The notes beneath the pieces are model-generated. The model had not been told where the DNA came from and did not search any database. It worked only from the letters and a program-made list of their open reading frames with translations. From positions 673,244 to 737,243 of the forward strand of contig NC_015681.1 of assembly GCF_000217795.1 (NCBI RefSeq): 64,000 bases of DNA, read 5' to 3'. The position numbers and the translations under genes were made by a program. This DNA comes from Thermodesulfatator indicus DSM 15286 (GTDB lineage Bacteria; Desulfobacterota; Thermodesulfobacteria; Thermodesulfobacteriales; Thermodesulfatatoraceae). Below, piece by piece: positions 1 through 64,000 of the stretch; within the stretch, counting starts at the first letter, position 1; every line of letters begins with the position of its first letter.

Positions 1-950
1 AAACCAAAGTGGATAGCTTTATCTAAATGATAGCCAACTTTTTTTAGTTCATCTAAACTCTTCGGGCCAAAATAAAGCTTTAAGTTTATTTGTTTCTCTT
101 CATGAGGGGCAAAAGTAATTTTGGGAGTCCAAAGTATAAGTTCATCAGTATTTCCTTCTAAGCGTCTAAAAGTAACTCGCCAATCATTTCCTTTTGGAGG
201 AATTATGGCCATAAGAAAATAAGGATCTCCATAAGCAACCCAATCTAAATCACCTTTATATTCAATAATCTTATCTTTTAGTTTAACTTCTTCATAAATA
301 CCGTTATGACTATAAGCTGGCCCTCTAAATACATAACGGTCAAGTTTGGCAACTGGATGTGAAGCCATCCTAAATAAAATATTATCAGAAATAGGTTTAT
401 CTGTAGGATTTTTAATTTTAACATCCAAATTAAAGAGATAAGAACCATCTTTAAAAGAAAATTTCTTATCTATAATTAGCGGAGTCTTGACAACGGGTTC
501 AAAAAGAATATCTCCTTTCTGTTCTTTATCTAAAGTGAGTTCAAGAGGATTAGCTTTATAAGGAGAAATAGCCAATTTAGGAGCAATTGTGGGATAGACT
601 TCAATAGGAAGCCCAAACTTAGGTGAATTAATTAAATCTACCGGAGGTGAATCAGGATCTAAAGTCTTCTTATACTTTAGCAGCTTAAAATGAGTAAAAC
701 GCGCCCCTGCTTCAGTAATTTGGGCCTCAAAAAGAGATGTATCTACTTTAGCTTCTTTTATATTCTGATAGTTCTTCTGTTCGGGAACTATTGCTTTTTG
801 AGGGAAATTTTCTTTTTCTGTTTTTACAACTTGCTGAGTAGTAGTTACTGCTTTTTTTTGAGTTTGAGTTTTATGTGGAGAAAACAAAAGTTGAAAACCA
901 ACTATTACCAACATAGAAAGAATTATAGCTATAATGACGTTTCGTTCCAT
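1..950 (-). CDS. yidC: membrane protein insertase YidC (N-terminal part; runs off the window)
   Basis: Translating the minus strand from an ATG at 950 gives an open frame to the window edge. It begins with MERNVIIAIILSMLVIVG, the typical N-terminal membrane anchor of YidC, followed by a low-complexity linker and a large periplasmic beta domain. Near the window edge it reads FGPKSLDELKKVGYHLDKA, which matches the end of that domain in Gram-negative YidC. The product inserts inner-membrane proteins, alone or with SecYEG; the catalytic five-helix core lies outside the window. It follows yidD with a 22-nt overlap in the conserved rpmH-rnpA-yidD-yidC order, so translational coupling is likely. The long periplasmic domain argues for a Gram-negative host. 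Confidence 0.95.
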   Translation of the reverse strand, partial: MERNVIIAIILSMLVIVGFQLLFSPHKTQTQKKAVTTTQQVVKTEKENFPQKAIVPEQKNYQNIKEAKVDTSLFEAQITEAGARFTHFKLLKYKKTLDPDSPPVDLINSPKFGLPIEVYPTIAPKLAISPYKANPLELTLDKEQKGDILFEPVVKTPLIIDKKFSFKDGSYLFNLDVKIKNPTDKPISDNILFRMASHPVAKLDRYVFRGPAYSHNGIYEEVKLKDKIIEYKGDLDWVAYGDPYFLMAIIPPKGNDWRVTFRRLEGNTDELILWTPKITFAPHEEKQINLKLYFGPKSLDELKKVGYHLDKAIHFG

Positions 951-1210
951 TTGGAAATTACTCCTTTATTCAATTTTTTAGGCCATAATGAAGGGAATCT
1001 TTCTGGTACAGGATCATAGCCACCTTTACATAAAGGGTGACAACGCATAAGCCTAAAGCAGGCTAAAATCAATCCCTTTATTACCCCAAACTTAGAAATA
1101 GATTCTATAGCATAATGACTACAAGTAGGATAAAAACGACAACTTTGAGGCAAAAAAGGTGAAAGTAATAATTGATATATTTTAATAACTTTTATAACTA
1201 TTTTTCTCAT
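929..1210 (-). CDS. yidD: membrane protein insertion efficiency factor YidD
   Basis: A 93-residue protein of the YidD/UPF0161 family. It contains the diagnostic stretch LLLSPFLPQSCRFYPTCSHY, followed by HPLCKGGYDPVP. YidD is a small membrane-associated protein that assists YidC-dependent insertion. The frame is open to 1228, but I chose the ATG at 1210 (MRKIV) because family members start there. The start lies inside rnpA (28-nt overlap) and the stop overlaps the yidC start. The family assignment is secure; only the exact start is uncertain. Confidence 0.93.
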   Translation of the reverse strand: MRKIVIKVIKIYQLLLSPFLPQSCRFYPTCSHYAIESISKFGVIKGLILACFRLMRCHPLCKGGYDPVPERFPSLWPKKLNKGVISKWNETSL

Positions 1211-1559
1211 ACTTTTTAAATAATTCAACTAAATCTTTTTTAATTTTATCTTGAGGGATTTCTAATATTTTAGCCCTAGGAATTATAACTATATCATGAC
1301 TTAAAGGGAAGATATCTCTATTTCTTCTAAATACTTCTCGCAAAATTCGTTTAATATAATTACGTTTCACCGCATTTCCTACCTTTTTGGAAACACTAAG
1401 ACCTAATCTTGAATGGCCTAATTGATTTGGGGCTAGTATTATTCTTAAATAAGGTAACGAAAGGCGTTTACCTTGACGGTAAACCCTTTCGTACTCCCTG
1501 CGACGCCTTAGACGCTCATCTTTGGTAAAAGATTCTTTTTTTATACCGTAAGCCGCCAA
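1182..1559 (-). CDS. rnpA: ribonuclease P protein component RnpA
   Basis: A 125-residue basic protein, the protein subunit of RNase P that assists the RNA subunit in 5' maturation of tRNA. It carries the family signature [13 protein letters not shown] in the middle and the preceding [17 protein letters not shown] strand-helix. The only usable start is a TTG at 1559, inside the last codons of rpmH (19-nt overlap). This makes the two genes translationally linked, a milder form of the overlapping rpmH/rnpA arrangement known from Thermus. Length is normal for the family. Confidence 0.95.
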
Positions 1560-1675
1560 CGTCCCTTACGCCGCCTGTTAGCCAAAATACGCCTTCCTGA
1601 ACGAGTTCTCATGCGAGCTCGAAAACCATGGCATCTTTTACGCTTGATACGACTGGGTTGATAAGTACGTTTCAT
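1541..1675 (-). CDS. rpmH: 50S ribosomal protein L34
   Basis: A 44-residue, very basic protein beginning [20 protein letters not shown] and ending GRWRLTV. It matches L34 over its whole length, with the conserved KR-x-HGFR (here CHGFRAR), GRR and NRRRKGR elements. It is short and easily missed by gene finders. A strong Shine-Dalgarno sequence (GGAGG) sits seven bases before the ATG. It heads the rnpA-yidD-yidC cluster. In many genomes dnaA and oriC lie upstream of rpmH, but here the upstream neighbour is a YfdX gene, so no origin is evident. Confidence 0.97.
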
Positions 1676-1719
1676 AGCATTCCTCCAGATATATGATCTT
1701 CAAAATAACACAAAATAAT

Positions 1720-1750
1720 ATAAAAACGGCCTTAATTTTCAAAGGCCGTT
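1720..1750 (-). terminator. intrinsic terminator downstream of the YfdX gene
   Basis: On the minus strand a 9-bp perfect stem (AACGGCCTT pairing with AAGGCCGTT, 8-nt loop) is followed directly by a run of T. It lies between the YfdX stop and rpmH and would end leftward transcription from the YfdX gene. Confidence 0.75.
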
Positions 1751-1794
1751 GCCTCAACCTAATAACCATACCCCTTGCCAAGTGTCAACTACTC

Positions 1795-1822
1795 AGGGAC
1801 AGGCAAATTTGCGCCTGTCCCT
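1795..1822 (-). terminator. strong hairpin just after the YfdX stop (repeated element)
   Basis: Inverted repeat AGGGACAGGC / GCCTGTCCCT with an 8-nt loop, starting six bases past the stop codon. There is no clear U-run, so it may act as an mRNA-stabilising hairpin ahead of the terminator at 1720-1750. A near-identical hairpin occurs in the same position after another gene, at 22129-22158. Confidence 0.55.
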
Positions 1823-1827
1823 CAAAA

Positions 1828-2718
1828 TTACTTGTGTTCTTTTTCAAAATGTTTGCGGAAAGCCTTAAACTTGGATAACAGCTCTTCAAACATCTTGGCA
1901 CTGTGATTTTTGCCTTTAATCTCTTTTTTGAGGTCTTTAATTCGCTTGACTAAATCTTTGTATTCTTTCTCATAATCTTTTACATATCCTAAAAGTTCTG
2001 CTATTTTCAGCTGTTTTTCAGCCCGGTTTAAATATTCAATAGCCTTGTCTTTATCAGTTTTAGCAACTTTCGAAGCGGCCTTAACAAGCATTTCTGCTCT
2101 GACTATGGGCAAAGGAATAACTACAACGTCTTGTACAAGAGAAGAAAGAGCAGCATTTAAAAGAGTTTTGGCCTCTTCTATCTTACCTTGAGCAATGTAC
2201 TTGACAGCAAGCTTTATGGTATCTGGATAAGTAGCCAGGGGAAGTTTTTCAATAATGATATCAATTTCTGACTGCAAGGTATTTAACAAAAGACGGGCTT
2301 TTTGCACATCTCCTTCATCAAGCAATTTCTGCACCTGTTTTAAAGTTTCTTCAATTTCTTTAGGGCCAGCTTGTAAATCAACAGCTACGGTAGAAACATT
2401 TATGGGCACATAAGCCAAATTAGGATTGGCCGCAAGCACCACTTCAAGTTTTCCTACGGCTTCCTGTAATACCTTGACCGCCTCATCTACTTTACCCTGG
2501 TCCAACAAAACCAAGGCTTTATGTGTATCTTCTACCGCTTTTATAGCATCTTCACTCAACTTGGCCTGAATGTTTTCGGCCGTCTTCTTGGCAGATTTTA
2601 CTGCCCCTTTAGCAACCTCTTGAGGAGTAAGAGTTTGATTAGCCGCTAAGCTAACCGAAGAACACAATAACCCCACCAGCAACCACAAAACACTAAACTT
2701 TTTAAAACACTTCCACAT
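1828..2718 (-). CDS. YfdX family protein, exported
   Basis: A 296-residue protein with a clear signal peptide (basic start, hydrophobic LWLLVGLLCSSVSLA) and a long helical body. Repeated patterns of the type LLDQGKVDEAVKVL, LLDEGDVQKARLLL and IAQGKIEEAKTLL match the YfdX family. The segment DVVVIPLPIVRAEMLVKAA is typical of the family's centre. YfdX proteins are periplasmic helical proteins linked to acid or stress response in enterobacteria; their biochemical role is unclear and the function here is not deducible. The C-terminus is a charged coiled-coil-like tail. The gene is monocistronic, with two hairpins downstream. An AAGGAGG ribosome-binding site precedes the ATG. Confidence 0.85.
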   Translation of the reverse strand: MWKCFKKFSVLWLLVGLLCSSVSLAANQTLTPQEVAKGAVKSAKKTAENIQAKLSEDAIKAVEDTHKALVLLDQGKVDEAVKVLQEAVGKLEVVLAANPNLAYVPINVSTVAVDLQAGPKEIEETLKQVQKLLDEGDVQKARLLLNTLQSEIDIIIEKLPLATYPDTIKLAVKYIAQGKIEEAKTLLNAALSSLVQDVVVIPLPIVRAEMLVKAASKVAKTDKDKAIEYLNRAEKQLKIAELLGYVKDYEKEYKDLVKRIKDLKKEIKGKNHSAKMFEELLSKFKAFRKHFEKEHK

Positions 2719-2770
2719 AACAAACCTCCTTTTTAGATTTAATTATGTTTTTTGCCAAATGCCATACTTA

Positions 2771-2896
2771 CGAGACTGCTTCGCCCATAAGGGCTCGCAG
2801 TGACACTCTAAAAAGAGTCCATTGCGAGGCTGCGCCCAGCAGCCGAAGCAATCTCTATCGCGAGGCGACATAGTCGCCGTGGCGATCAATCTATGG
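2771..2896. repeat. dispersed palindromic repeat, copy 1 (full)
   Basis: Built of three consecutive modules, each an imperfect palindrome: one ending in GGGCTCGCAGTGACA, one containing ATTGCGAGGCTGCGCCCAGC, and one containing CGAGGCGACATAGTCGCCG. The same modules recur at 5941-6149, 8108-8250, 8946-9084, 17160-17465, 20890-21180, 28633-28737, 41697-41770, 46738-46825, 49187-49305 and 54836-55018. They lie only between genes or at gene ends. The rest of the 2719-3062 gap is AT-rich with no gene that I can see. Confidence 0.9.
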
Positions 2897-3062
2897 TTTT
2901 TGCCTGTCCTTTTTTTGTAAATCTATTTTTTACAATTTTGTTGTTTTGAACTAAAAGAAAAAATAAGTTCGCCTAGAGAGGGATCAAGAATTGCCTATCT
3001 GAACTTTAATGCTTAATGATAAAGGTTTACAGTTTAAGTCCTGCCCATTAAATTAACGCACC

Positions 3063-4991
3063 ATGAAAAGAAGAATCTATCTCCGCAAAAAGACCCTTGA
3101 AGAAGCCATAAAAATCACCTTAGAGGCCTTTGCCTGGCCACGTTTTCTTAAAAAAGAGAATATCCCGGTAAAAAACGCCTTAGGCCGAATAACTGCTGAA
3201 GCTATCTATGCCAAGCGGTCAGTGCCGGCCTTTAATGCCGCCGCCATGGATGGCATTGCCGTACAGGCGGAAAAAACTTTCGGTGCTCACGAAAGTCATC
3301 CCCTACGCTTAAAAGTAGGCCAGGAAGCCTTTTTCGTTAACACCGGCGAGCCCCTTCCTCCTGACACCAACGCGGTCATCATGATTGAAGAAGTCCACCA
3401 GGTTAGCGAAGACGAAGTAGAGATAATGACTCCGGCCTTTCCCTGGCAGCACGTAAGAAAAATCGGCGAAGATGTTGTTGAAGGGGAACTCATTTTTCCG
3501 CCTTCGCATAAACTTGCGCCCTGGGACTTAGGGGCCCTTTTAGCCACCGGCCACCTTGAAATTCCTGTTAAAGAAAGGCCCAAAGTGGCTATTATTCCCA
3601 CGGGAGATGAACTCGTTTCTCCTGAAGAGGCCACCGAAGAACTTCTTAAAGAAGGCCGTACCGTAGAGTTTAACTCCACCATGATTGCCGCCACCGTAGA
3701 AGAATGGGGAGGAAAAGCCCAAGTCTTTCCCATTGTCCCGGACATCCCCGAAGAGATAGAAAAAGTTATCCTGGAGGCCCTGGAGGCTGACTTCCACCTA
3801 GTGACGGTTTTAGCCGGCTCTTCAGCAGGTTCTAAAGACCATACTGCTAACCTCATTGAAAAAGAAGGCGAACTCCTCTTCCACGGCATAGCCATGATGC
3901 CCGGGAAACCCGCTATTTTAGGCCGTATCAAGGAAAAACCGATTCTCGGTGTCCCGGGCTACCCTGTATCAGCGGTGCTCGCCTTTGAAAAATTAATGAA
4001 GCCCGCTTTTTCCGCCATGCTAGGCGTAAGGCTACCTGAAAGGCCGAAAGTAACAGCCAAAGCCGGGCGCAAAATACCCTCACGCCTGGGCACCAGAGAA
4101 TTTTTGAGGGTAAGACTTGGCGAAGTAGCCGGTGAAAAGGTTTTCATGCAGCTTAAAAGAGGGGCCGGAGCCATCACCACCCTTACTAAAGCTGACGCCC
4201 TTTGTGAAATTCCCGAAGAAGTAGAAGGCCTGGACGCTGGAACTAAAGTAACCTTGGAAATTCTGCGTCCCGAAAAAGACCTCTCGCACACCGCCCTGGT
4301 GCTGGGTAGCCATGATATGGCCCTTGATATTCTGGAAGAGTTTCTCAAAAAGGAAGCCCCGGAATATGATCTTTCTCTGGCCCATCTGGGAAGCCTTGGC
4401 GGGCTTTTGGCTTTAAGGGATAATCTCTCGCACTTTGGTGGAACTCATCTCTTTGACCCTGAAACAGGAGAATTCAATGTCCCTTACATTAAACGTCACC
4501 TGCCGGAAACCCCTCTGGTGCTGGTTCATTTTGCCTATCGTGAACAGGGCCTCATTGTTCCCAAAGGAAACCCTAAAAACATTACCCGCCTTGAAGACCT
4601 GGCCCGCGAAGACGTAACTTTTATAAACCGCCAGCCAGGGGCCGGAACCCGTGTATTACTTGATTACCACCTTGAGAAACTTGACTTAAACCCACGCCAG
4701 ATAAAAGGCTACGAGACCGAAGAAACCACTCACTTAGGAGTAGCCATTGCCGTGGCTACTGGCCGGGCTGACGTGGGCCTTGGGATTCTTGCGGCCGCAC
4801 GTCTTCTTTCTCTTGACTTTGTCCCCCTTTTCCCAGAGCGCTATGACCTAGCCGTGCGGAAGGACTTTTTCCTCTCACCCTTCTGGCAAAAAATCGCCTC
4901 AATCCTGGCTTCACAGGCCTTCCGGGAGAGGGTTTTAGCCCTTGGCGGCTACGATGTCTCTCAAATGGGAAAGATGCTTTACGAACAGTAG
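3063..4991 (+). CDS. moeA: molybdopterin molybdotransferase MoeA fused to a periplasmic-binding-like domain
   Basis: A 642-residue protein in two parts. Residues 1 to about 400 are MoeA, which inserts molybdate (or tungstate) into adenylylated molybdopterin. Visible motifs are FNAAAMDGIAV, NTGEPLPPDTNAVIMIE, a TGDEL loop, and VLAGSSAGSKD near the metal site, followed by MPGKPAILG and GVPGYPVSA. Residues from about 410 onward form a PBP-like domain, with FGGTHLFDPETGEFN and FINRQPGAGTR...LDYHLE matching the substrate-binding-like domain often fused to MoeA in archaea and thermophilic bacteria. That domain may sense molybdate or tungstate, though this is not shown. The gene stands alone and converges on the Clp1-like gene, which overlaps its last 236 bases on the opposite strand. 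Confidence 0.93.
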   Translation: MKRRIYLRKKTLEEAIKITLEAFAWPRFLKKENIPVKNALGRITAEAIYAKRSVPAFNAAAMDGIAVQAEKTFGAHESHPLRLKVGQEAFFVNTGEPLPPDTNAVIMIEEVHQVSEDEVEIMTPAFPWQHVRKIGEDVVEGELIFPPSHKLAPWDLGALLATGHLEIPVKERPKVAIIPTGDELVSPEEATEELLKEGRTVEFNSTMIAATVEEWGGKAQVFPIVPDIPEEIEKVILEALEADFHLVTVLAGSSAGSKDHTANLIEKEGELLFHGIAMMPGKPAILGRIKEKPILGVPGYPVSAVLAFEKLMKPAFSAMLGVRLPERPKVTAKAGRKIPSRLGTREFLRVRLGEVAGEKVFMQLKRGAGAITTLTKADALCEIPEEVEGLDAGTKVTLEILRPEKDLSHTALVLGSHDMALDILEEFLKKEAPEYDLSLAHLGSLGGLLALRDNLSHFGGTHLFDPETGEFNVPYIKRHLPETPLVLVHFAYREQGLIVPKGNPKNITRLEDLAREDVTFINRQPGAGTRVLLDYHLEKLDLNPRQIKGYETEETTHLGVAIAVATGRADVGLGILAAARLLSLDFVPLFPERYDLAVRKDFFLSPFWQKIASILASQAFRERVLALGGYDVSQMGKMLYEQ

Positions 4992-5844
4992 CCTTCTCAA
5001 GCTCTATACCTGGTAGTTTTACCAATATAGAACCGCAGATGAGAACTTTTATGCTTTGAGAAGTTATTGGTGTGTAAATCTTTAGGCCGTTACGGTTCAC
5101 TTCTTCAACGATACCAAGGCCAAGATGTTTTTCTCCGTCACCAAGGGCGCAAAGAAGGTTAGGCGTAATTTTTCTTTGCCGCTGAACACTTATTGCTCGC
5201 CAGGATAGTTCTATTAGGTGACAATCTGAAAAATACTTTTGGTAAGCTGCCTCACGCCGCTTTTTTCTTTCAGGCAGAGTTTTGGGGCTGGCCATGGACG
5301 AGACCTCTAGCAAACGCACCGGGTAGTGCTTAAAGGCCTGAAGAAGGGGATAAAGCTCTCGCTCCCTTTGAAAGGCTAGAATTAAATCAGGCCTTATGTT
5401 CTCAATTTTAAAGGTTTTTAAGGCCACCCCCGGACCTTTAATTAAACCGGTGGTATTTATAACGGTTACTTCGGCCTGGCTTTCTCTGGCGAGCAGGCCC
5501 GTTCCTACTACCAGAGGTAAAAGATGCCCTACCGGGGTGGTAGAACCCACAAAGTAGAGTTTTTCAGCGCAAAAAGGTCTTTCTACTTTTAGTTCCTCTG
5601 GATTTTGGAAATGTTTGAGGCCTATGGTAGTGGGAGGGCCTACGTCTTTTTGACCTACATCAGCGTCAAGAAGTGCGGCTGATATTCCGTTTAGCAGAAG
5701 CTTTTCAATAAGATAAAGGGAAAAGGTGCTTTTACCCACATCAACTCCCCCAATGAGGATAACCTTAGACGGCTTGTTAGCTAGAATTTCCTCAGCCACC
5801 TTTTCCCAGGAAGAAGGGATATCAATTGTGTTTTGGTTTGACAT
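4756..5844 (-). CDS. Clp1-like polynucleotide 5'-kinase family protein
   Basis: A 362-residue protein with a P-loop of the Clp1/Grc3 type, GGVDVGKST at residues 32-40, then LLDADVGQKDVGPPTT (Walker B-like) and VINTTGLIKGPGVALK. These match the RNA/polynucleotide 5'-hydroxyl kinase family of archaea and thermophilic bacteria, which phosphorylates 5'-OH ends of RNA or DNA. The recognisable family sequence stops around residue 285, exactly where the frame enters the antisense of moeA. The last 78 residues are rich in R, P, S and G and look like antisense readthrough rather than a domain. The true protein may therefore be shorter in relatives, with loss of the original stop here. Substrate is unknown. 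Confidence 0.8.
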   Translation of the reverse strand: MSNQNTIDIPSSWEKVAEEILANKPSKVILIGGVDVGKSTFSLYLIEKLLLNGISAALLDADVGQKDVGPPTTIGLKHFQNPEELKVERPFCAEKLYFVGSTTPVGHLLPLVVGTGLLARESQAEVTVINTTGLIKGPGVALKTFKIENIRPDLILAFQRERELYPLLQAFKHYPVRLLEVSSMASPKTLPERKKRREAAYQKYFSDCHLIELSWRAISVQRQRKITPNLLCALGDGEKHLGLGIVEEVNRNGLKIYTPITSQSIKVLICGSILVKLPGIELEKATVRKASFPFERHRSRQGLKPSPGRPVKPGLRRFFARRVRGKSPSARLGHSALGKGGQSQEKEDVRPQESQGPRQPGQ

Positions 5845-5940
5845 CTCAAATAGGTCCTGACTCGACTATTAAAACTAAGATAAAACTAAAATTGGCTTAA
5901 GATAAGTTGTTTTAAAGAGACATTTATAAAAGGCGTTACT

Positions 5941-6149
5941 TAAGAGACTGCTTCACCCATACGGGCTCGCAGTGACACCTGAGAGAGTCATTGCGAGGCT
6001 GCGCCCAGCAGCCGAAGCAATCCTTGTCGCGAGGCGACACAGTCGCCGTGGCGATCAATCTATATTTTCCTTAATTTTGCAAAGATCTCTAAAGAGACAT
6101 TTGTAAAAGACGTTACTTAAAAGACTGCTTTGCTTCGCTCGCAGTGACG
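5941..6149. repeat. dispersed palindromic repeat, copy 2 plus a partial copy
   Basis: 5941-6064 repeats the three-module unit of 2771-2896. 6119-6149 is a single shorter module (AAGACTGCTT ... CTCGCAGTGAC). Both are preceded by the same lead-in, AGAGACATTTRTAAAAGRCGTTACTTA, written here with ambiguity codes in two parts: AGAGACATTTRTAAAA and GRCGTTACTTA. No gene is visible in 5845-6218. Confidence 0.9.
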
Positions 6150-6218
6150 GGATGGTAGATGGCTAACGGCTGATGGCAGGTGGTCGATGGCCAATGGCGG
6201 TTGGTGACAAACCCTTTC

Positions 6219-6470
6219 TCATTGCCATGCGGGTCCCTTTTCCCTTCCTGTCATTGCTAACAAAGTGAAGCAACGCTTTCGCGAAACGAATGTCTCGCCT
6301 TCCCCTATCGGCCCTTCCTCTCCGTACCACCCAATTAGTACGTCCACAAGTTCGCGGCAACTCCGGCAAACCATCGTTTCGACGACGGAGACCATTCCGC
6401 AATCCTTTCCCCCGGAGACTTCGGCGCGGTATACGCACTTCTTGCACGTAAATTCAATCCTGAATCCCAT
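6219..6470 (-). pseudogene. small zinc-ribbon protein, 3' end replaced by repeat sequence
   Basis: An 83-residue frame. The first 55 or so residues look like real protein: FTCKKCVYRAEVSGG, then TMVCRSCRELVDVLIG, giving two CxxC pairs of a zinc ribbon. The remainder (RKRCFTLLAMTGREKG) is the typical translation of the dispersed genomic repeat. I recall related proteins as longer with a second cysteine cluster, so this copy is probably truncated by repeat sequence. The ATG at 6470 has a GAGGA ribosome-binding site and lies 43 nt after the attC recombination point, which is where a cassette gene would begin. Function unknown; a short functional protein is possible. Confidence 0.55.
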
Positions 6471-6512
6471 GAGAGTGTCCTCTGCGGTTGTCGCTTGTTT
6501 CAGAACCTGTCT

Positions 6513-6585
6513 GCATAACGCCCAAACTCACCTGCCGCTATGGAGCGCCAGCGGAATAGCGGTCAAGTGCACCCTATTGTTAGAA
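6513..6585 (-). other. integron attC recombination site
   Basis: Read on the minus strand, a 73-nt imperfect palindrome has the attC layout. It has an outer box TTCTAAC (6585-6579) and a terminal core GTTATGC (6519-6513), then an unpaired spacer, then an inner stem CACTTG-A-CCGCTAT pairing with ATAGCGGCAGGTG. That stem is 13 bp with one bulged base, the extrahelical base typical of attC. A variable apical loop follows. The TAAC/GTTA core pairs. It sits between the ParA-like gene (upstream on this strand) and the zinc-ribbon gene (downstream), as expected between two gene cassettes. No integrase gene is in the window. Confidence 0.75.
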
Positions 6586-6645
6586 TTTATTTTTTTATAT
6601 AATCGAAAAACTGCAATAATTTTCACTCAAAAAGTTAAAACAGAA

Positions 6646-7713
6646 TTATATAATTGAGTTAGCAATAAATTGAAGTTGGGCCTTTATTTTTTCTACAGAT
6701 TGATTAACAGTCGTCTTAACTCTATTTATGCGCATTGTCTCTCCAGCTTGCAGTAGAGTTACTGGCTTTGATAAAGCAGTTGATATGCGTCCAGTTCCTA
6801 AAAAGTCGTCTAATAACAGAATATGATTATCAGGATCATCTGTTGTAAAATGTTGAATATTTCTACTTACAATATCTCTAATTTTCTCGAGATAGACTTT
6901 GGTCTGTTGATTGGGAATATTTCTCGCCCCAGACCTCGTTGACCATGTACAATGAGTAAGTATGACTAATTGAATTTTAGGGGTTACTCCGTCTTTGGGC
7001 ATATTTCTACGAAATTCACTTGCGGGATTTTCTAAAACATCTATCAATAATTCTAAAGAGTTTATTGACTGTTGATCTGTTCGTACCGGTACAATTAAAG
7101 CGTCTGAAGCGTGCCAACTAAGATGAGTGGCACCAGAAAAGAATGGGGAAGTATCAATTAAAACATGTTGTAAATTATTTTCTTCTAGTTCTCTGTCAAT
7201 TTCATATTTTAATGAGTAAAGGATATTTCTTAATGCTTCTTCTTGTTGTGAACCCGTTAATGTTTTTGCTTGATTTATTGCGGTAGATAATTGAGATGGT
7301 AATAAATAAAGTTCACTTGTTGAAGGGATATAGAATGCATTTTTATTTTGAAAAAATGGATTAGTCGCACCAATTTTCTTGGCTGTTCTTGATGGCTTGC
7401 CCAAACCTGGTAAAATATATGGCAGGATTAAATCTTTAACTGTTGTCCTGTTATTAGAAAAATATTGTGAATCATAAAAATATGACAAATTCCCTTGTGG
7501 GCAAGTATCAATAACTAACACGTCATTCAATAAATATGATAAATTGAACGCAATTGTTGTTTTACCAATCCCCCCTCTCAAATTACAAATAACATATTTT
7601 TTAAATTTAGGTAAATTAAGGGAAGAAATTCGACCAGTTACTATTTCATCTTGTCTATCAATAATTTTTTTAATATTTGCTAATTTGGTCTTTTTCTTTC
7701 TAATTGGTTTCAT
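6646..7713 (-). CDS. ParA/Soj-type AAA ATPase (orphan)
   Basis: A 355-residue ATPase of the ParA/MinD superfamily. It has a deviant Walker A, RGGIGKTT, at about residues 46-53, then VIDTCPQGNLS (Walker A'-like region, Walker B strand) and HVLIDTSPFFSG. The family binds ATP as a dimer and usually positions plasmids, chromosomes or protein complexes. No ParB or parS is seen next to it, so the partner is unknown. The frame is open to 7860, but the ATG at 7713 has an AGGAGG ribosome-binding site nine bases upstream and the preceding residues do not resemble the family. It is AT-rich relative to its neighbours and is followed by an attC site, so it is probably an acquired cassette gene. Confidence 0.82.
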   Translation of the reverse strand: MKPIRKKKTKLANIKKIIDRQDEIVTGRISSLNLPKFKKYVICNLRGGIGKTTIAFNLSYLLNDVLVIDTCPQGNLSYFYDSQYFSNNRTTVKDLILPYILPGLGKPSRTAKKIGATNPFFQNKNAFYIPSTSELYLLPSQLSTAINQAKTLTGSQQEEALRNILYSLKYEIDRELEENNLQHVLIDTSPFFSGATHLSWHASDALIVPVRTDQQSINSLELLIDVLENPASEFRRNMPKDGVTPKIQLVILTHCTWSTRSGARNIPNQQTKVYLEKIRDIVSRNIQHFTTDDPDNHILLLDDFLGTGRISTALSKPVTLLQAGETMRINRVKTTVNQSVEKIKAQLQFIANSII

Positions 7714-7797
7714 TGCTCTGCGTCCTCCTTTTTGAGGACAATGGTAACAACTAGTTTTCCTGATGTCAAGTAAAATGCGGAAAAATAATTGATGTAA

Positions 7798-7824
7798 TTC
7801 TAACATTCCTTTTTGACCTGCGGC
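7798..7824 (-). other. attC-like half-site ahead of the ParA-like gene
   Basis: On the minus strand GCCGCAGGTC, an A-rich spacer, then GGAATGTTAGAA. The GTTAGAA core is the exact complement of the TTCTAAC box of the attC at 6513-6585, as expected for the two ends of one cassette. The left half of a full attC is not convincing. A closely related half-site lies at 8917-8944. Confidence 0.35.
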
Positions 7825-7860
7825 TGTGGGTTTAAAAATTTCTTTATTCCCCACCTCCAA

Positions 7861-8107
7861 ATTTAGAATTACGTTACCATATCATCTACTACCTGCCAAT
7901 AAATCACTCAAAATTAGCCGTATAAAGTTAATAAGTTTGACATAATAATGTTAGAAGATTAGTCATAGCTGCCATTATTCTCCCCTATCTTCTTGTCTAT
8001 TATATCGGAAAAGAAGAAAAAGAGCTTAAAAATTTTTTTATCCTACTTTGGTTCAGTACGCTTTAAAAAAAAGCTATAAAGGATAGAGAATAATTTTAGA
8101 AATTGTG
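7861..8107. other. gene-poor AT-rich stretch with a short coding remnant
   Basis: No complete gene. On the plus strand, about 7950-8066 encodes a 40-residue tail resembling the end of a membrane protein (IILPYLLVYYIGKEEKELK) with no start codon. It may be a decayed gene end. Confidence 0.35.
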
Positions 8108-8250
8108 ACAGAGATTGCTTCGCTTCGCTCGCAATGACGGAATAAAAAAAACACTAAATGACGGAATAAAAACCCTAAAATGACGGAATAAAAAGCGCTA
8201 AACAGGATAAAACCTGCCCACAATTATTCCTTTGCTTCCTTAAGCTCTAT
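8108..8250. repeat. long direct repeat, copy A (left of toxin-antitoxin genes)
   Basis: A 143-bp unit nearly identical to 8946-9084 and in the same orientation. It consists of a dispersed-repeat module (CGCTTCGCTCGCAATGACGG), three spaced copies of AATGACGGAATAAAAA, and a tail TTCCTTTGCTTCCTTAAGCT that duplicates the 3' end of the DUF6178 gene. The two copies bracket the toxin-antitoxin pair. Confidence 0.9.
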
Positions 8251-8319
8251 AAAAGAGCTGTATCTCAAGATTAGAGAAATTGATGTAAAAATTTACTGAG
8301 GTTCCCAAAAAGGTGGTTG

Positions 8320-8667
8320 TTATGATTCCATTATCCATTTTGCTAATTTTTCTTTAATCTTACGCAACCTTTCTGGAGATATCTTACCTATTCTTCCAAT
8401 TAATATGTCTTTTTCTACAACCGCAAGCCTGCTTACCCGTATTACACTTTCTGTTTTCAGCCCTGAATCCTGAAAATCACTATCTTTGGGTGTAATTATT
8501 TCATCTATTTTTTCATTGTATTGATATACCCTGGAAGAAATCATACATATCAGCCAGTCTTCATAGTCGCCAGGAACTCTTTTTATTACAAGGGCTGGTC
8601 TTAGTTTTCCCTCCTGTAAATCTGTTTGTGGAAATTGAAAAAGAACTACATCCCCTTCTTGTATCAT
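8320..8667 (-). CDS. MazF/PemK-type toxin (probable endoribonuclease)
   Basis: A 115-residue protein starting with GDVVLFQFPQTD and then KLRPALVIKRV, the N-terminal beta-barrel signature of PemK/MazF toxins, which cleave mRNA when free of antitoxin. The later segment WLICMISSRV and the SVIRVSRLAVVEKDIL strand also fit the fold. It follows the antitoxin gene directly; the antitoxin stop TAA is followed at once by the toxin ATG, so the pair is translationally coupled. Homologues paired with DUF2281 antitoxins are common in thermophiles and cyanobacteria. RNA specificity cannot be read from the sequence. Confidence 0.85.
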   Translation of the reverse strand: MIQEGDVVLFQFPQTDLQEGKLRPALVIKRVPGDYEDWLICMISSRVYQYNEKIDEIITPKDSDFQDSGLKTESVIRVSRLAVVEKDILIGRIGKISPERLRKIKEKLAKWIMES

Positions 8668-8877
8668 TTAGTATTTTTCCTTTATATCATCAAGAGAATA
8701 TAAAGACTCTTCTGTTTCTAACCCTCGCATGGCTGTTTCAAGTGAAAATTGACTCCACTGCTTTCTTTCTTCTTCATTTACTTTTTTAGAAAGAAATTCT
8801 ATAAAATCTAATATTTCTGATTGCTTATCTTCAGGTAGTGACTTAACTCTTTCAATTATCTTTTCAGCTAGACTCAT
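8668..8877 (-). CDS. DUF2281-family antitoxin
   Basis: A 69-residue protein: SLAEKIIERVKSLPEDKQSE followed by ILDFIEFLSKK, the conserved N-terminal helix of DUF2281 proteins. An acidic C-terminal tail (about SLETAMRGLETEESLYSLDD) probably wraps the toxin. It neutralises the adjacent MazF/PemK-like toxin. An AGAGGTG ribosome-binding site precedes the ATG, and a possible promoter lies in the AT-rich stretch 8880-8925. An attC-like half-site (8917-8944) lies about 40 nt upstream of the start. Confidence 0.82.
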   Translation of the reverse strand: MSLAEKIIERVKSLPEDKQSEILDFIEFLSKKVNEEERKQWSQFSLETAMRGLETEESLYSLDDIKEKY

Positions 8878-8916
8878 AATTCACCTCTATGAAAATTTTG
8901 ACTTTAATTTATTATA

Positions 8917-8944
8917 TCATAACATTCTTTTTTGAGCTGCGGCC
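8917..8944 (-). other. attC-like half-site ahead of the antitoxin gene
   Basis: On the minus strand GGCCGCAGCTC, a run of A, then GAATGTTATGA. It shares about 22 of 27 positions with the half-site at 7798-7824 and resembles the right half (GCGGCAGGTGA...GTTATGC) of the attC at 6513-6585. The left half is missing or not recognisable. Confidence 0.35.
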
Positions 8945-8945
8945 A

Positions 8946-9084
8946 CAGAGATTGCTTCGCTTCGCTCGCAATGACGGAATAAAAAACCTAAATGACGGAA
9001 TAAAAACCCTAAAATGACGGAATAAAAAGCGCTAACCAGGATAAAACTTGCTCACAATTATTCCTTTGCATCCTTAAGCTCTAT
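8946..9084. repeat. long direct repeat, copy B (right of toxin-antitoxin genes)
   Basis: A 139-bp copy of 8108-8250 with only a few substitutions and a 4-base gap. Its right end covers the last codons and stop of the DUF6178 gene, so this is probably the original and 8108-8250 the duplicate. Confidence 0.9.
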
Positions 9085-10911
9085 CAGCATACATTGGACA
9101 TAGCGTGGGTCGGGGATATCTTTTTCGTCGGCGAAGGCGAATTCTTCCTCGGCGCGGAAAAAACACAAGTCAAGAAAGCTTTTGAGGTGGTCTTCTTCAA
9201 CCGGGGCAATTTCTCTGGCAAGCTTTTTAAAGTTCGCAAAAGTTTCTTCTTTTACTTTTTCACGCACCACACTGCGGTTGGACCCCGGATGTTTGGTAAG
9301 AAGTTTTGAAATCACTTCTGGCCATTTTCCCTGAACAATGGCTTCAAAGCGGAATTCTTTTTCGGTGAGCCAGTTTCCAAGGGAAGTAAGCACCAGGGTG
9401 CTCCATCTAATGTCTGCCGGTTCAAGGAGATTGGTCTTTTTAAGGGCAAGTTCGGCCAGCCATACCGGTGGCGTACCAAAGGCCTTCTGGATAAGAGGCG
9501 CCCAGTAGGCAATCTCAGAAAGCATCCTTCTTACTCGCTCTATTTCTTCTAAGCGCCTGAAGAAGCGAAATTCTTCGGCTGTGCCCACTTTTTCAGGCTG
9601 AAAAAGCATGATGCGGTTAGCGTCTTTGGCCGTTACTCCCTTAAGGTAAGAGGCATAAGGCTCATCTAAATGGCGAAAAATGCGAGAATCAAGGCCTTCC
9701 TGGGTGATAATTTCGTTGGCGTAGCGGCGCAGGTCGGTTATTAGCTTCTGGGCCAGACGAAAAATGTCTTCCAGAAAATAAGTCTCAAGGATTTTTACCG
9801 CGGCCTCAATTTGACCGTGAGCTAAATATTCCAGGCCTATGTTCAGGTAGCCGGCCACTTTGTCAAAAACCTTTCGAGCCTCTTCTATATCATCTATAGT
9901 GCCTATATCCACGATTAGAACCTTGTTAACCAGCCAGGCAAGCTCTCGTTTCAAGCGCTCTATCTGGCGATAATCCCTGACACGACTTATAGCTTCAGCC
10001 AAAAAATCAACGCCTTCGGTTTGGATAGCCGGCAAAAAGGCAGGGGGCGGAGTTTCTTCCTCTTCAGGAGCCGGAAGATAAGTTGGCTCTATACGGCGCA
10101 GGTGGTCAGGGGTAGTGGGCGCGTAAATGTCCACGGCTTCGTAATAATCAGGGATTCCCCAGTCAGCCAGGCGCGCCCTACGCCAGCGGTAAGCCAGTTC
10201 TTCTATTTCGGCCGGAAGTTCCCAGATAATAGATTCCATCAAATCCCGGTAGCGCGGTTGATCAAACTCCATGAGAATTTCAATCAAACGGCGGGCTAAA
10301 GGTTCAAATTTGTCCAGGCGAAAGTTTACGAAATACAGGTCATCAAGGGTATAAGGAGGAAGCCAGTCGCGGGCCTCGGTAAGGTCAACCCCATCAGGGC
10401 GTTTATAAACCTCAACCAGGCGCTTCATGAGGGTTACCAGAAACTCAAAATCTACCTGCTTTAACCAACGAGCCACCACGTCTTCGCTGGCCTCAAAAAG
10501 AAGGGTCAGCCAGGCCAGAGCTCGCTCTAAAACCAGCTGATCCTTGCGCCAGCAATCAAGATCAAAGAGAAACTGAAGTTGAAGCGGCGTGGCCATGGAA
10601 AGGAGGGTTACCGCCTCTTCTGGGCTTACGGCCTTAACCGTCCAGAAGAACTCCTGCGGTGGTAGGGCCTTAACCAGGCGCTCGGCCTGGGGAGAAAGCA
10701 CTATAAGCCTTTCGCGCACTTCCCAGGGGGCCTGAAGGATAAGGGTAAGCTGCTCACGAAGGGAAAGCCCTTGCATGATTTCTTCGGCCTTTTCAGAAGG
10801 GGCGGTAAGTAGTTCTCGCCAGTCAGGAAGCTCTTTTTCCGGCCAGATGGGCTGCCTTTTACTTTTTAAGGCTTTCTCTTCGCGCTCTTTTTGTTTAGTA
10901 GTCATCTTCAA
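9058..10911 (-). CDS. DUF6178 family protein
   Basis: A 617-residue soluble protein with no signal peptide. It matches the DUF6178 proteins found in Desulfobacterota and relatives; recognisable stretches include EKAEEIMQGLSLREQLTLIL, PPYTLDDLYFVNF, and a PRYRDLMESIIWELPAEIEE segment. No catalytic motif is known to me and no function is assigned to the family. The start overlaps the yraN stop by 17 nt (ATG at 10911, another at 10905), so it is translated with the yraN-rnhB-rplS operon. Its last codons are duplicated beyond the toxin-antitoxin genes. Confidence 0.8.
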   Translation of the reverse strand: MKMTTKQKEREEKALKSKRQPIWPEKELPDWRELLTAPSEKAEEIMQGLSLREQLTLILQAPWEVRERLIVLSPQAERLVKALPPQEFFWTVKAVSPEEAVTLLSMATPLQLQFLFDLDCWRKDQLVLERALAWLTLLFEASEDVVARWLKQVDFEFLVTLMKRLVEVYKRPDGVDLTEARDWLPPYTLDDLYFVNFRLDKFEPLARRLIEILMEFDQPRYRDLMESIIWELPAEIEELAYRWRRARLADWGIPDYYEAVDIYAPTTPDHLRRIEPTYLPAPEEEETPPPAFLPAIQTEGVDFLAEAISRVRDYRQIERLKRELAWLVNKVLIVDIGTIDDIEEARKVFDKVAGYLNIGLEYLAHGQIEAAVKILETYFLEDIFRLAQKLITDLRRYANEIITQEGLDSRIFRHLDEPYASYLKGVTAKDANRIMLFQPEKVGTAEEFRFFRRLEEIERVRRMLSEIAYWAPLIQKAFGTPPVWLAELALKKTNLLEPADIRWSTLVLTSLGNWLTEKEFRFEAIVQGKWPEVISKLLTKHPGSNRSVVREKVKEETFANFKKLAREIAPVEEDHLKSFLDLCFFRAEEEFAFADEKDIPDPRYVQCMLIELKDAKE

Positions 10912-11308
10912 TCACCCCCTGGTAATGTCTAAGTTGTGGCTTTTTCTCTGAAAAATCAACGGCCACCAGGTCAAAACGTACCTTTTTAGGCTTTATTTTT
11001 TCCTGCTGGAGATAAAGTTTGGCCAAAGTCAAAAGTTTTTTCTGTTTAGAAGGGGTTAAGGCCTCTTCAGGTGTTCCCTTGCGCAGGCTTTGCCTCGCTT
11101 TTACTTCCACAAAAACCAGCGTGTCTTTTCGTTTGACGATAAGGTCTATTTCGCCGTAACGCGTGCGCCAGTTTTGGGCTAAGACTTTGTATCCCTTAAG
11201 TTTAAAATAACGACAGGCGAGTTCTTCCGCGAAAGAACCCAATTTCTTCGGATCTTTGGGTTTCTGAAATCGGCTTAAAAGAGTAACGATGGAAGGGAGA
11301 AGGGCCAT
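10895..11308 (-). CDS. YraN family (UPF0102) endonuclease-like protein
   Basis: A 137-residue protein with the restriction-endonuclease-like core of YraN: GSFAEELACRYFKLKGYKVL, NWRTRYGEIDLIVKRKDTLV and FVEVKARQS, giving the E...D-(E/Q)xK pattern (GEIDLI, FVEVKAR). The family is predicted to bind or cut branched DNA; its role is unproven. The gene begins inside the 3' end of rnhB, with a 107-nt overlap, and its stop overlaps the DUF6178 start. rnhB-yraN adjacency is common in bacteria. Confidence 0.9.
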   Translation of the reverse strand: MALLPSIVTLLSRFQKPKDPKKLGSFAEELACRYFKLKGYKVLAQNWRTRYGEIDLIVKRKDTLVFVEVKARQSLRKGTPEEALTPSKQKKLLTLAKLYLQQEKIKPKKVRFDLVAVDFSEKKPQLRHYQGVIEDDY

Positions 11309-11864
11309 GGGCTTTTAGGGCCTCCAGATGTTGTTTGGTGGCGTAGCCTTTATGTTTCTCAAAGGCGTATTCAGGAAACCTTTGCGCCGCCTTAATCATA
11401 ATATGATCCCGGGTGACTTTGGCTACAATTGAAGCCGCGGCAATGGACTTGCAAAGAGCATCACCATCTACGATGGCCTTCTGCAACCCCACCCAGGGAG
11501 TAACAAATTTTCCGTCAACCAGGGCAATTTCCGGCCGCGGAGTTAAGGCCTCAAGGGCCTCAGCCATAGCCTTGAGGCTTGCCTTAAGAATACCTATCTC
11601 GTCAATAACGTGGTTTTCTATCTGGGCCACGGCCCAGGCGATAGCTTCCTGAGTAATCAGACGATAAAGTTCTTCTCTTTTTTCTGGAGTGAGGCATTTG
11701 GAATCAGCCAGATCGGGATGATCAAAATCTTGAGGCAATATAACCGCTGCGGCCACCACGGGGCCAGCGAGAGCCCCGCGGCCTACTTCATCCACTCCGG
11801 CAATGTATTGGTAACGCCGATAAAACTGCTTTTCTTTTTCCCAGCGAACAGGTTTTACGAACAA
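11202..11864 (-). CDS. rnhB: ribonuclease HII
   Basis: About 220 residues. The motifs YIAGVDEVGRGALAGPVVAAA (split as YIAGVDEVGRG and ALAGPVVAAA), LADSKCLTPEKREEL, IALVDGKF and SIAAASIVAKVTRDHIM carry the conserved acidic residues of RNase HII, which removes RNA from RNA:DNA hybrids and initiates ribonucleotide excision. The frame is open to 11909 but that region is the end of rplS. I prefer the TTG at 11864, two bases past the rplS stop, because an AAGGAG sits at the right distance. The 3' end is long and overlaps yraN by 107 nt. Confidence 0.93.
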   Translation of the reverse strand: MFVKPVRWEKEKQFYRRYQYIAGVDEVGRGALAGPVVAAAVILPQDFDHPDLADSKCLTPEKREELYRLITQEAIAWAVAQIENHVIDEIGILKASLKAMAEALEALTPRPEIALVDGKFVTPWVGLQKAIVDGDALCKSIAAASIVAKVTRDHIMIKAAQRFPEYAFEKHKGYATKQHLEALKAHGPSPFHRYSFKPISETQRSEEIGFFRGRTRLSLF

Positions 11865-11865
11865 A

Positions 11866-12213
11866 CTAGCGTCTCTCCTTAATCCTTGCCGCTTTACCGG
11901 TACGACCACGGAGGTAGTAGAGGCGCGCCCGACGCACTTTACCCTTCTTGACTACTTCTATTTTTTCCAGACGAGGAGAATGCAAGGGAAAAGTGCGCTC
12001 AACGCCAATACCGTAAGAAACTTTACGCACAGTAAAAGTGGCGCCCGTGCCAGAGCCTCTTTTTCTGATAACCACGCCCTGAAAGACCTGAGTTCTTTCT
12101 TTGTCTTCCCCTTCTACGATACGAAAATAAACTTTCACTGTGTCTCCAGGGCGGAAGTCAGGGAGATCTTTGCGCAGGTATTCGTTTTCAATTTCTCTTA
12201 CCACCGGGATCAT
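11866..12213 (-). CDS. rplS: 50S ribosomal protein L19
   Basis: A 115-residue protein matching L19 throughout: [54 protein letters not shown], and [20 protein letters not shown]. The frame is open to 12243; the ATG at 12213 ([12 protein letters not shown]) has an AAGGAGG ribosome-binding site and fits the family start. It belongs to the trmD-(SPOUT)-rplS-rnhB-yraN operon, a variant of the conserved rpsP-rimM-trmD-rplS cluster; rpsP and rimM are not in this window. Confidence 0.97.
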
Positions 12214-12230
12214 GGTTTCCCTCCTTGTTT

Positions 12231-12809
12231 CTATTCCTTCCACCAGGTTTCGCCAAGCAGGCGATCTAATATAATAGCCGCTGCCGCGCGAACCGAAAGG
12301 TGGTTATAATCACTTTGAGCCCCTTTTACCGGCTCAAGTATATAATCACAATCATCTAGCAACTTTGGGGCCAGGCCCCAGGCGGTTCCTAAAAGTAACA
12401 AAGAAACTTCACCTTGCCAAATAAGTTTTCGCATAGGTAAGAATTTAATATTAGCATAATCTTCACGAGCGTCAGTACCTATCAGTATCGGCCGCTTTCC
12501 TTCTATTTCTTCAATCTCTTTTAAAACCAGCTTGAAAGAAGGAACAACCTTTAAAACTTTTAAGGCCTCTTCGCGATCGGGGTTATATACCCTACCATAG
12601 CCACTTTGCCAATAGGTAAGAAGCTCTTCCACGAGTTCCCTTTGTTCCCTTAAAGGCTGAACCACGTAATAACGTTTAACGCCATAGGTACGGCAGATGC
12701 GAGAAATATCGTGAAGGTCAAGATTAGTCACCGAAGAAGCAATAATCTTTCCTTCTTTATTGATTACCGGATAATGTATTAGAGCTACATAAAGTTTAGG
12801 GTCGCTCAT
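12231..12809 (-). CDS. SPOUT-superfamily RNA methyltransferase (TM1570-like)
   Basis: About 192 residues. The sequence [20 protein letters not shown], followed by [20 protein letters not shown], and the C-terminal [12 protein letters not shown] with the [20 protein letters not shown] helix, fit the SPOUT trefoil-knot fold of the small TM1570-like family that sits between trmD and rplS in several thermophiles. A methyltransferase acting on RNA is inferred; the target is unknown. The ATG at 12809 overlaps the trmD stop (ATGA-type coupling region), so I prefer it over the upstream in-frame start at 12824. Confidence 0.85.
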
Positions 12810-13536
12810 CTTTTTCCCAGCCAAATTCTTTGAGAATCTTTTCGTCTTCAGGGGTGAGTTTGGCTTTTTTTAATAAATCTGGCCGGCGTTTCAAGGTGGC
12901 TTCAAGAGATTTCCGGCGCCGCCAGACCTCAATACGGGCGTGGTCTCCAGAGAGCAAAACCTCTGGCACCTGGTAACCCATAAAATCGCGCGGCCGGGTA
13001 TATTGAGGATATTTAAGGAGCCCTTGGCTAAAAGATTCTTTTTCTACCGAGTCTCTTTTACCTACCACTCCTGGCACAAGCCTTGAGACCGCCTCAATAA
13101 TCACCAAAGCCGCCACTTCCCCCCCAAAAACCACGTAATCACCGATAGAAATTTCATCGTCAATGAAATGCTCCCTTATGCGTTCATCAATGCCTTCGTA
13201 ACGACCGCAGATGAGTAATAGATGGTCTTTCTCATAAAGTTCTTTTACTATTTCCTGGTTTAAAACCCTACCCTGCGGTGAAAGATAAACCACATAAGGG
13301 TGTCCCTCTTCTTTTACCTTTTGGATAGCCCGGTAAAGGGGCTCAGGCTTAAAAACCATGCCTTCTCCGCCACCAAAAGGACGGTCATCCACCATCTTGT
13401 GTTTGTCAAAAGCAAAGTCACGAAGATTTAACAAATTAACAGTAATAAGCCCCTTTTCTCGGGCCTTTTTTATAGCTCCTACTTCAAGAGGGCTTTCAAA
13501 ATATTCAGGAAAAATGGTTATAATATCGTATCTCAT
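12796..13536 (-). CDS. trmD: tRNA (guanine37-N1)-methyltransferase
   Basis: A 246-residue TrmD: MRYDIITIFPEYFESPLEVG, DDRPFGGGEGMVFKPEPL, YLSPQGRVLNQEIV, LICGRYEGIDERI and EISIGDYVVFGGEVAAL, which form the AdoMet-binding knot. PQYTRPRDFMGYQVPEVLLSG is the substrate-binding part (in order PQYTRPRDF and VPEVLLSGDH). It methylates N1 of G37 in tRNAs to prevent frameshifting. It leads the leftward operon; the divergent CorA-like gene begins 110 bp away, so promoters for both lie in 13537-13645. Confidence 0.96.
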   Translation of the reverse strand: MRYDIITIFPEYFESPLEVGAIKKAREKGLITVNLLNLRDFAFDKHKMVDDRPFGGGEGMVFKPEPLYRAIQKVKEEGHPYVVYLSPQGRVLNQEIVKELYEKDHLLLICGRYEGIDERIREHFIDDEISIGDYVVFGGEVAALVIIEAVSRLVPGVVGKRDSVEKESFSQGLLKYPQYTRPRDFMGYQVPEVLLSGDHARIEVWRRRKSLEATLKRRPDLLKKAKLTPEDEKILKEFGWEKDERP

Positions 13537-13645
13537 TCTTTTCCTCTGTTGCCTGGCTTTTTATTTTGTGGTAAACGACAAAACAAATTTTAGCACTTTT
13601 AACTTTAAAAAAAAACGGTAGTCCAGTGAACGAAGAAGGTCGATC

Positions 13646-14584
13646 TTGCTACGTATTTATCGCGCTGAAAAAGGAGTGCTTTCTCTTGCGCCGCAAATTG
13701 AGCGGCCTTGCTGGGTTTGTCTAACCTCCCCCACTGAAGAAGAACTTCAGTATGTACAAGAATCTTTAAAGGTCTTTCCGGAATTTTTGCGCTATCCCCT
13801 TGATGAAGAAGAAATTCCTCGCATAGAACTTGAAGAAGACCAGCTTCTTATTATTCTTCGAGTCCCTGATCCACGCCACGAAGAAGGTTTTATCCGTTAT
13901 GAAACAATCCCTATAGGCATAATACTTACCGAAGAAGCCATTATTACGGTTTGTTTAAAAGAAAACCCTGTCTTCGAAGATTTTCTAATGGCCTTAAATA
14001 AAGTCAAAAACTTTACCTTGGAAAGACCTATCCCTTTTCTTTTTCATTTCTTCTGGTGTATTGCCACTATTTATCTGCGTTATCTTAGATTAATAGACAA
14101 ACTTATCACTGAATACGAACAGGAACTTTACCGTTCCATGCGGAATAAGGAACTGTTAAAGCTTTTAAACATTGAAAAAAGCCTGGTTTATTTTAACACC
14201 GCCTTACGAGCCAATGACATTGTTTTAAGCCGCTTACAGTCTGGTCGGTTTTTACGTCTTACTGAAGATGACTTAGAGCTTCTTGAAGACGTCCAGATTG
14301 AAAACCGCCAGGCCATTGATATGGCCAAAATATTTAGCGACATTTTAACCGGCACTATGGATGCTTACGCCTCAGTTATTTCTAATAACCTCAACATGGT
14401 AATGAAGTTTCTTACCTCAGCCACCATAGTGCTTATGCTCCCCACGCTGGTGGCAAGTATTTACGGCATGAATATCCAATTACCTCTTCAAAATTCTCCC
14501 CATGCTTTTGCCATTTTGATGACTATTTCGTTTATTCTTTCGGGTATTGTAGTTGCCCTATTTATCAAAAAACGTTTATTTTGA
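13646..14584 (+). CDS. CorA-like magnesium/divalent cation channel
   Basis: A 312-residue protein with the CorA architecture: a soluble N-terminal domain, a long helix around residues 140-240, then two C-terminal membrane helices. The first helix ends in the YGMN signature (SIYGMNIQLP, about residue 272), and the protein ends in KKRLF. The pentameric family transports Mg2+ or Co2+. The start is a TTG at 13646 with a GAAGG-type ribosome-binding site. The uppP gene follows after 16 bases in the same direction, so the two are probably co-transcribed. Confidence 0.9.
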   Translation: MLRIYRAEKGVLSLAPQIERPCWVCLTSPTEEELQYVQESLKVFPEFLRYPLDEEEIPRIELEEDQLLIILRVPDPRHEEGFIRYETIPIGIILTEEAIITVCLKENPVFEDFLMALNKVKNFTLERPIPFLFHFFWCIATIYLRYLRLIDKLITEYEQELYRSMRNKELLKLLNIEKSLVYFNTALRANDIVLSRLQSGRFLRLTEDDLELLEDVQIENRQAIDMAKIFSDILTGTMDAYASVISNNLNMVMKFLTSATIVLMLPTLVASIYGMNIQLPLQNSPHAFAILMTISFILSGIVVALFIKKRLF

Positions 14585-14600
14585 CTGAGGGAAACCATCC

Positions 14601-15380
14601 ATGACTTATTTAGAAGCTATAGCTTTAGGAGTTTTACAGGGAATTACTGAATTTTTACCTATCTCAAGTTCCGGCCATTTAATACTTGCGGAAAAATTTT
14701 TTCACATTAAAGGAACAGGCCTTACCTTTGACGTCTTTCTTCACCTAGGCACCCTTCTAGCCGTTCTTATCTATTTCTGGCAGGACTGGTGGAATATCCT
14801 TTCTTTCAAGCGAGATAAGAAGCACAATCCCCGCCTTTTATTCTATTTAATTTTAGCCACTATTCCTGGAGTAATAGCCGGCCTCTTTTTGGAAGACGCT
14901 GTGGCTACTGTGTTTCGTTCGGCTGAAAGAGTGGCTTTTATGTTAATAATCATGTCCATTCCTATGATTTTGGCAGAAATATTTTCCCGTCAGAAAGAAT
15001 CAGTTTATCAGCTCAATTTACCTAAAGCCCTGATTATTGGCTGTGCCCAGGCCCTGGCCGTAATCCCCGGCACTTCTCGCAGCGGGATTACCATGTCAGC
15101 CGGCATGCTGGTAGGCCTTAAAAGACCTGAAGCCGCCAGATTTTCTTTTCTACTTTCTGCCCCCATAATAGCTGGAGCAGGCTTTTATGAAGCCCTTAAA
15201 GTATTGCAGGGCGGAGAACCTTTCAGTATCGTATATGTAATTGGCTTTTTGGCTTCGTTTATTTCCGGGCTTGCGGTTATAGCCTGGCTTTTACGCTTCC
15301 TCAGGACTCACACTTTTTACCCATTTGTGGTATATCGAATATTGTTAGCGGTATTTATTTTGTGGAGGCTTAATGGTTAG
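14601..15380 (+). CDS. uppP: undecaprenyl-diphosphate phosphatase (BacA/UppP)
   Basis: A 259-residue integral membrane protein. LGVLQGITEFLPISSSGHLI carries the conserved EFLPISSSGH motif, and IPGTSRSGITMSAGML the second conserved motif (PGxSRSG), which together form the active site. It dephosphorylates undecaprenyl diphosphate to recycle the lipid carrier for peptidoglycan and LPS. About eight membrane segments are visible. The stop overlaps the start of the next gene by eight bases. Confidence 0.96.
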   Translation: MTYLEAIALGVLQGITEFLPISSSGHLILAEKFFHIKGTGLTFDVFLHLGTLLAVLIYFWQDWWNILSFKRDKKHNPRLLFYLILATIPGVIAGLFLEDAVATVFRSAERVAFMLIIMSIPMILAEIFSRQKESVYQLNLPKALIIGCAQALAVIPGTSRSGITMSAGMLVGLKRPEAARFSFLLSAPIIAGAGFYEALKVLQGGEPFSIVYVIGFLASFISGLAVIAWLLRFLRTHTFYPFVVYRILLAVFILWRLNG

Positions 15381-16392
15381 ATTCTGGGGGCTTATTTTTA
15401 TCCTTTGGCTGCTATGGCCAGCCTATTCTTTTGGCAGTTCGGCCCTTAATCGTGTTTACAATCAGGTTGTTACCCTGGTTGCCGCTCCTGTTAACGCCGA
15501 TTATTTGAAATCTTCAGAAGTTCCCAAACAGGTAGCCTCAGGTGTTTTTGTCTCGAGAGATGGCCTTGTTCTGGCCCCTGCTTATCTGGTTCAAGGAGCC
15601 CGCTGGGTGGACGTAATTCTCCCGAATGGGACCTTTCTCGGAGGAAAAGTTTTAGGTGTTGATCACCTAAGCGGCCTTGCCCTTCTCAAAGTCAATTATT
15701 CTTATCAAAATTTGGGTGTATCCATTAGTAGGCGAAGGGTTCAGGTAGGAGAAGACATTTTTTTAGTAGGACGCCCACGATTTAAAGCCAGCTTAAAAGC
15801 CGGCAAGGTGATTGAAAATCCGGTAAGTGTGAGTTTTTCGTTTGGAACGCTTGCTAGTTTTTACGCTACCAATCTCTCTCTTGCAGGTATTGGTTCAGGG
15901 CCGGTTTTTAACGCCAGAGGAGAATTAGTAGGCTTTGCCTTAGACTTACCCAATCTCCACTTTGCTGGAGGTTTGAAAATTGTACCCTCTCACCTAATCC
16001 GTCCGGTAGTAGCCGCTTTATCCGAGAAAGGCCAGATGGTATGGCCTTGGCTAGGTGTGGAGGGGCTGCCACTTAATCCTACCCTCGCTAAAGTATTGAA
16101 ACTACCTTTTAATCAAGGACTTTTAGTGACCAAAACCCTCCCGGGAAGCCCGGCCAGGAAAATAGGCCTGCTCGGCCAAAGGAAATCTATATCACTCGGG
16201 AATATCATTTATCCCGTAGGAGGCGATATAATTGTTAGCGTAGCGGGAAGAAGAGTTGGCTCTCAAGCAGATTTAGAACGAATCATTTTTGCCAAGAAAC
16301 CCGGTGATATAGTAACTATAAAGTATTGGCGGGGTAAAAAATTTCATAATGTTAAAGTTTATTTAGGAAAAAGGAGTTTTTTACAGCCATGA
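15373..16392 (+). CDS. DegP/S1C-like protein with PDZ domain; catalytic triad lost
   Basis: A 339-residue exported protein: signal peptide, a trypsin-like double barrel (residues about 35-215) and a C-terminal PDZ domain (about 225-335, PWLGVEGLPL ... GDIIVSVAGRRV). The barrel aligns with DegP/HtrA motifs but all three catalytic positions differ. The His position in the T-N-H-V motif is Tyr (APAYLV, residue 71), the Asp of SDIALL is Gly (SGLALL, residue 101), and GNSGGP reads GIGSGP (Gly 174). It is therefore probably not a protease but may bind peptides or act as a chaperone or scaffold. It is coupled to uppP (8-nt overlap) and to the next gene (4-nt overlap). Confidence 0.85.
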   Translation: MVRFWGLIFILWLLWPAYSFGSSALNRVYNQVVTLVAAPVNADYLKSSEVPKQVASGVFVSRDGLVLAPAYLVQGARWVDVILPNGTFLGGKVLGVDHLSGLALLKVNYSYQNLGVSISRRRVQVGEDIFLVGRPRFKASLKAGKVIENPVSVSFSFGTLASFYATNLSLAGIGSGPVFNARGELVGFALDLPNLHFAGGLKIVPSHLIRPVVAALSEKGQMVWPWLGVEGLPLNPTLAKVLKLPFNQGLLVTKTLPGSPARKIGLLGQRKSISLGNIIYPVGGDIIVSVAGRRVGSQADLERIIFAKKPGDIVTIKYWRGKKFHNVKVYLGKRSFLQP

Positions 16393-17099
16393 TTCAGGTA
16401 CCGGAAAACATAAAACCCATTTATGATAAATTGGCCAAAAGATACACCCTCGAAGTAGAGCCTTTAAACATTCGCGGAAAAGTTTTAAACATTATTAAAC
16501 CGGCCAATATTGAAGAACTCATCTCTGAGGATTCACTTGAAAAAGTAGAAAATTTCCCTTTTTGGATAAAGATCTGGGAAGCGGCCATAGTACTGGCCGA
16601 TTTCATGGCCAGCATGAAACCTGTAAAAAGGGTGCTTGAAATTGGAGCTGGCCTTGGTGTGGTAGGGCTTACCGCTGCTCTTTTCGGCCACGAAGAAGTA
16701 GTTATTACCGACTTTGAAGACGAATGTCTTGATTTTTTGCGCTTAAACGCCGCCTTTAATAAGCTTGATAACGTAACTATTGAAAAGCTTGACTGGCGTA
16801 CCCCCAAAGAACTTGGCCAATTTGATATTATTGTTGGGGCGGAAGTGGTATTTAGCGGCCGCTTATTTGAGCCTCTTTACCAGCTTTTTCACAAATACCT
16901 GGCCCCAAACGGAGTAGTTTACCTGGCCCACGATAAAGAGAGAATGCGCACCCTGGCGCCCTTCCTTTATCTCGCCGAAAAGGAATTTGAACAGGCCGTA
17001 AGTCAGAGAAAACTACGCACTGATGACGAAGTTTACGAAATTATCATCTCGCGTCTGATACCCCGGCAAAAAACTATGGAAACCAAAAGCTCAGCTTAA
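16389..17099 (+). CDS. class I SAM-dependent methyltransferase
   Basis: A 236-residue protein with a Rossmann methyltransferase core: VLEIGAGLGVVGLTAALFG (motif I), VVITDFEDECLDFLRLNAA (motif II), and FDIIVGAEVVFSGRLFEPLY (motif IV region). The order and the VGAEVVF motif resemble the lysine/histidine protein methyltransferases related to the ETF-beta methylase group, but the substrate cannot be deduced. ATG overlaps the previous stop as ATGA. It is the last gene of the corA-like/uppP/pseudoprotease run. Confidence 0.82.
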   Translation: MIQVPENIKPIYDKLAKRYTLEVEPLNIRGKVLNIIKPANIEELISEDSLEKVENFPFWIKIWEAAIVLADFMASMKPVKRVLEIGAGLGVVGLTAALFGHEEVVITDFEDECLDFLRLNAAFNKLDNVTIEKLDWRTPKELGQFDIIVGAEVVFSGRLFEPLYQLFHKYLAPNGVVYLAHDKERMRTLAPFLYLAEKEFEQAVSQRKLRTDDEVYEIIISRLIPRQKTMETKSSA

Positions 17100-17159
17100 A
17101 AGCCATTAGATTGTTTCGCTATTTAGTGTTTAAAGGCCTTTGCAAAATTCAAAATAACA

Positions 17160-17465
17160 TAGATAGATCACCACGGCGCCATCGGCGTCTCGTGACAGGG
17201 ATTGCTTCCGCTGCTGACGCAGCCTCGCAACGGAAAGTGGGAACGCATCTCACAGTAACTGCCCGTTGTCACTGCAAGCCCCTTCCTTTGTCACGGTGAG
17301 CCTTTACCTTCTTGTCACTGTGAGCCCTTTCCTTCTTGTCACTGTGAGCCCTTTCCTTCTTTGTCACTGTGAGCCCTTTCCTTCTTTGTCACTGCGAGGA
17401 GCCAAAGGCGACGAAGCAGTCTCTGGGATTGCTTCGGCCTCTAGCGAGACCTCGCAATGACAGTG
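17160..17465. repeat. dispersed repeat cluster, copy 5, with tandem sub-repeats
   Basis: Starts and ends with the usual inverted modules (CACGGCGCCATCGGCGTC; GGCCTCTAGCGAGACCTCGC). Between them, 17295-17395, a 26-27-bp unit (CTTGTCACTGTGAGCCCTTT plus CC and linker) is repeated about four times. The rest of 17100-17634 holds no gene that I can support. A short inverted repeat, ATTAATC...GATTAAT, lies near 17610-17635 beside the next gene's stop. Confidence 0.88.
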
Positions 17466-17634
17466 TTAAATTAAAACCATACAATGAATCAATTGTCGCC
17501 TATTTAGTGATTCCATTAGTAATCAAAGGAGACTTCGCCCTCACGGCTTAAAAGGCTCGCCATAGGTAGTCTCATTATCGCTGAAAGTAGAACCCTGCGG
17601 CTCACACAACGTGTGATTAATCGTTCAGAACGGA

Positions 17635-18591
17635 TTAATTTTTGAAAAGGGCTGGACGGGCAGCCATAAAAAGGCTTACATTCTCAAAAATCAAAAAAAC
17701 TAACGCCGCGAATAAATAGGCCGGTATTAATTCCTCAATAAGCAAGCTAAAAACAGCTAAAACAAAAAACACTATCGGAAAAATTTCTTGAATTTTACCT
17801 CTTTTAAAAAATAATAGACCTTCTCGCAAAAATATTAACACTACTACCAAAGGGATGAGTATCCAGAAATCTCCGGCCTTATTGGCAAAGATTATAATGA
17901 TTGCTGGCCAAAGGGCGCCAGGAATAATCTTTAAAAAATCTTTTAAGCTAATTTGGGATAAGGCCAATTTAAGATAATCTAAAGCAGAGAGCCAAGTTAC
18001 CCCAAGGGCTACTAAACTCAAAACCAGAATAAGGTGTTTTAAAGAAAGAAAAGATAAACAGGGTAAAGTCAAAGATAGAAAGATTACTATTAAAAATTTG
18101 GCCCCTTTTAACCTGGCAAGAATTCCTCCCAACAATAAGATAGCTCCAGCGCCTAAAAGAAAATAAACCGTATATGCCGAAAAAGTAACAACAGCTACTA
18201 CTAATGCGGCCACAAACATCTGGATAGTGGTCTTCATTTTGGCCAGCCAGGTAACAGGAAGAGCCCCAGGCACTTTTCGTCTTAAAGAAGAGACCAAAAG
18301 TTCTCTTACAAAGATAGCTGCAGCCACCCAAATAGGCATAAAGCCCAGATGAGAAAGAAAAGTATAAAGAGCTACGATAAAAATCTTGTCAGCAATGGGA
18401 TCAAGAAAAGCGCCGAGCGGGGTGGAACCATGCCTTCTGGCCAGCTTCCCGTCTAAAAAATCCGTAAGGCCAAGAAGAGAACCAATGCCCAGGGCCGTGA
18501 GCTTGGCCTCTGGGCCGCCATAAAGCAAAATACAGGGAAGCGGTAAAAGAATTATCCTCAAAAAAGTTAGATGATTAGCCGTTACCCTCAT
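17635..18591 (-). CDS. CDP-alcohol phosphatidyltransferase (PgsA-like) with extra membrane domain
   Basis: A 318-residue integral membrane protein. Residues 1 to about 180 are a PgsA-type phosphatidyltransferase: NHLTFLRIILLPLPC, then the CDP-alcohol motif DGKLARRHGSTPLGAFLDPIADK (read as DG-KL-AR ... G-AFLD-PIAD). There are seven residues between AR and G where eight is usual. This enzyme type makes phosphatidylglycerophosphate from CDP-diacylglycerol. Residues about 185-318 add four or five hydrophobic segments absent from standard PgsA (about 180-200 residues). It may be the main PgsA or a paralogue. It overlaps the zinc-finger gene upstream by 4 nt. Confidence 0.82.
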   Translation of the reverse strand: MRVTANHLTFLRIILLPLPCILLYGGPEAKLTALGIGSLLGLTDFLDGKLARRHGSTPLGAFLDPIADKIFIVALYTFLSHLGFMPIWVAAAIFVRELLVSSLRRKVPGALPVTWLAKMKTTIQMFVAALVVAVVTFSAYTVYFLLGAGAILLLGGILARLKGAKFLIVIFLSLTLPCLSFLSLKHLILVLSLVALGVTWLSALDYLKLALSQISLKDFLKIIPGALWPAIIIIFANKAGDFWILIPLVVVLIFLREGLLFFKRGKIQEIFPIVFFVLAVFSLLIEELIPAYLFAALVFLIFENVSLFMAARPALFKN

Positions 18592-18983
18592 TCAATAGCT
18601 TTCAACTTTTCCCATTTTTCCTGACATTCCCGGCAGCGTGCCGCCCAGGGCATAATCTCAAGTCTTTTAGTCCTAAGCCACTTCCCACAATCAATGCAGC
18701 GACCATACTCACCTAGCTCTATACGAATGAGAGCCTGTTCTATTTCTTCAAGTTCTCTAATTTTAGGTTCAAGAGAGGCTAAGACTAAGTCTTCTCTGAG
18801 GTCAGCCAGAGCCAAGTCTTCTTCCTCACGCACCGTGCGAATTAGATCTTGATACTCTTCCCCGGCCTCGCGTTCAAGGGTATCAGCCACCTCACGCCAT
18901 AGTTCTTTCTTTCTTTTAAGGAGTTTTTCTTTAAAATATTCAATCTCTTCTTCAGTAAGGGGGCGTCTTTCGTGTTTAGACAT
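18588..18983 (-). CDS. DksA/TraR-type zinc-finger protein
   Basis: A 131-residue protein: an N-terminal helical hairpin rich in E, K and L, and a C-terminal C4 zinc finger, CIDCGKWLRTKRLEIMPWAA then RCREC. The helices carry acidic residues (EEDLALADLRED) at the position of the coiled-coil tip of DksA-like proteins, which act in the secondary channel of RNA polymerase. The length and the finger fit this group, but a role with ppGpp is not shown. Coupled to pgsA-like (ATGA overlap); preceded by the BCAM0308-family gene 10 bases away. Confidence 0.85.
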   Translation of the reverse strand: MSKHERRPLTEEEIEYFKEKLLKRKKELWREVADTLEREAGEEYQDLIRTVREEEDLALADLREDLVLASLEPKIRELEEIEQALIRIELGEYGRCIDCGKWLRTKRLEIMPWAARCRECQEKWEKLKAIE

Positions 18984-18993
18984 AAAAATCCTC

Positions 18994-19500
18994 CTATCTC
19001 TGCCAATAGACCCTCACCAACTTGTTTCCTTCTGACCATTTGAAGGTAAGATCTCCCTTGTAAGCCTTGTATACAGCACGCCCTAAACGCTGGGCCAGAT
19101 TTTCCGTGGTCGTTTCGATGACCGTGCGGCCATCTTCTTCATACATGGAAATTATTTGCTGAAGAGGATTGTTTTGCCGCGCTCTTTCGTATTCGTTATT
19201 TATTACCCTTAAAATTTCGTCACGATGCTTTTCAAAAAATTCACCGGAGAGATAAAGATATCCCATAGGATAACGGTCAACCGCCTTACGACATCCCGGA
19301 CACAAAAACTTAGGGACCAAATCGCTATCTTTAAACTCCTGGTAAAACTCCTCATCAATCAACCAGCGTTTATCACGAAAGACCGCGTGACAACGCGGGC
19401 AGATTGCCTCCCCCGAAGGATATTTTTTAGGAAGATAGGGATCATCTGTGGTTTGAAATTCCTGGGTCTCTGTAATCCACTTACGCCCTTTTCTGCCCAT
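18994..19500 (-). CDS. BCAM0308 family zinc-ribbon protein
   Basis: A 168-residue soluble protein. It has CPRCHAVFRDKRWLID and FLCPGCRKAVDRYPMGYLYL, two CxxC knuckles separated by about 33 residues, and TVIETTTENLAQRLGRAVYK towards the C-terminus. This pattern matches the BCAM0308 family, whose function is not established. It is in the middle of a five-gene leftward operon (20744 to 17635) and has an AGGAGG ribosome-binding site. Confidence 0.78.
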   Translation of the reverse strand: MGRKGRKWITETQEFQTTDDPYLPKKYPSGEAICPRCHAVFRDKRWLIDEEFYQEFKDSDLVPKFLCPGCRKAVDRYPMGYLYLSGEFFEKHRDEILRVINNEYERARQNNPLQQIISMYEEDGRTVIETTTENLAQRLGRAVYKAYKGDLTFKWSEGNKLVRVYWQR

Positions 19501-19512
19501 AGAAACCTCCTT

Positions 19513-20280
19513 TTAATGATGGGTTTTACGGCGTCCGAAACGACTAGCCAACCTGTTAAGAAGCTCAGCTATGGTTTCCGCATAAAGGGGGCCGCCTTTT
19601 TCTATAGTTTCTTCTCGCTTAAAACCCGGCATAATCAAAAGCCTTTTATTCCTCGCTGCTGTAAAGATAAGCACTTTTTCTGCCTCTGGTAAGGAGACTT
19701 CTTCATCTTTTTGGGCTTGAAAAACAAGGAGTGGTTTGCGCCACTTTTTAAATTTTTCAATAATCTCAAATGGATCTTTATCCGTATTTAAGCCCCGATG
19801 GGCCAGCCAGGAAATACCATCAACAACTGGACTATCCAAAATAAGGGCTGTAACCTCATGAGGGAGTTCTACTGCCAGAGAAAGGGCTACCCCTGCCCCC
19901 AAAGAGCGCCCCAGAAGAGACACCGGCCCTTTGCGGCCTTTTTCGGCAAATTTATCACGTAAAAAGAAAAAGGCTTCTTTGGCGTCGCTAAAAATGTTTT
20001 CAAAGGAGGCCTCACCAGGTAAGCCATGGGCTCCCCTATATCCTATAACTCCGAACGAAATATCATGCCCCAAGAAATACTGGCCAAGTTGATTGTATTT
20101 ATCAACGGGCTCCTTTTCGGCTATAAAGAAAAATAGAATCGGCGCGGCTGAGGAAGCCAAAAAGAGCCTGGCCGGTAGTTTCCCTCCCTGCAAAGGAACT
20201 TCTACATCCTCTGCGCCGGTAGGAGGTGGAGAAAGGGGTTCCTGAGGGATTAAGTCCATTAAATTGGTCTGTCTTTCCAT
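19513..20280 (-). CDS. alpha/beta hydrolase-fold protein
   Basis: A 255-residue protein with an alpha/beta-hydrolase layout: a nucleophile elbow GRSLGAG (about residue 130), a YRGAHGLPGEA oxyanion-type loop (GYRG), and an acid position in FQAQKDEEVSLPEAE. The catalytic histidine normally found in a GAGH-type loop before the last helix is not there; that segment reads MPGFKREETI. Activity is therefore uncertain. Family members of this kind often lie in lipid-gene operons. It overlaps the upstream hypothetical gene by 22 nt. Confidence 0.7.
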   Translation of the reverse strand: MERQTNLMDLIPQEPLSPPPTGAEDVEVPLQGGKLPARLFLASSAAPILFFFIAEKEPVDKYNQLGQYFLGHDISFGVIGYRGAHGLPGEASFENIFSDAKEAFFFLRDKFAEKGRKGPVSLLGRSLGAGVALSLAVELPHEVTALILDSPVVDGISWLAHRGLNTDKDPFEIIEKFKKWRKPLLVFQAQKDEEVSLPEAEKVLIFTAARNKRLLIMPGFKREETIEKGGPLYAETIAELLNRLASRFGRRKTHH

Positions 20281-20744
20281 TCTTCTTCAAGCCTCTCTAT
20301 TTCTTCGTCTTTTTGTTTAACCTGCTCTTCCCACGCCTTGCGACGCTCATAAAGGGCTACTTCAGCGGCTATAAGCCTTTCTTTAAAGCTAGGGTGAGAA
20401 AGGTAATTAAGGGCCGCCTCCAGAAATCGGCTCTTTAGCTGTTCAAAAAGGGCTTCACATTCTCTTTCATCCACAAAGGTTCTTTCTTTACGGTAGCGGT
20501 AATAAACCTTGCCCTCTTCTTCATCGCAAAAAACCTCATAAAGTTCCCGCCGTGAAAAGGCCTCGGGAGGCGCTTCAACCACTATCTGGGCAAGCATCCC
20601 CACTAGCCAGCGATCTCCCGCAAGTCTCCGTGAATAATCCCATATTTCAAGCACCAGGCCGTTTTCAAGGTCAATCTTTTCCACCAGACGGCCTGGCCAA
20701 CGCGGCTCATAATTTTTGCTCGGAGGCAACCATTCGTAGGGCAC
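20259..20744 (-). CDS. conserved hypothetical protein, first gene of the pgsA-like operon
   Basis: A 161-residue protein that I do not recognise. The N-terminal half is a compact mixed domain (GRLVEKIDLENGLVLEIWDY) ending near residue 100, with a RRELYEVFCDEEEGKVYYRY stretch. The C-terminal 60 residues are a charged helix, probably a coiled coil (WEEQVKQKDEEIERLEEEWK). No signal peptide or cysteines. It is preceded by an AGGAGGG ribosome-binding site and overlaps the hydrolase gene, so it is a genuine operon member. Confidence 0.65.
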   Translation of the reverse strand: MPYEWLPPSKNYEPRWPGRLVEKIDLENGLVLEIWDYSRRLAGDRWLVGMLAQIVVEAPPEAFSRRELYEVFCDEEEGKVYYRYRKERTFVDERECEALFEQLKSRFLEAALNYLSHPSFKERLIAAEVALYERRKAWEEQVKQKDEEIERLEEEWKDRPI

Positions 20745-20889
20745 AAAACCCTCCTTTCAACCTGAATTTAAGACATTATCCTACGGAAAAATAAAAGTGT
20801 CCAGTTTAAGATTTACTGAGGGCAAAAAGAAAGTTTGAGAGGTGAGAATAAATTAAAATCTACAGAGACTTTGCCAAAGTTTGAAAATT

Positions 20890-21180
20890 AAATAGATCAC
20901 CGTAGCGACTACGTCGCCTCGAGAGAGATTGCTTCAGCTGCTTCCGCAGCCTCGCAATGGACTCGCTTGATGTCACGGCGAGCCATTGCCAGTTTGTCAC
21001 TCCGAGGAGATGTCTCCATTTTGTCACTGCGAGGAGCTTTTAGGGAGATCCCTTCGCTGCGCTCGGGACAGGCGTAGCAGCCTCTGGAATATTACCAGCA
21101 GCCATTTTTGCTATAAGCCATCTGCCACTTTGTCACGGCGAGCTCCCTGTGGGCGAAGCAGTCTCTTAAATAAGCCATTT
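20890..21180. repeat. dispersed repeat cluster, copy 6
   Basis: Several modules in a row: ATAGATCACCGTAGCGACTA, GATTGCTTCAGCTGCTTCCG, CTTCGCTGCGCTCGGGACAG and a variant TTGTCACGGCGAGC. The short ORFs across it are artefacts. No gene is visible in 20745-21262. Confidence 0.85.
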
Positions 21181-21262
21181 TGTAAGGACCTTTAAAATGA
21201 GTGCTTTGCCCCCGGTTCAAATTAATCTGCCCTGGGAGCAAAGCACTTAACCGCGACAAATA

Positions 21263-21919
21263 TTACTTCTTATGCCGCAAACGATAAGCTAATAATGAAC
21301 CACCAGCCAAAGCCAGTAACAGGATGGATGAAGGTTCAGGAATTGGGTTAAGGCGGACAGCGTCAATATAAACCCATGATTGGATAATGTCGTCTCCTGT
21401 ATTTCCAGCATATATTGTAAGCGTTAGAGTATCAAAGGGATAATTTGTCAAGTCGTAAGTAAAAAGTTGCCAGCCGGTAAAATCAAGAGAAGTTTCATCT
21501 CCTGTAGTATCTATGTCTCCGGCATTGATAGAAAGAACTGGATTGCCATTAATCTGTATTTCAAAACCAGGCTCGTCCCACCCTGCAAAGTCCCAAGTGT
21601 AATAATTGTAATAAAGGCTTAAACTAGCCATTCCTGAAACGTTTATTATCTGCGAAATCCAGTTGTTAGTATAACCTTCTGTACCTCCTTCACCGGTAAA
21701 ATCATTTGTATCATCATCATTAAAATCTACTGTTCCTATCCAGGCAGCGTAAAGACCTTCAAAGACAACACTACTTTGAACTCCTGCCTGGCCACCAGCA
21801 GCCCATCCTGTTAAATCTCCTGTCTCAAAACTGCCATTAATTATGACTGCCTGGACCGATAAAGGTAACACCAAACATAATACCAAACCAAAAACTAACC
21901 CCAAAATACCCTTCTTCAT
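21263..21919 (-). CDS. PEP-CTERM sorting-domain exported protein
   Basis: A 218-residue protein with a signal peptide (MKKGILGLVFGLVLCLV...VQA) and a C-terminal PEP-CTERM tail: PIPEPSSILLLALAGG, then a hydrophobic stretch and a basic end RLRHKK. In other bacteria this tail is recognised by an exosortase, and such proteins are linked to exopolysaccharide or floc formation. The body begins INGSFETGDLTGW and contains many G, N, D and aromatic residues, resembling beta-sandwich carbohydrate-binding modules; DVN-type acidic loops could bind Ca2+. The start ATG at 21919 has a GGAGGGG ribosome-binding site. A sigma-54 promoter lies 44-59 bp upstream of the ATG. No exosortase gene is in the window. 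Confidence 0.88.
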   Translation of the reverse strand: MKKGILGLVFGLVLCLVLPLSVQAVIINGSFETGDLTGWAAGGQAGVQSSVVFEGLYAAWIGTVDFNDDDTNDFTGEGGTEGYTNNWISQIINVSGMASLSLYYNYYTWDFAGWDEPGFEIQINGNPVLSINAGDIDTTGDETSLDFTGWQLFTYDLTNYPFDTLTLTIYAGNTGDDIIQSWVYIDAVRLNPIPEPSSILLLALAGGSLLAYRLRHKK

Positions 21920-21962
21920 AACTTTAACCCCTCCTCTCTTCTTCTTTATTTTTCTCAAATCA

Positions 21963-21978
21963 AGCAAAATTAATGCCA
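21963..21978 (-). promoter_or_regulatory. sigma-54 (RpoN) promoter of the PEP-CTERM gene
   Basis: Minus strand TGGCATTAATTTTGCT matches the -24/-12 consensus TGGCAYRNNNNTTGCW at 12 or more of the fixed positions, with the correct spacing. The predicted start is near 21952, giving a leader of about 33 nt before the ATG at 21919. Confidence 0.75.
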
Positions 21979-22035
21979 GAAAATTTTCTTAGTAAAATCT
22001 AGGGCTTCTGGGAGGCTAAAACTGAAAAGAGAAAA

Positions 22036-22069
22036 AAATTTCCCTTTAAATAGATTTAAAGGGAAATTT
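22036..22069. other. perfect 16-bp inverted repeat between purH-like and PEP-CTERM genes
   Basis: AAATTTCCCTTTAAAT and its complement separated by two bases. It could be a transcription hairpin for the leftward purH-like gene or a protein site. No U-run is evident. Confidence 0.6.
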
Positions 22070-22071
22070 AG

Positions 22072-22118
22072 TGGAAAATTTTTTCCAAAATTAGGCTCTG
22101 GATGGAAAAATTTTTCCA
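22072..22118. promoter_or_regulatory. paired palindromes, candidate enhancer sites for the sigma-54 promoter
   Basis: TGGAAAATTTTTTCCA (22072-22087) and the perfect palindrome TGGAAAAATTTTTCCA (22103-22118), centres 31 bp apart (about three helical turns), lie about 95-140 bp upstream of the -24 element. This is the usual place for binding sites of a sigma-54 activator. Confidence 0.5.
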
Positions 22119-22128
22119 CTCAAACATA

Positions 22129-22158
22129 AAGGGACAGGCAAAAGTTTGCCTGTCCCTT
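22129..22158 (-). terminator. 14-bp stem hairpin just after the purH-like stop
   Basis: AAGGGACAGGCAAA / TTTGCCTGTCCCTT with a 2-base loop, four bases past the stop. Same element as 1795-1822. No clear U-run. Confidence 0.6.
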
Positions 22159-22162
22159 GTGC

Positions 22163-23458
22163 TTAGTGTTTAAAAACTCGCTGGCCGGTGAAGAGCATGG
22201 CCACGGGGGGATCCGCTTCGTTGCAGGCCTCAATGGACTCCCAGTCTCTAACCGAACCACCCGGCTGTATAATGGCCGAAATACCTTCCTTGATAGCCAC
22301 ATCTACAGCGTCCCTGAAAGGGAAAAAGGCGTCTGAAACCATCACCGAGCCGGGAAGGCCGGCCCTCTTGGCCCTGGTTTCTTCGTCTATTTCTATTTTC
22401 TGGGCCTCGGGCCTGAGCCCCTTTCGTATTTCAAGCTCAAGTTGTTTATAGGGAATTCCGTAGCGGTCATAACAAAGGAGGTCAGCATACTTGACATAGG
22501 CCTTGAAAATGGCGATTTCCGTAACGCCGACCCGGTCCTGCTCTCCGGTGCCAATAGCCACGGTGCAAAGGTCTTTTACGAAAAGAACGGAGTTCGAAGT
22601 TACGCCTATCTCTACCGCCCAGCCGAAGATCATATCTTCAATCTCGCGCTCGGTAGGCTCTCTCTTGCAGCGCACTTCCGTACCGTCAGGTTTTTTGGCC
22701 ACCGCTGGTTTCAGATCTTCAGGCCCTCTAACTTTATTAACCTGGGACTGCTGAACAATAATGCCACCGTCAATTAAGCTTTTAAACTCAACGACCCTTT
22801 TACCCCAGTATTCTTCAAGCCTGTCTATCCGTTTGATACGAATTATGCGAAGGTTTTTGCGTTTTTTGAGAATCTCAACCGCCCCTTCCTCATATTCCGG
22901 CGCCGCCACCACTTCAAAGTATTCCCGACTAATAGCCTCGGCGCAGGCCTTATCCACCGAACGGTTAAGAGCAATGGCGCCACCGAAAGCGGCAATTCGG
23001 TCTGCCCGATAAGCCCTGATGAAGGCCTCTTCAATGGTTTCACCATGAGCCACCCCACAAGGGTTATTATGTTTTACGATTACACAGGCTGGCCGCTTGG
23101 CCAAATAACGTAAAATATTGAGAGAGTTATCCACATCGGTAAGATTGGTTTTACTAGGGTGTTTACCAAACTGGAGCATGTCTTCTTCAGATAGGCTTGA
23201 GACAAGGCCAAGGCCCGGCTCTATATACTCACATTCACCCAAAACCAGATTACCTCCTACCAGCTCGTAAAGAGCTGCCTCCTGATCAGGGTTTTCCCCA
23301 TAACGCAAACCGCGCTCCTCAATGACCCCAGGCTCTACTTCTATCTTCCAGGTCCTTTTGCGATAGGTAAGGGTTTGGTCCCCAAAAGTTATCTTGATTT
23401 CATCAGGGAAATGGTCAGAAACAATGGTGCGATACATTTTTTTGATATCTTCGCTCAC
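22163..23458 (-). CDS. AICAR formyltransferase (stand-alone PurH transformylase domain)
   Basis: A 431-residue protein matching the AICAR transformylase half of PurH. It has LRYGENPDQEAALYE (residues about 51-65), VKHNNPCGVAHG with the catalytic Lys-His, FGGAIALNRSVD, and the C-terminal VMVSDAFFPFRDAVDVA and IIQPGGSVRDWESI. The N-terminal IMP cyclohydrolase (MGS-like) domain of bifunctional PurH is absent, so inosinate ring closure must come from another gene. It catalyses formyl transfer to AICAR in purine synthesis. It is monocistronic, followed by two strong hairpins. Confidence 0.9.
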   Translation of the reverse strand: MSEDIKKMYRTIVSDHFPDEIKITFGDQTLTYRKRTWKIEVEPGVIEERGLRYGENPDQEAALYELVGGNLVLGECEYIEPGLGLVSSLSEEDMLQFGKHPSKTNLTDVDNSLNILRYLAKRPACVIVKHNNPCGVAHGETIEEAFIRAYRADRIAAFGGAIALNRSVDKACAEAISREYFEVVAAPEYEEGAVEILKKRKNLRIIRIKRIDRLEEYWGKRVVEFKSLIDGGIIVQQSQVNKVRGPEDLKPAVAKKPDGTEVRCKREPTEREIEDMIFGWAVEIGVTSNSVLFVKDLCTVAIGTGEQDRVGVTEIAIFKAYVKYADLLCYDRYGIPYKQLELEIRKGLRPEAQKIEIDEETRAKRAGLPGSVMVSDAFFPFRDAVDVAIKEGISAIIQPGGSVRDWESIEACNEADPPVAMLFTGQRVFKH

Positions 23459-23601
23459 GGCACCCTCCTTAAACTTTTTTCTTCTTTAGGCCTACCCCAA
23501 ACTTAAAATTTTCTCAAATGTTAATATCAAAAAATTTAAAACGGGATAGAAACAAAGTGGTAATAAAGACAAAAAATCTATAAAAATAATTAATTGAACG
23601 A

Positions 23602-24423
23602 TTATTGTTTCAACAGATCCTGCCACCAGGAAGGAATGGCAAATGAGGCCTGGTGCACCGCGGGGTTATAAAACTTGCCGTGATAAGACCTTCTGGGCTT
23701 ACAAGCAGAATCGGTTTTGCTTCCCAAGATAAAGGCAATTTCATCACCATAGCAGGGAACGGGGGCCCTGAGTATCTCTACCACAGGAAAGGCTTTTTGG
23801 GCCCGATGGTAGGCCATAGGTAAAGTTTCAGGAAAAAAACGAGGAATACTTGCCTGTTGAATAAAACAACCCTTTGGTTTTAAAACTCTGGCTATATTCT
23901 TGTAAAATTCTTCGGTATAAAGAACCACGGCCGGGCCAATTGGGTCTGTACAATCAACTATCACCAGGTCATAGGTTTCTGCCGGGGCTTCAGCAACAAA
24001 TTTAGCTCCATCTGCTATGCGAAACTCTACGCGAGGATCACTATAATCTCCAGCTATTTCTCGCAAATACTTTTGGCAGGCCTTAAATACTTCCTGGTCT
24101 ATTTCCAGTTGAAGAATAGACTTTATTTCTGAAATCTTTTGTAATTCGCGTATGACACCACCGTCTCCCCCACCGATAACAAGAACTTTTTCAGGTGGGG
24201 TTTCTAAAGAGGCCGCCGGGCAAAAGACAATAGTCTCGTGATAAATAAATTCGTCTTTTTCAGTAAATTGAGTTATCCCGTCAAGAACGAGGAAGCGCCC
24301 CCACAGCTCGTTTTTATAAATCAGCAAATGCTGATAAGGGGTGCGCTTCTCGTAAATGGGGATAACGTTATACCCGTGCGAATAATGCGGTGTGATTTTT
24401 TCGAACCACCAGTAGCGAGTCAA
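23602..24423 (-). CDS. speE: spermidine synthase (polyamine aminopropyltransferase)
   Basis: A 273-residue aminopropyltransferase. The decarboxylated-AdoMet site is VIGGGDGGVIRELQK (about residues 87-101), with LEIDQEVFKACQKYL. The catalytic region is DLVIVDCTDPIGPAVVLYTE, where the DCTDP motif replaces the usual DSTDP. Near the end, PVPCYGDEIAFILGSK fits the family's typical closing segment. The N-terminus (WWFEKITPHYSHGYNV) differs from E. coli but contains the expected QHLLIYKNELWGRFLVLDG strand pair. Overlaps speD-like by 4 nt, so the two are co-translated. The amine acceptor (putrescine, agmatine or longer) cannot be fixed by eye. Confidence 0.92.
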   Translation of the reverse strand: MTRYWWFEKITPHYSHGYNVIPIYEKRTPYQHLLIYKNELWGRFLVLDGITQFTEKDEFIYHETIVFCPAASLETPPEKVLVIGGGDGGVIRELQKISEIKSILQLEIDQEVFKACQKYLREIAGDYSDPRVEFRIADGAKFVAEAPAETYDLVIVDCTDPIGPAVVLYTEEFYKNIARVLKPKGCFIQQASIPRFFPETLPMAYHRAQKAFPVVEILRAPVPCYGDEIAFILGSKTDSACKPRRSYHGKFYNPAVHQASFAIPSWWQDLLKQ

Positions 24424-24854
24424 GTTTCCTCCATTTCAATAAGTTGTCCCCGTTTCATTTCCAGGGCGTGAACATAATGAGGCTTAAAGGCTTCCTTTAA
24501 ACGCTCAAAAATCTCGTAAGCCTCTTCATCACTTCCGGCAAAAATGTCAATGGCCGCGTAACCATTTTCCGGCCAGGTGTGAATAAAGATGTGCGCGTCT
24601 CCAAAAGTGGCTTTAGCTGAAACGCCATAAGGAGAAAACTGGTAGCTAATTACCTCTCCCTGTTCATCGTGGTAATCGCCGCTTCCGCCGTAACGCAATG
24701 CCTTTTCTACTACTTTGGCGTCAGCCAGCAAATTAAATGGAGACTGCCACATCTCAACCAAAAGATGCGTAGAAATAAAACCTGTTTCAGTGGCCTTTTG
24801 GGCCCCCTGGGCGGGAAACCTGTCAATCTGGCAAACTGTTGCTGGTGCCCGCAT
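24420..24854 (-). CDS. SpeD-like AdoMet decarboxylase homologue lacking the pyruvoyl serine
   Basis: A 144-residue protein clearly homologous to prokaryotic SpeD: STHLLVEMW near residue 28, YQFSPYGVSA, and IHTWPENGYAAIDIF. In active SpeD the proenzyme cuts itself at Glu-Ser in SESH, the Ser becoming the pyruvoyl cofactor. Here the same place reads GDAH (Asp86-Ala87); I re-read the codons GAC GCG CAC. The catalytic Cys (VFTCG in Thermotoga) is also gone (IFAGS, Gly107), while the His of HTWPE is kept. It therefore cannot form pyruvate the usual way. It is coupled to an intact speE. It may be a regulatory partner of another SpeD, a decayed enzyme, or a new activity. Confidence 0.85.
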   Translation of the reverse strand: MRAPATVCQIDRFPAQGAQKATETGFISTHLLVEMWQSPFNLLADAKVVEKALRYGGSGDYHDEQGEVISYQFSPYGVSAKATFGDAHIFIHTWPENGYAAIDIFAGSDEEAYEIFERLKEAFKPHYVHALEMKRGQLIEMEET

Positions 24855-24955
24855 TATTCACCTCCCCCCAGGCCAAAGCCCGGTTTTATTAGTTTTCCAT
24901 AATAAATTAAGGCCCCCAGTTTTTCCCAGGAGCCTTACAGGCTGAACTAAGCTAA

Positions 24956-25032
24956 TGGTCGGGACGGGCGGATTTGAACCGCCGACCCCCTACACCCCAA
25001 GCAGGTGCGCTGCCAGGCTGCGCCACGTCCCG
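24956..25032 (-). tRNA. tRNA-Pro (GGG)
   Basis: A full cloverleaf on the minus strand: acceptor CGGGACG/CGTCCCG, D stem GCGC/GCGC, anticodon stem CCTGC/GTAGG with loop TTGGGGT (anticodon GGG), T arm GGCGG-TTCAAAT-CCGCC. Discriminator A and an encoded CCA. Length 77 with CCA. Just upstream, CGTCCCG recurs once (25035-25042 region), a trivial duplication of the acceptor start. Confidence 0.95.
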
Positions 25033-25130
25033 CTGCGTCCCGATCCCGACAAATCTATAGCCACCTTAGGCCGTTTTGTCAACCTTTATATCTACTAACT
25101 ACTAACCTCGGTGGACCATGATCTTTGAAA

Positions 25131-27263
25131 TTATTCTTTATCTCGGCTCCCCAAAGGACTCTTAAGTAAAAAGCTCTCAGGTATAGTTGCTTTTTGCCAG
25201 AAATAAATTAACGCCCAAATAGCCATTCCTATAACAAAAGAAAGATACTCAGAGGGCATATCAAAATACCGATGGGCGAGATTGGGAACCAAGAAAAGGA
25301 AAGTAGCAAATAAAAAAAGAAGGCGCTGAATTATATTTAGTTTTTTCAATAGAAAACCCTGTACAGCAGATGAAAAACTCAACATTCCCATAAGGGCCAT
25401 ACCAAAAATAAAAGCTATTTTAAGTGGATTCTTGATGAACGTGACCTCGGTAAGATCCCAGCTATTTACTGAAGAAATTAATAGTAATTCCGTATTAAAG
25501 AAAAAGGCAAAAGGTAAAATGGCTGTTCTTATATCATAAGAAAAACCTTGGACACCAGTTTTTATAGGATTCGACTTAGCTATAGCGGAAGCAGCATAAG
25601 CAGCTATACCCACAGGAGGAGTGTCGTCAGCTAAAATTCCAAAATAAAATACAAAAAGATGAGCAGCTAATGCAGGAATAAGAAAACCATTGGCTTGAGC
25701 AAGTTGAAGAATAACAGGAGCTGCCAATGAAGATACTACAATATAATTTGCAGTAGTGGGAAGCCCCATTCCCAAAATCAAAGAAATAATAGCAGTAAGG
25801 AAAAGAATTATAAAAATATTTCCTTGAGAAATAGTATCAACCACATCTACAAGAACCTGGCCTATCCCTGTAATAGTAATACTTCCTACTACTATTCCTG
25901 CTATAGCTGTAGCCAGAGCAATTGGAATCATATTTCTGGCCCCAGTTACCATACCATGGTAAATATCTATGAATCCCTGTATAAAATCTCTTTTATTCAA
26001 AGGTTGTTTGGCAATTATCTTTTGAAAAATAGGCTGAATTATCATTAATACCATCATTACCCAGATAGCAGAAAAAGCAGACATTTGAGGAGATTGCCTT
26101 AAAATCATAAGTACATACAAAAGATAGACAACTGGAATAAAATAATGTAATCCACTAATGAATGTTTTTAGTTTAGGGGGCAATTTAGAAGGATCTTCTC
26201 CTCTCAAACCTAATTTCTTAGCTTCTAAGTGGACGATATAAAGAAGACCTATATAACTTACAATGGCAGGAATAGCCGCAGAGATAACAACGTCCATATA
26301 ACTTAAACCAAGAAATTCAGCTATAATAAAAGCAGCAGCACCCATCACTGGAGGCATAAGCTGTCCATTAGTAGAAGCGGCAACTTCTACAGCAGCGGCT
26401 TTTTCGGGAGGAAAGCCCGCCTTTTTCATAAGAGGGATAGTAAACACTCCCGTGGTTACTACATTAGCTGTAGAACTTCCACTAATAATACCGGTTAGGC
26501 CGCTGGCTACTACAGCAGCTTTAGCCGGGCCACCGACGTATCTACCTAATAAAGCGTAAGCAAGTTTGATAAAATATTCTCCAGCCCCCGCTCTCTCAAG
26601 TAGAGCTCCAAAGAGAACAAAAAGGAAAACAAAACTAGCGGAAACACCTAAAGGGACTCCAAAAATGCCTTCGGTGGTTAAATAAATTTGACCGATTAGC
26701 TTCTCTAATGGCACATTTTTATGAGCTATTAAGTCGGGAAGATGTTCACCCAATTTATCATAAAGCAAAAAGGCAATAGCAACTAAGCTAAGAGCAATTC
26801 CTATTGCTCTTCTGCCGGCTTCAAGTAAAATAACAATAAATATTATACCTATCGCAATGTCTCTTAAAAGATAATCTCCAGCTCTGTTGGCAAGACCTGT
26901 AAAATCAATAGCAATATAAGCAGCTCCAATCATTCCTATAATAGCTAAAAGATAGTCATACCAAAAAACTTTCTCTAAGTATTTCTGTTTTTTCTTAATA
27001 GGATAAATCAAAAAAGTAAGGAATATGGCAAAGGCCAGATGAACACTTCTTATAATAGTGGAATTAACTGGAAAATATGATACGTATAGCTGAAAAACTG
27101 ACCAACTAAAGGCAATAACAGATATGAGAGGGGCAAGAAAGGTATTTTCAAAAGTCCTTTGCCCCTCTAGCTCAATAAGAAGTCTTTCTTCTAAATCTTT
27201 GTCTATGTGGAGCGAGGCGCTTTGCTTTTCGGCCTCCTCCACATCTTTCCTTAAATCAGTCAT
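25131..27263 (-). CDS. TRAP transporter fused permease (TAXI type)
   Basis: A 710-residue protein with about 16-18 membrane helices, a fusion of small and large TRAP permease subunits as seen with TAXI binding proteins. Key segments: GALLERAGAGEYFIKLAYAL, GPAKAAVVASGLTGIISGSS with the following TANVVTTGVFTIPLMKKAGF, and AAVEVAASTNGQLMPPVMGA. The second half has ILGMGLPTTANYIVVSSLAA and LADDTPPVGIAAYAASAIA, the paired membrane signature motifs of DctM-type subunits. It imports small organic solutes using an ion gradient. The start overlaps the binding-protein stop (TAATG). Substrate unknown. Confidence 0.93.
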   Translation of the reverse strand: MTDLRKDVEEAEKQSASLHIDKDLEERLLIELEGQRTFENTFLAPLISVIAFSWSVFQLYVSYFPVNSTIIRSVHLAFAIFLTFLIYPIKKKQKYLEKVFWYDYLLAIIGMIGAAYIAIDFTGLANRAGDYLLRDIAIGIIFIVILLEAGRRAIGIALSLVAIAFLLYDKLGEHLPDLIAHKNVPLEKLIGQIYLTTEGIFGVPLGVSASFVFLFVLFGALLERAGAGEYFIKLAYALLGRYVGGPAKAAVVASGLTGIISGSSTANVVTTGVFTIPLMKKAGFPPEKAAAVEVAASTNGQLMPPVMGAAAFIIAEFLGLSYMDVVISAAIPAIVSYIGLLYIVHLEAKKLGLRGEDPSKLPPKLKTFISGLHYFIPVVYLLYVLMILRQSPQMSAFSAIWVMMVLMIIQPIFQKIIAKQPLNKRDFIQGFIDIYHGMVTGARNMIPIALATAIAGIVVGSITITGIGQVLVDVVDTISQGNIFIILFLTAIISLILGMGLPTTANYIVVSSLAAPVILQLAQANGFLIPALAAHLFVFYFGILADDTPPVGIAAYAASAIAKSNPIKTGVQGFSYDIRTAILPFAFFFNTELLLISSVNSWDLTEVTFIKNPLKIAFIFGMALMGMLSFSSAVQGFLLKKLNIIQRLLFLFATFLFLVPNLAHRYFDMPSEYLSFVIGMAIWALIYFWQKATIPESFLLKSPLGSRDKE

Positions 27264-28234
27264 TACAGAAGCCCTGCCTCCTTAAACGCTTTTACAGCAC
27301 CAGGATGCATCATACTTTTATCAAAACCTTTAAGAAGGTCTTTTTTGGTAAGATGTTTGTATGCAGGATGCATTTTTTTGAAGGTATCAAAATTATCAAG
27401 AATTACTTTGACCATATTGTAAACAATCTTAGGATCCATCTTATCACTAGTCACAAGAATTGCTTTTACTCCAAAAGTATTAGTAGGATGATTTACACCC
27501 CTATACATTTTGGCAGGAATTGTTCCCCAAGCATAATATGGTTTATCTTCGACTAGTTTTTTAATACAAGGGACATTATCTAAATTAATCAAATCAATAT
27601 CAACTGAGTTAGCCGCGTCTTTAATATTGGCTGTGGGATGGCCTACCATATAAAAATAACCTTCTATTTTTCTATCTTTTAATGCATTAGGACATTCGCT
27701 TGCTTTCAAATATTCTGGTGTGATATCTTTGAGACTTACTACGTTTTTACAATATTCAAAAATAGCTCTTGAGGTAGCTTCTTGGCCGCTACCAGGATTC
27801 CCTATATTAATAGTTTTACCTTTAAGATCATAAAAACTTTTTATTCCGCTATCTTTTCTTACAACTAAAGTCATAAGTTCAGGATGAATAGACATTACCA
27901 CTCTTAAATTTTTGATAGGCTTACCTTTAAAACGGCCGGTACCAGTAAATGCCTGATAGACAACATCACTTTGAGCAATACCAAAATCAAGTTCTCCTTT
28001 TTTAATCATATTTACGTTATATACGCTTCCACCAGTAGATTCCACAGTGCATCTCACACCGGTAATCTTTCTCTCTTTGTTCATTAAACGACAAATAGCG
28101 CCACCAGTAGGATAATAAACACCTGTTACACTTCCTGTACCAATTGTTATAAACTTTTGAGCACTGGAAACTACTGGAAAACATAAAACAAGAGTTATTA
28201 AAGCTAAAACAGCACTCCATCCTTTCACGTTCAT
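27263..28234 (-). CDS. TAXI family TRAP transporter solute-binding protein
   Basis: A 323-residue exported protein with a signal peptide (MNVKGWSAVLALITLVLCFP...SSAQ). It has the TAXI start ITIGTGSVTGVYYPTGGAIC, then VESTGGSVYNVNMIKKGELD and FGIAQSDVVYQAFTG. Then SGIKSFYDLKGKTINIGNPG follows. Periplasmic receptor feeding the downstream permease, with which it overlaps. C(4) dicarboxylates or amino acids are typical TAXI ligands, but the ligand here cannot be told. An AGGAGG ribosome-binding site precedes the ATG. Confidence 0.93.
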   Translation of the reverse strand: MNVKGWSAVLALITLVLCFPVVSSAQKFITIGTGSVTGVYYPTGGAICRLMNKERKITGVRCTVESTGGSVYNVNMIKKGELDFGIAQSDVVYQAFTGTGRFKGKPIKNLRVVMSIHPELMTLVVRKDSGIKSFYDLKGKTINIGNPGSGQEATSRAIFEYCKNVVSLKDITPEYLKASECPNALKDRKIEGYFYMVGHPTANIKDAANSVDIDLINLDNVPCIKKLVEDKPYYAWGTIPAKMYRGVNHPTNTFGVKAILVTSDKMDPKIVYNMVKVILDNFDTFKKMHPAYKHLTKKDLLKGFDKSMMHPGAVKAFKEAGLL

Positions 28235-28917
28235 AATAACCTCCTTAATTTTTATTTTTATATGGCTGCGAACAGAGTTGTTTAAGAGAATTTGGTTTGT
28301 TTAAAAAGCCTTAACAGAAATTTAAAAAAATTTCAAGCTTTTCTTGAAGGCCTTTGTTTTCAATAAACTCTGGAACAAAACAGTTTTTTATCTAGCTGTC
28401 TCTCAATTTTGTCCTTTGTAATTTTTGACATTTTTCAGTCCAAATTTATTTAGCTTTACATAATATATTGCAACTTATAATCTATTTATCAAAAACTGAA
28501 CTACAATAGTTATCTAAATAACAAAATACGATTTATATTTTCCAGATACTACGTAACTTCATAACAAAATTATTACAATTAGTTATTTTTATATCGTCAA
28601 GAAAGGCAAAATAATAATGAAGTCATTAAATAGGCGACAATTGAGTCATTGCGAGCAAAGCAAAGCAATTCTTGTCCGAGCGCAGCGAAGGAGTCTGTGA
28701 GACTGCTTCGGCCTCTAACAAGGCCTCGCAGTGACAAAGAGAGTTACTTAGCCTTAGCGATTATGTTAGCGATGACACTTTGTTAATCTAAAAATGCTCA
28801 GATTAATAATAAAGATATGACTTGAAACTATATAAACAATAAAAACTAAAAAGAATATATAAGATAACTACCTGAGATTCGTAACACTTGTTTTAAAATT
28901 TCGATGTTTTCAAAAAC
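28235..28917. other. 683-bp AT-rich intergenic region
   Basis: Holds one dispersed repeat (28633-28737) and otherwise very AT-rich sequence without a supported gene or RNA. Promoter(s) of the leftward TRAP-TAXI operon should lie in its left part. The repeat is bounded on one side by CAATTGTCGCCTATTTA, also found beside the repeats at 17490 and 46808. Confidence 0.6.
28633..28737. repeat. dispersed repeat, copy 7
   Basis: Modules GAGTCATTGCGAGCAAAGCA, GAGCGCAGCGAAGGAGTCTG and GGCCTCTAACAAGGCCTCGC in tandem; same family as 2771-2896. Confidence 0.85.
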
Positions 28918-30090
28918 TCAAGTTAATTTTCTTGATAAATATGATTCTATTTTTCTTTTTATTTCTTTAATAGAAGAATTTGTTTGCTCTGCTATGTTTT
29001 TAAGATCTTCAAATTCTACTTTGAAATCTTTACATGGGAATTTAGCTTTTTTTACCCTAACTTTTCCCCACGGAGTAGATACTTCTTCTATTTGTCGTTC
29101 ACAACTTATTCTTTTTACTTCTTTTAGGCGCACTCCTAAAGTCTTAGTTTCTTTTAAGACTAGGTAAGTAAGACTTAATACTTTATTAGGTTTAGCTAAA
29201 ATAAAAAACTTAATTCCTGGACGACCCTTTTTCATATAAAATGGAACAAAGCCCACATCTAATGCTCCTGCCTCTAGAATTTTTTCCGCTACATAAGCCA
29301 ATTCTTCTGGAGACTGGTCGTCTATGTTAGTTTCTATTTCTACTAAAGTTTCACAGATTAGTTCTTCAAAATTTTCAGTTTTTCCTAAAAAAAAACGCAA
29401 CATATTTGGCCGGGACTTAAAAATAAAAGTTCCGGTACTAACTCCTATTTTTTCTAAAACCATAGAAGGTAGGGGGCCAAAATTTGAAACAAGCACTCTT
29501 AACAATGCTGCTCCAGTTGGAGTAACTGTTTCAGCTTCTTCAGGGATACCCACAACAGGAAGATCTTTCAAAATATTAATCGTCGCCGGGGCAGGAATCG
29601 GAATCTTTCCGTGAGAAGTGTCAATGACAGCTCTTCCCAAAGGGATTTCTGAGGCAAACAATCCTTCAATACCCAAAAAGTCAAGGCCGACAAGCACTCC
29701 AAAAATGTCAGCTAAAGTATCGTAGGCTGAAAGTTCGTGAAGATGAATTTCTTCTAATGGTTTACCGTGGGCTTCGGCTTCAGCCTCAAAAATGATTTTT
29801 AGTATCTCTTTAGCCTGAGTTTTTATAGATTCAGAAAAATCTAGCCTTTCAACCAAGCTTATTAGCTCGTGATATTTTTGAGGAAGAGAACCTTTTTCAT
29901 AGGCGTCTATCTTTATACGTAAAGCTTTAAGTCCATTTACTTCAACTTTTTCACATTGCCAGTATATTTTCCCTGGAAGCCGAGCGAAGGTCTCATCAAA
30001 AATTTCCTTCGGCACCCCAGCTCCGTGCAAGGCAGCGAGAAACATATCCCCAGATATACCGCCTATTAAATCAAGATAAGCTAGGCGCAT
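28918..30090 (-). CDS. larC: nickel insertion protein LarC (pyridinium bis-thiocarboxylate mononucleotide cofactor)
   Basis: A 390-residue protein matching LarC over its length: MRLAYLDLIGGISGDMFLAA, HEISL-type segment IHLHELSAYDTLADIFGVLV, SEIPLGRAVIDTSHGKIPIP followed by APATINILKD, and VTPTGAALLRVL. LarC uses CTP to insert nickel into the pincer cofactor of lactate racemase-type enzymes. larA, larB and larE are not in this window. The ATG lies inside the 3' end of the upstream VTT-family gene (20-nt overlap). In many genomes larC relatives occur alone, so the enzyme served is unknown. Confidence 0.9.
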   Translation of the reverse strand: MRLAYLDLIGGISGDMFLAALHGAGVPKEIFDETFARLPGKIYWQCEKVEVNGLKALRIKIDAYEKGSLPQKYHELISLVERLDFSESIKTQAKEILKIIFEAEAEAHGKPLEEIHLHELSAYDTLADIFGVLVGLDFLGIEGLFASEIPLGRAVIDTSHGKIPIPAPATINILKDLPVVGIPEEAETVTPTGAALLRVLVSNFGPLPSMVLEKIGVSTGTFIFKSRPNMLRFFLGKTENFEELICETLVEIETNIDDQSPEELAYVAEKILEAGALDVGFVPFYMKKGRPGIKFFILAKPNKVLSLTYLVLKETKTLGVRLKEVKRISCERQIEEVSTPWGKVRVKKAKFPCKDFKVEFEDLKNIAEQTNSSIKEIKRKIESYLSRKLT

Positions 30091-30700
30091 TTTTATCCAG
30101 ATACTCGTAAATTATTTTTCGTTTCCAGTAAAAAAGACCTAAAAGTATTAGACTTAAGCCCCCCACTATGCCTAACATAACCCAATTTTTTTCATAAAGA
30201 GAAGCTCCCTGTAATACTAAAGCCAATGTCCCGGGGATTCTTCCCAAAACCATGATAACTAAAAACACTCTAAAAGGGATGGGGAAAAGCCCTACAAAAT
30301 AATTAAGAGAATCTTTCGGAAACCCTGGGAAAAGATAACAAATAAAAATGGCCAAAAGTCCCCTGCGGCAAATAAAAATTTCTAAGCGCCGAAATTGCTT
30401 TGAACGGGAAAACTTCTTGGCAAAAAAACGACGAAAATAGCGAGCTATGTAAAAAGCAATTGATGATCCAATGGTAAGACCAATCATAGCGTAGATAAAA
30501 CCCCAGAAAGCTCCAAAGAGATAACCTGCAATAAAGCCTGTTATCTCTCCGGGAAGAGGAGCTAAGACTATCTGAAGGACCTGAATAAAAATAAAAACCA
30601 GCGGCCCATAAGGCCCGTAACTTTCGACGGTCTGTCTTATTACATCGGGTCTATGCCAGAAAACTTCTAAAAATTTTGACCCATCAAGGTTAAAAATCAT
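30071..30700 (-). CDS. VTT-domain (TVP38/TMEM64-DedA-like) membrane protein
   Basis: A 209-residue integral membrane protein. VLAPLPGEITGFIAGYLFGA followed by FWGFIYAMIGLTIGSSIAFY is the conserved VTT re-entrant loop region (P-G-x6-G-x-LFG and GxxxGSxxxFYIAR), and GRIPGTLALVLQG the second half. Such proteins move lipids across membranes or take part in envelope homeostasis. About five membrane segments. Coupled to larC by overlap. An ATG start at 30700 lies just after the short gap to pstS on the other side. Confidence 0.88.
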   Translation of the reverse strand: MIFNLDGSKFLEVFWHRPDVIRQTVESYGPYGPLVFIFIQVLQIVLAPLPGEITGFIAGYLFGAFWGFIYAMIGLTIGSSIAFYIARYFRRFFAKKFSRSKQFRRLEIFICRRGLLAIFICYLFPGFPKDSLNYFVGLFPIPFRVFLVIMVLGRIPGTLALVLQGASLYEKNWVMLGIVGGLSLILLGLFYWKRKIIYEYLDKNAPSLS

Positions 30701-30731
30701 TAAAACGATTTTAAGACAAGTTGAAAAATAA

Positions 30732-30756
30732 AAAAGCCCCCATAAGGGGGGCTTTT
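30732..30756 (-). terminator. intrinsic terminator of pstS
   Basis: Perfect 10-bp stem AAAAGCCCCC / GGGGGCTTTT with a 5-nt loop, followed on the minus strand by T-rich sequence. It lies 20 bp past the pstS stop. Confidence 0.85.
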
Positions 30757-30776
30757 AAAGGGAGGGATTATTAATT

Positions 30777-31808
30777 TTAGAGAATAGGTTTGCCGTTATA
30801 GGTAACGCTCTTAAGAATCTTCTCTCCTTTATGCACTACAATAGGAGGAAGTTTTCCGTAAAGGAGCTTTTCGTTGTACTGCTGGGCATCGTGGATACAC
30901 CACCAGAGAAGTTTAACCAATTCTTTGGCACGTTTGTAAGAACGGTTATTATAATTTTGTTCTTTATAGATAATAATCCAGGTAAAAGAAGCTATAGGAT
31001 AACCATTAGGAGCATCGGTGTTGGTAATAGAACAACGAGTATCATCGGGAATATTTTTAATATTAGCAGCAGCAGAAATAGATTCTAAAGTAGGTTTTAT
31101 AAATCTTCCAGCTTTATTCTGGAGAGCAGCTACAGGAATGTGGTTTTCTATGGCGTAGGCAATTTCAATGTAGCCGATTGTTCCCGGAATCTTCTTAATA
31201 TAAGCGGCTACCCCGGGATTACCTTTACCACCCATACCTACAGGCCATTTTACTGTCTTACCATGACCAACTTTTTCACACCATTCTTTGCTAACTTTGC
31301 AAAGATAGTCGGTAAAAATATAGGTGGTTCCAGAAGAATCAGAACGATGAGCCACAATAATAGGCAAATCAGGTAACCTTACATCATTAATTTTTTGAAT
31401 AGCGGGATCATTCCATTTGGTAATTTTCCCTAAAAAGATATCAGCAAGCACTTTGGGAGTTAATTTTAACTCTGTTACTCCAGGAACGTTAAAACCAATG
31501 GCTACCGCACCAAGAGTCATCGGAATGTGAAGAATTGGCGCCGGAGCTTTAGCCAGATCAGAATCCTTCATAGGAGCATCGGTAGCCCCAAAATCAACCG
31601 TACGGGCCAAAAGCTGACGAATACCACCGCCAGAACCAATAGCCTGATAATTAACTTTTATACCTGTCTTTTTGTAATAAACATTAAACCACTTAGAATA
31701 CAGGGGATAAGGGAAAGTCGCTCCTGCCCCAAGCAGAGTAAGCTTGGCAGCATGAACCCCTGTAACACTAAAAAGAAACAACATTAAAACCATCAACCAT
31801 TTACGCAT
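30777..31808 (-). CDS. pstS: phosphate ABC transporter substrate-binding protein PstS
   Basis: A 343-residue exported protein: signal peptide MRKWLMVLMLFLFSVTGVHA, then LTLLGAGATFPYPLYSKWFN and VNYQAIGSGGGIRQLLARTV. Next come DFGATDAPM, HRSDSSGTTYIFTDYL and GYIEIAYAI. These are the phosphate-binding loops of PstS. It delivers phosphate to PstCAB, which is not in the window, so pstS is a single gene here, closed by a strong terminator. AGAGGAGG ribosome-binding site. No clear Pho box is seen upstream. Confidence 0.93.
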   Translation of the reverse strand: MRKWLMVLMLFLFSVTGVHAAKLTLLGAGATFPYPLYSKWFNVYYKKTGIKVNYQAIGSGGGIRQLLARTVDFGATDAPMKDSDLAKAPAPILHIPMTLGAVAIGFNVPGVTELKLTPKVLADIFLGKITKWNDPAIQKINDVRLPDLPIIVAHRSDSSGTTYIFTDYLCKVSKEWCEKVGHGKTVKWPVGMGGKGNPGVAAYIKKIPGTIGYIEIAYAIENHIPVAALQNKAGRFIKPTLESISAAANIKNIPDDTRCSITNTDAPNGYPIASFTWIIIYKEQNYNNRSYKRAKELVKLLWWCIHDAQQYNEKLLYGKLPPIVVHKGEKILKSVTYNGKPIL

Positions 31809-31896
31809 AACGCTTCCTCCTCTATTTTAAAGTTTTGCTCTATAATTAGCGCCTATCTTTGACAAAAGCTCTTCTAAATTGTTACAAATTTTTGAC

Positions 31897-32325
31897 TTAA
31901 TTCGAATTAATTTTTTCTTTGAAGACGGGACAAGTATTTCCGGGCTTCCAGTTATTCATTACCGGATCAGAAAAATCTTTATGGCAGGGAAGGCATAAGC
32001 CCACTCTCAAAATGCGCTTAATCTCTTCTGAAGTAAAAGCCCTTAAGTCTTTGCGCGAAAAATTTACAAATACTTTTCCGTTTAGATCCGTAACCGCCGA
32101 AAGCGGGAAATCTAGTCCAAGTAGCTCACTTTCTTTCCTTTCAGCGCTCTCAAAGTGCCACTCACCATTGCCTAAATAGCTGAGAGAACCATAACCAAGC
32201 CCCACGGTCTTGGCTGAAGTATGACAATCCTCACAAGTACGAGCCTTGCTCGTAGCGTGAGGGTCCATAAATGACCAGGTCATTCTTTTGAATTCTTTTT
32301 TTAGCTTTCCGTCCCGGGAAAGCAC
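31897..32325 (-). pseudogene. C-terminal part of the multihaem cytochrome, after an in-frame UGA
   Basis: The frame continues directly from the upstream cytochrome ORF across a single TGA at 32343-32341, with no frameshift. It contains two more haem motifs, CEDCH and CLPCH, and the segment SKARTCEDCHTSAKTVGLGY, which looks like the end of a multihaem cytochrome. On its own it has no signal peptide, so its haems could not be attached in the periplasm, and its nearest start (GTG at 32325) has no good ribosome-binding site. It is best read as the end of a 562-residue protein (31897-33585), made only if the UGA is decoded, or as the debris of a nonsense mutation. Confidence 0.6.
32304..32323 (-). 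promoter_or_regulatory. candidate bacterial SECIS hairpin
   Basis: Starting 17 nt after the UGA on the minus strand: GCTTTCC, loop CGGGAC, GGAAAGC. A perfect 7-bp stem with a 6-nt loop that has G at its second position; the loop begins 24 nt after the UGA. This agrees with what I know of bacterial SECIS elements (short stem-loop directly downstream, apical loop about 16-37 nt from the UGA, G at the start of the loop). It is also within coding sequence, so selection on codons alone might give it by chance. Confidence 0.35.
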
Positions 32326-32340
32326 ACTAACAAAGTCCTG

Positions 32341-33585
32341 TCACCCGGGAACAATAATTAGCACCTCATCGCCTTTGACACCTAGAGTTGGCTCATCAAG
32401 GCGCATATACGAACGAAATTCTTCCCAGGCACCTGGGGTTTCCGTATTGGTAAGTTTGTCTAACTGTTTTTCACGAGGGTCATAACGTATATGACATCCA
32501 AAACATTGAGGCACCCGTGGAGCATGACAGGCTTGACAACTAAGCCTTTTGTGCACTGGATGTTCACATTTTATAGGATCAGGAGGCTTAAGCTCATATT
32601 TTCGGCCATTTAATCCGGTCAAAATCCATTTTTTTCCTTCCTTTTTGACTCGAGGCAACTTGTTACCTTTACGAGTAATACCTTTCCCTCCGTGACAGGA
32701 ACGGCAAGTTATCTCCAGGCTTTCTTCAAAATGATTATAGGCTTTCCCATCACCCATAGTTTCGTTAGCCACGTGACAATCCGTGCATACCAACCCGGCC
32801 TTGAAATGGATATCCGCGGGGATACGCCGTACAAAACGGCCATCAATTAGTGTTTCCGCCCCAAAGTCTCCATCAGTATAAGGGGTGCCGTAACCTTCGT
32901 CTTCATAAAGTCCTTGATAGGTAAGACCAATACGGCCGCTTCTATTGTGGCATCTTACGCAATTTTCCAAGGGAATCTTACGAGTGAGTATTGGGTGTTT
33001 GGCTCCTTTTGGGCCTTTTACTAAGTGGCAAGCCACACATCCCCCGCCTTTTTCCGCCAGAAAATCTGGAAGCTTACCCTTTTCCATCCATAAATGACAG
33101 GAGCCACAAAGCTTGCGGTAATAATCAAGGGCTAGTGAATTTTTCCCGGTTTTTAAGAGATACTCTACGCTGTCTTCGGGACGATTTTTGGCATCTTTAG
33201 GAATTTCTCCCCAGTAACGCAAAAGAACATTTATAATCCCTCTGTTAGTAGCCATAAGGGACTTTTTCACTTTGCCTGGCATTTCTGGATGACATTCAGG
33301 CCTCCCGCAAGTTTTTTCCACTACCCGCAGGTCCCCCGGATTTTTTACCATACCCGTATGGGCCAGGTCTTTATCCATGCGCAAGGGATTGCCTAAATGA
33401 CAAGGGGAACAGCCTACCACTTCCCGGCTGTGGACTTTTTCAGGCGCTTCATCATGGCAGGCCAAACACATCTCCACCCGACCAGAAGTAGTGGTGAACA
33501 CCTGAGGAGCCCTCTTGCGCTTCCATTCCTTAACCAGAACAAAAACTAAAAGGGCTATACCTAAAATAACAAAAATCTTTCTCAT
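32341..33585 (-). CDS. multihaem cytochrome c, membrane-anchored (N-terminal part up to UGA)
   Basis: 414 residues beginning with one membrane anchor (IFVILGIALLVFVLV). Nine CxxCH haem motifs are visible: CLACH, CSPCH, CGSCH, CVACH, CVRCH, CTDCH, CRSCH, CQACH, CFGCH, plus one longer CGRPECH. Two more occur past the UGA, for up to twelve haems. It is the last gene after Rieske and cytochrome b genes (4-nt overlap with cytochrome b), so it probably takes electrons from that quinol-oxidising unit, in place of cytochrome c1, and passes them on in the periplasm. The stop TGA follows IIVPG; the next in-frame residues are QDFVSVLSRDG. Odd: the ORF is interrupted although neighbours are intact. Confidence 0.85.
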   Translation of the reverse strand: MRKIFVILGIALLVFVLVKEWKRKRAPQVFTTTSGRVEMCLACHDEAPEKVHSREVVGCSPCHLGNPLRMDKDLAHTGMVKNPGDLRVVEKTCGRPECHPEMPGKVKKSLMATNRGIINVLLRYWGEIPKDAKNRPEDSVEYLLKTGKNSLALDYYRKLCGSCHLWMEKGKLPDFLAEKGGGCVACHLVKGPKGAKHPILTRKIPLENCVRCHNRSGRIGLTYQGLYEDEGYGTPYTDGDFGAETLIDGRFVRRIPADIHFKAGLVCTDCHVANETMGDGKAYNHFEESLEITCRSCHGGKGITRKGNKLPRVKKEGKKWILTGLNGRKYELKPPDPIKCEHPVHKRLSCQACHAPRVPQCFGCHIRYDPREKQLDKLTNTETPGAWEEFRSYMRLDEPTLGVKGDEVLIIVPG

Positions 33586-34400
33586 CGATTAAAGCCTACC
33601 CACATAAGAAAAAAGTAAACAACATGCCAAGCAAGCAAAATACCTGCTGAAAACTTAGGAAATTTTTTATACCCAAATAAAGCAACCACCGGTATAGAAG
33701 GGAAGACTACGCCAGCCCAAAATGGCGGCAAATGCCTGAGAAGCTCTTGAATACCTACAAAAAACCAAGGACCAAGGACAGAAAGGTCCGGCTCAAAAGG
33801 CCTCAGAAGTGGTGGGTAAATCAAAGTTAAAGCCGAGGCCAATAAGCCCATGAAAGCCAGATCATATATCTTGATTTTTTTAAGATTAAAGTGCCAACCA
33901 CAAAGCCCTATAAACAAAAGAAAAGATACACAGATATGGGCGGCATAAATCCTGTGAACTCCTTCTTTGGAAACGGCCATTATAAGATGATTCAAAAAGC
34001 TACCTACTAACGGCACTTCAAGCAACAGGCTTTCAGCAATATGGCCGGCAGAAGAGCCTATTTCATCATTACGCACCACATAACCGGAAAAAAGAGCAAA
34101 TACGGTGAGGGGAAAAGTAACTATTAAAAGGAACCAAGAAAACCAACTTTTGCGGGCATAACTTCTAAGCCTCAGGCTATCTACAATGTGGGCCAACAAA
34201 AACAAAAAAGCTAACTGGCCTGTGTAAAAATGAATTCCTCTGATAAAATCACCAAAAGGTAAAACCCCTTCTATACCAACCGTTGAAACAAGAGGCATCT
34301 CTACCCTAAAAGGAAAAGCCAGAAAAACTCCACTTATCAGGGCCAATAAAAAAGAATTAGCCGCCGCCCAGGCTATAAAAGGGTTAACCCGGGAGCTCAA
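33582..34400 (-). CDS. cytochrome b (b6-like N-terminal domain) of a Rieske/cytochrome b complex
   Basis: A 272-residue membrane protein. Haem-ligand pairs are visible: H-x13-H in IHFYTGQLAFLFLLAHI and H-x14-H in AAHICVSFLLFIGLCGWHF, the second spacing being that of cytochrome b6 rather than mitochondrial-type b. A GFG-like loop (FSGYV) and SFLNHLIMA follow. Additional hydrophobic segments at the C-terminus (YDLAFMGLLASALTLIYPPL) may stand for the subunit IV part. It should oxidise quinol with the Rieske protein encoded just upstream (17-nt overlap) and pass electrons to the multihaem cytochrome downstream. Confidence 0.87.
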   Translation of the reverse strand: MSSRVNPFIAWAAANSFLLALISGVFLAFPFRVEMPLVSTVGIEGVLPFGDFIRGIHFYTGQLAFLFLLAHIVDSLRLRSYARKSWFSWFLLIVTFPLTVFALFSGYVVRNDEIGSSAGHIAESLLLEVPLVGSFLNHLIMAVSKEGVHRIYAAHICVSFLLFIGLCGWHFNLKKIKIYDLAFMGLLASALTLIYPPLLRPFEPDLSVLGPWFFVGIQELLRHLPPFWAGVVFPSIPVVALFGYKKFPKFSAGILLAWHVVYFFLMWVGFNR

Positions 34401-34782
34401 CGATAAGCCCCCCTTGTTTTTGACTAACAGCTAAAACTTCAAGGTCTTTTTTAGCCGGGCCAGCTATATATTGGCCGCTTTTAGTAAAACGGCTCTGGTG
34501 ACACGGGCAGATAAAAATTTCTTGCCGAGGATCATAGTTTACCTGGCACCCTAAATGAGGACAGCGCCGCCAAAGGGCAAGCCAGCTATCCTGTTGTTTT
34601 ACCAAGAAAAAATCTTTAGCCACATATAAATTTTTGTTTTTGAGCTCCTCCCCTTTGACCAACACCTTTTTAGGGGGCCGAGGGAAAATGTGCACAGCCA
34701 TATAAAGACCGGTAACGGCCAATCCTCCCAAAAATAACTTGGCCCCAATACTTAAAAAGTCTCGACGGGAGCTTTGTTTCAT
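34384..34782 (-). CDS. Rieske [2Fe-2S] protein
   Basis: A 132-residue protein: a twin-arginine signal (SSRRDFLSIGAKLFLGG) and membrane anchor, then the Rieske site CPHLGC (box 1) and CPCHQSRF (box 2), with two Cys and two His ligands. High-potential electron acceptor from quinol in a bc-type complex. The TAT signal fits export of a folded cluster. It starts one base after the upstream RNA-methyltransferase stop. Confidence 0.93.
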   Translation of the reverse strand: MKQSSRRDFLSIGAKLFLGGLAVTGLYMAVHIFPRPPKKVLVKGEELKNKNLYVAKDFFLVKQQDSWLALWRRCPHLGCQVNYDPRQEIFICPCHQSRFTKSGQYIAGPAKKDLEVLAVSQKQGGLIVELPG

Positions 34783-36111
34783 TTATGAAGTTTTCTCCAA
34801 TAAAGTTACACTTTCAAGGTGAAAAGTCTGGGGAAACATGTCAAAGGCCTTGACAGAAAGAATTTTAAAACCAAGCTTTTGCAAAATCTTAAGGTCTCGC
34901 GCGAGGGTGGGTGGATCACAGGAGATGTAAACTAATTTTTCTGAAACCACGTCAGGCAAAAAGCGAAGAATCTCTTTGCAGCCTCCCCGTGGGGGATCTA
35001 GTAAGGCCAAAGGAAAAGAGCGAGCTTCTTTGAAATAATTAATCAGGGCCTCTATGGCCGAATACACTTCAAAGGTTACCTGGGAAAGCCCCCACAAAGA
35101 GGCATTTTCCTGAGCATCGGCAATGGCCCGGTGGTCAGTATCAACACCTTCTCCACAATTAGTCCCGGTGGCCAGTGGTAACAAAAAATTCCCTATTCCA
35201 CAATGGACGTCTAAAATTTCCTGGCCAGAGGCAAGGGGTAAAATCTCTTTCAAATAGGCCATAATATTGAGATTAATCTCCCAGTTAGCCTGGACAAAGA
35301 CTCCAGGAGAGGCCCAGAAAAATACATCTTTTTCGGTACCGGCAATTTGTTTGGGTATAGGCATACGCCGGCGACCCCGGTCTTTGGCGTCTTTGGGGAA
35401 TGGGCCTACCGGATTTCTTCCACGAATCCAATAATAAATAGCTTTGAGCACCGAAAGTTCTTCATAAATTTCGGCCAGATCCTCTTCACGGGGAGCAAGT
35501 TGACTCCAGAAAAGGAGCACCACTTTTCTTTCCGCCAGAGAAAGGGCCAGGTTCACTCGTTTAACATAAGGATGCAGGCGCTTCCAGGCCGGTATATCAG
35601 GGAGTTTTTTGATTACCTCGTTAATTTCCGGTGCAGCCAGAGCACATTCCCTAACCGGAACCAGATCATGAGAGCGACGCTTCAAAAAGCCAAGGGCCCC
35701 TGTTTCCTGATGCACGTGAAATTGCAGGCGGTTACGGTAAAAAAATTCTCTTGGCGAAGGCACAATACCTGAGACCAGCTCCTTAGCAGGAAGCTTTCCG
35801 GTGCGCTCAAGGGTTTCACAAAAAATAGAAAGCTTTTCTTCTAGCTGCCGCGTGTAAGGCAGATGTTGAAACTGGCATCCCCCACAAGAAGAAAAATACG
35901 GACAGATCGGTTTTCTGCGCTGAGGATCAGGCTCAAGGATCTCTAAAGGCCTGGCGAGCGAGTAGTCTCCAAGCCTTTGCGTTATTTTTATATGAACTTT
36001 TTCGCCAGGAATAACATCAGAGACAAAGACCACCTGGCCGTCAGGAAGCCTTGCCAGCCCCTCTCCACCGTGGATGAGCTTTTCAATAACTACTACGGCT
36101 TCAGGCTTCAT
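34783..36111 (-). CDS. TrmA/RlmD-family RNA (uracil-5)-methyltransferase
   Basis: About 442 residues. N-terminal TRAM-like domain (IEKLIHGGEGLARLPDGQVV), an iron-sulfur site with CPYFSSCGGCQFQH, and the methyltransferase domain VDHCGIGNFLLPLA (motif I; ILDVHCGIGN), ALLDPPRGGC, and the nucleophile Cys in YISCDPPTLARDL. These assign it to the 5-methyluridine methyltransferase family; which rRNA or tRNA uridine is not determinable. Start: the ATG at 36111 (MKPEAVVVIEK) is preferred over 36129. The 3' end abuts the Rieske gene. Confidence 0.88.
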   Translation of the reverse strand: MKPEAVVVIEKLIHGGEGLARLPDGQVVFVSDVIPGEKVHIKITQRLGDYSLARPLEILEPDPQRRKPICPYFSSCGGCQFQHLPYTRQLEEKLSIFCETLERTGKLPAKELVSGIVPSPREFFYRNRLQFHVHQETGALGFLKRRSHDLVPVRECALAAPEINEVIKKLPDIPAWKRLHPYVKRVNLALSLAERKVVLLFWSQLAPREEDLAEIYEELSVLKAIYYWIRGRNPVGPFPKDAKDRGRRRMPIPKQIAGTEKDVFFWASPGVFVQANWEINLNIMAYLKEILPLASGQEILDVHCGIGNFLLPLATGTNCGEGVDTDHRAIADAQENASLWGLSQVTFEVYSAIEALINYFKEARSFPLALLDPPRGGCKEILRFLPDVVSEKLVYISCDPPTLARDLKILQKLGFKILSVKAFDMFPQTFHLESVTLLEKTS

Positions 36112-38431
36112 GGTCAAAAGCCGCAGCAATAGGTCCTCGCGGGGTATCTATGACCCAAAAACCCTGCTTTATCAGTTCTTCGCGCAAGCGGTCAGCCTTT
36201 TCAAAAAGCCCTTTTTGGCGGGCTTCTTCTCGGCGTGCTAAAACTTCTTTAACTTCAGGTTCAGCAGCGATTTTCGCCTCGCGAATAATGGCCAAAACCT
36301 TGTTGACCTTGCTTAAAGCCTCTTTGACCTTCAATGTATCATCTTCGTCAAGACCTTCTCGGCTAAGTACTGGCTCAAGCCGATTGGTAAACTCAAAAAG
36401 AGCCGCAAACGCCTTGGAAATATTCAGGTCATCGTCTAAAGCTGCTTCAAAACATTCTAAAAAATTCTCTACAGTTTGGGCCACGGGAAAATCAGTCTGC
36501 CCGCTAGGCTCTCGCGCCAAAAACACCATAAAAAGGTCAAGCCCTTTTAGGGCTTTAGCCGCTTCATCTAGGGCTTTAAAAGAAAAATCAAGAGGCTTGC
36601 GATAATGAGTGCGCAAAAGAAAGTAGCGTATTCCCCGCCCAGAGTACCCCTTGGCCAAAAGCTCCGGGATAGTAATGGCGTTTCCGGCAGAAAAAGACAT
36701 CTTTTTGCCCTTACGAGAAACAAGAGCCGAATGCAGCCAGAAACGAGCCGGAATTTTTCCCGTAAGGGCGCGGGCAATGGCTATTTCGTCTTCATGGTGA
36801 GGGAAGATAAGATCTGTTCCGCTAGTATGAATGTCAAATTCCTCGCCGAGATACTTGAGAGACATGGCCGCACACTGGATATGCCAGCCTGGACGCACCT
36901 TACCCCATTCGGTTTCCACATAAAACCCTTCTTTTAGTTCCTGAAGAGAAGCCCTCTTAAATAGGGTAAAATCAAGCGGATCGTCTTTTTCGTAATCTTC
37001 AAGGTCAACAGTTGCTCCAGTTTTTAATTTGGTAAGATCAATTTTTGAAAGAAGGCCGTAGTTTTTAAGTTTTGAAACATCAAAATAAACTGACCCGTGT
37101 CTTACGTAAGCAAAATCTTTTTCTATAAGACGACGAGTAAGTTCAATCATCTCCTCTATATGTTCACTGGCCCGCGGGTAAAAACTCGCCTGAGAAATAT
37201 TGAGAGTTTTAAGGTCTTCAAAAAATTCATGAGCTACTCTCTGAGTTAGTTCTTTTAAAGGAATTTTATTTTCTAAAGCAGCTTGAATAGTCTTATCATC
37301 AAAATCAGTAAGGTTAACCACGTGAGTCACTTCATAGCCTTTGTATTCAAGATAGCGTCTCAAGAGGTCAGCTGTAATCATACGACGGTAAAGCCCAAGA
37401 TGAGGCCTTCTATGAACAGTAGGACCACAGGTGTAAATACCCACCAGGCCTTCCTTTAAAGGCTTAAAGGCCTCTGTTTTTCTCGTCAGGGTGTTGGTAA
37501 AACGTGGCCCTTGTTTGGGCAGGTCTTCAAAGTCCCAAAGGGACGTAGAAAGATAGCGCTCACCCCCATCAGGGAAGATAACGACTATTACACCTTCGTC
37601 TATGCGTTTAGCCAGCTCAAGGGCCCCGTAAAGAGCGGCCCCTGAACTCATGCCCACAAAGATACCTTCTTCCCTGGCCAGGCGGCGAGTAAGCTCAAAA
37701 GCCTCTTCATCAGGCACGTTTATGATTTCCGCAAGAATCTTCTTATCAAAAATGCCCGGCGGGTAGGACTCTTTCATATTTTTAAGGCCCTGCAAACGAT
37801 GGCCTGGTAAAGGCTCAACCCCTATAACTTTTGCTGGGAGATTTTTATCTCTGAAAAAACGGGCCAGGCCCATGAGGGTGCCTGTAGTCCCCATACCGGC
37901 TACAATATGGGTTACTTTACCCTCGGTGTCTCGCCAAATTTCAGGTGCTGTACCGTAATAATGGGCCTGCCAGTTGGCAGGATTATTGAACTGGTCGGTA
38001 AGATAATATTTATCGGGATATTTACGGGCGAGTTCATAGACCGCTTCAATAGCCCCGTCTGTTCCCTTTTCCGCAGAGGTGAGCAAAATCTCCGCACCAA
38101 AGGCCCGCATAATTTTACGGCGCTCAATGGAAGCTGCCTCACTCATGGCTATTAAGCAACGGTAGCCCTTAACTGCTGAAACCAGCGCCAGGCCTATGCC
38201 GGTATTTCCGCTTGAAGCCTCAATGATAATCTTCTCTCGGGTTAGCTCTCCAGATTCTTCAGCGGCTTCTATCATAGAAAGGGCAATGCGATCTTTTACC
38301 GAACCGCCAGGGTTTACGGCTTCAATTTTTCCGTAAATCTGGACTTTGGGGTTAGACCTAAGCCTCCTGATAGGAACCAAAGGGGTATTACCAATGCGGT
38401 CTAAAATATTTCCATATTTTTTTCTGGCCAT
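36101..38431 (-). CDS. fused cysteine synthase and cysteinyl-tRNA synthetase
   Basis: A 776-residue fusion. Residues 1 to about 300 are a CysK/CBS-type O-acetylserine sulfhydrylase: PGGSVKDRI (PLP lysine 46), SSGNTGIGLA, GMGTTGTLMG, SSGAALYGAL. Residues about 325-776 are a cysteinyl-tRNA synthetase: TCGPTV with zinc Cys335, HVVNLTDFDDKT, WHIQCAAMS (zinc Cys), TSGTDLIFPHHEDEIAIARA, and a helical C-terminal part. The HIGH motif reads HLGL (344-347) and KMSKS reads KMSFS (577-581), both unusual. The fusion would make cysteine and charge it on the same polypeptide. It precedes the methylase gene (11-nt overlap). Confidence 0.9.
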   Translation of the reverse strand: MARKKYGNILDRIGNTPLVPIRRLRSNPKVQIYGKIEAVNPGGSVKDRIALSMIEAAEESGELTREKIIIEASSGNTGIGLALVSAVKGYRCLIAMSEAASIERRKIMRAFGAEILLTSAEKGTDGAIEAVYELARKYPDKYYLTDQFNNPANWQAHYYGTAPEIWRDTEGKVTHIVAGMGTTGTLMGLARFFRDKNLPAKVIGVEPLPGHRLQGLKNMKESYPPGIFDKKILAEIINVPDEEAFELTRRLAREEGIFVGMSSGAALYGALELAKRIDEGVIVVIFPDGGERYLSTSLWDFEDLPKQGPRFTNTLTRKTEAFKPLKEGLVGIYTCGPTVHRRPHLGLYRRMITADLLRRYLEYKGYEVTHVVNLTDFDDKTIQAALENKIPLKELTQRVAHEFFEDLKTLNISQASFYPRASEHIEEMIELTRRLIEKDFAYVRHGSVYFDVSKLKNYGLLSKIDLTKLKTGATVDLEDYEKDDPLDFTLFKRASLQELKEGFYVETEWGKVRPGWHIQCAAMSLKYLGEEFDIHTSGTDLIFPHHEDEIAIARALTGKIPARFWLHSALVSRKGKKMSFSAGNAITIPELLAKGYSGRGIRYFLLRTHYRKPLDFSFKALDEAAKALKGLDLFMVFLAREPSGQTDFPVAQTVENFLECFEAALDDDLNISKAFAALFEFTNRLEPVLSREGLDEDDTLKVKEALSKVNKVLAIIREAKIAAEPEVKEVLARREEARQKGLFEKADRLREELIKQGFWVIDTPRGPIAAAFDHEA

Positions 38432-38469
38432 AATTAGTCTTTATAAGCGAAAAATAAACACTAGCCAAG

Positions 38470-39846
38470 TTAATCTTCTCCGGCCAGGCCATATTTAGCC
38501 AGTTTGTAACGCAACACCCGCTCAGATATTCCCAAAAGTTCGGCGGCCCTTGTCTTTATCCCCTGGGCCTCTTCCATGGCTTGTTTTATACGATCTTTTT
38601 CGAGGAGGGACACTGCTTCTGGTAAAGGTAACGTGTAAAAAAGATCCGTCTTTTTCTTTTCGTTTTGCAGCTTCATGGGTAACGGGAATCCTTCAAGGGT
38701 GATTGCCTCTCCTTCTTCAGTTAAAATAACCGCACGTTCAATCAAGTTTTCAAGCTCCCGTACGTTTCCAGGATAATGATGAGAAAGCAAAGCATCGAGC
38801 GCTTCTCGGCTAAACCCCTGAAGCGTTTTTTGGTGTTTTTGGGAAAATTTATCTAGGAAATACTGGGTAAGGGGCAAAATATCTTCGCGCCGTTCTCTTA
38901 AAGGAGGAATCCTTATAGTAAAAACATTTATCCGCCAGAAAAGATCTTCGCGAAATCTGCCTTCTTCCACCAAAGTCTCGAGATCTTTATTGGTAGCGGT
39001 GATAATCCTTACATTTACTTTGGTTTCCTTGGTCGCCCCTATCCTCCTAATAAGGCCTTCTTGAAGTACCCTTAATAACTTGGCCTGTAAAGAAAGGGGC
39101 ATATCGCCTATCTCATCAAGGAAAATACTTCCTCCATCAGCCATCTCAAAAAGCCCGGGCTTGGCTTTGTCAGCTCCAGTAAAAGCCCCTTTTTCATGAC
39201 CAAATAGCTCTGACTCAAGGAGCCCCTCGGGAATAGCGGCACAGTTCACCTTAATAAAAGGAGCATTTTGCCTGGGACTTAAACGGTGAATAAGATTAGC
39301 AATAACCTCTTTGCCTGTCCCCGACTCGCCTAAAATGAGAACCGTAGCATCAGTTGAGGCCACTTTGGCTACCAGACGCAATGTATCTTTCATCTTAGGG
39401 CTTTCGGCTATGATATCCGGCACATCAGGTGGCGAAAGCTCTTTTAGCTGGGCCCTTAATTTTTCCACCTCACGCACTAGGCGAAGCTCTTTCAGGGCCT
39501 TTTCTATGATAAAAATTAGTTCCTCAAGGTTTACCGGCTTGGTAAGGTAGTGATAAGCTCCGCCTTTTATAGCCTCTACCGCCCGTTCTACCGTAGCGAA
39601 GGCGGTAAGCATTATTACTTGGGTAAGTGGTTGCTTTTCTTTTAGCCATTTTAGAAGGGAAAGGCCGTCTTCATCAGGCAGCTTCCAGTCAAGTATGGCC
39701 AGGTCAAAAATCCGTTCTTCAAGGAGTTTTTTGCCTTCAGCGGCGTTAAGAGCACAAGAGACATCAAAACCTTTATGCCGCAAGTAATCTCCAAGAATTT
39801 TGGCCTGAGGTTTATCATCTTCTACAATAAGAATTTTGCTATTCAT
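38470..39846 (-). CDS. NtrC-family sigma-54-dependent response regulator
   Basis: About 458 residues from the ATG at 39846 (MNSKILIVEDDKPQAKI). Receiver domain with EDD near the start, phosphorylation Asp in LAILDWKLPDEDG and KP loop TKPVNLEE; AAA+ domain with GESGTGKEVIANLIH, ELFGHEKGAFTGAD (the GAFTGA sigma-54 contact loop) and GGSIFLDEIGDMP; C-terminal Fis-type DNA-binding helices (IKTRAAELLGISERVLRYKL). Activates sigma-54 promoters after phosphorylation by the kinase encoded just upstream (8-nt overlap). Downstream gene begins 38 bases further. Confidence 0.94.
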   Translation of the reverse strand: MNSKILIVEDDKPQAKILGDYLRHKGFDVSCALNAAEGKKLLEERIFDLAILDWKLPDEDGLSLLKWLKEKQPLTQVIMLTAFATVERAVEAIKGGAYHYLTKPVNLEELIFIIEKALKELRLVREVEKLRAQLKELSPPDVPDIIAESPKMKDTLRLVAKVASTDATVLILGESGTGKEVIANLIHRLSPRQNAPFIKVNCAAIPEGLLESELFGHEKGAFTGADKAKPGLFEMADGGSIFLDEIGDMPLSLQAKLLRVLQEGLIRRIGATKETKVNVRIITATNKDLETLVEEGRFREDLFWRINVFTIRIPPLRERREDILPLTQYFLDKFSQKHQKTLQGFSREALDALLSHHYPGNVRELENLIERAVILTEEGEAITLEGFPLPMKLQNEKKKTDLFYTLPLPEAVSLLEKDRIKQAMEEAQGIKTRAAELLGISERVLRYKLAKYGLAGED

Positions 39847-41080
39847 GGGCTTTAGGAAAATAAATTTTAAAAACGGTACCTTCTTTGGGCTTAGAAATAA
39901 AAGATACTCGGCCACCGTGGGCTTCGGCAACCTTACGCACTAAATAAAGCCCTAAACCAAAGCCATTTTCTTTAGTAGTAAAAAAAGGCTCAAAAAGTTT
40001 ATTTTGAACAGAAAAAGAAACCCCTTCTCCGCTATCTTTTACGTAAAAACATACCTCTTTATCTAAAATCTCATAACCCAGTTCTATAGTTCCGCCAGCA
40101 GGAGTGGCCTCTATGGCATTATGTAACAGATTCTCAAGGGCCCTGAGACACCATCTTTTATCTATCCAAATGGTTGCCGAAGGTCCTTTTTCTACAATGA
40201 AAGTCAAGCTAAGGCGCTCAATCTTTTCTCTGAATTTTTCTTCTAGCTCTTCAATTACGTCTAAAACGTCAATTTTTTGGGGCCTTGTTTCAAAACCCCG
40301 AGTATAAGAAAAAAGCTCACCGGTAAGTTCCGTAAGCTTTTGTGCTTCGTTTTTTATCATATCAATTATTTCAGGTGAAAGTCTTCTAGTTTCACTCATG
40401 TACTGAAGGCCCATAACAATACTATTTAAGGGATTTCTTATCTCATGGGCCACCATGGCTGACATTTTACCCATAGCCGCTAGTTTTTCTGAAGCCAAAA
40501 GCTTTTCTTCCAGTTCCTTTTGGCGGCGGGCAAACTTTTCCAGATAAAAAAGGCCTGAGGCCAAAAGCGCCGTTCCCGCTATTAAAATACAGGCACTCAA
40601 AAAAATGAAATTGGCAAAGGCTTTGTGGGCAAATTTTATATCAAGGCCAAGGAGGAGAAAAAATTCTCGATCAGGTAGGGCCTCAAATTTTTGACAAACA
40701 TACCTGACATTTCCTCTATTAAAACCCTGGTAGCAACTCTTAAAAACCGTTTCCGGCAAAGACAGGTTTTGCGGAAAGGTATTTAGAAGGATTTTACCTT
40801 TTTCTTTTACTAAAACACCAACCAGTTGAGGCTGACCTTGGAGTTCATCTGTTAGCCAGGCTAAATCTTTCAAATAATCAGGAACATCCGGTAATAATGC
40901 GATGGTTTCAACATAAGCGGTAAGGCGAGCTTTAAGAAAATTTAAAGTACTTCTAGCTTCTCTGGCCATGCTTTTATCTAAAAAGTGGCGGAAATAAAAC
41001 CCTTCAATAACAATAGCCAGTATTAAGACTCCAATGGCTAAAAAAAAGGTAGTTTTGTAGCCTAAAATTTTTTGTGACAT
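39839..41080 (-). CDS. sensor histidine kinase, partner of the NtrC-type regulator
   Basis: About 413 residues from the ATG at 41080. Two membrane helices (FFLAIGVLILAIVIEGFYF and FIFLSACILIAGTALLASGL) flank a periplasmic sensor domain of about 130 residues. Then comes the H-box MVAHEIRNPLNSIVMGLQYM, the N-box LLHNAIEATPAGG, and G boxes DSGEGVSFSV and GFGLGLYLVRKVAEAHGG. Phosphorylates the downstream NtrC-family regulator. Start overlaps the stop of the small exported protein gene as TAATG. The sensed signal is unknown. Confidence 0.93.
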   Translation of the reverse strand: MSQKILGYKTTFFLAIGVLILAIVIEGFYFRHFLDKSMAREARSTLNFLKARLTAYVETIALLPDVPDYLKDLAWLTDELQGQPQLVGVLVKEKGKILLNTFPQNLSLPETVFKSCYQGFNRGNVRYVCQKFEALPDREFFLLLGLDIKFAHKAFANFIFLSACILIAGTALLASGLFYLEKFARRQKELEEKLLASEKLAAMGKMSAMVAHEIRNPLNSIVMGLQYMSETRRLSPEIIDMIKNEAQKLTELTGELFSYTRGFETRPQKIDVLDVIEELEEKFREKIERLSLTFIVEKGPSATIWIDKRWCLRALENLLHNAIEATPAGGTIELGYEILDKEVCFYVKDSGEGVSFSVQNKLFEPFFTTKENGFGLGLYLVRKVAEAHGGRVSFISKPKEGTVFKIYFPKAHE

Positions 41081-41433
41081 TATCTTTCTGTACGCCAAAG
41101 AGGCTCGCCACATTCATTCCGAATACGAAAAACGCCAAAGTCTTGACTAGAGATGACAATGGGAAAAAGTAAAAGACCTTTTTGAATGGCTACAATCCTA
41201 ACATGCTCGCCAACCTTCAAATAAAAACCCTGTTTTTTCCAAAACCAATAAGGACCAAGGCGCACATGATAAATATTGCCGTAAGAATCTCGAACTAACG
41301 CAATGGGATGCTTAACCGCCACCACCTCACCAGTAATAATAACCTGAGGTAGCCCATCACAGGGGTTCTGGGCAAAAACCGGATTACCTATAATGGATGA
41401 CAAAAGAATAACTATCGCTAGCGAGTACATCAT
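41080..41433 (-). CDS. small exported protein, first gene of the two-component operon
   Basis: A 117-residue protein with a signal peptide (YSLAIVILLSSIIGNPVFA). The mature part has an OB-fold-like feel: VIITGEVVAVKHPIALVRDS, then YHVRLGPYWFWKKQG and LKVGEHVRIVAI. Two cysteines, one near the mature start and one near the end, could form a disulfide. I do not recognise a named family. Coupled to the kinase gene by overlap; a periplasmic accessory protein for the sensor is possible. Confidence 0.6.
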   Translation of the reverse strand: MMYSLAIVILLSSIIGNPVFAQNPCDGLPQVIITGEVVAVKHPIALVRDSYGNIYHVRLGPYWFWKKQGFYLKVGEHVRIVAIQKGLLLFPIVISSQDFGVFRIRNECGEPLWRTER

Positions 41434-41696
41434 ATCTTTCTAATATAGCACATTTTATACCATATTAGATAGTTTCATTTTCTTTAACTTTATTTACTTA
41501 GGCAACTTTCTACCCCTGACAATAGCGAATAAAAAAGCCTGAGAGGATTTTATCGAAAAATTCGCTAATGATTTAGACGCTAGAAGCGTCAAGATTTTCA
41601 AAAAATTCGACAAATTTGTCCCTGTTAGAAAAGACTACTTTAATAATCTAGGCGTTTTTAAATAACAAAATGTCATAGTGGGCAAACGTAATCGCC

Positions 41697-41770
41697 ACGC
41701 CAAAGTAACCCTTCACTGTCACTGCGAGGCCTCGTTAGAGGATGAAGTAGTCTCAGAGATTGCTTTCTAT
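41697..41770. repeat. dispersed repeat, copy 8 (short) in the 41434-41879 gap
   Basis: Contains CACTGCGAGGCCTCGTTAGA and GTAGTCTCAGAGATTGCTTT. The rest of the gap is AT-rich; an inverted pair GACGCTAGAAGCGTC lies at about 41577-41591. No gene is visible. The plus-strand ugp-type operon promoter must lie to the right, before 41880. Confidence 0.8.
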
Positions 41771-41879
41771 TCCGTGGTTTGCAAAATACATGTCACATTT
41801 TTTTCATAAAACGGCAATCAATTGTTAACACACAGTTAAATTTTAAAAGATAAATTTTCAGCGATCAAAAGGAGAACAA

Positions 41880-43007
41880 ATGACTATAGAACTTAAAAAT
41901 ATAATAAAAAAATTTGGAGATAAAGAAGTCATAAAAAATCTAAGTCTATCTATAGATTCAAAAAAGTTTACAGTCTTACTTGGAGAGTCAGGTTCTGGAA
42001 AAACGACTGTTTTGAGAATAATAGCCGGGTTAGAAAAAATCGATAACGGAAAAATAATTATAGATGGCAAGGATGTAACTTATAAAGAAGCTCATGAACG
42101 TGGAATTTCCATGGTTTTTCAATCATATGCTTTATTTCCTCACATGACAGCCAAAGAAAATATTATATTTGGACTAAAAGTGAGGAAGGAAAAGAAAGAT
42201 ACTATAGAAGCAAAACTAAAAAGAATAGCATCATTATTAAACATTACAGAAATATTAAATAGAAAGCCATCACAGCTATCAGGAGGACAAAGACAAAGAA
42301 TAGCTCTGGCTAGAGCTATTATCTCTGGAAGGAAAATATGTCTTATGGACGAACCACTTTCCAATCTTGACGCTAGACTAAGGGACAATATGCGAAAAGA
42401 ATTAAAAAATTTACAGCAGACGCTAAATTTAACAGTAGTATATGTAACTCACGATCAAATAGAAGCTATGAGTATGGCGGATAAAATTATTCTAATTCGT
42501 GAAGGAAAAATAGAACAAGAAGGAACACCTTACGAACTTTATAATTTTCCAAAAACCATCTACACTGCAAAATTTATAGGAACACCTCCTATGAACGTAA
42601 TCACAATTGAAGAAATAAAAAAAGAAAATATCTTACCAAAACTTAAATTTCCTGAAACAGCAAAATATATTGGCATAAGACCTGAAAACTTCGAAATAAA
42701 TACAAAGAAAATATTTTTTGGCACTGGAGAAATAAAGTTTACTGAATACTGTGGAAGCGAAACTATTCATACTATAAAAATTGGAAAAATTTTAATCTAT
42801 TTAAAAACCTCTTCAAAAACAAATATTAAAGCAGGAAAAAGAATAAAAATATATTGCGATTATAATGATTTAAGGTTTTTTGATAAAAATGGCCAATTAT
42901 TAATTGAAAACAAAATAAAAGGAGGGGTAGGCAATGAAAAAAACGTTAGGAGCATTGATTCTACTACTAATTATGGCGATCAACTTGAAAATTTGTTATG
43001 CAGCTGA
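41880..43007 (+). CDS. ABC transporter ATP-binding protein (UgpC/MalK type)
   Basis: A 375-residue ATPase with Walker A GESGSGKTT (about residues 37-45), Q-loop VFQSYALFPHMT, signature LSGGQRQR and Walker B CLMDEPLSNLDARLRDNMR. The C-terminal TOBE-like part (TAKFIGTPPMNVI, GIRPENFEINTKK) is typical of sugar or glycerol-phosphate importers. It powers uptake with the downstream UgpB-, UgpA- and UgpE-like proteins. Its last 74 bases overlap the binding-protein gene, so its final 25 residues are unusual. An AAAAGGAG ribosome-binding site precedes the ATG. AT-rich relative to flanks. Confidence 0.9.
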   Translation: MTIELKNIIKKFGDKEVIKNLSLSIDSKKFTVLLGESGSGKTTVLRIIAGLEKIDNGKIIIDGKDVTYKEAHERGISMVFQSYALFPHMTAKENIIFGLKVRKEKKDTIEAKLKRIASLLNITEILNRKPSQLSGGQRQRIALARAIISGRKICLMDEPLSNLDARLRDNMRKELKNLQQTLNLTVVYVTHDQIEAMSMADKIILIREGKIEQEGTPYELYNFPKTIYTAKFIGTPPMNVITIEEIKKENILPKLKFPETAKYIGIRPENFEINTKKIFFGTGEIKFTEYCGSETIHTIKIGKILIYLKTSSKTNIKAGKRIKIYCDYNDLRFFDKNGQLLIENKIKGGVGNEKNVRSIDSTTNYGDQLENLLCS

Positions 43008-44250
43008 AAAAATTAAAATTACTTTTTGGCATGCAATGGGAGGATCAAGAGCAGCTTTTATAAATAGAATGGTTGAAGATTTCAATTATACACATCCTGG
43101 AATAGAAGTTAAAGCAGAATACAAAGGCAGCTATAGAGACACCCTAAACAGTGCTATTCTTGCCTATAAACAGGGTAATGCTCCTCACATTGTACAAATT
43201 TTTGAGGTTGGAACACAGTTGGCATTAGATTCTCATATTTTTATGCCTTTTCAAGACACAATAAAACCAACAGATTATGCATTATTAGACGATTTTATCA
43301 AACCTGTAGCTAATTATTATAGAATTAAAGGAAAATTTAACTCTGTTCCTTTTAACTCTTCAAATCCAATTCTTTATTATAACAAAACTATGTTTAAAAA
43401 AGCTGGTCTTGATCCTGAAAATCCTCCGAAAACTTTTAATGAAGTCATAAAAGCTTGTAAAAAGCTAAAAAAAGCAGGAGCCAAATATTGTATTACCTGG
43501 CCTCTACATTCCTGGTTTGTTGAACAATGGGTCGCAGAACAGGGCGCTCTTTTGGCTAACAATAAAAATGGTAGAAAGGCAAGGGCAACTGATATCTATA
43601 TCAATTCTGAAGCGATGAAAAAAATCATGAAATGGTGGAAGATACTTTACGACAAAGGATATTATGCCTATTCTGGAAAGCCTGAAGACTGGGATGGGGC
43701 TAACAACTTATTTATTTCTGGTCAAGCACCTATGCTAATCACCTCAACATCCGATGTAACTATTTTAGAAAACGCTGCTTTTGAACACGGATTCAAATTG
43801 GGAACAGCTTTTATTCCTATTCCCGATGGTACTGAAAGAAACGGCGTAGTTGTTGGAGGTGCAAGCCTCTGGTTAACTAAAGGGCATTCTAAAAAAGAAA
43901 TTGAAGCAGCTAAAGAATTTTTACTTTGGTTTACAAATACTGAAAATGAAGTCCGCTGGCACAAAGGTACTGGTTATTTCCCTGTAAGAGAAAGCGCTGT
44001 TAATGTATTAAAATTTGAAAAATGGTTTGATAAACATCCTGCTTATAAAGCAGCATTTGATCAGCTTCTTCAAACAAAAGTCAATAGAGCTACCCAAGGC
44101 GCTTTAATAGGAAATTTTCCAGAAATTAGAACAATAATTGAAGAAGCAATACAAGAAATACTTGCTGGCAAACCAATTAATTACGTTTTAAACGAAGCGG
44201 ATAAAAAAGCTGATAATGCTCTTAAAAGATACAACGATTCTATAAAATAA
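42934..44250 (+). CDS. ABC transporter substrate-binding protein (UgpB-like)
   Basis: A 438-residue exported protein with signal peptide (LGALILLLIMAINLKICYA). The mature start EKIKITFWHAMGG and SYRDTLNSAILAYKQGNAPH and IVQIFEVGTQLALDS match UgpB, the periplasmic sn-glycerol 3-phosphate/glycerophosphodiester receptor. A GGAGGGG ribosome-binding site lies before the ATG, inside the 3' end of the ATPase gene. The ligand class is supported by the glycerophosphodiesterase gene facing this operon. A stem-loop follows the stop. Confidence 0.9.
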   Translation: MKKTLGALILLLIMAINLKICYAAEKIKITFWHAMGGSRAAFINRMVEDFNYTHPGIEVKAEYKGSYRDTLNSAILAYKQGNAPHIVQIFEVGTQLALDSHIFMPFQDTIKPTDYALLDDFIKPVANYYRIKGKFNSVPFNSSNPILYYNKTMFKKAGLDPENPPKTFNEVIKACKKLKKAGAKYCITWPLHSWFVEQWVAEQGALLANNKNGRKARATDIYINSEAMKKIMKWWKILYDKGYYAYSGKPEDWDGANNLFISGQAPMLITSTSDVTILENAAFEHGFKLGTAFIPIPDGTERNGVVVGGASLWLTKGHSKKEIEAAKEFLLWFTNTENEVRWHKGTGYFPVRESAVNVLKFEKWFDKHPAYKAAFDQLLQTKVNRATQGALIGNFPEIRTIIEEAIQEILAGKPINYVLNEADKKADNALKRYNDSIK

Positions 44251-44252
44251 AC

Positions 44253-44283
44253 TTAAAAGGGAGGGCTACGTCCTCCCTTTTAA
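44253..44283 (+). terminator. stem-loop between binding protein and permease genes
   Basis: Perfect 12-bp stem TTAAAAGGGAGG / CCTCCCTTTTAA with a 7-nt loop. Inside the operon it can act as a partial terminator or mRNA-protecting hairpin so that more binding protein than permease is made. Confidence 0.7.
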
Positions 44284-44289
44284 AAGCAC

Positions 44290-45183
44290 ATGACACAAGA
44301 CTATAATATTTATAAAAATAAGTGGATAGCTCTTTTACTACTTTTACCTACAATTTTAATCTTACTACTTTTCTTATATTATCCAATACTAGAAACATTT
44401 CTTCTATCGTTATATAGAGTAGGATTTTTAGGACTTACTAAAAAATTTGTTGGCTTAGATAACTATAAATATATCTTTAGCTCTAAAGACTATATTAAAA
44501 TTTTTAAAAACACAGCCGTTTTTATTGTTCCCAGTATATTATTAAGTATAACAATTGGTTTTATTATATCCCTTTTCTTAAATAGCAAAATAAAAGGTAT
44601 AAGTTTCTTTAGATTATTACTTATATGGCCTTATGCTTTACCTCCAGCGGTAGCTGGTGTCATCTTCTTATTTTTATTTAATGAACAATCTGGCATAACT
44701 AATTTTCTACTAAATAAAGTATTACAAATTCAAATTCCCTGGCTGTCAAATAATATTTTAGCAATGGGAGTTCTGATTATTGCTTTTGTATGGAAAATGT
44801 TAGGGTACAATATAGTTTTCTATCTAGCCGCCCTCCAAAATATCCCAGAAGAGCTTTTAGAAGCTGCCAGTCTAGAAGGAGCTTCTTATTTTCAAAAAAT
44901 TTTTAAAATAATTTTACCCCTTCTTTCTCCCATAAGCCTTTTTTTATTAATAACAAATACAATTGCTGCATTTTTTGAAAGTTTCGCTTTCGTCGATTTA
45001 ATCACTAAAGGAGGACCTGCAGGAAGTACGACTATTTTAATTTATAGTATTTATAGAGATGGCTTTGAGTATTTTAAAACCGGCATAGCTGCAGCACAAT
45101 CTGTAATTCTTTTTATATTTGTCGTTATACTTACATTAATTCAATTAAGAGTATCCTCTAGGATGGTTCACTATGAAAGATAA
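44290..45183 (+). CDS. ABC transporter permease (UgpA-like)
   Basis: A 297-residue membrane protein with six helices. The cytoplasmic coupling loop has EAASLEGASYFQKIFKIILP, the EAA-x3-G motif of importer permeases. Also typical are WPYALPPAVAGVIFLFLF and VDLITKGGPAGSTTILIYSI. Forms the pore with the UgpE-like protein. Stop overlaps the next gene by 11 nt. Confidence 0.9.
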   Translation: MTQDYNIYKNKWIALLLLLPTILILLLFLYYPILETFLLSLYRVGFLGLTKKFVGLDNYKYIFSSKDYIKIFKNTAVFIVPSILLSITIGFIISLFLNSKIKGISFFRLLLIWPYALPPAVAGVIFLFLFNEQSGITNFLLNKVLQIQIPWLSNNILAMGVLIIAFVWKMLGYNIVFYLAALQNIPEELLEAASLEGASYFQKIFKIILPLLSPISLFLLITNTIAAFFESFAFVDLITKGGPAGSTTILIYSIYRDGFEYFKTGIAAAQSVILFIFVVILTLIQLRVSSRMVHYER

Positions 45184-45982
45184 GTTTCTATATATAATCT
45201 TATCTCTTTTTGTTTTTTTAATAGCATTTCCTCTAATATTAGCTTTTATTTTTTCCACTCAAACTCCAGCAGAAATATTTAGTTACCCACCAAAACTTAC
45301 CATAGGTAGTGCTTTTTTAGAAAACTATAAAATAGCTTGGCAAAAATATCACTTAGGAAAATATCTTTTCAACACCATTTTTGTAGCCTTTTTTGTAACT
45401 ACTGGTAAAGCTATCATTTCTTTTATGGCTGCTACCGCTATTGTTTATTTTTCTATTCCATTTAAAAGAGCAATTTTTCTTTTTATACTTTTTACATTAA
45501 TGATGCCGACGGAAATTATGATTATTTCTTTATTTAATATCATTACAAAATTAAAGCTAGTTAATTCATTTGGCGCTTTAATCCTTCCCTTCTTAGCTTC
45601 AGCTACAGGAACTTTTCTTTTTAGACAACATTTCCTTCAAATCTCAAGAGATCTTTTAGACGCAGTAAAAATAGAAGGTGTTAATCCCTTACAATTTATG
45701 TTTAAAATTCTTCTTCCCATGTCAAAAAACATATTAGCAGCTCTTTTACTTATCGAATTTGTTTATGTATGGAATCAATATCTGTGGCCACTAGTAATTA
45801 TTAGAGACAACTCAAAACAGCTTATACAAATCGGACTTAGAATGATGACAACAGGTCAAGATGCCACTAACTGGGGAGTTGTAATGGCAGGCGCAATAAT
45901 TTCTTTATTGCCAGCATTATTAATATTTTTCTTCCTTCAAAAATATTTTTCTCAAGGCCTTGCTTTTAAAAGTGAAAAATAA
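45173..45982 (+). CDS. ABC transporter permease (UgpE-like)
   Basis: A 269-residue membrane protein with six helices and the EAA-like loop DAVKIEGVNPLQFMFKILLP. MMPTEIMIISLFNIITKLKL and LIEFVYVWNQYLWPLVIIRD are typical of the second MalG/UgpE-type permease. The stop TAA is directly adjacent to the stop of the converging glycerophosphodiesterase gene. Confidence 0.9.
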   Translation: MKDKFLYIILSLFVFLIAFPLILAFIFSTQTPAEIFSYPPKLTIGSAFLENYKIAWQKYHLGKYLFNTIFVAFFVTTGKAIISFMAATAIVYFSIPFKRAIFLFILFTLMMPTEIMIISLFNIITKLKLVNSFGALILPFLASATGTFLFRQHFLQISRDLLDAVKIEGVNPLQFMFKILLPMSKNILAALLLIEFVYVWNQYLWPLVIIRDNSKQLIQIGLRMMTTGQDATNWGVVMAGAIISLLPALLIFFFLQKYFSQGLAFKSEK

Positions 45983-46726
45983 TTAAAAATTTTTTCCTTT
46001 TAATACTTTTCTAATCTTATCTGGTATATTTGTAGTAATAGAGTTTACTCCCATTTTAGAAAATTTCTTAGCAATATCTTCATCATCTATTGTCCAAACA
46101 TTCCAGTAGAGTTTTTTACTAACTATTTTAAAGGCATGCTTCTCCCATATATCCAAGTTACTATCAGTTGATATACCAGTAAGATTAATATATTCTATTT
46201 TTTCTATTATTCTTTCTATTGGTTCGTCTTCAGATATATTGTATCCATATTCAACTATCCATAAAGTTCTAACATTTTTATTAAATTTTTGCCATTCTAG
46301 CAAAAAACTATAATCAAAACTAAAAACCATTAATCTTTCTTTTTCTTTAACTTTTTCCAAAGCAGAAAATAAGGGAAAAGCCGCTTCTTTACCGGACTTA
46401 ATTTCTATATAAATTTCTAAATCTCTAAACTTATTTATTACTTCTTCTAAAGTAGGTATTTTCTCTCCTTTAAACTGTGGTCCAAACCAACTACCAACAT
46501 CAATTGCTTTCAATTCTTCCAAAGTAGCTTTACTAACTATAACGTTTTTATCCCCTGTACGCTCAGTTGTTTTATCATGTATAACCACCAATTTATTGTC
46601 TTTTGTAAGATGAACATCCAATTCAATCCCATCAGCCTGTAATTCCTGAGCTATATAGAAAGCAGCTATGGTGTTTTCAGGGGCGTAATAGGAAGCACCT
46701 CTATGAGCAATAATTTTTATATCCAT
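45983..46726 (-). CDS. glycerophosphodiester phosphodiesterase (UgpQ-like)
   Basis: A 247-residue cytoplasmic GDPD: IIAHRGASYYAPENTIAAF (catalytic His and Glu), DGIELDVHLTKDNKLVVIHD (metal-binding E-x-D and the second catalytic His), and GIEIYIEIKSGKE-type strand (EIYIEIKSGKEAAF). Hydrolyses glycerophosphodiesters to glycerol 3-phosphate and an alcohol. No signal peptide. Converges tail-to-tail on the ugp-type operon with zero spacing and shares its AT-rich composition, so it is part of the same functional block. Confidence 0.93.
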   Translation of the reverse strand: MDIKIIAHRGASYYAPENTIAAFYIAQELQADGIELDVHLTKDNKLVVIHDKTTERTGDKNVIVSKATLEELKAIDVGSWFGPQFKGEKIPTLEEVINKFRDLEIYIEIKSGKEAAFPLFSALEKVKEKERLMVFSFDYSFLLEWQKFNKNVRTLWIVEYGYNISEDEPIERIIEKIEYINLTGISTDSNLDIWEKHAFKIVSKKLYWNVWTIDDEDIAKKFSKMGVNSITTNIPDKIRKVLKGKNF

Positions 46727-46737
46727 AACAAACCTTC

Positions 46738-46827
46738 GCTGTCACTGCAAGGCTTCGTTAGAGGTCGAAGCAGTCTCAGGGATTGCTTCGCTTCGCTCGC
46801 AATGACTCAATTGTCGCCTATTTAGTG
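46738..46827. repeat. dispersed repeat, copy 9, abutting the IS element
   Basis: Contains CACTGCAAGGCTTCGTTAGA, GGATTGCTTCGCTTCGCTCG and the linked segment CTCAATTGTCGCCTATTTAG, which recurs next to repeats at 17490 and 28630. The sequence shared with those copies ends at about 46827, where IS-related sequence starts. Confidence 0.85.
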
Positions 46828-46989
46828 GCCCCATTCCTGTGAAAACATCGACCAATAACCACCAACTCTAGTTCAAGAGAGATTCCTGTGCGTGGTCAAA
46901 GCCTACAATTTGTTGTGCCTGCTGGTGGTCGGTCAGGTTAATATCGCGCTCTTTGGCTTCAGTGGGGGCTACGACCTTACCTCGCTGTT
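46828..46989 (-). ncRNA. candidate bridge RNA region of the IS110-family element
   Basis: The 162 bp between the transposase stop and the inferred element end lack any ORF but have several short inverted pairs. In IS1111-type elements the non-coding end downstream of the transposase is known to encode the bridge RNA that pairs with target and donor DNA. The exact RNA ends and loops were not worked out. Confidence 0.35.
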
Positions 46990-48243
46990 TTATGCCGCTA
47001 CCACTTTATACCCAAGTCTTTCTGCTTCTTCTTTTATTTTTGTCAATAATCTCTCCCTATTTATCTGCTTCAGATGATTTGCCCCTAATTCCCTGTATTC
47101 CTGACCCTCTTTGATGATAAAATACACCGCTTTCAATATCTTATGCGCTATGGCCCCTATGGCTTTCTTAGGCCCTCGACGAGCACGAAGTTGCCTATAT
47201 TTTGCCGCATAATATGTCCCTTTCTTCCTCGTGGCCGCCCAAGACACCTCTATCAAAACGCTTCTTAAAGGATGTTTCTTTACCGGGCTCTTGCCGCTAA
47301 TCCTCTTTCCTCCACTTTCGTTATTCCCTGGACAAACTCCTGCCCAACTGGCTAGCGCCCTCTCATTTGAAAAACTTCTCAGATCCGGCCCTACTTCTGC
47401 CCAAATAGCTCGCGCTGAAACTTCACTTACTCCTGGTATCCCTTTTAATCTCTCTATTAAATCTTCATGGTGTCTCATTACTTCCTTGATCCTTATATCC
47501 ATAATCCCTATCTCTTTTTCCAGAGTCTCTATTATGCTTAAGAGCGAATGCAAAAGAAAACGATGATGCTCTTCGAAAAAGCCACAAATAGAGCGATAGA
47601 GCTCTTCTACTTTCTTCTTAAGTTTCCCTTTAGCACAAACCCTAACTTCTTCAAGGCTAGGCTTGGGGGTCTCTAAAAGTAATCTCATGATTTGACGACC
47701 TGTTTCCCCAAACAAATCTGAAACTACATTGTCTAGCTTAATATTTGCTGATTCAAAAAGCTTTTGAACTCTTTTCTTATAATCAGCAAGCGTTTTGACA
47801 TGTTTCTGTCTAAGTCGTACTAGCTCTCTCCAGAAACGAACTTGTTTTGGGGGAATATAACTTGCCCGTAGCAGACCTACACGAAGTAATTCTGCTAACC
47901 AGCGGCTGTCTGAGACATCCGTCTTTCGTCCAGGGACATTTTTGATATGCCTGGCATTGACTAAGATCACTTCCACATAGCCTTCTAAAATATTGTGTAT
48001 AGGCTGCCAGTAAACACCTGTGCTTTCCATGGCTACAATGGGACAATCTTTTTCGATCAGCCATTCTCTCAGGGCTATAAGATCGTCGGTAAAAGTTTCA
48101 AATTCTCGAACTTCGACTTCTATAGAACCATCAGGAAGAGTCTTTAGGATACATGCTGAGACGAAACGCTTATGAACGTCAAGGCCACAACAAATGGGAT
48201 GAATAATTCTTAAAACCTGGTTATTTTCTTTTTCAGGAGCCAT
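46990..48243 (-). CDS. IS110-family transposase (DEDD recombinase)
   Basis: 417 residues from the ATG at 48243 (MAPEKENNQVL), which has an AAGGAGGT ribosome-binding site; the frame is open to 48318 but upstream residues are not family-like. DEDD catalytic domain at the start: CGLDVHKRFVSA, AMESTGVYWQPIHN, KTDVSDSRWLAELLR. C-terminal transposase domain: LKGIPGVSEVSARAIWAEVG and FSNERALASWAGVCPGNNES with the conserved serine region. Appears intact and potentially active. Catalyses RNA-guided recombination in characterised relatives. Confidence 0.93.
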   Translation of the reverse strand: MAPEKENNQVLRIIHPICCGLDVHKRFVSACILKTLPDGSIEVEVREFETFTDDLIALREWLIEKDCPIVAMESTGVYWQPIHNILEGYVEVILVNARHIKNVPGRKTDVSDSRWLAELLRVGLLRASYIPPKQVRFWRELVRLRQKHVKTLADYKKRVQKLFESANIKLDNVVSDLFGETGRQIMRLLLETPKPSLEEVRVCAKGKLKKKVEELYRSICGFFEEHHRFLLHSLLSIIETLEKEIGIMDIRIKEVMRHHEDLIERLKGIPGVSEVSARAIWAEVGPDLRSFSNERALASWAGVCPGNNESGGKRISGKSPVKKHPLRSVLIEVSWAATRKKGTYYAAKYRQLRARRGPKKAIGAIAHKILKAVYFIIKEGQEYRELGANHLKQINRERLLTKIKEEAERLGYKVVAA

Positions 48244-48588
48244 GGGTATATACCTCCTTTTTAAAGACTTTTTGAAGCAACAAAATATCCATGGCTCCTC
48301 TCTTTTCAATGTTTTCATGCCTTCGTTGTGCCCCTTTGGGGCATGGAGGTTAATAAAACATTACTTGCTGGCTAGCAAAGATAACGTCTCTTTTTAATAC
48401 AAACAGTTTTTCCGAACTTTCGACAAATTTGTTTTAAAACAATCAAGATTACTTAGCTTTTTAAGCACTCTAAAATAAATAAGTCAAAACTACTGTCTGT
48501 TGAAATTCGCTAGGACCTAAAAAACGACTTTAGTTGTTCCGAACATAGCGAAGAATTTCTCCTAGCATCCCTGTTGGACAAATAAAAT

Positions 48589-48604
48589 TGGCATCTATCT
48601 TGCT
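48589..48604 (+). promoter_or_regulatory. sigma-54 promoter of the glycine-zipper lipoprotein gene
   Basis: TGGCATCTATCTTGCT, the -24/-12 consensus with correct spacing; ATG is 35 bp further. Upstream, TTCGCTA and TAGCGAA form a spaced inverted pair (about 48507-48555), a possible activator site. Confidence 0.7.
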
Positions 48605-48638
48605 TATTCTAAAAGTGTCAAAAAGAAAGGAGGTAGCC

Positions 48639-49064
48639 ATGAAAAAGATAATTCTATGTTTAATGCCATTATTATTTTTAATAGTCTTAAACAGTTGTAC
48701 CACTACCCAGCAAAGTGCTTCTTACCAAGGAGCAACTTTAGGGGCAGCAGTAGGGGCTGTAACTGGAGCCATGTTAGACAACAATAATCCCTGGCGAGGC
48801 GCAGTCATTGGAGCCACAGCTGGAGCTGTATTGGGAGGGGGACTTACAGAAATAAGTTCTCAGGCCTCTGCCAACGCCGCCAGCACCGGACATACAGTGG
48901 TATATCGGCAGGGTGATAACGTAGTTGAAGCCACACCGCTTTCCTACAACCAACAAACAAAATGCCACAAAATACGCAAGCGTATCTGGAAAAAAGGCCG
49001 TTTGATTGAAGACCGCGTTGAAGAAGTATGTGAGGCCCACAAAACTACCAACTCTTACTTTTGA
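48639..49064 (+). CDS. glycine-zipper lipoprotein
   Basis: A 141-residue outer-membrane-type lipoprotein: signal MKKIILCLMPLLFLIVLNSC with a lipobox ending in the acylated Cys, then a glycine zipper of about 40 residues (GATLGAAVGAVTGAML ... GAVIGATAGAVLGGG) that can pack into membranes. The C-terminal half is basic, KCHKIRKRIWKKGRLIEDRV, with two Cys. The frame is open to 48588 but the ATG at 48639 has an AAAGGAGG site and gives the signal peptide. Resembles the Slp/YMGG-like envelope stress family. Regulated by sigma-54, judging by the promoter. Confidence 0.85.
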   Translation: MKKIILCLMPLLFLIVLNSCTTTQQSASYQGATLGAAVGAVTGAMLDNNNPWRGAVIGATAGAVLGGGLTEISSQASANAASTGHTVVYRQGDNVVEATPLSYNQQTKCHKIRKRIWKKGRLIEDRVEEVCEAHKTTNSYF

Positions 49065-49109
49065 TTACTTTTGATATAGAGTGTTAACCGGCCCGCCTAT
49101 CCTCAATGT

Positions 49110-49139
49110 GAGCCTGCCACCTTGCGGCAGGCTCTTTCT
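49110..49139 (+). terminator. intrinsic terminator of the lipoprotein gene
   Basis: GAGCCTGCC / GGCAGGCTC, 9-bp stem and 7-nt loop, followed by TTTCTTT. Confidence 0.85.
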
Positions 49140-49186
49140 TTGCTATTTTGCTTTTATCAATGGAGACCTTTGCAAAATATGCCATA

Positions 49187-49305
49187 CTTAAAGAGACTGC
49201 TTCGCCCATACGGGCTCGCAGTGACACCCTAAAAGGGTCATTGCGAGGCTGCCCCCAGCAGCCGAAACAATCTCATGTAATTGTTTCGCTTCACTCACAA
49301 TGACA
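49187..49305. repeat. dispersed repeat, copy 10
   Basis: Almost the full unit of 2771-2896 and 5941-6064: AGACTGCTTCGCCCATACGG, then CATTGCGAGGCTGCCCCCAG and a final CTTCACTCACAATGACA. It is preceded by the same kind of lead-in (CATACTTAAAG) as at 2763. No gene is visible in 49140-49341. Confidence 0.9.
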
Positions 49306-49341
49306 AAAAGGCATTCGCAATGATAGCATTTATTTTCTAAA

Positions 49342-50262
49342 ATGATCATTGAAGACTTTTTAAATTATTTACAAAACGAAAAAAGGGCCTCTCCAAACAC
49401 GGTGCGTTCATACGCTACAGATCTTTATCAATTAAAAGAGGCCTTAGGGAAGGACCCCGCTCAAGCCACTCTCCCTGAAATCAGGCTATATTTGGCAAAA
49501 TTGGCGCAAAAAATTTCTCGCGCAAGTCTTGCGCGAAAGCTTTCAAGTTTTAAGGCCTATTTTCGTTTTTTAAAAAAGAATAATAAGCTCAACGACGAGC
49601 GGCTTTTATTCCTTAAAGGCCCAAAGCTTGAGCGCAAACTGCCCCGGGTTTTAAACGTTGACGAAGTGTTTGCCATGCTTGAAAAGCCAACCGGAGACGA
49701 CTTCTTGGCTTTGCGGGACAAAGCCATTCTTGAAATTCTTTACGGAGCAGGGCTAAGGGTCTCTGAGTTGGCTTCTCTTTCTATTGATGATGTGCTGCTT
49801 GACCTCCAAGTATTTCGCATAAAAGGTAAGGGGGGAAAAGAAAGGCTCACCCCCTTTGGCCAAAAAGCCAAAACCGCTCTTTTGACTTACCTTGAGGCCC
49901 GTGAAAAGCTACTTAAGCGCAAAAAGAAGGAAACGCGGCATCTTTTTTTAAGTGTGCGCGGCAAACCTTTATCCAGCCGGAGTATTCATAGAATAGTTAA
50001 AAAATACGCTCTTTATCTAGGTTTGCCAGAAGTTTCACCTCATACTTTAAGACATTCCTTTGCCACCCACTTGTTAGAAGCCGGTGCTGACCTTAGAGTT
50101 ATTCAAGAAATGCTTGGGCACGCGCGCTTGGCCACCACCCAGCGCTATACACACCTTGATTTTTCAAGGCTTGCCCGAGTTTATGACGATTCACATCCCA
50201 GGGCTAAAAGGAGTAAAAAAAATGAAGGGAACAACGATTATCGCCGTAAAAAAAGACGGTAA
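49342..50262 (+). CDS. xerC: tyrosine recombinase XerC
   Basis: A 306-residue recombinase: N-terminal SAM-like domain ([20 protein letters not shown]) and catalytic domain with Arg in [33 protein letters not shown] and the Tyr of [10 protein letters not shown]. It resolves chromosome dimers with a partner at dif. It is not an integron integrase: the extra IntI alpha-helix insertion is not seen. Its 3' end overlaps hslV (41 nt), and xerC-hslV-hslU order is conserved in many bacteria. Confidence 0.93.
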
Positions 50263-50746
50263 AGTCGTAGTAGCTGGTGACGGACAGGTCTCTCTTGGAG
50301 AAACAATTATCAAACACAAAGCCCGCAAAGTAAGACGGCTTTATCACGGAAAAGTCATTGTAGGATTTGCCGGGGCCACCGCTGACGCTTTAACTCTTTT
50401 TGAAAGGCTTGAAAAGAAGCTTGAAGCTTATGGTGGGCAACTGGTGAGAGCCGTAGTAGAACTAGCTAAAGACTGGCGTACAGAAAGGACCTTAAGACGC
50501 CTTGAAGCCATGCTCATTGCCTGTGACAAAAATCACATGTTTTTGCTATCAGGGGCAGGTGACGTGATGGAACCTGATGATCAGGTGCTCGCCATTGGCT
50601 CAGGTGGTTCTATGGCCTTAGCTGCGGCCAAGGCCCTTTTAAAACACACGGACCTCCCCCCACGAGACATTGCCCTTGAAGCCATGCAAATTGCTGCTTC
50701 AATTTGTGTTTATACGAACGACCAAATCGTAGTTGAGGAATTATAG
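50222..50746 (+). CDS. hslV: ATP-dependent protease subunit HslV
   Basis: 174 residues from the ATG at 50222 (AAGGAG site upstream). N-terminal [20 protein letters not shown] contains the catalytic threonine (Thr after the short propeptide) and the GDGQ loop; then [20 protein letters not shown] and the closing [20 protein letters not shown]-like segment ([20 protein letters not shown]). Forms the proteolytic chamber of HslUV. Ends 9 bases before hslU. Confidence 0.95.
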
Positions 50747-50755
50747 GAGGAAATT

Positions 50756-52093
50756 ATGGAAAAGCTTACCGGAAGCGAACTTACACCACGCCAGATAGTA
50801 GCCGAACTTGATAAGTATATAATTGGCCAAGACAAGGCCAAAAAGGCTGTAGCCATAGCGCTTCGCAATCGCTGGCGAAGACAACAGGTGCCGCCTCCTC
50901 TATCAGAAGAAATTTACCCCAAAAACATTATCCTTATCGGCCCCACCGGTGTGGGTAAAACAGAGATAGCTAGAAGGCTTGCCAAACTTTCTAACTCCCC
51001 CTTTCTAAAAATAGAAGCCACCAAGTTTACCGAAGTGGGCTACGTGGGCCGAGACGTAGAATCCATGATAAGGGATCTCGTCCACATAGCCGTAGAAATG
51101 GTCCGCGAAGAAGAACAAAAACGCGTGCAAGAAAAAGCCACCTACCTGGCTGAAGACAGAATCCTTGACCTGCTTCTCCCTCCACCCTCTGACACAGATA
51201 GCGCCACCTTTGCTTCTACCCGGGAAAAATTCCGCGAAAAACTTCGCCGGGGAGAACTTGATGACAAATTCGTCGAGATAGAACTGGCCGGGAAACCTGC
51301 TCCAATGGTAGAGGTGCTCGCCGCCACCGGACTTGAAGACCTGGAACAGCAAATTCGCGACATGATGGGGAATCTTTTTCCCAGACGCCCCAAACGCAAA
51401 AAAATGAAAGTAAAAGAAGCCCTTGAACTTCTTAAGCAGGAAGAAGCCAACCGCCTGGTGGATATGGACAAAGTGGCCAAAGAAGCCATCAGGCGGGTAG
51501 AAACAAGTGGCATTATCTTCATAGACGAGATAGACAAAATTGCCGCCAGAGCCGGCGGAGGTAGTACCCCTGATGTTTCCCGCGAAGGAGTGCAACGGGA
51601 TCTGCTGCCCATTGTGGAAGGAACCACCGTAAACACCCGCTATGGCATGGTGCGCACGGACCATATTCTTTTTATAGCCAGCGGTGCTTTCCATGTGGCC
51701 AAACCGTCTGACCTTATCCCTGAGCTTCAAGGGCGATTTCCTATCAGAGTGGAACTTGATCCTCTAACGGAAAAAGACTTCGTCCGCATTTTAACCGAAC
51801 CAGAAAACGCCCTGATAAAGCAATACAAAGCCTTACTTGAAACCGAAGGCGTAATCCTTGAATTTACACCTGAAGGCGTAGAAGAAATCGCCCGTATTGC
51901 TTACGAAGTAAATGAACGCACTGAAAATATCGGCGCAAGAAGGCTTTACACCGTTATGGAAAAACTGCTTGAAGACATTTCCTTTGAGGCTCCAGATGTG
52001 GCGCCAACTAAAATTGTTATTACCGCAGAGTACGTGCGGGAGAAATTGGCCAACGTGGCCCAGGACTTAGACTTGAGCCGCTTTATTTTGTAA
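50756..52093 (+). CDS. hslU: ATP-dependent protease ATPase subunit HslU
   Basis: A 445-residue AAA+ unfoldase: [20 protein letters not shown], Walker [37 protein letters not shown] (pore loop GYVG), Walker [14 protein letters not shown], sensor [11 protein letters not shown] and C-terminal [20 protein letters not shown]. The I-domain between lies at about residues 110-240. Partner of HslV. An AGGAGG site sits before the ATG. The radical SAM gene starts 4 bases after its stop. Confidence 0.96.
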
Positions 52094-52096
52094 TTT

Positions 52097-53398
52097 ATGT
52101 GGCCACGCCTTTATCCTGCACCAGAGAAGAGCCCCAGGCTGCTTTTTGCCGATAAGGAAGGCCGTATTTACGACCACCCTTATCTCCTGGCCATGGGGCT
52201 CTCTGGCTACGATGTGGTTTTGCCAGAAAGGGAAGACTTTATACCTTTGCCCGTAGGCAGTGCTCTTTATGTTTTGCCTGAGCGCTATCCTATTGGCTAT
52301 GACCCCCATAAAGATGAACCAGTGGTCCTTAAGGAAAACCCCTTTGCTCCAGGCGAGCCTGTTTTCGCCGTGGCAGCCTATCTGGCCCCGGCGCACACTC
52401 AGGTTTATCTCTGCCCTTATTTGGAAAGCCGAAAAGAGCTTCCGCCGCTTCCTCTTTTTTCTTATGCCGCGGCAGGCTGGCACCGAGGGCGTTTTTGGGC
52501 TACGGCCTTTAGGTCTGACTTTGATCATCGTCAGGAAGTTCGTTTTTTTAATGAAGAACGCATAGAAAAGGCGGCTAAGGAATTCTTAAGACGCTTTCCA
52601 AATAACCGTTTTGTCAAACATCTGGTAGAAAACTGTGTAAGGCGTTACCGTTGCCCAGCAGCCAGAAACTTTGTGCTTAAACGCTTTGAGGCCCCGGCTC
52701 CGTGTTCTCCATCCTGTAACGCCAGGTGTATTGGTTGCCTTTCCTGGCAGGCCGAAGACGGCCCCCACATTGCCCAGGAAAGAATAGCCTTTGTGCCCAC
52801 GGCGGAAGAAATGGCTGAAGCCCTGATTCCCCATTTAAAGGGGGCCCAAAGAGCCATGGTTTCTTTTGGGCAGGGCTGCGAAGGCGAGCCTTTGCTTCAG
52901 GCTGGGCTGATAGAAAAAGCCATAAAACTTATGCGCCAGGCCACCAGGCGAGGCACTATAAATCTCAATACTAACGCTAGCCTCCCTGATGAAGTAGAAA
53001 GGCTCCGTAAGGCCGGGCTTGACAGTATAAGGGTAAGCCTTTCAAGTGCTAGAGACAATTATTATAAGGCCTATTTTAGGCCCAGAGGTTATGATTTACA
53101 CAACGTCAGGGAAAGTATCAGGCGCATGAAAAACCTCGGCGGCTTTGTGTCATTAAACCTTTTTGTTTTTCCCGGATTTACCGATGAAAAAGAAGAGTTT
53201 GAAGCCCTATGCGATATGGTATCTTTGGGGATTGATTTTATTCAGCTACGTAATCATGCAATAGACCCTATTTGGTATTTAAAAAAGATAAATTTTGAGG
53301 CTGGTAGCGAATGTTTAGGCATAAAAAATTTAGTAAAAAGGCTTGGCGAAGAATTCCCTCGCTTACGTTTCGGTTATTTCAACCCTCCATTAAGATAG
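52097..53398 (+). CDS. radical SAM protein of unknown substrate
   Basis: A 433-residue protein. The first 190 residues are an uncharacterised domain (LYPAPEKSPRLLFADKEGRI). The cluster-binding motif CNARCIGC (CxxxCxxC) lies around residue 212, preceded by another Cys (APCSPS). SAM-domain features follow: MVSFGQGCEGEPLLQ, TINLNTNASLPDEVERLRKA and RVSLSSARDNYYKAYFRP. Similar proteins are widespread in Desulfobacterota and Thermodesulfobacteria, with no defined reaction. The 3' end overlaps the next gene by 88 nt. Confidence 0.85.
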   Translation: MWPRLYPAPEKSPRLLFADKEGRIYDHPYLLAMGLSGYDVVLPEREDFIPLPVGSALYVLPERYPIGYDPHKDEPVVLKENPFAPGEPVFAVAAYLAPAHTQVYLCPYLESRKELPPLPLFSYAAAGWHRGRFWATAFRSDFDHRQEVRFFNEERIEKAAKEFLRRFPNNRFVKHLVENCVRRYRCPAARNFVLKRFEAPAPCSPSCNARCIGCLSWQAEDGPHIAQERIAFVPTAEEMAEALIPHLKGAQRAMVSFGQGCEGEPLLQAGLIEKAIKLMRQATRRGTINLNTNASLPDEVERLRKAGLDSIRVSLSSARDNYYKAYFRPRGYDLHNVRESIRRMKNLGGFVSLNLFVFPGFTDEKEEFEALCDMVSLGIDFIQLRNHAIDPIWYLKKINFEAGSECLGIKNLVKRLGEEFPRLRFGYFNPPLR

Positions 53399-54291
53399 CT
53401 CTTATTTTACTTGTTTTCGCTGGAAATGCCCTTGCCCTGGATAGATACGTTTGGGATAGCCATCATACTGTGGTAGGGGAAGTTAAGAAACACGTCATTT
53501 CTGAAAATGAAACTTTACTTGATATCGCCCGCTGGTATGACCTAGGTTATAATCAAATCATACTGGCTAATCCTAAATACGACCCCTGGATCCCCCCTCC
53601 GGGCAAGGAAGCTGTTATTCCTACTCAATACGTATTACCCAGTGTAAAAACAGGCTTAGTAGTCAATCTTGCGGAAATGCGTTTGTATTTTTTTACAAGA
53701 GAAGGAAATAAAAAAATAGTTTATACCGCTCCTATAGGTATTGGCACAGATGGGAAACTTACTGAACTAGGAATTTATACCATTGTTCGCAAAAGAAAAA
53801 ACCCCCCCTGGCATGTACCTGAATCTATCAGGAAAGAAGAACCTGATTTGCCAGAGGTAGTACCCCCTGGCCCGAATAATCCCTTGGGAACGCGAGCACT
53901 TTATCTTTCCCGAGGCTCATACATGATCCACGGAACTAACAAGCCTTGGGGAATAGGAAGACGTGTAAGTCACGGCTGCATGCGCCTGTACCCAGAAGAT
54001 ATTGAGGCTCTTTACCCACTAGTTCCCGTAGGTACTCCGGTAACAGTAATATACGAGCCTTATAAATTAGGCGTAAAAGATAACAAAATATATTTGCAAG
54101 TCTTTCCAGACTTTGAAAATAAAGTTGCTTCTTCTTTTGCGGAAATTATGCGATTAGCCAATATTTTAAAAAAAGAACAAGGTGGTAAAATTATCCTTTA
54201 CTGGATGGAAATAAGAAAATATTTAGAGAATAAAGACGGTATCCCTCATATAGTAGGTGAAATTAGAGGGATACCGCCGGCTAAAAATTAA
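53311..54291 (+). CDS. L,D-transpeptidase with LysM-like domain
   Basis: A 326-residue exported protein. After an N-terminal signal (IKIALILLVFAGNALA) comes a LysM-like region (KHVISENETLLDIARWYDLG). The YkuD catalytic domain follows: GLVVNLAEMRLYFFTREGNK, YTAPIGIG, YMIHGTNKPWGIG and the catalytic SHGCMRLYPEDIE. It makes 3-3 peptidoglycan cross-links or attaches lipoproteins to peptidoglycan. The ATG at 53311 lies inside the radical SAM gene and gives a long n-region, but no better start is seen. A C-terminal extension of about 70 residues follows the catalytic domain. Converges on the alanine-zipper lipoprotein. Confidence 0.87.
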   Translation: MFRHKKFSKKAWRRIPSLTFRLFQPSIKIALILLVFAGNALALDRYVWDSHHTVVGEVKKHVISENETLLDIARWYDLGYNQIILANPKYDPWIPPPGKEAVIPTQYVLPSVKTGLVVNLAEMRLYFFTREGNKKIVYTAPIGIGTDGKLTELGIYTIVRKRKNPPWHVPESIRKEEPDLPEVVPPGPNNPLGTRALYLSRGSYMIHGTNKPWGIGRRVSHGCMRLYPEDIEALYPLVPVGTPVTVIYEPYKLGVKDNKIYLQVFPDFENKVASSFAEIMRLANILKKEQGGKIILYWMEIRKYLENKDGIPHIVGEIRGIPPAKN

Positions 54292-54293
54292 AA

Positions 54294-54638
54294 TTATTTG
54301 GTCAAGCTCTTTTCGAAAACACGTTCAATTTTGCTGGCCGCAGCGTCGGCTTTAGCAGCGGCTTGAGCTGCTCTATTAGCTGCAGCATCAGCTCTCTGAG
54401 CCGCCATGGTAGCTGCCTGAGCCGCAGCCTCAGCCCTCTGAGCCGCAGCTTCTATGCGAGCAAGGGTTTCCTGGAGATTCTGGCACTGAGCAGCTGCTTC
54501 TTTGGCTTCTTGAGAAGCCTTAATGGCTTCCTGCATCAAAGCCTTGTCCTCTGGCTTAAGACCAGTAGAACATCCTATAGGGACCAAAAGCAAAGAAGCA
54601 AGACTAGCCATACCAAGCCATTTTTTAAACCGTTTCAT
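54294..54638 (-). CDS. Lpp/OprI-like alanine-zipper lipoprotein
   Basis: A 114-residue lipoprotein: signal and lipobox LLLVPIGC, then a 70-residue helix dominated by Ala with heptad spacing (RAEAAAQAATMAAQRADAAA) and a terminal Lys (KSLTK). This resembles OprI/Lpp, in which the C-terminal Lys side chain is joined to peptidoglycan by an L,D-transpeptidase. The adjacent gene is such an enzyme, only 2 bases away tail-to-tail. It probably forms a trimeric coiled coil tethering the outer membrane. Has its own promoter. Confidence 0.85.
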   Translation of the reverse strand: MKRFKKWLGMASLASLLLVPIGCSTGLKPEDKALMQEAIKASQEAKEAAAQCQNLQETLARIEAAAQRAEAAAQAATMAAQRADAAANRAAQAAAKADAAASKIERVFEKSLTK

Positions 54639-54674
54639 AAATACCTCCTCTCTCTTGTCTTAATTATTAAGTTT

Positions 54675-54703
54675 TATATACGAGTATTAAGGCCAATTTG
54701 CAA
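54675..54703 (-). promoter_or_regulatory. sigma-70 type promoter of the lipoprotein gene
   Basis: TTGCAA, 17 bp, TATATA on the minus strand; start codon at 54638 with AGAGGAGG in between. Confidence 0.5.
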
Positions 54704-54835
54704 GCTTAAAACAGGATATTAATTAAAATTTTTGTTAAAATGCATCTATTCCAATAATCCAATATACTAATAATCTCAAATTATTAAACATTTTTAAAGC
54801 AACCTTTACGAAAGCTTAGAAAATAGATTGAGATC

Positions 54836-55018
54836 GCACAGCGAGACTTTCGCCTTTCAATAGGGATTGTTTCGCTTTGCTAGCAAAGACTTTTTAGGGT
54901 GTCATTGCAAGGTCTCTCAGAGTGTCACTGCGAGGAGCCGAAGGCAACGACGCACTCTCTTGAGCCACCAGCTACCGGCCATCTGCCATATGCCATTTAG
55001 TCACAGCAATCCCGTATG
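54836..55018. repeat. dispersed repeat cluster, copy 11
   Basis: Variant modules: GATTGTTTCGCTTTGCTAGC, GTCATTGCAAGGTCTCTCAG, GTCACTGCGAGGAGCCGAAG, then GGCCATCTGCCATATGCC. No gene in 54704-55211 that I can support. Confidence 0.8.
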
Positions 55019-55162
55019 TCTCTTAAGCAAAACATTTTGTAACGATCTCTTTCTATGTGGCAAATTATTAGGCTTTATTGAAATTATGGGAAAGGGAAAA
55101 AATTGAAGATTTTCACCTATGGTAAAGGGTTGAAAATAAAGCGTTTTAAAAATATGTAATTT

Positions 55163-55190
55163 TAAAGTTCTCCTCTTCCTCTGCCCGAAA
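55163..55190 (+). promoter_or_regulatory. possible sigma-28 promoter of the flgM pair
   Basis: TAAA, 16 bp, GCCCGAAA is close to the flagellar sigma-28 pattern (TAAA-N15-GCCGATAA) and lies just upstream of the flgM operon. Spacing is one base long and the -10 has mismatches, so this is weak. Confidence 0.3.
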
Positions 55191-55211
55191 AGTATTATAG
55201 AGGACGGAACA

Positions 55212-55538
55212 ATGAATATCTACTTTAACAAAATTCAAAATGTTATAAAAAATTACGGCCGCCAAGCTGGCCGAAAAATCTCTTGGCACAGAGAAAGGCC
55301 TACTCCTGATAAAGTAACTATATCGGAAGAAGGTAAAAACTTATTAAATCAGCTGGCTTGGCGTTTAAATAAACAACAAGAACCAGGGGTTGAGAATAAT
55401 GAAAAAACTTTTAAGTTTAAAATTGTTGATGCCGAAAAAGGATTAGAGGAAACCGAAGAAATATCTTCGGAGGAAAAATCTAAGCTTTTAGAGAGGGTCG
55501 TCGCCAAAATATTAAAGGCGAAAGGAGATAACCGATGA
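55212..55538 (+). CDS. DVU0524-like FlgM-associated protein
   Basis: A 108-residue protein: NYGRQAGRKISWHRERPTPD followed by KVTISEEGKNLLNQLAWRL, the conserved region of the DVU0524 family, which pairs with flgM in Desulfovibrio and relatives. The second half is acidic (EETEEISSEEKSKLLERVV). Function is not known; the family name reflects its place beside flgM. Overlaps flgM by 4 nt (ATGA). Confidence 0.78.
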   Translation: MNIYFNKIQNVIKNYGRQAGRKISWHRERPTPDKVTISEEGKNLLNQLAWRLNKQQEPGVENNEKTFKFKIVDAEKGLEETEEISSEEKSKLLERVVAKILKAKGDNR

Positions 55539-55843
55539 AAATAGAAAATCTTTACCAAAAATTTAATGTTCAGACGGAACAGGTTAAACAGGCCCAGACC
55601 CAAGAGCTCAATCAAAAAGCAACCCAAGCAAACCAGCAACCTGCTGTTGAGCGAGACCGGGTAGAAATTTCCCAAACAGCGCGAGACATCAAAAAGATTG
55701 AATCTATAGTGAAAACCTCCCCTGATGTTCGAGCCGATAAAGTAAGGGCCATTAAGGAACAAATTGAATCTGGCACTTATCAGGTAGATTCTAAAAAAGT
55801 AGCCAACGCCATGTTAGCTGACCTCTTGAAAGATATAGCTTAG
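55535..55843 (+). CDS. flgM: anti-sigma-28 factor FlgM
   Basis: A 102-residue protein with a Gln/Asn-rich flexible start and the FlgM core RDRVEISQTARDIKKIESIV, then DVRADKVRAIKEQIESGTYQ and VDSKKVANAMLADLL. FlgM holds sigma-28 until the flagellar hook is complete and is then exported. It shows that the host has flagella or once had them; no other flagellar gene is in the window. A terminator follows. Confidence 0.92.
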   Translation: MKIENLYQKFNVQTEQVKQAQTQELNQKATQANQQPAVERDRVEISQTARDIKKIESIVKTSPDVRADKVRAIKEQIESGTYQVDSKKVANAMLADLLKDIA

Positions 55844-55866
55844 AAACCATCCCCCTCCTCAATTTT

Positions 55867-55893
55867 AAAGGGAGGCTCTCCGCCTCCCTTTTT
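55867..55893 (+). terminator. intrinsic terminator after flgM
   Basis: AAAGGGAGGC / GCCTCCCTTT, 10-bp stem and 5-nt loop, followed by TTTTTG. Its stem sequence is nearly the same as the stem-loop at 44253-44283. Confidence 0.9.
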
Positions 55894-55990
55894 GTTTTTG
55901 GAAAAGCCTGTTATATTATTCATAATGATTGTTAAACTTACAGAAATATTAAACTAATGACATAAAAATTGTTATTTTATTTATAAAACA

Positions 55991-56782
55991 ATGAAAACAT
56001 CTGTAATTGTATCAACTTACAATCGTCCTTCAGCATTAAAAAAAGTAATAGATGGACTAATAAACCAAAAACATCTACCAAATGAAGTGATTATTGCAGA
56101 TGATGGTTCGAATAATGAAACTAAAATATTAGTAAAAAATATAAAAAAAAGGGCTCCTTTTCCAATTATACATATATGGCAACGAGACAAAGGTTTTAGA
56201 CTTAGCAGAATAAAAAATAAAGCTATTAAAATCGCCCAATATGAATACATTATTTTTTTAGATGGAGATTGTATACCTCATAAATTTTTTATTGCAGATC
56301 ACCTTTTCCTAGCCGAAAAAGGATATTTTGTTCAAGGAAAAAGGATTCTAGTAGGCCAAAAAATAGAACCTTTTTTCTCTTATAAAGAAGCAAATTCTTT
56401 AATATTTCTTTTAAAAGCCATATTAACAAATAAAATATCTAATTGGCATCATATTTTTCGAATAAAAAAATTCCCTTGTTTTAAAAATAGAAAACTGAGA
56501 GGCATAAAAGGTTGCAACATGAGCTTTTTTAAAGAAGATCTTATAGCAATAAATGGCTTTAATGAAGACTTTATAGGATGGGGACGAGAAGATTCAGAGT
56601 TAGTAGTAAGATGCTATAATTATGGATTATATCGCAAAGAACATCCTTTCCTAGCTATTTGTTTCCATCTTTGGCATCCCCCTGCACCTAAAAATAATTT
56701 ATTAAAAAATGAGCTTCTTTTAGAAAAAATTTTAAAAACAGATAAATACTTTTGTGATAACGGAATATTAAAAAGAAAATAA
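55991..56782 (+). CDS. family 2 glycosyltransferase
   Basis: A 263-residue GT-A enzyme: MKTSVIVSTYNRPSALKKVI, DDGSNNETK, FLDGDCIPHKFF (the D-x-D sugar-nucleotide motif), GIKGCNMSFFKEDLIAINGF and NEDFIGWGREDSELVVR, the galactosyltransferase-like C-terminal ED motif. Adds a sugar during LPS or capsule assembly; donor and acceptor unknown. Very AT-rich, beginning a block (55.99-61.4 kb) of envelope polysaccharide genes. Confidence 0.88.
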   Translation: MKTSVIVSTYNRPSALKKVIDGLINQKHLPNEVIIADDGSNNETKILVKNIKKRAPFPIIHIWQRDKGFRLSRIKNKAIKIAQYEYIIFLDGDCIPHKFFIADHLFLAEKGYFVQGKRILVGQKIEPFFSYKEANSLIFLLKAILTNKISNWHHIFRIKKFPCFKNRKLRGIKGCNMSFFKEDLIAINGFNEDFIGWGREDSELVVRCYNYGLYRKEHPFLAICFHLWHPPAPKNNLLKNELLLEKILKTDKYFCDNGILKRK

Positions 56783-56793
56783 TATTATTAACA

Positions 56794-57564
56794 ATGAAAA
56801 AGATTCCTATTTCGGTTATAATTATTACTAAAAATGAAGAAAAACGTTTGATTCCCTGTTTAAAAAGCATTTCTTTTGCTGATGATATAGTAATTTTAGA
56901 TTCGGGAAGTGAAGATAGAACAATAGAAATTGCTAAAAATTTCGGCTGTAGAGTTTTTGTAGAAAAATGGAAAGGATATGGGCCTCAAAAGCAAAGTGCG
57001 TTAGAAAAGACTAAATATAAATGGGTATTAAGTCTAGATGCTGATGAAAGAATACCACAAGAAACAGCAGAAACCATTAAAAATATAATAAAACAACCAA
57101 ATGCTTCCGCTTATAGTTTTTGTAGAAAAAACTTTTTTCATGGTAAATGGATAAAAAGATGTGGTTGGTGGCCAGATAGAATAATAAGACTTTTTGATAA
57201 ATCTACAGGTAAATTTGAAGGATTAGTTCATGAAAGATGGGTTACATATGGAAAAACTATTAACTTACAGGCATATATAGAACATTATTCTTTTGATAAT
57301 TATTCATCAATGTTAAAAAAATTAGACGTTTATTCTGAGCTAGCAGCTATAGAATTATTCAAAAAAGGGGTTAAACCATCTATTATTACACCATTTTCTC
57401 ATTCTATATGGTCCTTTTTAAAAATATATTTATTAAAACAGGGCTTCCTAGAAGGACTAGATGGATTTATTATATCATTCTTAAATGCAGCTGGACACTT
57501 CTTTAAATATGCCAAATTAATAGAATTGTATCGCTACTCAGACAAAATTGAATATAAACACTAG
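56794..57564 (+). CDS. WaaE/KdtX-like LPS core glucosyltransferase
   Basis: A 256-residue family 2 glycosyltransferase: ISVIIITKNEEKRLIPCLKS, FADDIVILDSGSEDRTIEIA, SLDADERIP, FFHGKWIKRCGWWPDRIIRL and FEGLVHERW. These match the WaaE/KdtX group, which adds a beta-1,4-glucose to the LPS inner core in enterobacteria. It follows the previous gene by 11 bases, in the same direction, and its stop overlaps the converging ligase-like gene by 4 nt. Confidence 0.88.
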   Translation: MKKIPISVIIITKNEEKRLIPCLKSISFADDIVILDSGSEDRTIEIAKNFGCRVFVEKWKGYGPQKQSALEKTKYKWVLSLDADERIPQETAETIKNIIKQPNASAYSFCRKNFFHGKWIKRCGWWPDRIIRLFDKSTGKFEGLVHERWVTYGKTINLQAYIEHYSFDNYSSMLKKLDVYSELAAIELFKKGVKPSIITPFSHSIWSFLKIYLLKQGFLEGLDGFIISFLNAAGHFFKYAKLIELYRYSDKIEYKH

Positions 57565-58823
57565 CATTCTAAAGTAGTTCTCCTAATACATAGCCCTATT
57601 ATAAAACTAAAAGTAACTAGCAACATATGAATAAATAACACATTTTCAGTAAATCCGGATACAATCATATGGATACAAGCACACAAAGAAATATATCCTA
57701 ACGGATTATTACTTAATATGAGTTTCTTGGAATAGATCAGAATTTTATAAAAAATATATAACAAGGCTGTTAATCCTAAAAGCCCATTAGTTGCCAATAC
57801 AAACATAAACATATTATGAGGATGATTATATCGGGCAAGTAAAGATGGGAATTTCCCACTTTTTACATATTCTTTTGCAGCAATGATATAATCGCCTGTC
57901 CCGACGCCCAAAAAAGGATTTGACATAAACATTTTAAAAGAAGCCTTCCACATAACAAAGCGTGAACCAATAGAAGTACCAACAATTCCAGACTGATATT
58001 TAGAAATATCGGAAAAAATTAAATTTACTCTTTGATTAACTACATTATTAAATTTATAGAGAGAGATTAAAAACACAAAAATTACTGCAAATACTATTAA
58101 TAATATCTTTTTCTGTTTTCTAAAAACAACTAAAAGTAAAATCATAAAAGTGACTAACAGCCCCAACCAGGCAGTTCTTGAAGTAGACAAAATTATAGAA
58201 ACTAAACCAATCAAGATAAAAGAGAAAAGAAAAAATTTCTCAGTAAACTTTAGAGAAAGCCTATAAAAAATCAAAAATATAGTGGCTACATAAAAACCAA
58301 ATGAATTGATGTTTCCAACCCAAATATGATGAACTCCTAAAGGACGAAACGGTATAAGCGTTGAGTCTTTTATAAAGATACCAAAATAACTTAAAAACCC
58401 TATTACATCAAAAACAATCAATCCAAACAAAAAAGAAAAAAAAATCAACTTGACCCGACGATTGCTTAAAAAACAAGAATCTAACAAAACAGAAAAGAGC
58501 CAATAAACCAATATCAGGTTAACTAGTGTTTTTGCCCGCTTAAAACCTTCAACATAATCTTCGCTATAAACAACACCAAAAAAAGAAATACCTACTAGAA
58601 ACAAAAAAGGATAAAGCAACGGCTGTTTAATATTACTAAATACTTGCTTTCTAAGCTTAGAGCTAAAAAGAGAAAAAATCACAACTTGCAAATAAATTAG
58701 TATCATTATTATAGTATTAATACTTTTAGAAAGAACTATAGTAAATGCAAATAAAATCAACGAAATAATCAAAGCAAGAAAAAATTTTTCTAAACTTTTA
58801 TCTTTATCGTTAGCGATGATCAT
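57561..58823 (-). CDS. O-antigen ligase family (Wzy/WaaL-like) membrane protein
   Basis: A 420-residue protein with about 12 membrane segments. The large periplasmic loop has SRFVMWKASFKMFMSNPFLG and then VGTGDYIIAAKEYV, with RYNHPHNMFMFVLATNGLLG: the R...H-(x)-HN motif typical of O-antigen ligases and polymerases. It likely joins O-polysaccharide or an equivalent sugar to lipid A core. 4-nt overlap with the adjacent glycosyltransferase gene upstream. AT-rich. Confidence 0.87.
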   Translation of the reverse strand: MIIANDKDKSLEKFFLALIISLILFAFTIVLSKSINTIIMILIYLQVVIFSLFSSKLRKQVFSNIKQPLLYPFLFLVGISFFGVVYSEDYVEGFKRAKTLVNLILVYWLFSVLLDSCFLSNRRVKLIFFSFLFGLIVFDVIGFLSYFGIFIKDSTLIPFRPLGVHHIWVGNINSFGFYVATIFLIFYRLSLKFTEKFFLFSFILIGLVSIILSTSRTAWLGLLVTFMILLLVVFRKQKKILLIVFAVIFVFLISLYKFNNVVNQRVNLIFSDISKYQSGIVGTSIGSRFVMWKASFKMFMSNPFLGVGTGDYIIAAKEYVKSGKFPSLLARYNHPHNMFMFVLATNGLLGLTALLYIFYKILIYSKKLILSNNPLGYISLCACIHMIVSGFTENVLFIHMLLVTFSFIIGLCIRRTTLEC

Positions 58824-59680
58824 TTCACCAATTTAAAATGCTTTTTGCTAAAATCCAGATTAAATAATTTCTCGAAAAACAATAAAACACGATGTTTCTT
58901 TTCTCTCCAGGTTAACTTATAATTGGGATCCGCTCGAAATATTCCTTCTGCGGGTGGTAACCAGTCTTCTATAACTTTTGGATGCTTACCTTTGAACTCT
59001 CGTAAAATTTTAGGATCAATTTTATCATATTTTTTTTCTTTATATTCTTTGCCCCAATACTTTTCTACCTTTTGTAACTTTAGATTCATTTGTTCTTCAC
59101 TTCTTATCCAACCGTAATGATATATCTTAGCCCCAGTCATAGCTGCTTTGGGATAGCGACCTCTTTTATAATTATTTACAACAAGAAAAAATAAACCTTT
59201 TGGAGCCCATACAAACAAATTATTTTTAATTATTCTTACTTCTTTTCTATACCATCCAGGAGACCATATATAGGTATTTTTATTACCATAAAAATGGATA
59301 TAATCAAAAGCTAAGGCTTCTACATCGGGATCATTTAAATATTTTTGCATAGCTCTTTTTATTTTTGGTAAATCATCTTCATGTATAACTTCATCGGCTT
59401 CCAGATAAAAAGCCCAATCTCCTGTGCAATTAAAAAGAGCAATACTTTTTTGCTGACCATACACAAAACCTTTTGTTCTCATATTTTCATTCCATTGTGT
59501 ATGGATAATTTTTAGTTTTGGAGTATCTATTTCTTTAAGTTTTATTTCAGTATTATCTTCACAAGGACCTAAGGCCACAATAAATTCATCTACTATCGGT
59601 AAAATAGACTTTATAGATTGAACAAATGGATAACCCAACATTTCTGCATTTCTTAAAAAGGTAAAACCGCTAACTTTCAT
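58820..59680 (-). CDS. family 2 glycosyltransferase, LPS-type
   Basis: A 286-residue GT-A protein: MKVSGFTFLRNAEMLGYPFV, IVDEFIVALGPCEDNTEIKL, FYLEADEVIHEDDL (the catalytic E-x-D in place of D-x-D) and IYHYGWIRSEEQMNLK. The final part holds KIDPKILREFKGKHPKVIED. Similar proteins occur in LPS clusters. Acceptor and donor not deducible. Between msbA (12 bases upstream) and the ligase-like gene, probably in one leftward transcript. Confidence 0.85.
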   Translation of the reverse strand: MKVSGFTFLRNAEMLGYPFVQSIKSILPIVDEFIVALGPCEDNTEIKLKEIDTPKLKIIHTQWNENMRTKGFVYGQQKSIALFNCTGDWAFYLEADEVIHEDDLPKIKRAMQKYLNDPDVEALAFDYIHFYGNKNTYIWSPGWYRKEVRIIKNNLFVWAPKGLFFLVVNNYKRGRYPKAAMTGAKIYHYGWIRSEEQMNLKLQKVEKYWGKEYKEKKYDKIDPKILREFKGKHPKVIEDWLPPAEGIFRADPNYKLTWREKKHRVLLFFEKLFNLDFSKKHFKLVK

Positions 59681-59692
59681 TGCAATTCCTCT

Positions 59693-61417
59693 TTAATGCC
59701 TCACAAAAGATTCGTATAATTCTTCATATACATGACATTTTTGTAGCAATTCTTCGTGTTTTCCTTGAGCAATTATTTTACCTTTTTCCATAACTACTAA
59801 AATATCTGCATTTTTTACGGTGGATAAACGATGGGCAATAAGAATAGTTGTTCTATTTTTCATCAGGTTATTCATGGCCTTTTGTACTAGCTGTTCGGAA
59901 ACTGAATCTAAATGACTGGTTGCTTCGTCTAAAATTAATATAGGAGGATTTTTAAGTATGGCTCTAGCAATAGCTATTCTCTGCCGCTGGCCCCCTGAAA
60001 GGTTAAAACCTTTTTCTCCTAGCAAAGTATCATATCCTTGAGGCAAGTCTTTAATAAATTCATGGGCATAAGCTAGCCGTGCTGCCTGTTTTATTTCTTC
60101 TCTGGTGGCTTCCGGTTTTCCAAAAGCAATATTTTCTGCCACCGTTGCATTAAAAAGTATTACGTCTTGAGAAACCAAACCTATAAGAGCTCTTAAAGAT
60201 TTTAAGTCAAACTCTTTTAAATCTATATTATCAAGAAAAATCTTTCCAGAAGTAGGATCGAAAAAGCGAGGAATCAAAGAAATTAAGGTACTCTTTCCAG
60301 CACCACTTGGGCCCACGATAGCTAAAACTTTTCCTGATGGAATAAGCAAATCTATGTTCTCAATAGCAGCTTCTTCTGCCCTGGGATATTTAAAAGTTAC
60401 ACTTTTAAAGTTTATGCCAATTTTTGGAGGGAAAGCTTTAATTTTTCCAGACTCTTCTTTCGGCAAGCCCGAAAATTCTTCAAGTCTCTCAACGGCAGCT
60501 AAAGCTTCATGACTTTTGGCATAAGCTGAAGACAATTTTTTTACCGGATTAAATATCATCAGAATAGCTGTAAGCACTGAGAAAAAATCTCCAGGACTTA
60601 TGGCTCCTTTTATAATCAAGTGGCCTCCGTAAGCAAAGACAGCTCCGCCACCAACCCCAGCCATAAGGTTGGCGAAAAACTTAGTTCCTTCATTATATTT
60701 TGTAAGCTTCAAAGAAAAACGATAAAACTGATTTAAAGCATGATTAAAGCGTTTTAACATGTACTTTTCTTGCGTAAACACCTTTATATCTTTTAAACCC
60801 TGTAGGCTTTCAGAAAGATGGCTGGTAAGATTGGCCATCTCCTGTTGGGCCAAGTGTCTGGTCTGGTGAGATTTTTTGGCCAGTTTCCTTGAAATTAAAG
60901 CTACGGCAGGCAAAACCGTTAAAGCAAGAAGAGTTAAGTCCCAACTTCGCCATAATGCCACGCCAATTAGAATTACTATTGTTGAACTTTCAAGGACTAT
61001 AGTTCTAAAAACATCAGTTAAACTTGTTTCTACTATGTTAGTATCGTTAATAACGCGTGATACCAATCTACCAGAAGTCTCTCGTCTCACTTGAGAAAGA
61101 GGTAAAAAAAGAAGTTTTTCAAATATATCGGCACGTAATTTATTGGTTAACTTAAGTGCAGCTATGCGCATAAAGTAAGCCTGACAAAAAACAGAAAGGC
61201 CTCTAAAAAGGAAAACTACTACTATCGCTAGGGGAACAAATTTAAGATAATGATAGTTTTCTTTTAAAAAAACATTATCCATTAATGGCTTTACTAACCA
61301 GGCAACAGAACCTGAAAAGATAGAAGCAATAAAACTAAAGATGATAGACAAAAATATTAAAAACCAATAAGGTTTAACGAGTTGCCAGAGCTTTAAAATA
61401 GAGGAATCTTTTTTCAT
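59693..61417 (-). CDS. msbA: lipid A export ATP-binding/permease protein MsbA
   Basis: A 574-residue half-ABC exporter: six-helix membrane domain (residues 1-310), then the ATPase with Walker A GPSGAGKSTLISLI (about residue 366-379), LVSQDVILFNATVAENIAFG (Q-loop), signature LSGGQRQRIAIARAIL and Walker B ILILDEATSHLD. It flips lipid A-core across the inner membrane. Its place beside LPS glycosyltransferases supports MsbA rather than a drug exporter. Co-directional with the two downstream genes. Confidence 0.9.
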   Translation of the reverse strand: MKKDSSILKLWQLVKPYWFLIFLSIIFSFIASIFSGSVAWLVKPLMDNVFLKENYHYLKFVPLAIVVVFLFRGLSVFCQAYFMRIAALKLTNKLRADIFEKLLFLPLSQVRRETSGRLVSRVINDTNIVETSLTDVFRTIVLESSTIVILIGVALWRSWDLTLLALTVLPAVALISRKLAKKSHQTRHLAQQEMANLTSHLSESLQGLKDIKVFTQEKYMLKRFNHALNQFYRFSLKLTKYNEGTKFFANLMAGVGGGAVFAYGGHLIIKGAISPGDFFSVLTAILMIFNPVKKLSSAYAKSHEALAAVERLEEFSGLPKEESGKIKAFPPKIGINFKSVTFKYPRAEEAAIENIDLLIPSGKVLAIVGPSGAGKSTLISLIPRFFDPTSGKIFLDNIDLKEFDLKSLRALIGLVSQDVILFNATVAENIAFGKPEATREEIKQAARLAYAHEFIKDLPQGYDTLLGEKGFNLSGGQRQRIAIARAILKNPPILILDEATSHLDSVSEQLVQKAMNNLMKNRTTILIAHRLSTVKNADILVVMEKGKIIAQGKHEELLQKCHVYEELYESFVRH

Positions 61418-61465
61418 TTCAAGTGACCAGAAATATTAAATTCCAGGAAGGCCAAAAATAAAATT

Positions 61466-61541
61466 TGGCGGCCCCACGGGGACTCGAACCCCGGTCTCTG
61501 GCGTGAGAGGCCAGTATCCTAGGCCACTAGACGATGGGGCC
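61466..61541 (-). tRNA. tRNA-Glu (CTC)
   Basis: Cloverleaf on the minus strand: acceptor GGCCCCA/TGGGGCC, anticodon stem CTGGC/GCCAG with loop CTCTCAC (anticodon CTC), T arm CGGGG-TTCGAGT-CCCCG, discriminator G and encoded CCA. 76 nt with CCA. Lies between msbA and prfB. Confidence 0.95.
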
Positions 61542-61581
61542 GTCATGTCTTCTCTAAACTTAGCTACAGCTAAACGGCCTG

Positions 61582-62755
61582 TCAAGAAACCGCCTCCCGA
61601 TTCTGAACTTCTAGAGAATCCGCTTTCTGCAGATGATAGGCCCTTATAAAACCGTCTATATCCCCATCAAGCACCGCCTCTACGTTTCCCACTTCTACTC
61701 CTGTGCGGTGGTCTTTAATAAGCCGATAAGGTTGTAGCACGTAAGAGCGTATCTGGCTACCCCAGGCAATTTCTTTTTTCTCGCCGTAAAGTTTTTGCCT
61801 TTCCTCTTCTTTTTTGCGGCGCTCAAGTTCATAAAGCCTGGCTTTCAATATAGCCATGGCTATGGCCTTATTGCGATGCTGGGAGCGCTCGTTCTGGCAC
61901 TGGACCACGATACCCGTTGGCAGGTGCGTAATACGCACGGCACTTTCAGTCTTGTTAACATGCTGGCCACCATGGCCACTGGCACGCATAGTTTCTATTT
62001 TTAAGTCTTCCGGCCTGATTTCTATCTGGATATCTTCTTCAATTTCAGGGATCACGGAAACCGAAGCAAAAGATGTATGCCTCCGGCCACTGGCGTCAAA
62101 GGGAGAAATCCTTACCAGCCGATGAATCCCTGACTCGGCCTTTAAGTGGCCATAGGCATAAGGGCCTTCCACCATAAAGGTTACTGATTTTATGCCGGCC
62201 TCTTCTCCAGGAAGAATATCAATTATCCTGGTCTTAAAGCCCTTTTTTTCCGCCCAGCGAAGATACATACGAAGAAGCATCTCAACCCAGTCCTGAGCTT
62301 CTGTGCCCCCTGCCCCAGCGTGAATAGTAACAATAGCGTTAGAGGCATCATGAGGGCCAGAAAGAAAAAGTTTAACCTCTTCTTCTTCTATAGTTTTCTC
62401 TAAATTTTTAAGGCGGGCTTTTACTTCTTTAAGTGTTTCCTCATCATCTTCCTCTACACCCAGCTCAAAAAGAACTCTCGTATCTTCAAATTCCTGTTCT
62501 AGCTTTTCCCAGGAGGCTAAAAGGTCTTCAAGGCGTGCCCGCTCCCTTAAAACTTCTTTGGCGTCTTTACGGTCCCAGAAGCCTTCTTTGACCAGCTCTT
62601 TTTCCAGTTCTTTGAGTCGTTCTCTTTTAGCCGCTGGATCAAAGACACCTCCTTAAACTTGATATACGTTCCTCAAGTTTTTCAATCTGCATTTTTATCT
62701 CAGCTGGATTAAGGGTCATCAAACCAGATTTGGCTTCCATAACTCCTTTTTTCAT
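61582..62755 (-). CDS. prfB: peptide chain release factor 2, programmed +1 frameshift
   Basis: Encoded in two frames. The first (62755-62639, MKKGVMEAKSGLMTL...) ends ERISSLRRCL at UGA; the second continues DPAAKRERLKELEKELVKEG to 61582. RF2 marks: the SPF tripeptide in RISPFDASGRR, the GGQ loop in ASGHGGQHVNKTESAV, and AWGSQIRSYVLQPYRLIKDH. It terminates at UAA and UGA. Start at 62755 is chosen for its GGAGG site and for the ATGA overlap with lnt; it gives about 390 residues, slightly longer than usual, so a later ATG is possible. Confidence 0.94.
62639..62653 (-). promoter_or_regulatory. prfB frameshift signal
   Basis: AGGAGGTGTCTTTGA: internal Shine-Dalgarno AGGAGG, three bases, slippery CTT, then TGA. 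Same arrangement as the classical RF2 autoregulatory site. Confidence 0.95.
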
Positions 62756-64000
62756 CTTCTCCTCCCCCACCAATTTTTGACGATTAAAAGCAAAGAACTC
62801 AATACACAAGCAATCGCCCACCAATCTCCATATCTAGTATAACAGCTTTCATAAGATAAATGTCTGACTACTACCGTAGGATACGCCTCTTTTTCGAGGG
62901 GAGTTCGAAGTATAATGCGACCATAGGGATCTATCAACCCACTAATCCCGGTATTGGCGGCTCTAACCAGATAACGCCTGTTTTCCACAGCTCGAAAAAC
63001 CGCCTGGGCAAAATGCTGGTAGGGCCCGGCACTGGTACGAAACCAGGCATCATTGGTGGCTACCAGAAGTACCGTTGCTCCTTTTTTTACCTGTTCACGG
63101 GCCAAATCCGGGAATACGCTTTCAAAACAAATCAACCCACCAAAGGCCTCTCCAGGCTTTATCACAAGCGGTGAATGTTTTGGCCCAGGACTATAGCCTC
63201 CAGCAGCCACAGCAAAAGTTCGCAAAAAAGGTAATACATCTTCAAAAGGGACAAACTCCCCAAAGGGCACCAGGTGTTGTTTATCGTAAATGGCTTTTAC
63301 ATGTCCATTTCGGTCAAGCAAAAACAAGCTGTTAAAAATTTTGTAGCCGTTATTCTCGCGTTCTAATCGAGGAGTCCCCAAAATTAGATATACTTTGTGG
63401 AAAGCCACCCAGTTCGCTATCTTTTGAGATAAATTCCTCTCCAGGCCAAAGTAAAAGGGAAGAGCGGTTTCTGGCCAAATTATTACCTCTGGTTTTTCTT
63501 TTAAGGCCCTTTGCGAAAGGTTCAAATATTTTTCAAGGCTTTCTTCTTTTAATTCCGGCTTCCATTTTACATCCTGAGGGATATTGCCCTGAATAATGGC
63601 CACTTTTTGAGGCGTACCAGAAAATTTGTGATCCAAGGCCTTTGCACCGTAAAGGTAGGCACCCAAAAAAACCACCAAGGCCAAAGCTATAGTGTAACGG
63701 GCCTTAAATTGCTCGGTTATAAAGGCAAAGCAGGCATAATTAATCAGATAAAGCACAAAAGAAACTGCGTAAACGCCTCCAAGAGAAGCTATTTGAATCA
63801 AAAAAATATTTTCGTACTGGGTGGTGCCCAAAAAACCCCAGGGAAAAGCAAAAGGCACTTTGGCTCGTAAAAACTCAAAAGAGGTAAAAAGAGCAGCGCA
63901 AAACAAGGCATTTAGAGGACCGAGTCGCAACAAGCCAAGCTTCTCAGAAAGCCAGAAAGGAATGGCCAGATACAAAGCTAGATAAGCGGCCAGAAGAGAA
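62752..64000 (-). CDS. lnt: apolipoprotein N-acyltransferase (N-terminal part outside window)
   Basis: The frame is open to the window edge, so the start is beyond 64000. The visible part has membrane segments and then the nitrilase-like domain: KVAIIQGNIPQDVKWKPEL, IIWPETALPFYF (catalytic Glu), DKQHLVPFGEFVPFEDVLPF (catalytic Lys region) and GGLICFESVFPDLAREQ (catalytic Cys). It adds the third acyl chain to lipoproteins in the inner membrane. Fits the lipoproteins in this window. A final membrane helix precedes the stop, which overlaps prfB (ATGA). Confidence 0.94.
   Translation of the reverse strand, partial: SLLAAYLALYLAIPFWLSEKLGLLRLGPLNALFCAALFTSFEFLRAKVPFAFPWGFLGTTQYENIFLIQIASLGGVYAVSFVLYLINYACFAFITEQFKARYTIALALVVFLGAYLYGAKALDHKFSGTPQKVAIIQGNIPQDVKWKPELKEESLEKYLNLSQRALKEKPEVIIWPETALPFYFGLERNLSQKIANWVAFHKVYLILGTPRLERENNGYKIFNSLFLLDRNGHVKAIYDKQHLVPFGEFVPFEDVLPFLRTFAVAAGGYSPGPKHSPLVIKPGEAFGGLICFESVFPDLAREQVKKGATVLLVATNDAWFRTSAGPYQHFAQAVFRAVENRRYLVRAANTGISGLIDPYGRIILRTPLEKEAYPTVVVRHLSYESCYTRYGDWWAIACVLSSLLLIVKNWWGRRR

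Follow-up and report, generated by a model that had tools for sequence, protein, structure and literature searches.

A SpeD homologue lacking the pyruvoyl serine and the catalytic cysteine: a probable non-catalytic partner of a second SpeD in Thermodesulfatator indicus and its relatives

Eukaryotic AdoMet decarboxylase is a sandwich of two halves with different residues: the pyruvoyl serine and the cysteine that donates a proton work in the first, and strand 12 of the second carries the histidine for processing and the glutamate that binds ribose; the prokaryotic protein is described as the union of both halves, two identical molecules of which form the sandwich (PMC1282579). In trypanosomatids, where the enzyme is of the two-domain class 2, an AdoMet decarboxylase prozyme is described that activates by relief of autoinhibition (PMC5201418). 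In bacteria, SpeD-degraded SpeDC fusions such as those of Victivallis vadensis and Desulfobacter latus have lost critical active-site residues and are kept along with an active SpeD; they are fused and, according to the authors, derived from an ornithine decarboxylase domain (Li et al., PMC10407285). The same work gives genomic criteria for SpeD-derived arginine decarboxylases (SpeDA): location beside speB or aguA/aguB, occurrence without SpeE and absence of SpeA. A literature search that covered a minority of subscription papers turned up work on the trypanosome prozyme and, by Li et al., on the fusions, but no stand-alone bacterial SpeD pseudoenzyme; this does not prove absence.

The gene considered here, speD2, lies in a window of 64,000 nucleotides (the whole stretch that was analysed; NC_015681.1, positions 673,244 to 737,243) from Thermodesulfatator indicus DSM 15286 (Table 1). 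Its open reading frame starts with ATG. The product aligns with PF02675 over positions 1-107 of 107 (87.7 bits), as a full-length SpeD, and matches T. maritima SpeD with E 5e-19; by sequence profile and fold it is a class 1b SpeD. It also scores 77 bits with TIGR03330, above the model cut-off of 75.65, and thus automatic annotation would label it an active adenosylmethionine decarboxylase. This is a warning that the model passes a protein without the pyruvoyl serine.

The preliminary description of this locus stated that the pyruvoyl serine and the catalytic cysteine had been replaced and that the gene overlaps speE by 4 nt. All of this is correct. In the alignment with T. maritima SpeD, whose numbering is used below for conserved positions, Ser63 is replaced by Ala87 (codon GCG) and Cys83 by Gly107, so that two of the features that define class 1b SpeDs are missing. 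The position of Glu62 is occupied by Asp86, which the preliminary description had not noted. The other defining residues, S55, H68 and E72, are present as Ser79, His92 and Glu96. Phe73, Pro75 and Trp94, the counterparts of F49, P51 and W70, belong to the same kept stretch, and Ala87 is inside it. Judging from the T. maritima and human structures, F49, S55 and W70 are residues that we take to be lent to the partner molecule. The S63A non-processing mutant of T. maritima SpeD (1tmi) is the laboratory counterpart of Ala87.

Table 1. Coordinates of the speD2 locus in the window and of the second SpeD gene in the genome (G000:C1).
Feature	Location	Strand	Evidence
speD2 (144 aa), SpeD homologue lacking the pyruvoyl serine and the catalytic cysteine	24420..24854	minus	ORF, profiles, fold
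Ala87 codon, at the position of pyruvoyl Ser63	24594..24596	minus	alignment to T. maritima SpeD
Gly107 codon, at the position of catalytic Cys83	24534..24536	minus	alignment to T. maritima SpeD
Stretch with kept partner-side residues Phe73, Pro75, Ser79, His92, Trp94, Glu96	24567..24638	minus	53/53 unique SpeD2
GGAGG, ribosome-binding site of speE, within the last speD2 codons	24428..24432	minus	sequence
speE, aminopropyltransferase, 273 aa	23602..24423	minus	PF01564 157.7 bits; NF002010 271.4 bits, cut-off 260
SpeD1, complete second SpeD	G000:C1:1947455-1947790		PF02675 profile search of genome

The structural model of SpeD2 (model A4, pLDDT 79) superseded a single-sequence AlphaFold model with pLDDT 53. 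Its best match is T. maritima SpeD (1vr7; Z 13.8, rmsd 3.0, 110 aligned), followed by the N-terminal domain of human spermine synthase (Z 9.9, rmsd 2.2, 95 aligned). It also matches the C-terminal, non-pyruvoyl half of human AdoMet decarboxylase (about 155-320) with Z about 8, including the unprocessed structures 1jl0 and 1msv, a match that is consistent with a substrate-side role but weak, since any prokaryotic SpeD may align there.

SpeD2 is found in six of the eight genomes of the genus and in 37 of 41 genomes of the class, with two copies in one genome (the class set is identical to the order set). In a phylum-wide sample of 395 genomes, 33 carry it: 17 members of the class and 16 genomes spread over eight other family-level groups. 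All SpeD2 proteins form one clade with 100/100 support; the tally given here covers 53 unique sequences from 11 family-level groups of one phylum. On the lost side, Cys83 is kept in none of the 53, Ser63 in seven and E62 in three; one protein (L041) has both E62 and S63. On the other side F49, P51, S55, H68, W70, P71 and E72 are all kept in 53/53. Indeed, the partner-side columns have zero entropy; among all 108, none varies more than column 62, and column 83 is in 104th place. The tree requires 24 changes of residue 62 and 22 of residue 83, compared with four changes between the serine and non-serine states. Thus only one side of the active site has been freed from constraint.

Recent decay of an ordinary speD, or a sequencing error, would be suggested by the close relative G003, which has serine (codon TCT) where the other five genus members with SpeD2 have alanine. 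The preliminary description had named serine in relatives as evidence for this reading, and serine does occur, in G003 and in 7/53 unique sequences. However, the missing cysteine in 53/53 rules out a local error, and GCG and TCT differ by two bases. The gene is kept in 37/41 genomes of the class and in 16 genomes outside it, and dN/dS between T. indicus and G003 is 0.039 (0.054 for speE), which points to purifying selection on speD2. Decay or error was therefore rejected and retains almost no probability.

The genome of T. indicus (2.32 Mb, one contig) contains two PF02675 genes over the cut-off, the second of which, SpeD1, is complete: E62, S63, H64, S55, H68, E72 and C83 are all present, with Tyr for F49 and Phe for W70. 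It is 100% identical to SpeD1 of Thermodesulfatator autotrophicus S606. The gene is flanked by those of a PuuR-like regulator and of agmatinase (TIGR01230 242 bits, cut-off 174). The speB gene is directly downstream at 133 of 155 SpeD1 loci, where some loci repeat one gene and several of the misses are short stretches. The preliminary description had proposed a search for a second, canonical SpeD. A complete one has thus been found; however, the word canonical is doubtful, as this SpeD occurs elsewhere without spermidine synthase and beside agmatinase.

In the phylum sample SpeD1, scored as a match of more than 200 bits to its own profile, is present in 33/33 genomes with SpeD2 (17 in the class, 16 outside). 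In the full class set it accompanies SpeD2 in 34 of 37 genomes; the exceptions are G008, G024 and G039, which are 76, 70 and 90% complete. Among genomes with other, mostly complete SpeDs, SpeD1 is missing in 70 of 93. The genus member G007 (96% complete) and G036 have SpeD1 without SpeD2, and G006 and G027 have no SpeD at all. The extra weak SpeD matches of G024, G029 and G038 are of neither type.

Of the 61 genomes with SpeD1 that lie outside the class, 16 also have SpeD2, 23 another SpeD and 22 neither. A stand-alone SpeE, scored as a PF01564 match above 100 bits in a frame shorter than 400 aa or, in G165, as the 659-aa open frame beside SpeD2, is encoded in 15/16, 22/23 and 1/22 of them, respectively. 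Fisher p values for the co-occurrence tally are 6e-9 and 4e-13, with relatedness ignored. The second SpeD of the f9 and f53 genomes (L232, L233, L235), a SpeDC candidate with S55T and E62Q, was counted as another SpeD, and G057 and G113 were counted among the 22. In G113 a further SpeD-like protein (L333:3885-4253 (+)) has S63 and C83 and lacks S55, W70, P71 and E72; its neighbourhood showed no polyamine gene. SpeD1 is alone in G306, yet SpeE is present.

The half-site division of PMC1282579 suggests that the residues kept by SpeD2 are those lent to the neighbour and that the residues lost are those for its own use. In class 1b SpeD two protomers stand face to face and share each site, formed by the pyruvoyl side (E62, S63, C83) of one protomer and by S55, H68, E72, F49 and W70 of the other. 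SpeD2 would have abandoned its own pyruvoyl side while preserving the side that it lends. The pyruvoyl side would come from SpeD1, whose gene is elsewhere, with that of agmatinase, so that the pair would hold one complete site, like the fused eukaryotic enzyme. It would make decarboxylated AdoMet for the speE product translated along with SpeD2. We thus consider SpeD2 to be the non-catalytic, substrate-side subunit of a heterodimeric AdoMet decarboxylase in which SpeD1 is the pyruvoyl half, with a probability of about 0.7. The complex, and the activity and substrate of each form, are predicted from the sequence pattern, conservation, co-occurrence and gene order. Retention of S55 and H68 points to a partner, as both act in processing and catalysis and SpeD2 mostly cannot process itself. 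Some SpeD2 proteins might still do so, as seven have Ser63 and L041 has E62 as well. Ser63 is also retained by L053, the SpeD2 of T. thermophilum, a species that accumulates spermine/thermospermine (PMC11107197).

One possibility is that SpeD2 forms a homodimer that senses or carries AdoMet and does not decarboxylate it. F49, W70 and E72 of the AdoMet-binding side are indeed invariant. However, the base-contacting Glu62 is the most variable column, S55 and H68 are unnecessary for binding alone, and the constant company of SpeD1 is left unexplained. This reading is highly improbable.

Another possibility is that SpeD1 is itself an AdoMet decarboxylase and SpeD2, lending no residues, regulates it allosterically in the manner of the trypanosome prozyme. 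A dead paralogue alongside an intact one is what is observed, SpeD1 keeps S55, H68 and C83, and the trypanosome precedent is described as proven (PMC5201418). On the other hand, that prozyme is described as having lost its ligand-binding residues, whereas SpeD2 keeps the partner-side residues throughout, and in the 22 genomes where SpeD1 has no other SpeD a stand-alone SpeE is found once. We therefore hold pure allosteric activation to be unlikely. The preliminary description had suggested a regulatory partner of a second SpeD, comparable to the prozyme; the dead but conserved protein and the intact SpeD1 agree with this, but half-site donation fits better than pure regulation.

The substrate of SpeD1 is a separate matter. 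It agrees with the SpeDA genomic criteria of Li et al. (PMC10407285), being beside speB and occurring without SpeE, and no SpeA was found in the T. indicus genome; by these criteria SpeD1 alone is probably an arginine decarboxylase. SpeD2 cannot be a SpeDA of the type described there, as it lacks the pyruvoyl serine. No biosynthetic arginine decarboxylase was found in the T. indicus genome itself, whose two PF02784 matches are lysA and an FslC-like protein. In the 41 genomes of the class PF01862 proteins are absent (0/41) and no PF01276 match exceeds the cut-off. The FslC/LysA-like PLP decarboxylase (G000:C1:143402-144133; L084:1072-3482), which adjoins an ATP-grasp-like protein, could be an unrecognised amino-acid decarboxylase.

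The rarity of SpeE in the genomes with SpeD1 alone indicates that the SpeD1 type is not generally tied to the use of decarboxylated AdoMet. Where SpeD2 is its sole companion, only the pair would be left to make this compound. The genome of T. indicus has two aminopropyltransferases. However, SpeD1 alone might decarboxylate AdoMet in the class of the window, as E72 is kept there in 35/35 SpeD1 sequences; it is kept in 8/16 other genomes with SpeD2 and in 16/20 without it. Relaxation of E72 was considered as a general proof that SpeD1 cannot bind AdoMet, and these counts weaken it. They come from profile-chosen SpeD1 sequences, read for 36 of the 61 out-of-class genomes (16 with SpeD2, 20 without). 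A first tally had been selected on H68, C83 and K84, which made its counts for positions 68 and 83 meaningless. The 80 named loci were found with peptides spanning S63 and H68 and are thus biased. The canonical-like group excludes loci L048, L072, L298, L299, L301, L302, L304, L305 and L308, as well as the SpeD1 rows with R84 (L036, L136). The "Pro gamma" feature of Li et al. was dropped as a test of the SpeD1 substrate, since a two-residue insert makes the position alignment-dependent, and phages provided no usable reference as a source of validated SpeDA or SpeDC sequences.

A more tentative proposal, to which we give somewhat less than even odds, is that the SpeD1 homodimer decarboxylates arginine, and that SpeD2 in place of one protomer turns it into an AdoMet decarboxylase for spermidine synthesis. 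The product of the homodimer would feed the agmatinase of the SpeD1 operon, and two pathway steps would share a single catalytic chain. The choice of substrate by a pseudoenzyme would then become testable with two small proteins.

The stop codon of speD2 overlaps the TTG start of speE. The 3' end of the gene is GGAGGAAACTTGA, with the Shine-Dalgarno sequence of speE in the final codons, and a G-rich, Shine-Dalgarno-like stretch is seen in 51 of 54 SpeD2 genes. An overlapping speE follows at 49 of 53 other SpeD2 loci. These observations, and the spermine synthase domain as the second-best fold match (Z 9.9 as against 13.8 for T. maritima SpeD), could mean that SpeD2 is a docking module, a structural partner of the aminopropyltransferase. 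The N-terminal domain of human spermine synthase has a role in dimerisation. However, an overlap with speE is also found for intact speD genes (L201, L202 and L206, for example), so that this arrangement may be an inherited one. Docking has no need of S55 and H68, which serve in processing. In L111, L197, L198 and L199 speE is not directly behind speD2, and the partner-side residues are still kept. SpeE docking thus seems quite improbable. G191 has SpeD2 and no PF01564 match at all, and no fusion of SpeD2 was seen among the SpeD2 loci read. In other classes speD2 or speE is followed by a gene of the SAM_HAT AdoMet hydrolase type (PF01887), identified by a profile scan at L111:663-1451 (-) and by eye at L197:906-1694 (-) and L105:2-631 (-). 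In the window, a tRNA-Pro (ggg) gene is directly upstream of speD2 (24956-25032 (-)). Inspection by eye also showed a fused TRAP-type transporter permease and a TAXI-like binding protein with a one-base overlap (25131-28234 (-)), and a secreted protein (21263-21967 (-)) ending in a PEP-CTERM-like tail, PEPSSILLLALAGGSLLAYRLRHKK.

A second lineage of paired SpeDs shows reciprocal losses. In G112 (L301/L321) and G144 (L302/L322) the first SpeD has E62, S63 and C83 intact, with S55 replaced by Phe, H68 by Ser, W70 by Asn, P71 by Ile and E72 by Thr. The second (L215/L324 in G112, L211/L325 in G144) has S55, H68, W70, P71 and E72 intact and C83 replaced by Ser. G172 (L303, L312) is intermediate: its first SpeD keeps only H68 of S55, H68, W70, P71 and E72, and its second is complete. 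G077 has two complete SpeDs; in the first, F49 is replaced by Cys and W70 by Phe. These genomes are from family group f40, probably Desulfofervidaceae, as SpeD1 of G077 shares an unusual YSG motif with the named locus L185. In another group (f73), G198 has E72K in one SpeD and E62S with C83T in the other.

Since a homodimer of the first protein of the G112 type cannot build the site, the two proteins must cooperate if the known mechanism holds. In G112 and G144, judging from the residues, only a heterodimer would have a full site, and this reciprocal pair is the strongest support for heterodimers that the sequences of the phylum offer. The second proteins of this lineage and SpeD2 fall in different clades; the trees show the two cases as separate for these second proteins only. 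The neighbours of the first, SpeD1-type gene of G112, G144 and G172 are speE and a PLP-decarboxylase-like gene, and not speB; of these PLP-decarboxylase-like genes, that of G112 was profile-scanned (PF02784, 198 bits). The second protein of G112 adjoins a branched-chain polyamine synthase (BpsA; PF01861, 277 bits). On the tentative proposal of a change of substrate, these three genomes would be cases in which the arginine role has apparently been taken over, and SpeD1 would then lose its own substrate side.

Polyamine synthesis in trypanosomatids is known to involve dead enzyme partners, and SpeD2, if the heterodimer is real, would be a bacterial case made of half-units. Its likeness to the trypanosomatid prozyme (PMC5201418) consists of a dead paralogue, an intact one in the same genome and a heterodimer, which for SpeD2 is a proposal. 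However, SpeD2 is a class 1b half-unit of 144 aa that keeps all partner-side residues, and the class 2 architecture is not found in it. With the SpeDC fusions, as they are described in PMC10407285, it shares the loss of critical residues and the retention alongside an active SpeD; unlike them, it is a stand-alone gene, is coupled to speE and occurs order-wide and in other classes. The N-terminal domain of human spermine synthase (3c6k) is likewise a SpeD fold tied to an aminopropyltransferase, but there the two are fused. If the present reading is true, the two separate genes display a presumed step towards the fused eukaryotic AdoMet decarboxylase, with one pyruvoyl half and one substrate half. 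Set beside the work of Li et al., as far as it covers this question, an unfused and already specialised pair would be an alternative intermediate. Indeed, the C-terminal, scaffold half of the eukaryotic class 2 enzyme is described as having lost the cleavage site and the cysteine and kept the histidine and the ribose-binding glutamate (PMC1282579). This is the pattern of SpeD2, although in eukaryotes both halves are one fused chain, whereas SpeD1 and SpeD2 are encoded by two separate genes.

Follow-up and report, generated by a model that had tools for sequence, protein, structure and literature searches.

The closest described counterpart of the locus analysed here is the extHIJKLMNOPQS cluster of Geobacter, a selenite/tellurite reduction operon that encodes, besides the 12-haem cytochrome ExtM, a Rieske protein (ExtO) and a cytochrome b (ExtP; PMC5877670). 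The recognised selenoprotein of this cluster is ExtKL and not ExtM (PMC1914089, PMC5877670). A 2026 inventory of prokaryotic selenoproteins comprising 119 families includes ExtKL, the selenocysteine form of the octahaem tetrathionate reductase family and the GSU2204 family (PMC13188914). The opinion voiced in a preliminary description of this DNA, that a multihaem cytochrome with selenocysteine would be a novelty, has to be abandoned, since such residues were already predicted in ExtKL (PMC1914089, PMC5877670) and in the octahaem family (PMC13188914). An ExtM-like selenocysteine family is absent from the 119 families of the inventory (PMC13188914), and a search of open-licence papers on ExtKL or ExtM and selenocysteine yielded nothing further. 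As far as could be found, selenocysteine in the ExtM-like family described below has no earlier prediction.

The window, a stretch of 64,000 nucleotides from the genome of Thermodesulfatator indicus DSM 15286 (one contig of 2,322,224 bases), contains on its minus strand a cytochrome gene whose frame opens with an ATG at position 33585 and reaches a TGA at 32343-32341 after 414 codons. The preliminary description had reported that the same frame proceeds beyond this TGA for 143 codons with two further haem motifs; the unshifted continuation and both motifs (CEDCH and CLPCH) were recovered, the length being corrected to 147 codons that end with a TAA at 31899-31897. The read-through product comprises 562 residues and carries the TGA at position 415 within the local sequence IIVPG-U-QDF. 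Ten haem motifs ahead of the TGA, nine of the type CXXCH and one CX4CH motif (CGRPECH), together with the two behind it give the twelve haems proposed earlier. The best overall explanation, to which we assign a probability of about 95% on the basis of comparative sequence analysis, is that the UGA is a selenocysteine codon and that translation yields one ExtM-like 12-haem cytochrome c. Although it looks split, the gene most probably encodes a single long protein that carries electrons, and its downstream coding part is of use only when joined to the first part by read-through. The features of the locus are compiled in Table 1.

Table 1. Features of the cytochrome locus in the window
Feature	Position	Strand	Evidence
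Dodecahaem c-type cytochrome, ExtM-like, 562 aa when read through UGA (predicted Sec415)	31897..33585	-	Frame, homology
In-frame UGA, predicted selenocysteine codon 415, motif PG-U-QDF	32341..32343	-	Aligned codon TGA or TGC/TGT in 69 homologues
Downstream coding part, 147 codons and stop, haem motifs 11 and 12	31897..32340	-	dN/dS well below 1 in pairs with estimable dS; invariant residues
N-terminal hydrophobic helix, residues 2-25	33511..33582	-	Sequence; AlphaFold2 helix 2-25
SECIS-like hairpin, 7-bp stem, loop CGGGAC	32304..32323	-	p=0.010 against synonymous-codon shuffles
Cys340 codon, probable haem distal ligand	32566..32568	-	Cys in subfamily; Met/His in nearly all outer relatives
Cys552 codon	31930..31932	-	Cys in 37/38 subfamily rows; absent from outer relatives
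Cytochrome b, N-terminal type, ExtP-like	33582..34400	-	PF00033 1.2e-13; NF040969 ExtP 6.3e-18, below cut-off; gene order conserved
Rieske iron-sulfur protein, ExtO-like by position	34384..34782	-	PF00355 8.3e-12; gene order conserved

The protein is homologous to ExtM over most of its length, has the same number of haems and shows a predicted PG-Sec-Q where ExtM has PG-Cys-Q at the matching site; in both cases the genes are linked to those of a Rieske protein and a cytochrome b (PMC5877670). The two sequences are only about 32% identical, and the outer relatives do not possess Cys340 and Cys552 of the window subfamily. The ExtM equivalog model NF040943 matched the cytochrome with 279.7 bits (3.9e-83) against a cut-off of 800 bits, whereas the 12 haem c motifs and the PG-[Cys/Sec]-Q site typical of ExtM are both present. 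Judged by these comparisons, the cytochrome is a distant relative of ExtM and not an ExtM equivalog. No ExtH, I, J, K, L or S was noticed next to it within the window. Likewise, no match to the ExtKL model NF040886 was obtained at E<=1, and the pentahaem ExtKL, which resembles the window protein as a multihaem c-type cytochrome with one predicted selenocysteine, is a different protein with the residue at a different site (IPDG-U-PTPN in an ExtKL homologue). The octahaem tetrathionate reductase family TIGR04315 shares the periplasmic multihaem nature and a predicted selenocysteine form (PMC13188914), but differs in having 8 haems, and it aligned only weakly over 45 residues (E=0.011; 14.7 bits against a cut-off of 375 bits). 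No model of NCBIfam (June 2026) reached its own cut-off on the window protein. Outside the window, the same genome encodes an ExtKL homologue (L117, G000:C1:246752-248041, minus strand) with one in-frame TGA and the sequence IPDG-U-PTPN; this genome would probably make two distinct selenocysteine-containing multihaem cytochromes.

The alignment of homologues proposed in the preliminary description, with the prediction of cysteine or selenocysteine at codon 415, gave TGA in 36 of the 69 sequences and TGC or TGT in the other 33, and the deduced residue was selenocysteine or cysteine in all 69, although these homologues are mutually related and the counts overstate the number of independent events. 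TGA-bearing homologues range down to about 50% identity, and neither TAA nor TAG was ever found at the site. The conservation of an in-frame UGA along with cysteine in homologues is a mark of bacterial selenoproteins. Six additional TGA members were read after the 69 had been counted, and a single TGA within the match was registered, without base-by-base reading, in G330, G273, G347 and G398. A search of 60 related genomes produced 30 long matches, including that of the window itself, nearly all with one internal TGA. In a 55-row alignment residue 415 was as invariant as the haem cysteines, and H443, C451, C454 and H455 were invariant in the downstream part. In those pairs for which dS was usable, the dN/dS ratios downstream of the TGA lay between 0.02 and 0.16, which indicates that the frame behind the TGA is under purifying selection. 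On a tree calculated without site 415, three changes of state were needed compared with a mean of 23 after shuffling. The likeliest reading of this tree, which leaves the root uninferred, is a single gain of selenocysteine followed by two reversions to cysteine (L037 in genome G034 and L085 in genome G103).

The perfect 7-bp hairpin GCTTTCC-CGGGAC-GGAAAGC described earlier was confirmed in SECIS position directly 3' of the UGA, with distances from the UGA of 18 nt to the start of the stem and 25 nt to that of the loop, and with a G as second loop base. Its specificity was assessed by taking the best stem-loop whose loop lies at a SECIS-like position and has a G among its first two bases, and comparing it with those of 400 synonymous recodings of the identical peptide. 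This test was chosen after the outcome of a plain MFE z-score was known and replaced that score, which separated the groups, yet called only 12 of the 36 TGA members. With the hairpin test, p<=0.05 was obtained for 24 of the 36 TGA members versus one of the 33 cysteine members (L037), and the hairpin energies of the two groups differed clearly (Mann-Whitney p=4e-8); the hairpin is specific to UGA members. The result was non-significant in the remaining 12 TGA members, and a few members (L040, L101 and L103) had only a weak stem as their best perfect one, so that the simple SECIS model applied here does not fit every gene. The sequences and positions of the stems vary among subclades, as exemplified by ctttcccGGGAgggaaag, cccttttGGATGAaaaaggg and tccctgctGGATGagcaggga; therefore, the hairpin itself is conserved and not one fixed sequence. 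L037 has TGC in place of TGA, is nested among selenocysteine members and retains an 8-bp hairpin, which is probably a fossil SECIS left by a recent change from selenocysteine to cysteine, since L037 falls inside the selenocysteine clade.

The search for the selenocysteine machinery suggested at the outset was successful: the window's genome contains selA (637.8 bits), selB (394.7 bits), selD (372 bits) and a tRNA-Sec with anticodon UCA, a complete set as expected in a genome that encodes bacterial selenoproteins. The selD gene (L051, G000:C1:1520604-1521527, minus strand) has one in-frame TGA itself, and selenophosphate synthetase is probably a selenoprotein in this genome. Moreover, selA was found in all 44 searched genomes with a completeness of at least 90% and a contamination of at most 5%; it was missing in three of 55 genomes tested, which were 64-72% complete. 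All genomes with the cysteine form that were checked for selA were positive (G090, G123, G150, G175, G197 and G103), and the machinery thus permits, but does not force, the selenocysteine form. According to the proposed mechanism, SelB and Sec-tRNA(UCA) would read the UGA at 32341-32343 with the aid of the hairpin just downstream.

That the UGA is a selenocysteine codon, as the preliminary description had suspected, is strongly supported by the residues of the homologues, the machinery, the recurrence in independent genomes and the UGA-specific hairpin. The open tail as such was dropped as stand-alone evidence for read-through: six of the 51 window ORFs of at least 120 aa are followed by at least 80 open in-frame codons beyond their stop. 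By itself this observation is weak, and the case for the cytochrome goes beyond chance because homology supports its read-through. An in-frame stop with a long open tail could also arise by a nonsense mutation that broke the cytochrome at codon 415 and left a pseudogene, but the site reads TGA, never TAA or TAG, in 36 homologues with identities as low as about 50%, and selection beyond it is purifying, which renders this explanation extremely unlikely. A single-base sequencing or assembly error deserves mention since the analysis is based on assembled sequence and not on reads; its probability is practically negligible, as the same TGA recurs in independently assembled genomes from many genera, including the named record L001 of a relative that is 90% identical.

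UGA is the leakiest of the stop codons, and translation probably yields some truncated product under selenium limitation; a conserved stop that is read through with an ordinary amino acid, giving 10-haem and 12-haem forms, could be envisaged on these grounds. This alternative is nevertheless very improbable, as cysteine is the sole other residue at the site, the genome contains the full selenocysteine machinery and the hairpin fits SECIS spacing. A global recoding of UGA does not apply, because TGA terminates 13 of the 51 window ORFs of at least 120 aa. The sequence also holds, in mechanical terms, an ORF from a GTG at 32325 to 31897, so that a 10-haem cytochrome ending at the UGA and a second protein might be produced. 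The second part lacks an export signal, as pointed out before, the residues PG-U-QDFVS around the UGA and ahead of the GTG are conserved as protein, and the cysteine homologues are single chains, leaving hardly any room for two separate proteins. The selenocysteine reading would extend respiratory electron transport by one more well-supported family of selenoproteins and correct the gene model: in dozens of genomes, annotation that stops at the UGA would leave a protein of no more than 414 residues.

The possible role of the selenium was approached by a survey of conserved residues outside the haem motifs in the subfamily alignment of 38 rows. Eleven positions with His, Met or Cys/Sec are kept (H52, H76, M111, H197, H260, M277, C340, H345, C/U415, H443 and C552), and three of them are cysteine or selenocysteine in a cytochrome with twelve haems; C552 is replaced by a gap in the single row without cysteine. 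In the outer relatives, His can take the place of M111 and M277, and Met or His that of C340. Since such alternation is ligand-like behaviour, these three residues resemble distal haem ligands, and residue 340 is a candidate for a Cys-ligated haem. C/U415 is never His or Met, which somewhat favours a redox or catalytic role over that of a plain ligand. Sec415 is most likely a functional residue, linked either to redox chemistry or to a haem, for which the subfamily-specific C340 and C552 are candidate partners. In the AlphaFold2 model (mean pLDDT 86.5) residue 415 belongs to a confidently predicted turn that joins strand 407-413 to strand 417-422. A comparison of this model with the PDB by Foldseek gave no match at E<=0.001 and the best hit of a PDB sequence search had E=0.026, so that there is no structural template for the site. 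It is conceivable, though rather doubtful, that Sec415 serves as distal ligand of a c haem that would be selenolate-ligated, or pairs with Cys340 or Cys552 in a Se-S redox couple located at a catalytic haem. If either were true, the protein would be a terminal reductase that depends on selenium and receives its electrons from a pared-down complex of Rieske protein and cytochrome b. Cultured thermophiles allow a direct test of whether a haem is ligated by selenolate or lies near a Sec-Cys couple, and because the Geobacter protein has cysteine at the same site, what the selenium changes can be studied by comparison inside a single family.

The hydrophobic helix at the N-terminus is a probable membrane anchor or export signal, and the predicted product is a single membrane-anchored periplasmic cytochrome c of the ExtM-like family. 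Its gene comes after those of the Rieske protein and the ExtP-like cytochrome b in the window, an arrangement of three genes that is retained at many loci of the order as well as in genome G160. By analogy with the proposal for ExtP, ExtO and ExtM in Geobacter, cytochrome b and the Rieske protein of the operon probably oxidise quinol and hand the electrons to the 12-haem cytochrome, a route that we consider somewhat more likely than not. The loci without the trio revealed no consistent partner among their neighbours, which included an aminotransferase, NAD synthase and HD and GGDEF regulators, and a plasmid search gave no match. In genome G014 the selenocysteine cytochrome (L067) adjoins cydAB, encoding cytochrome bd oxidase, and has no Rieske and cytochrome b genes alongside. 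Elsewhere in the window, an ORF of 776 aa at 36101-38431 resembles, by eye, a fusion of cysteine synthase and cysteinyl-tRNA synthetase.
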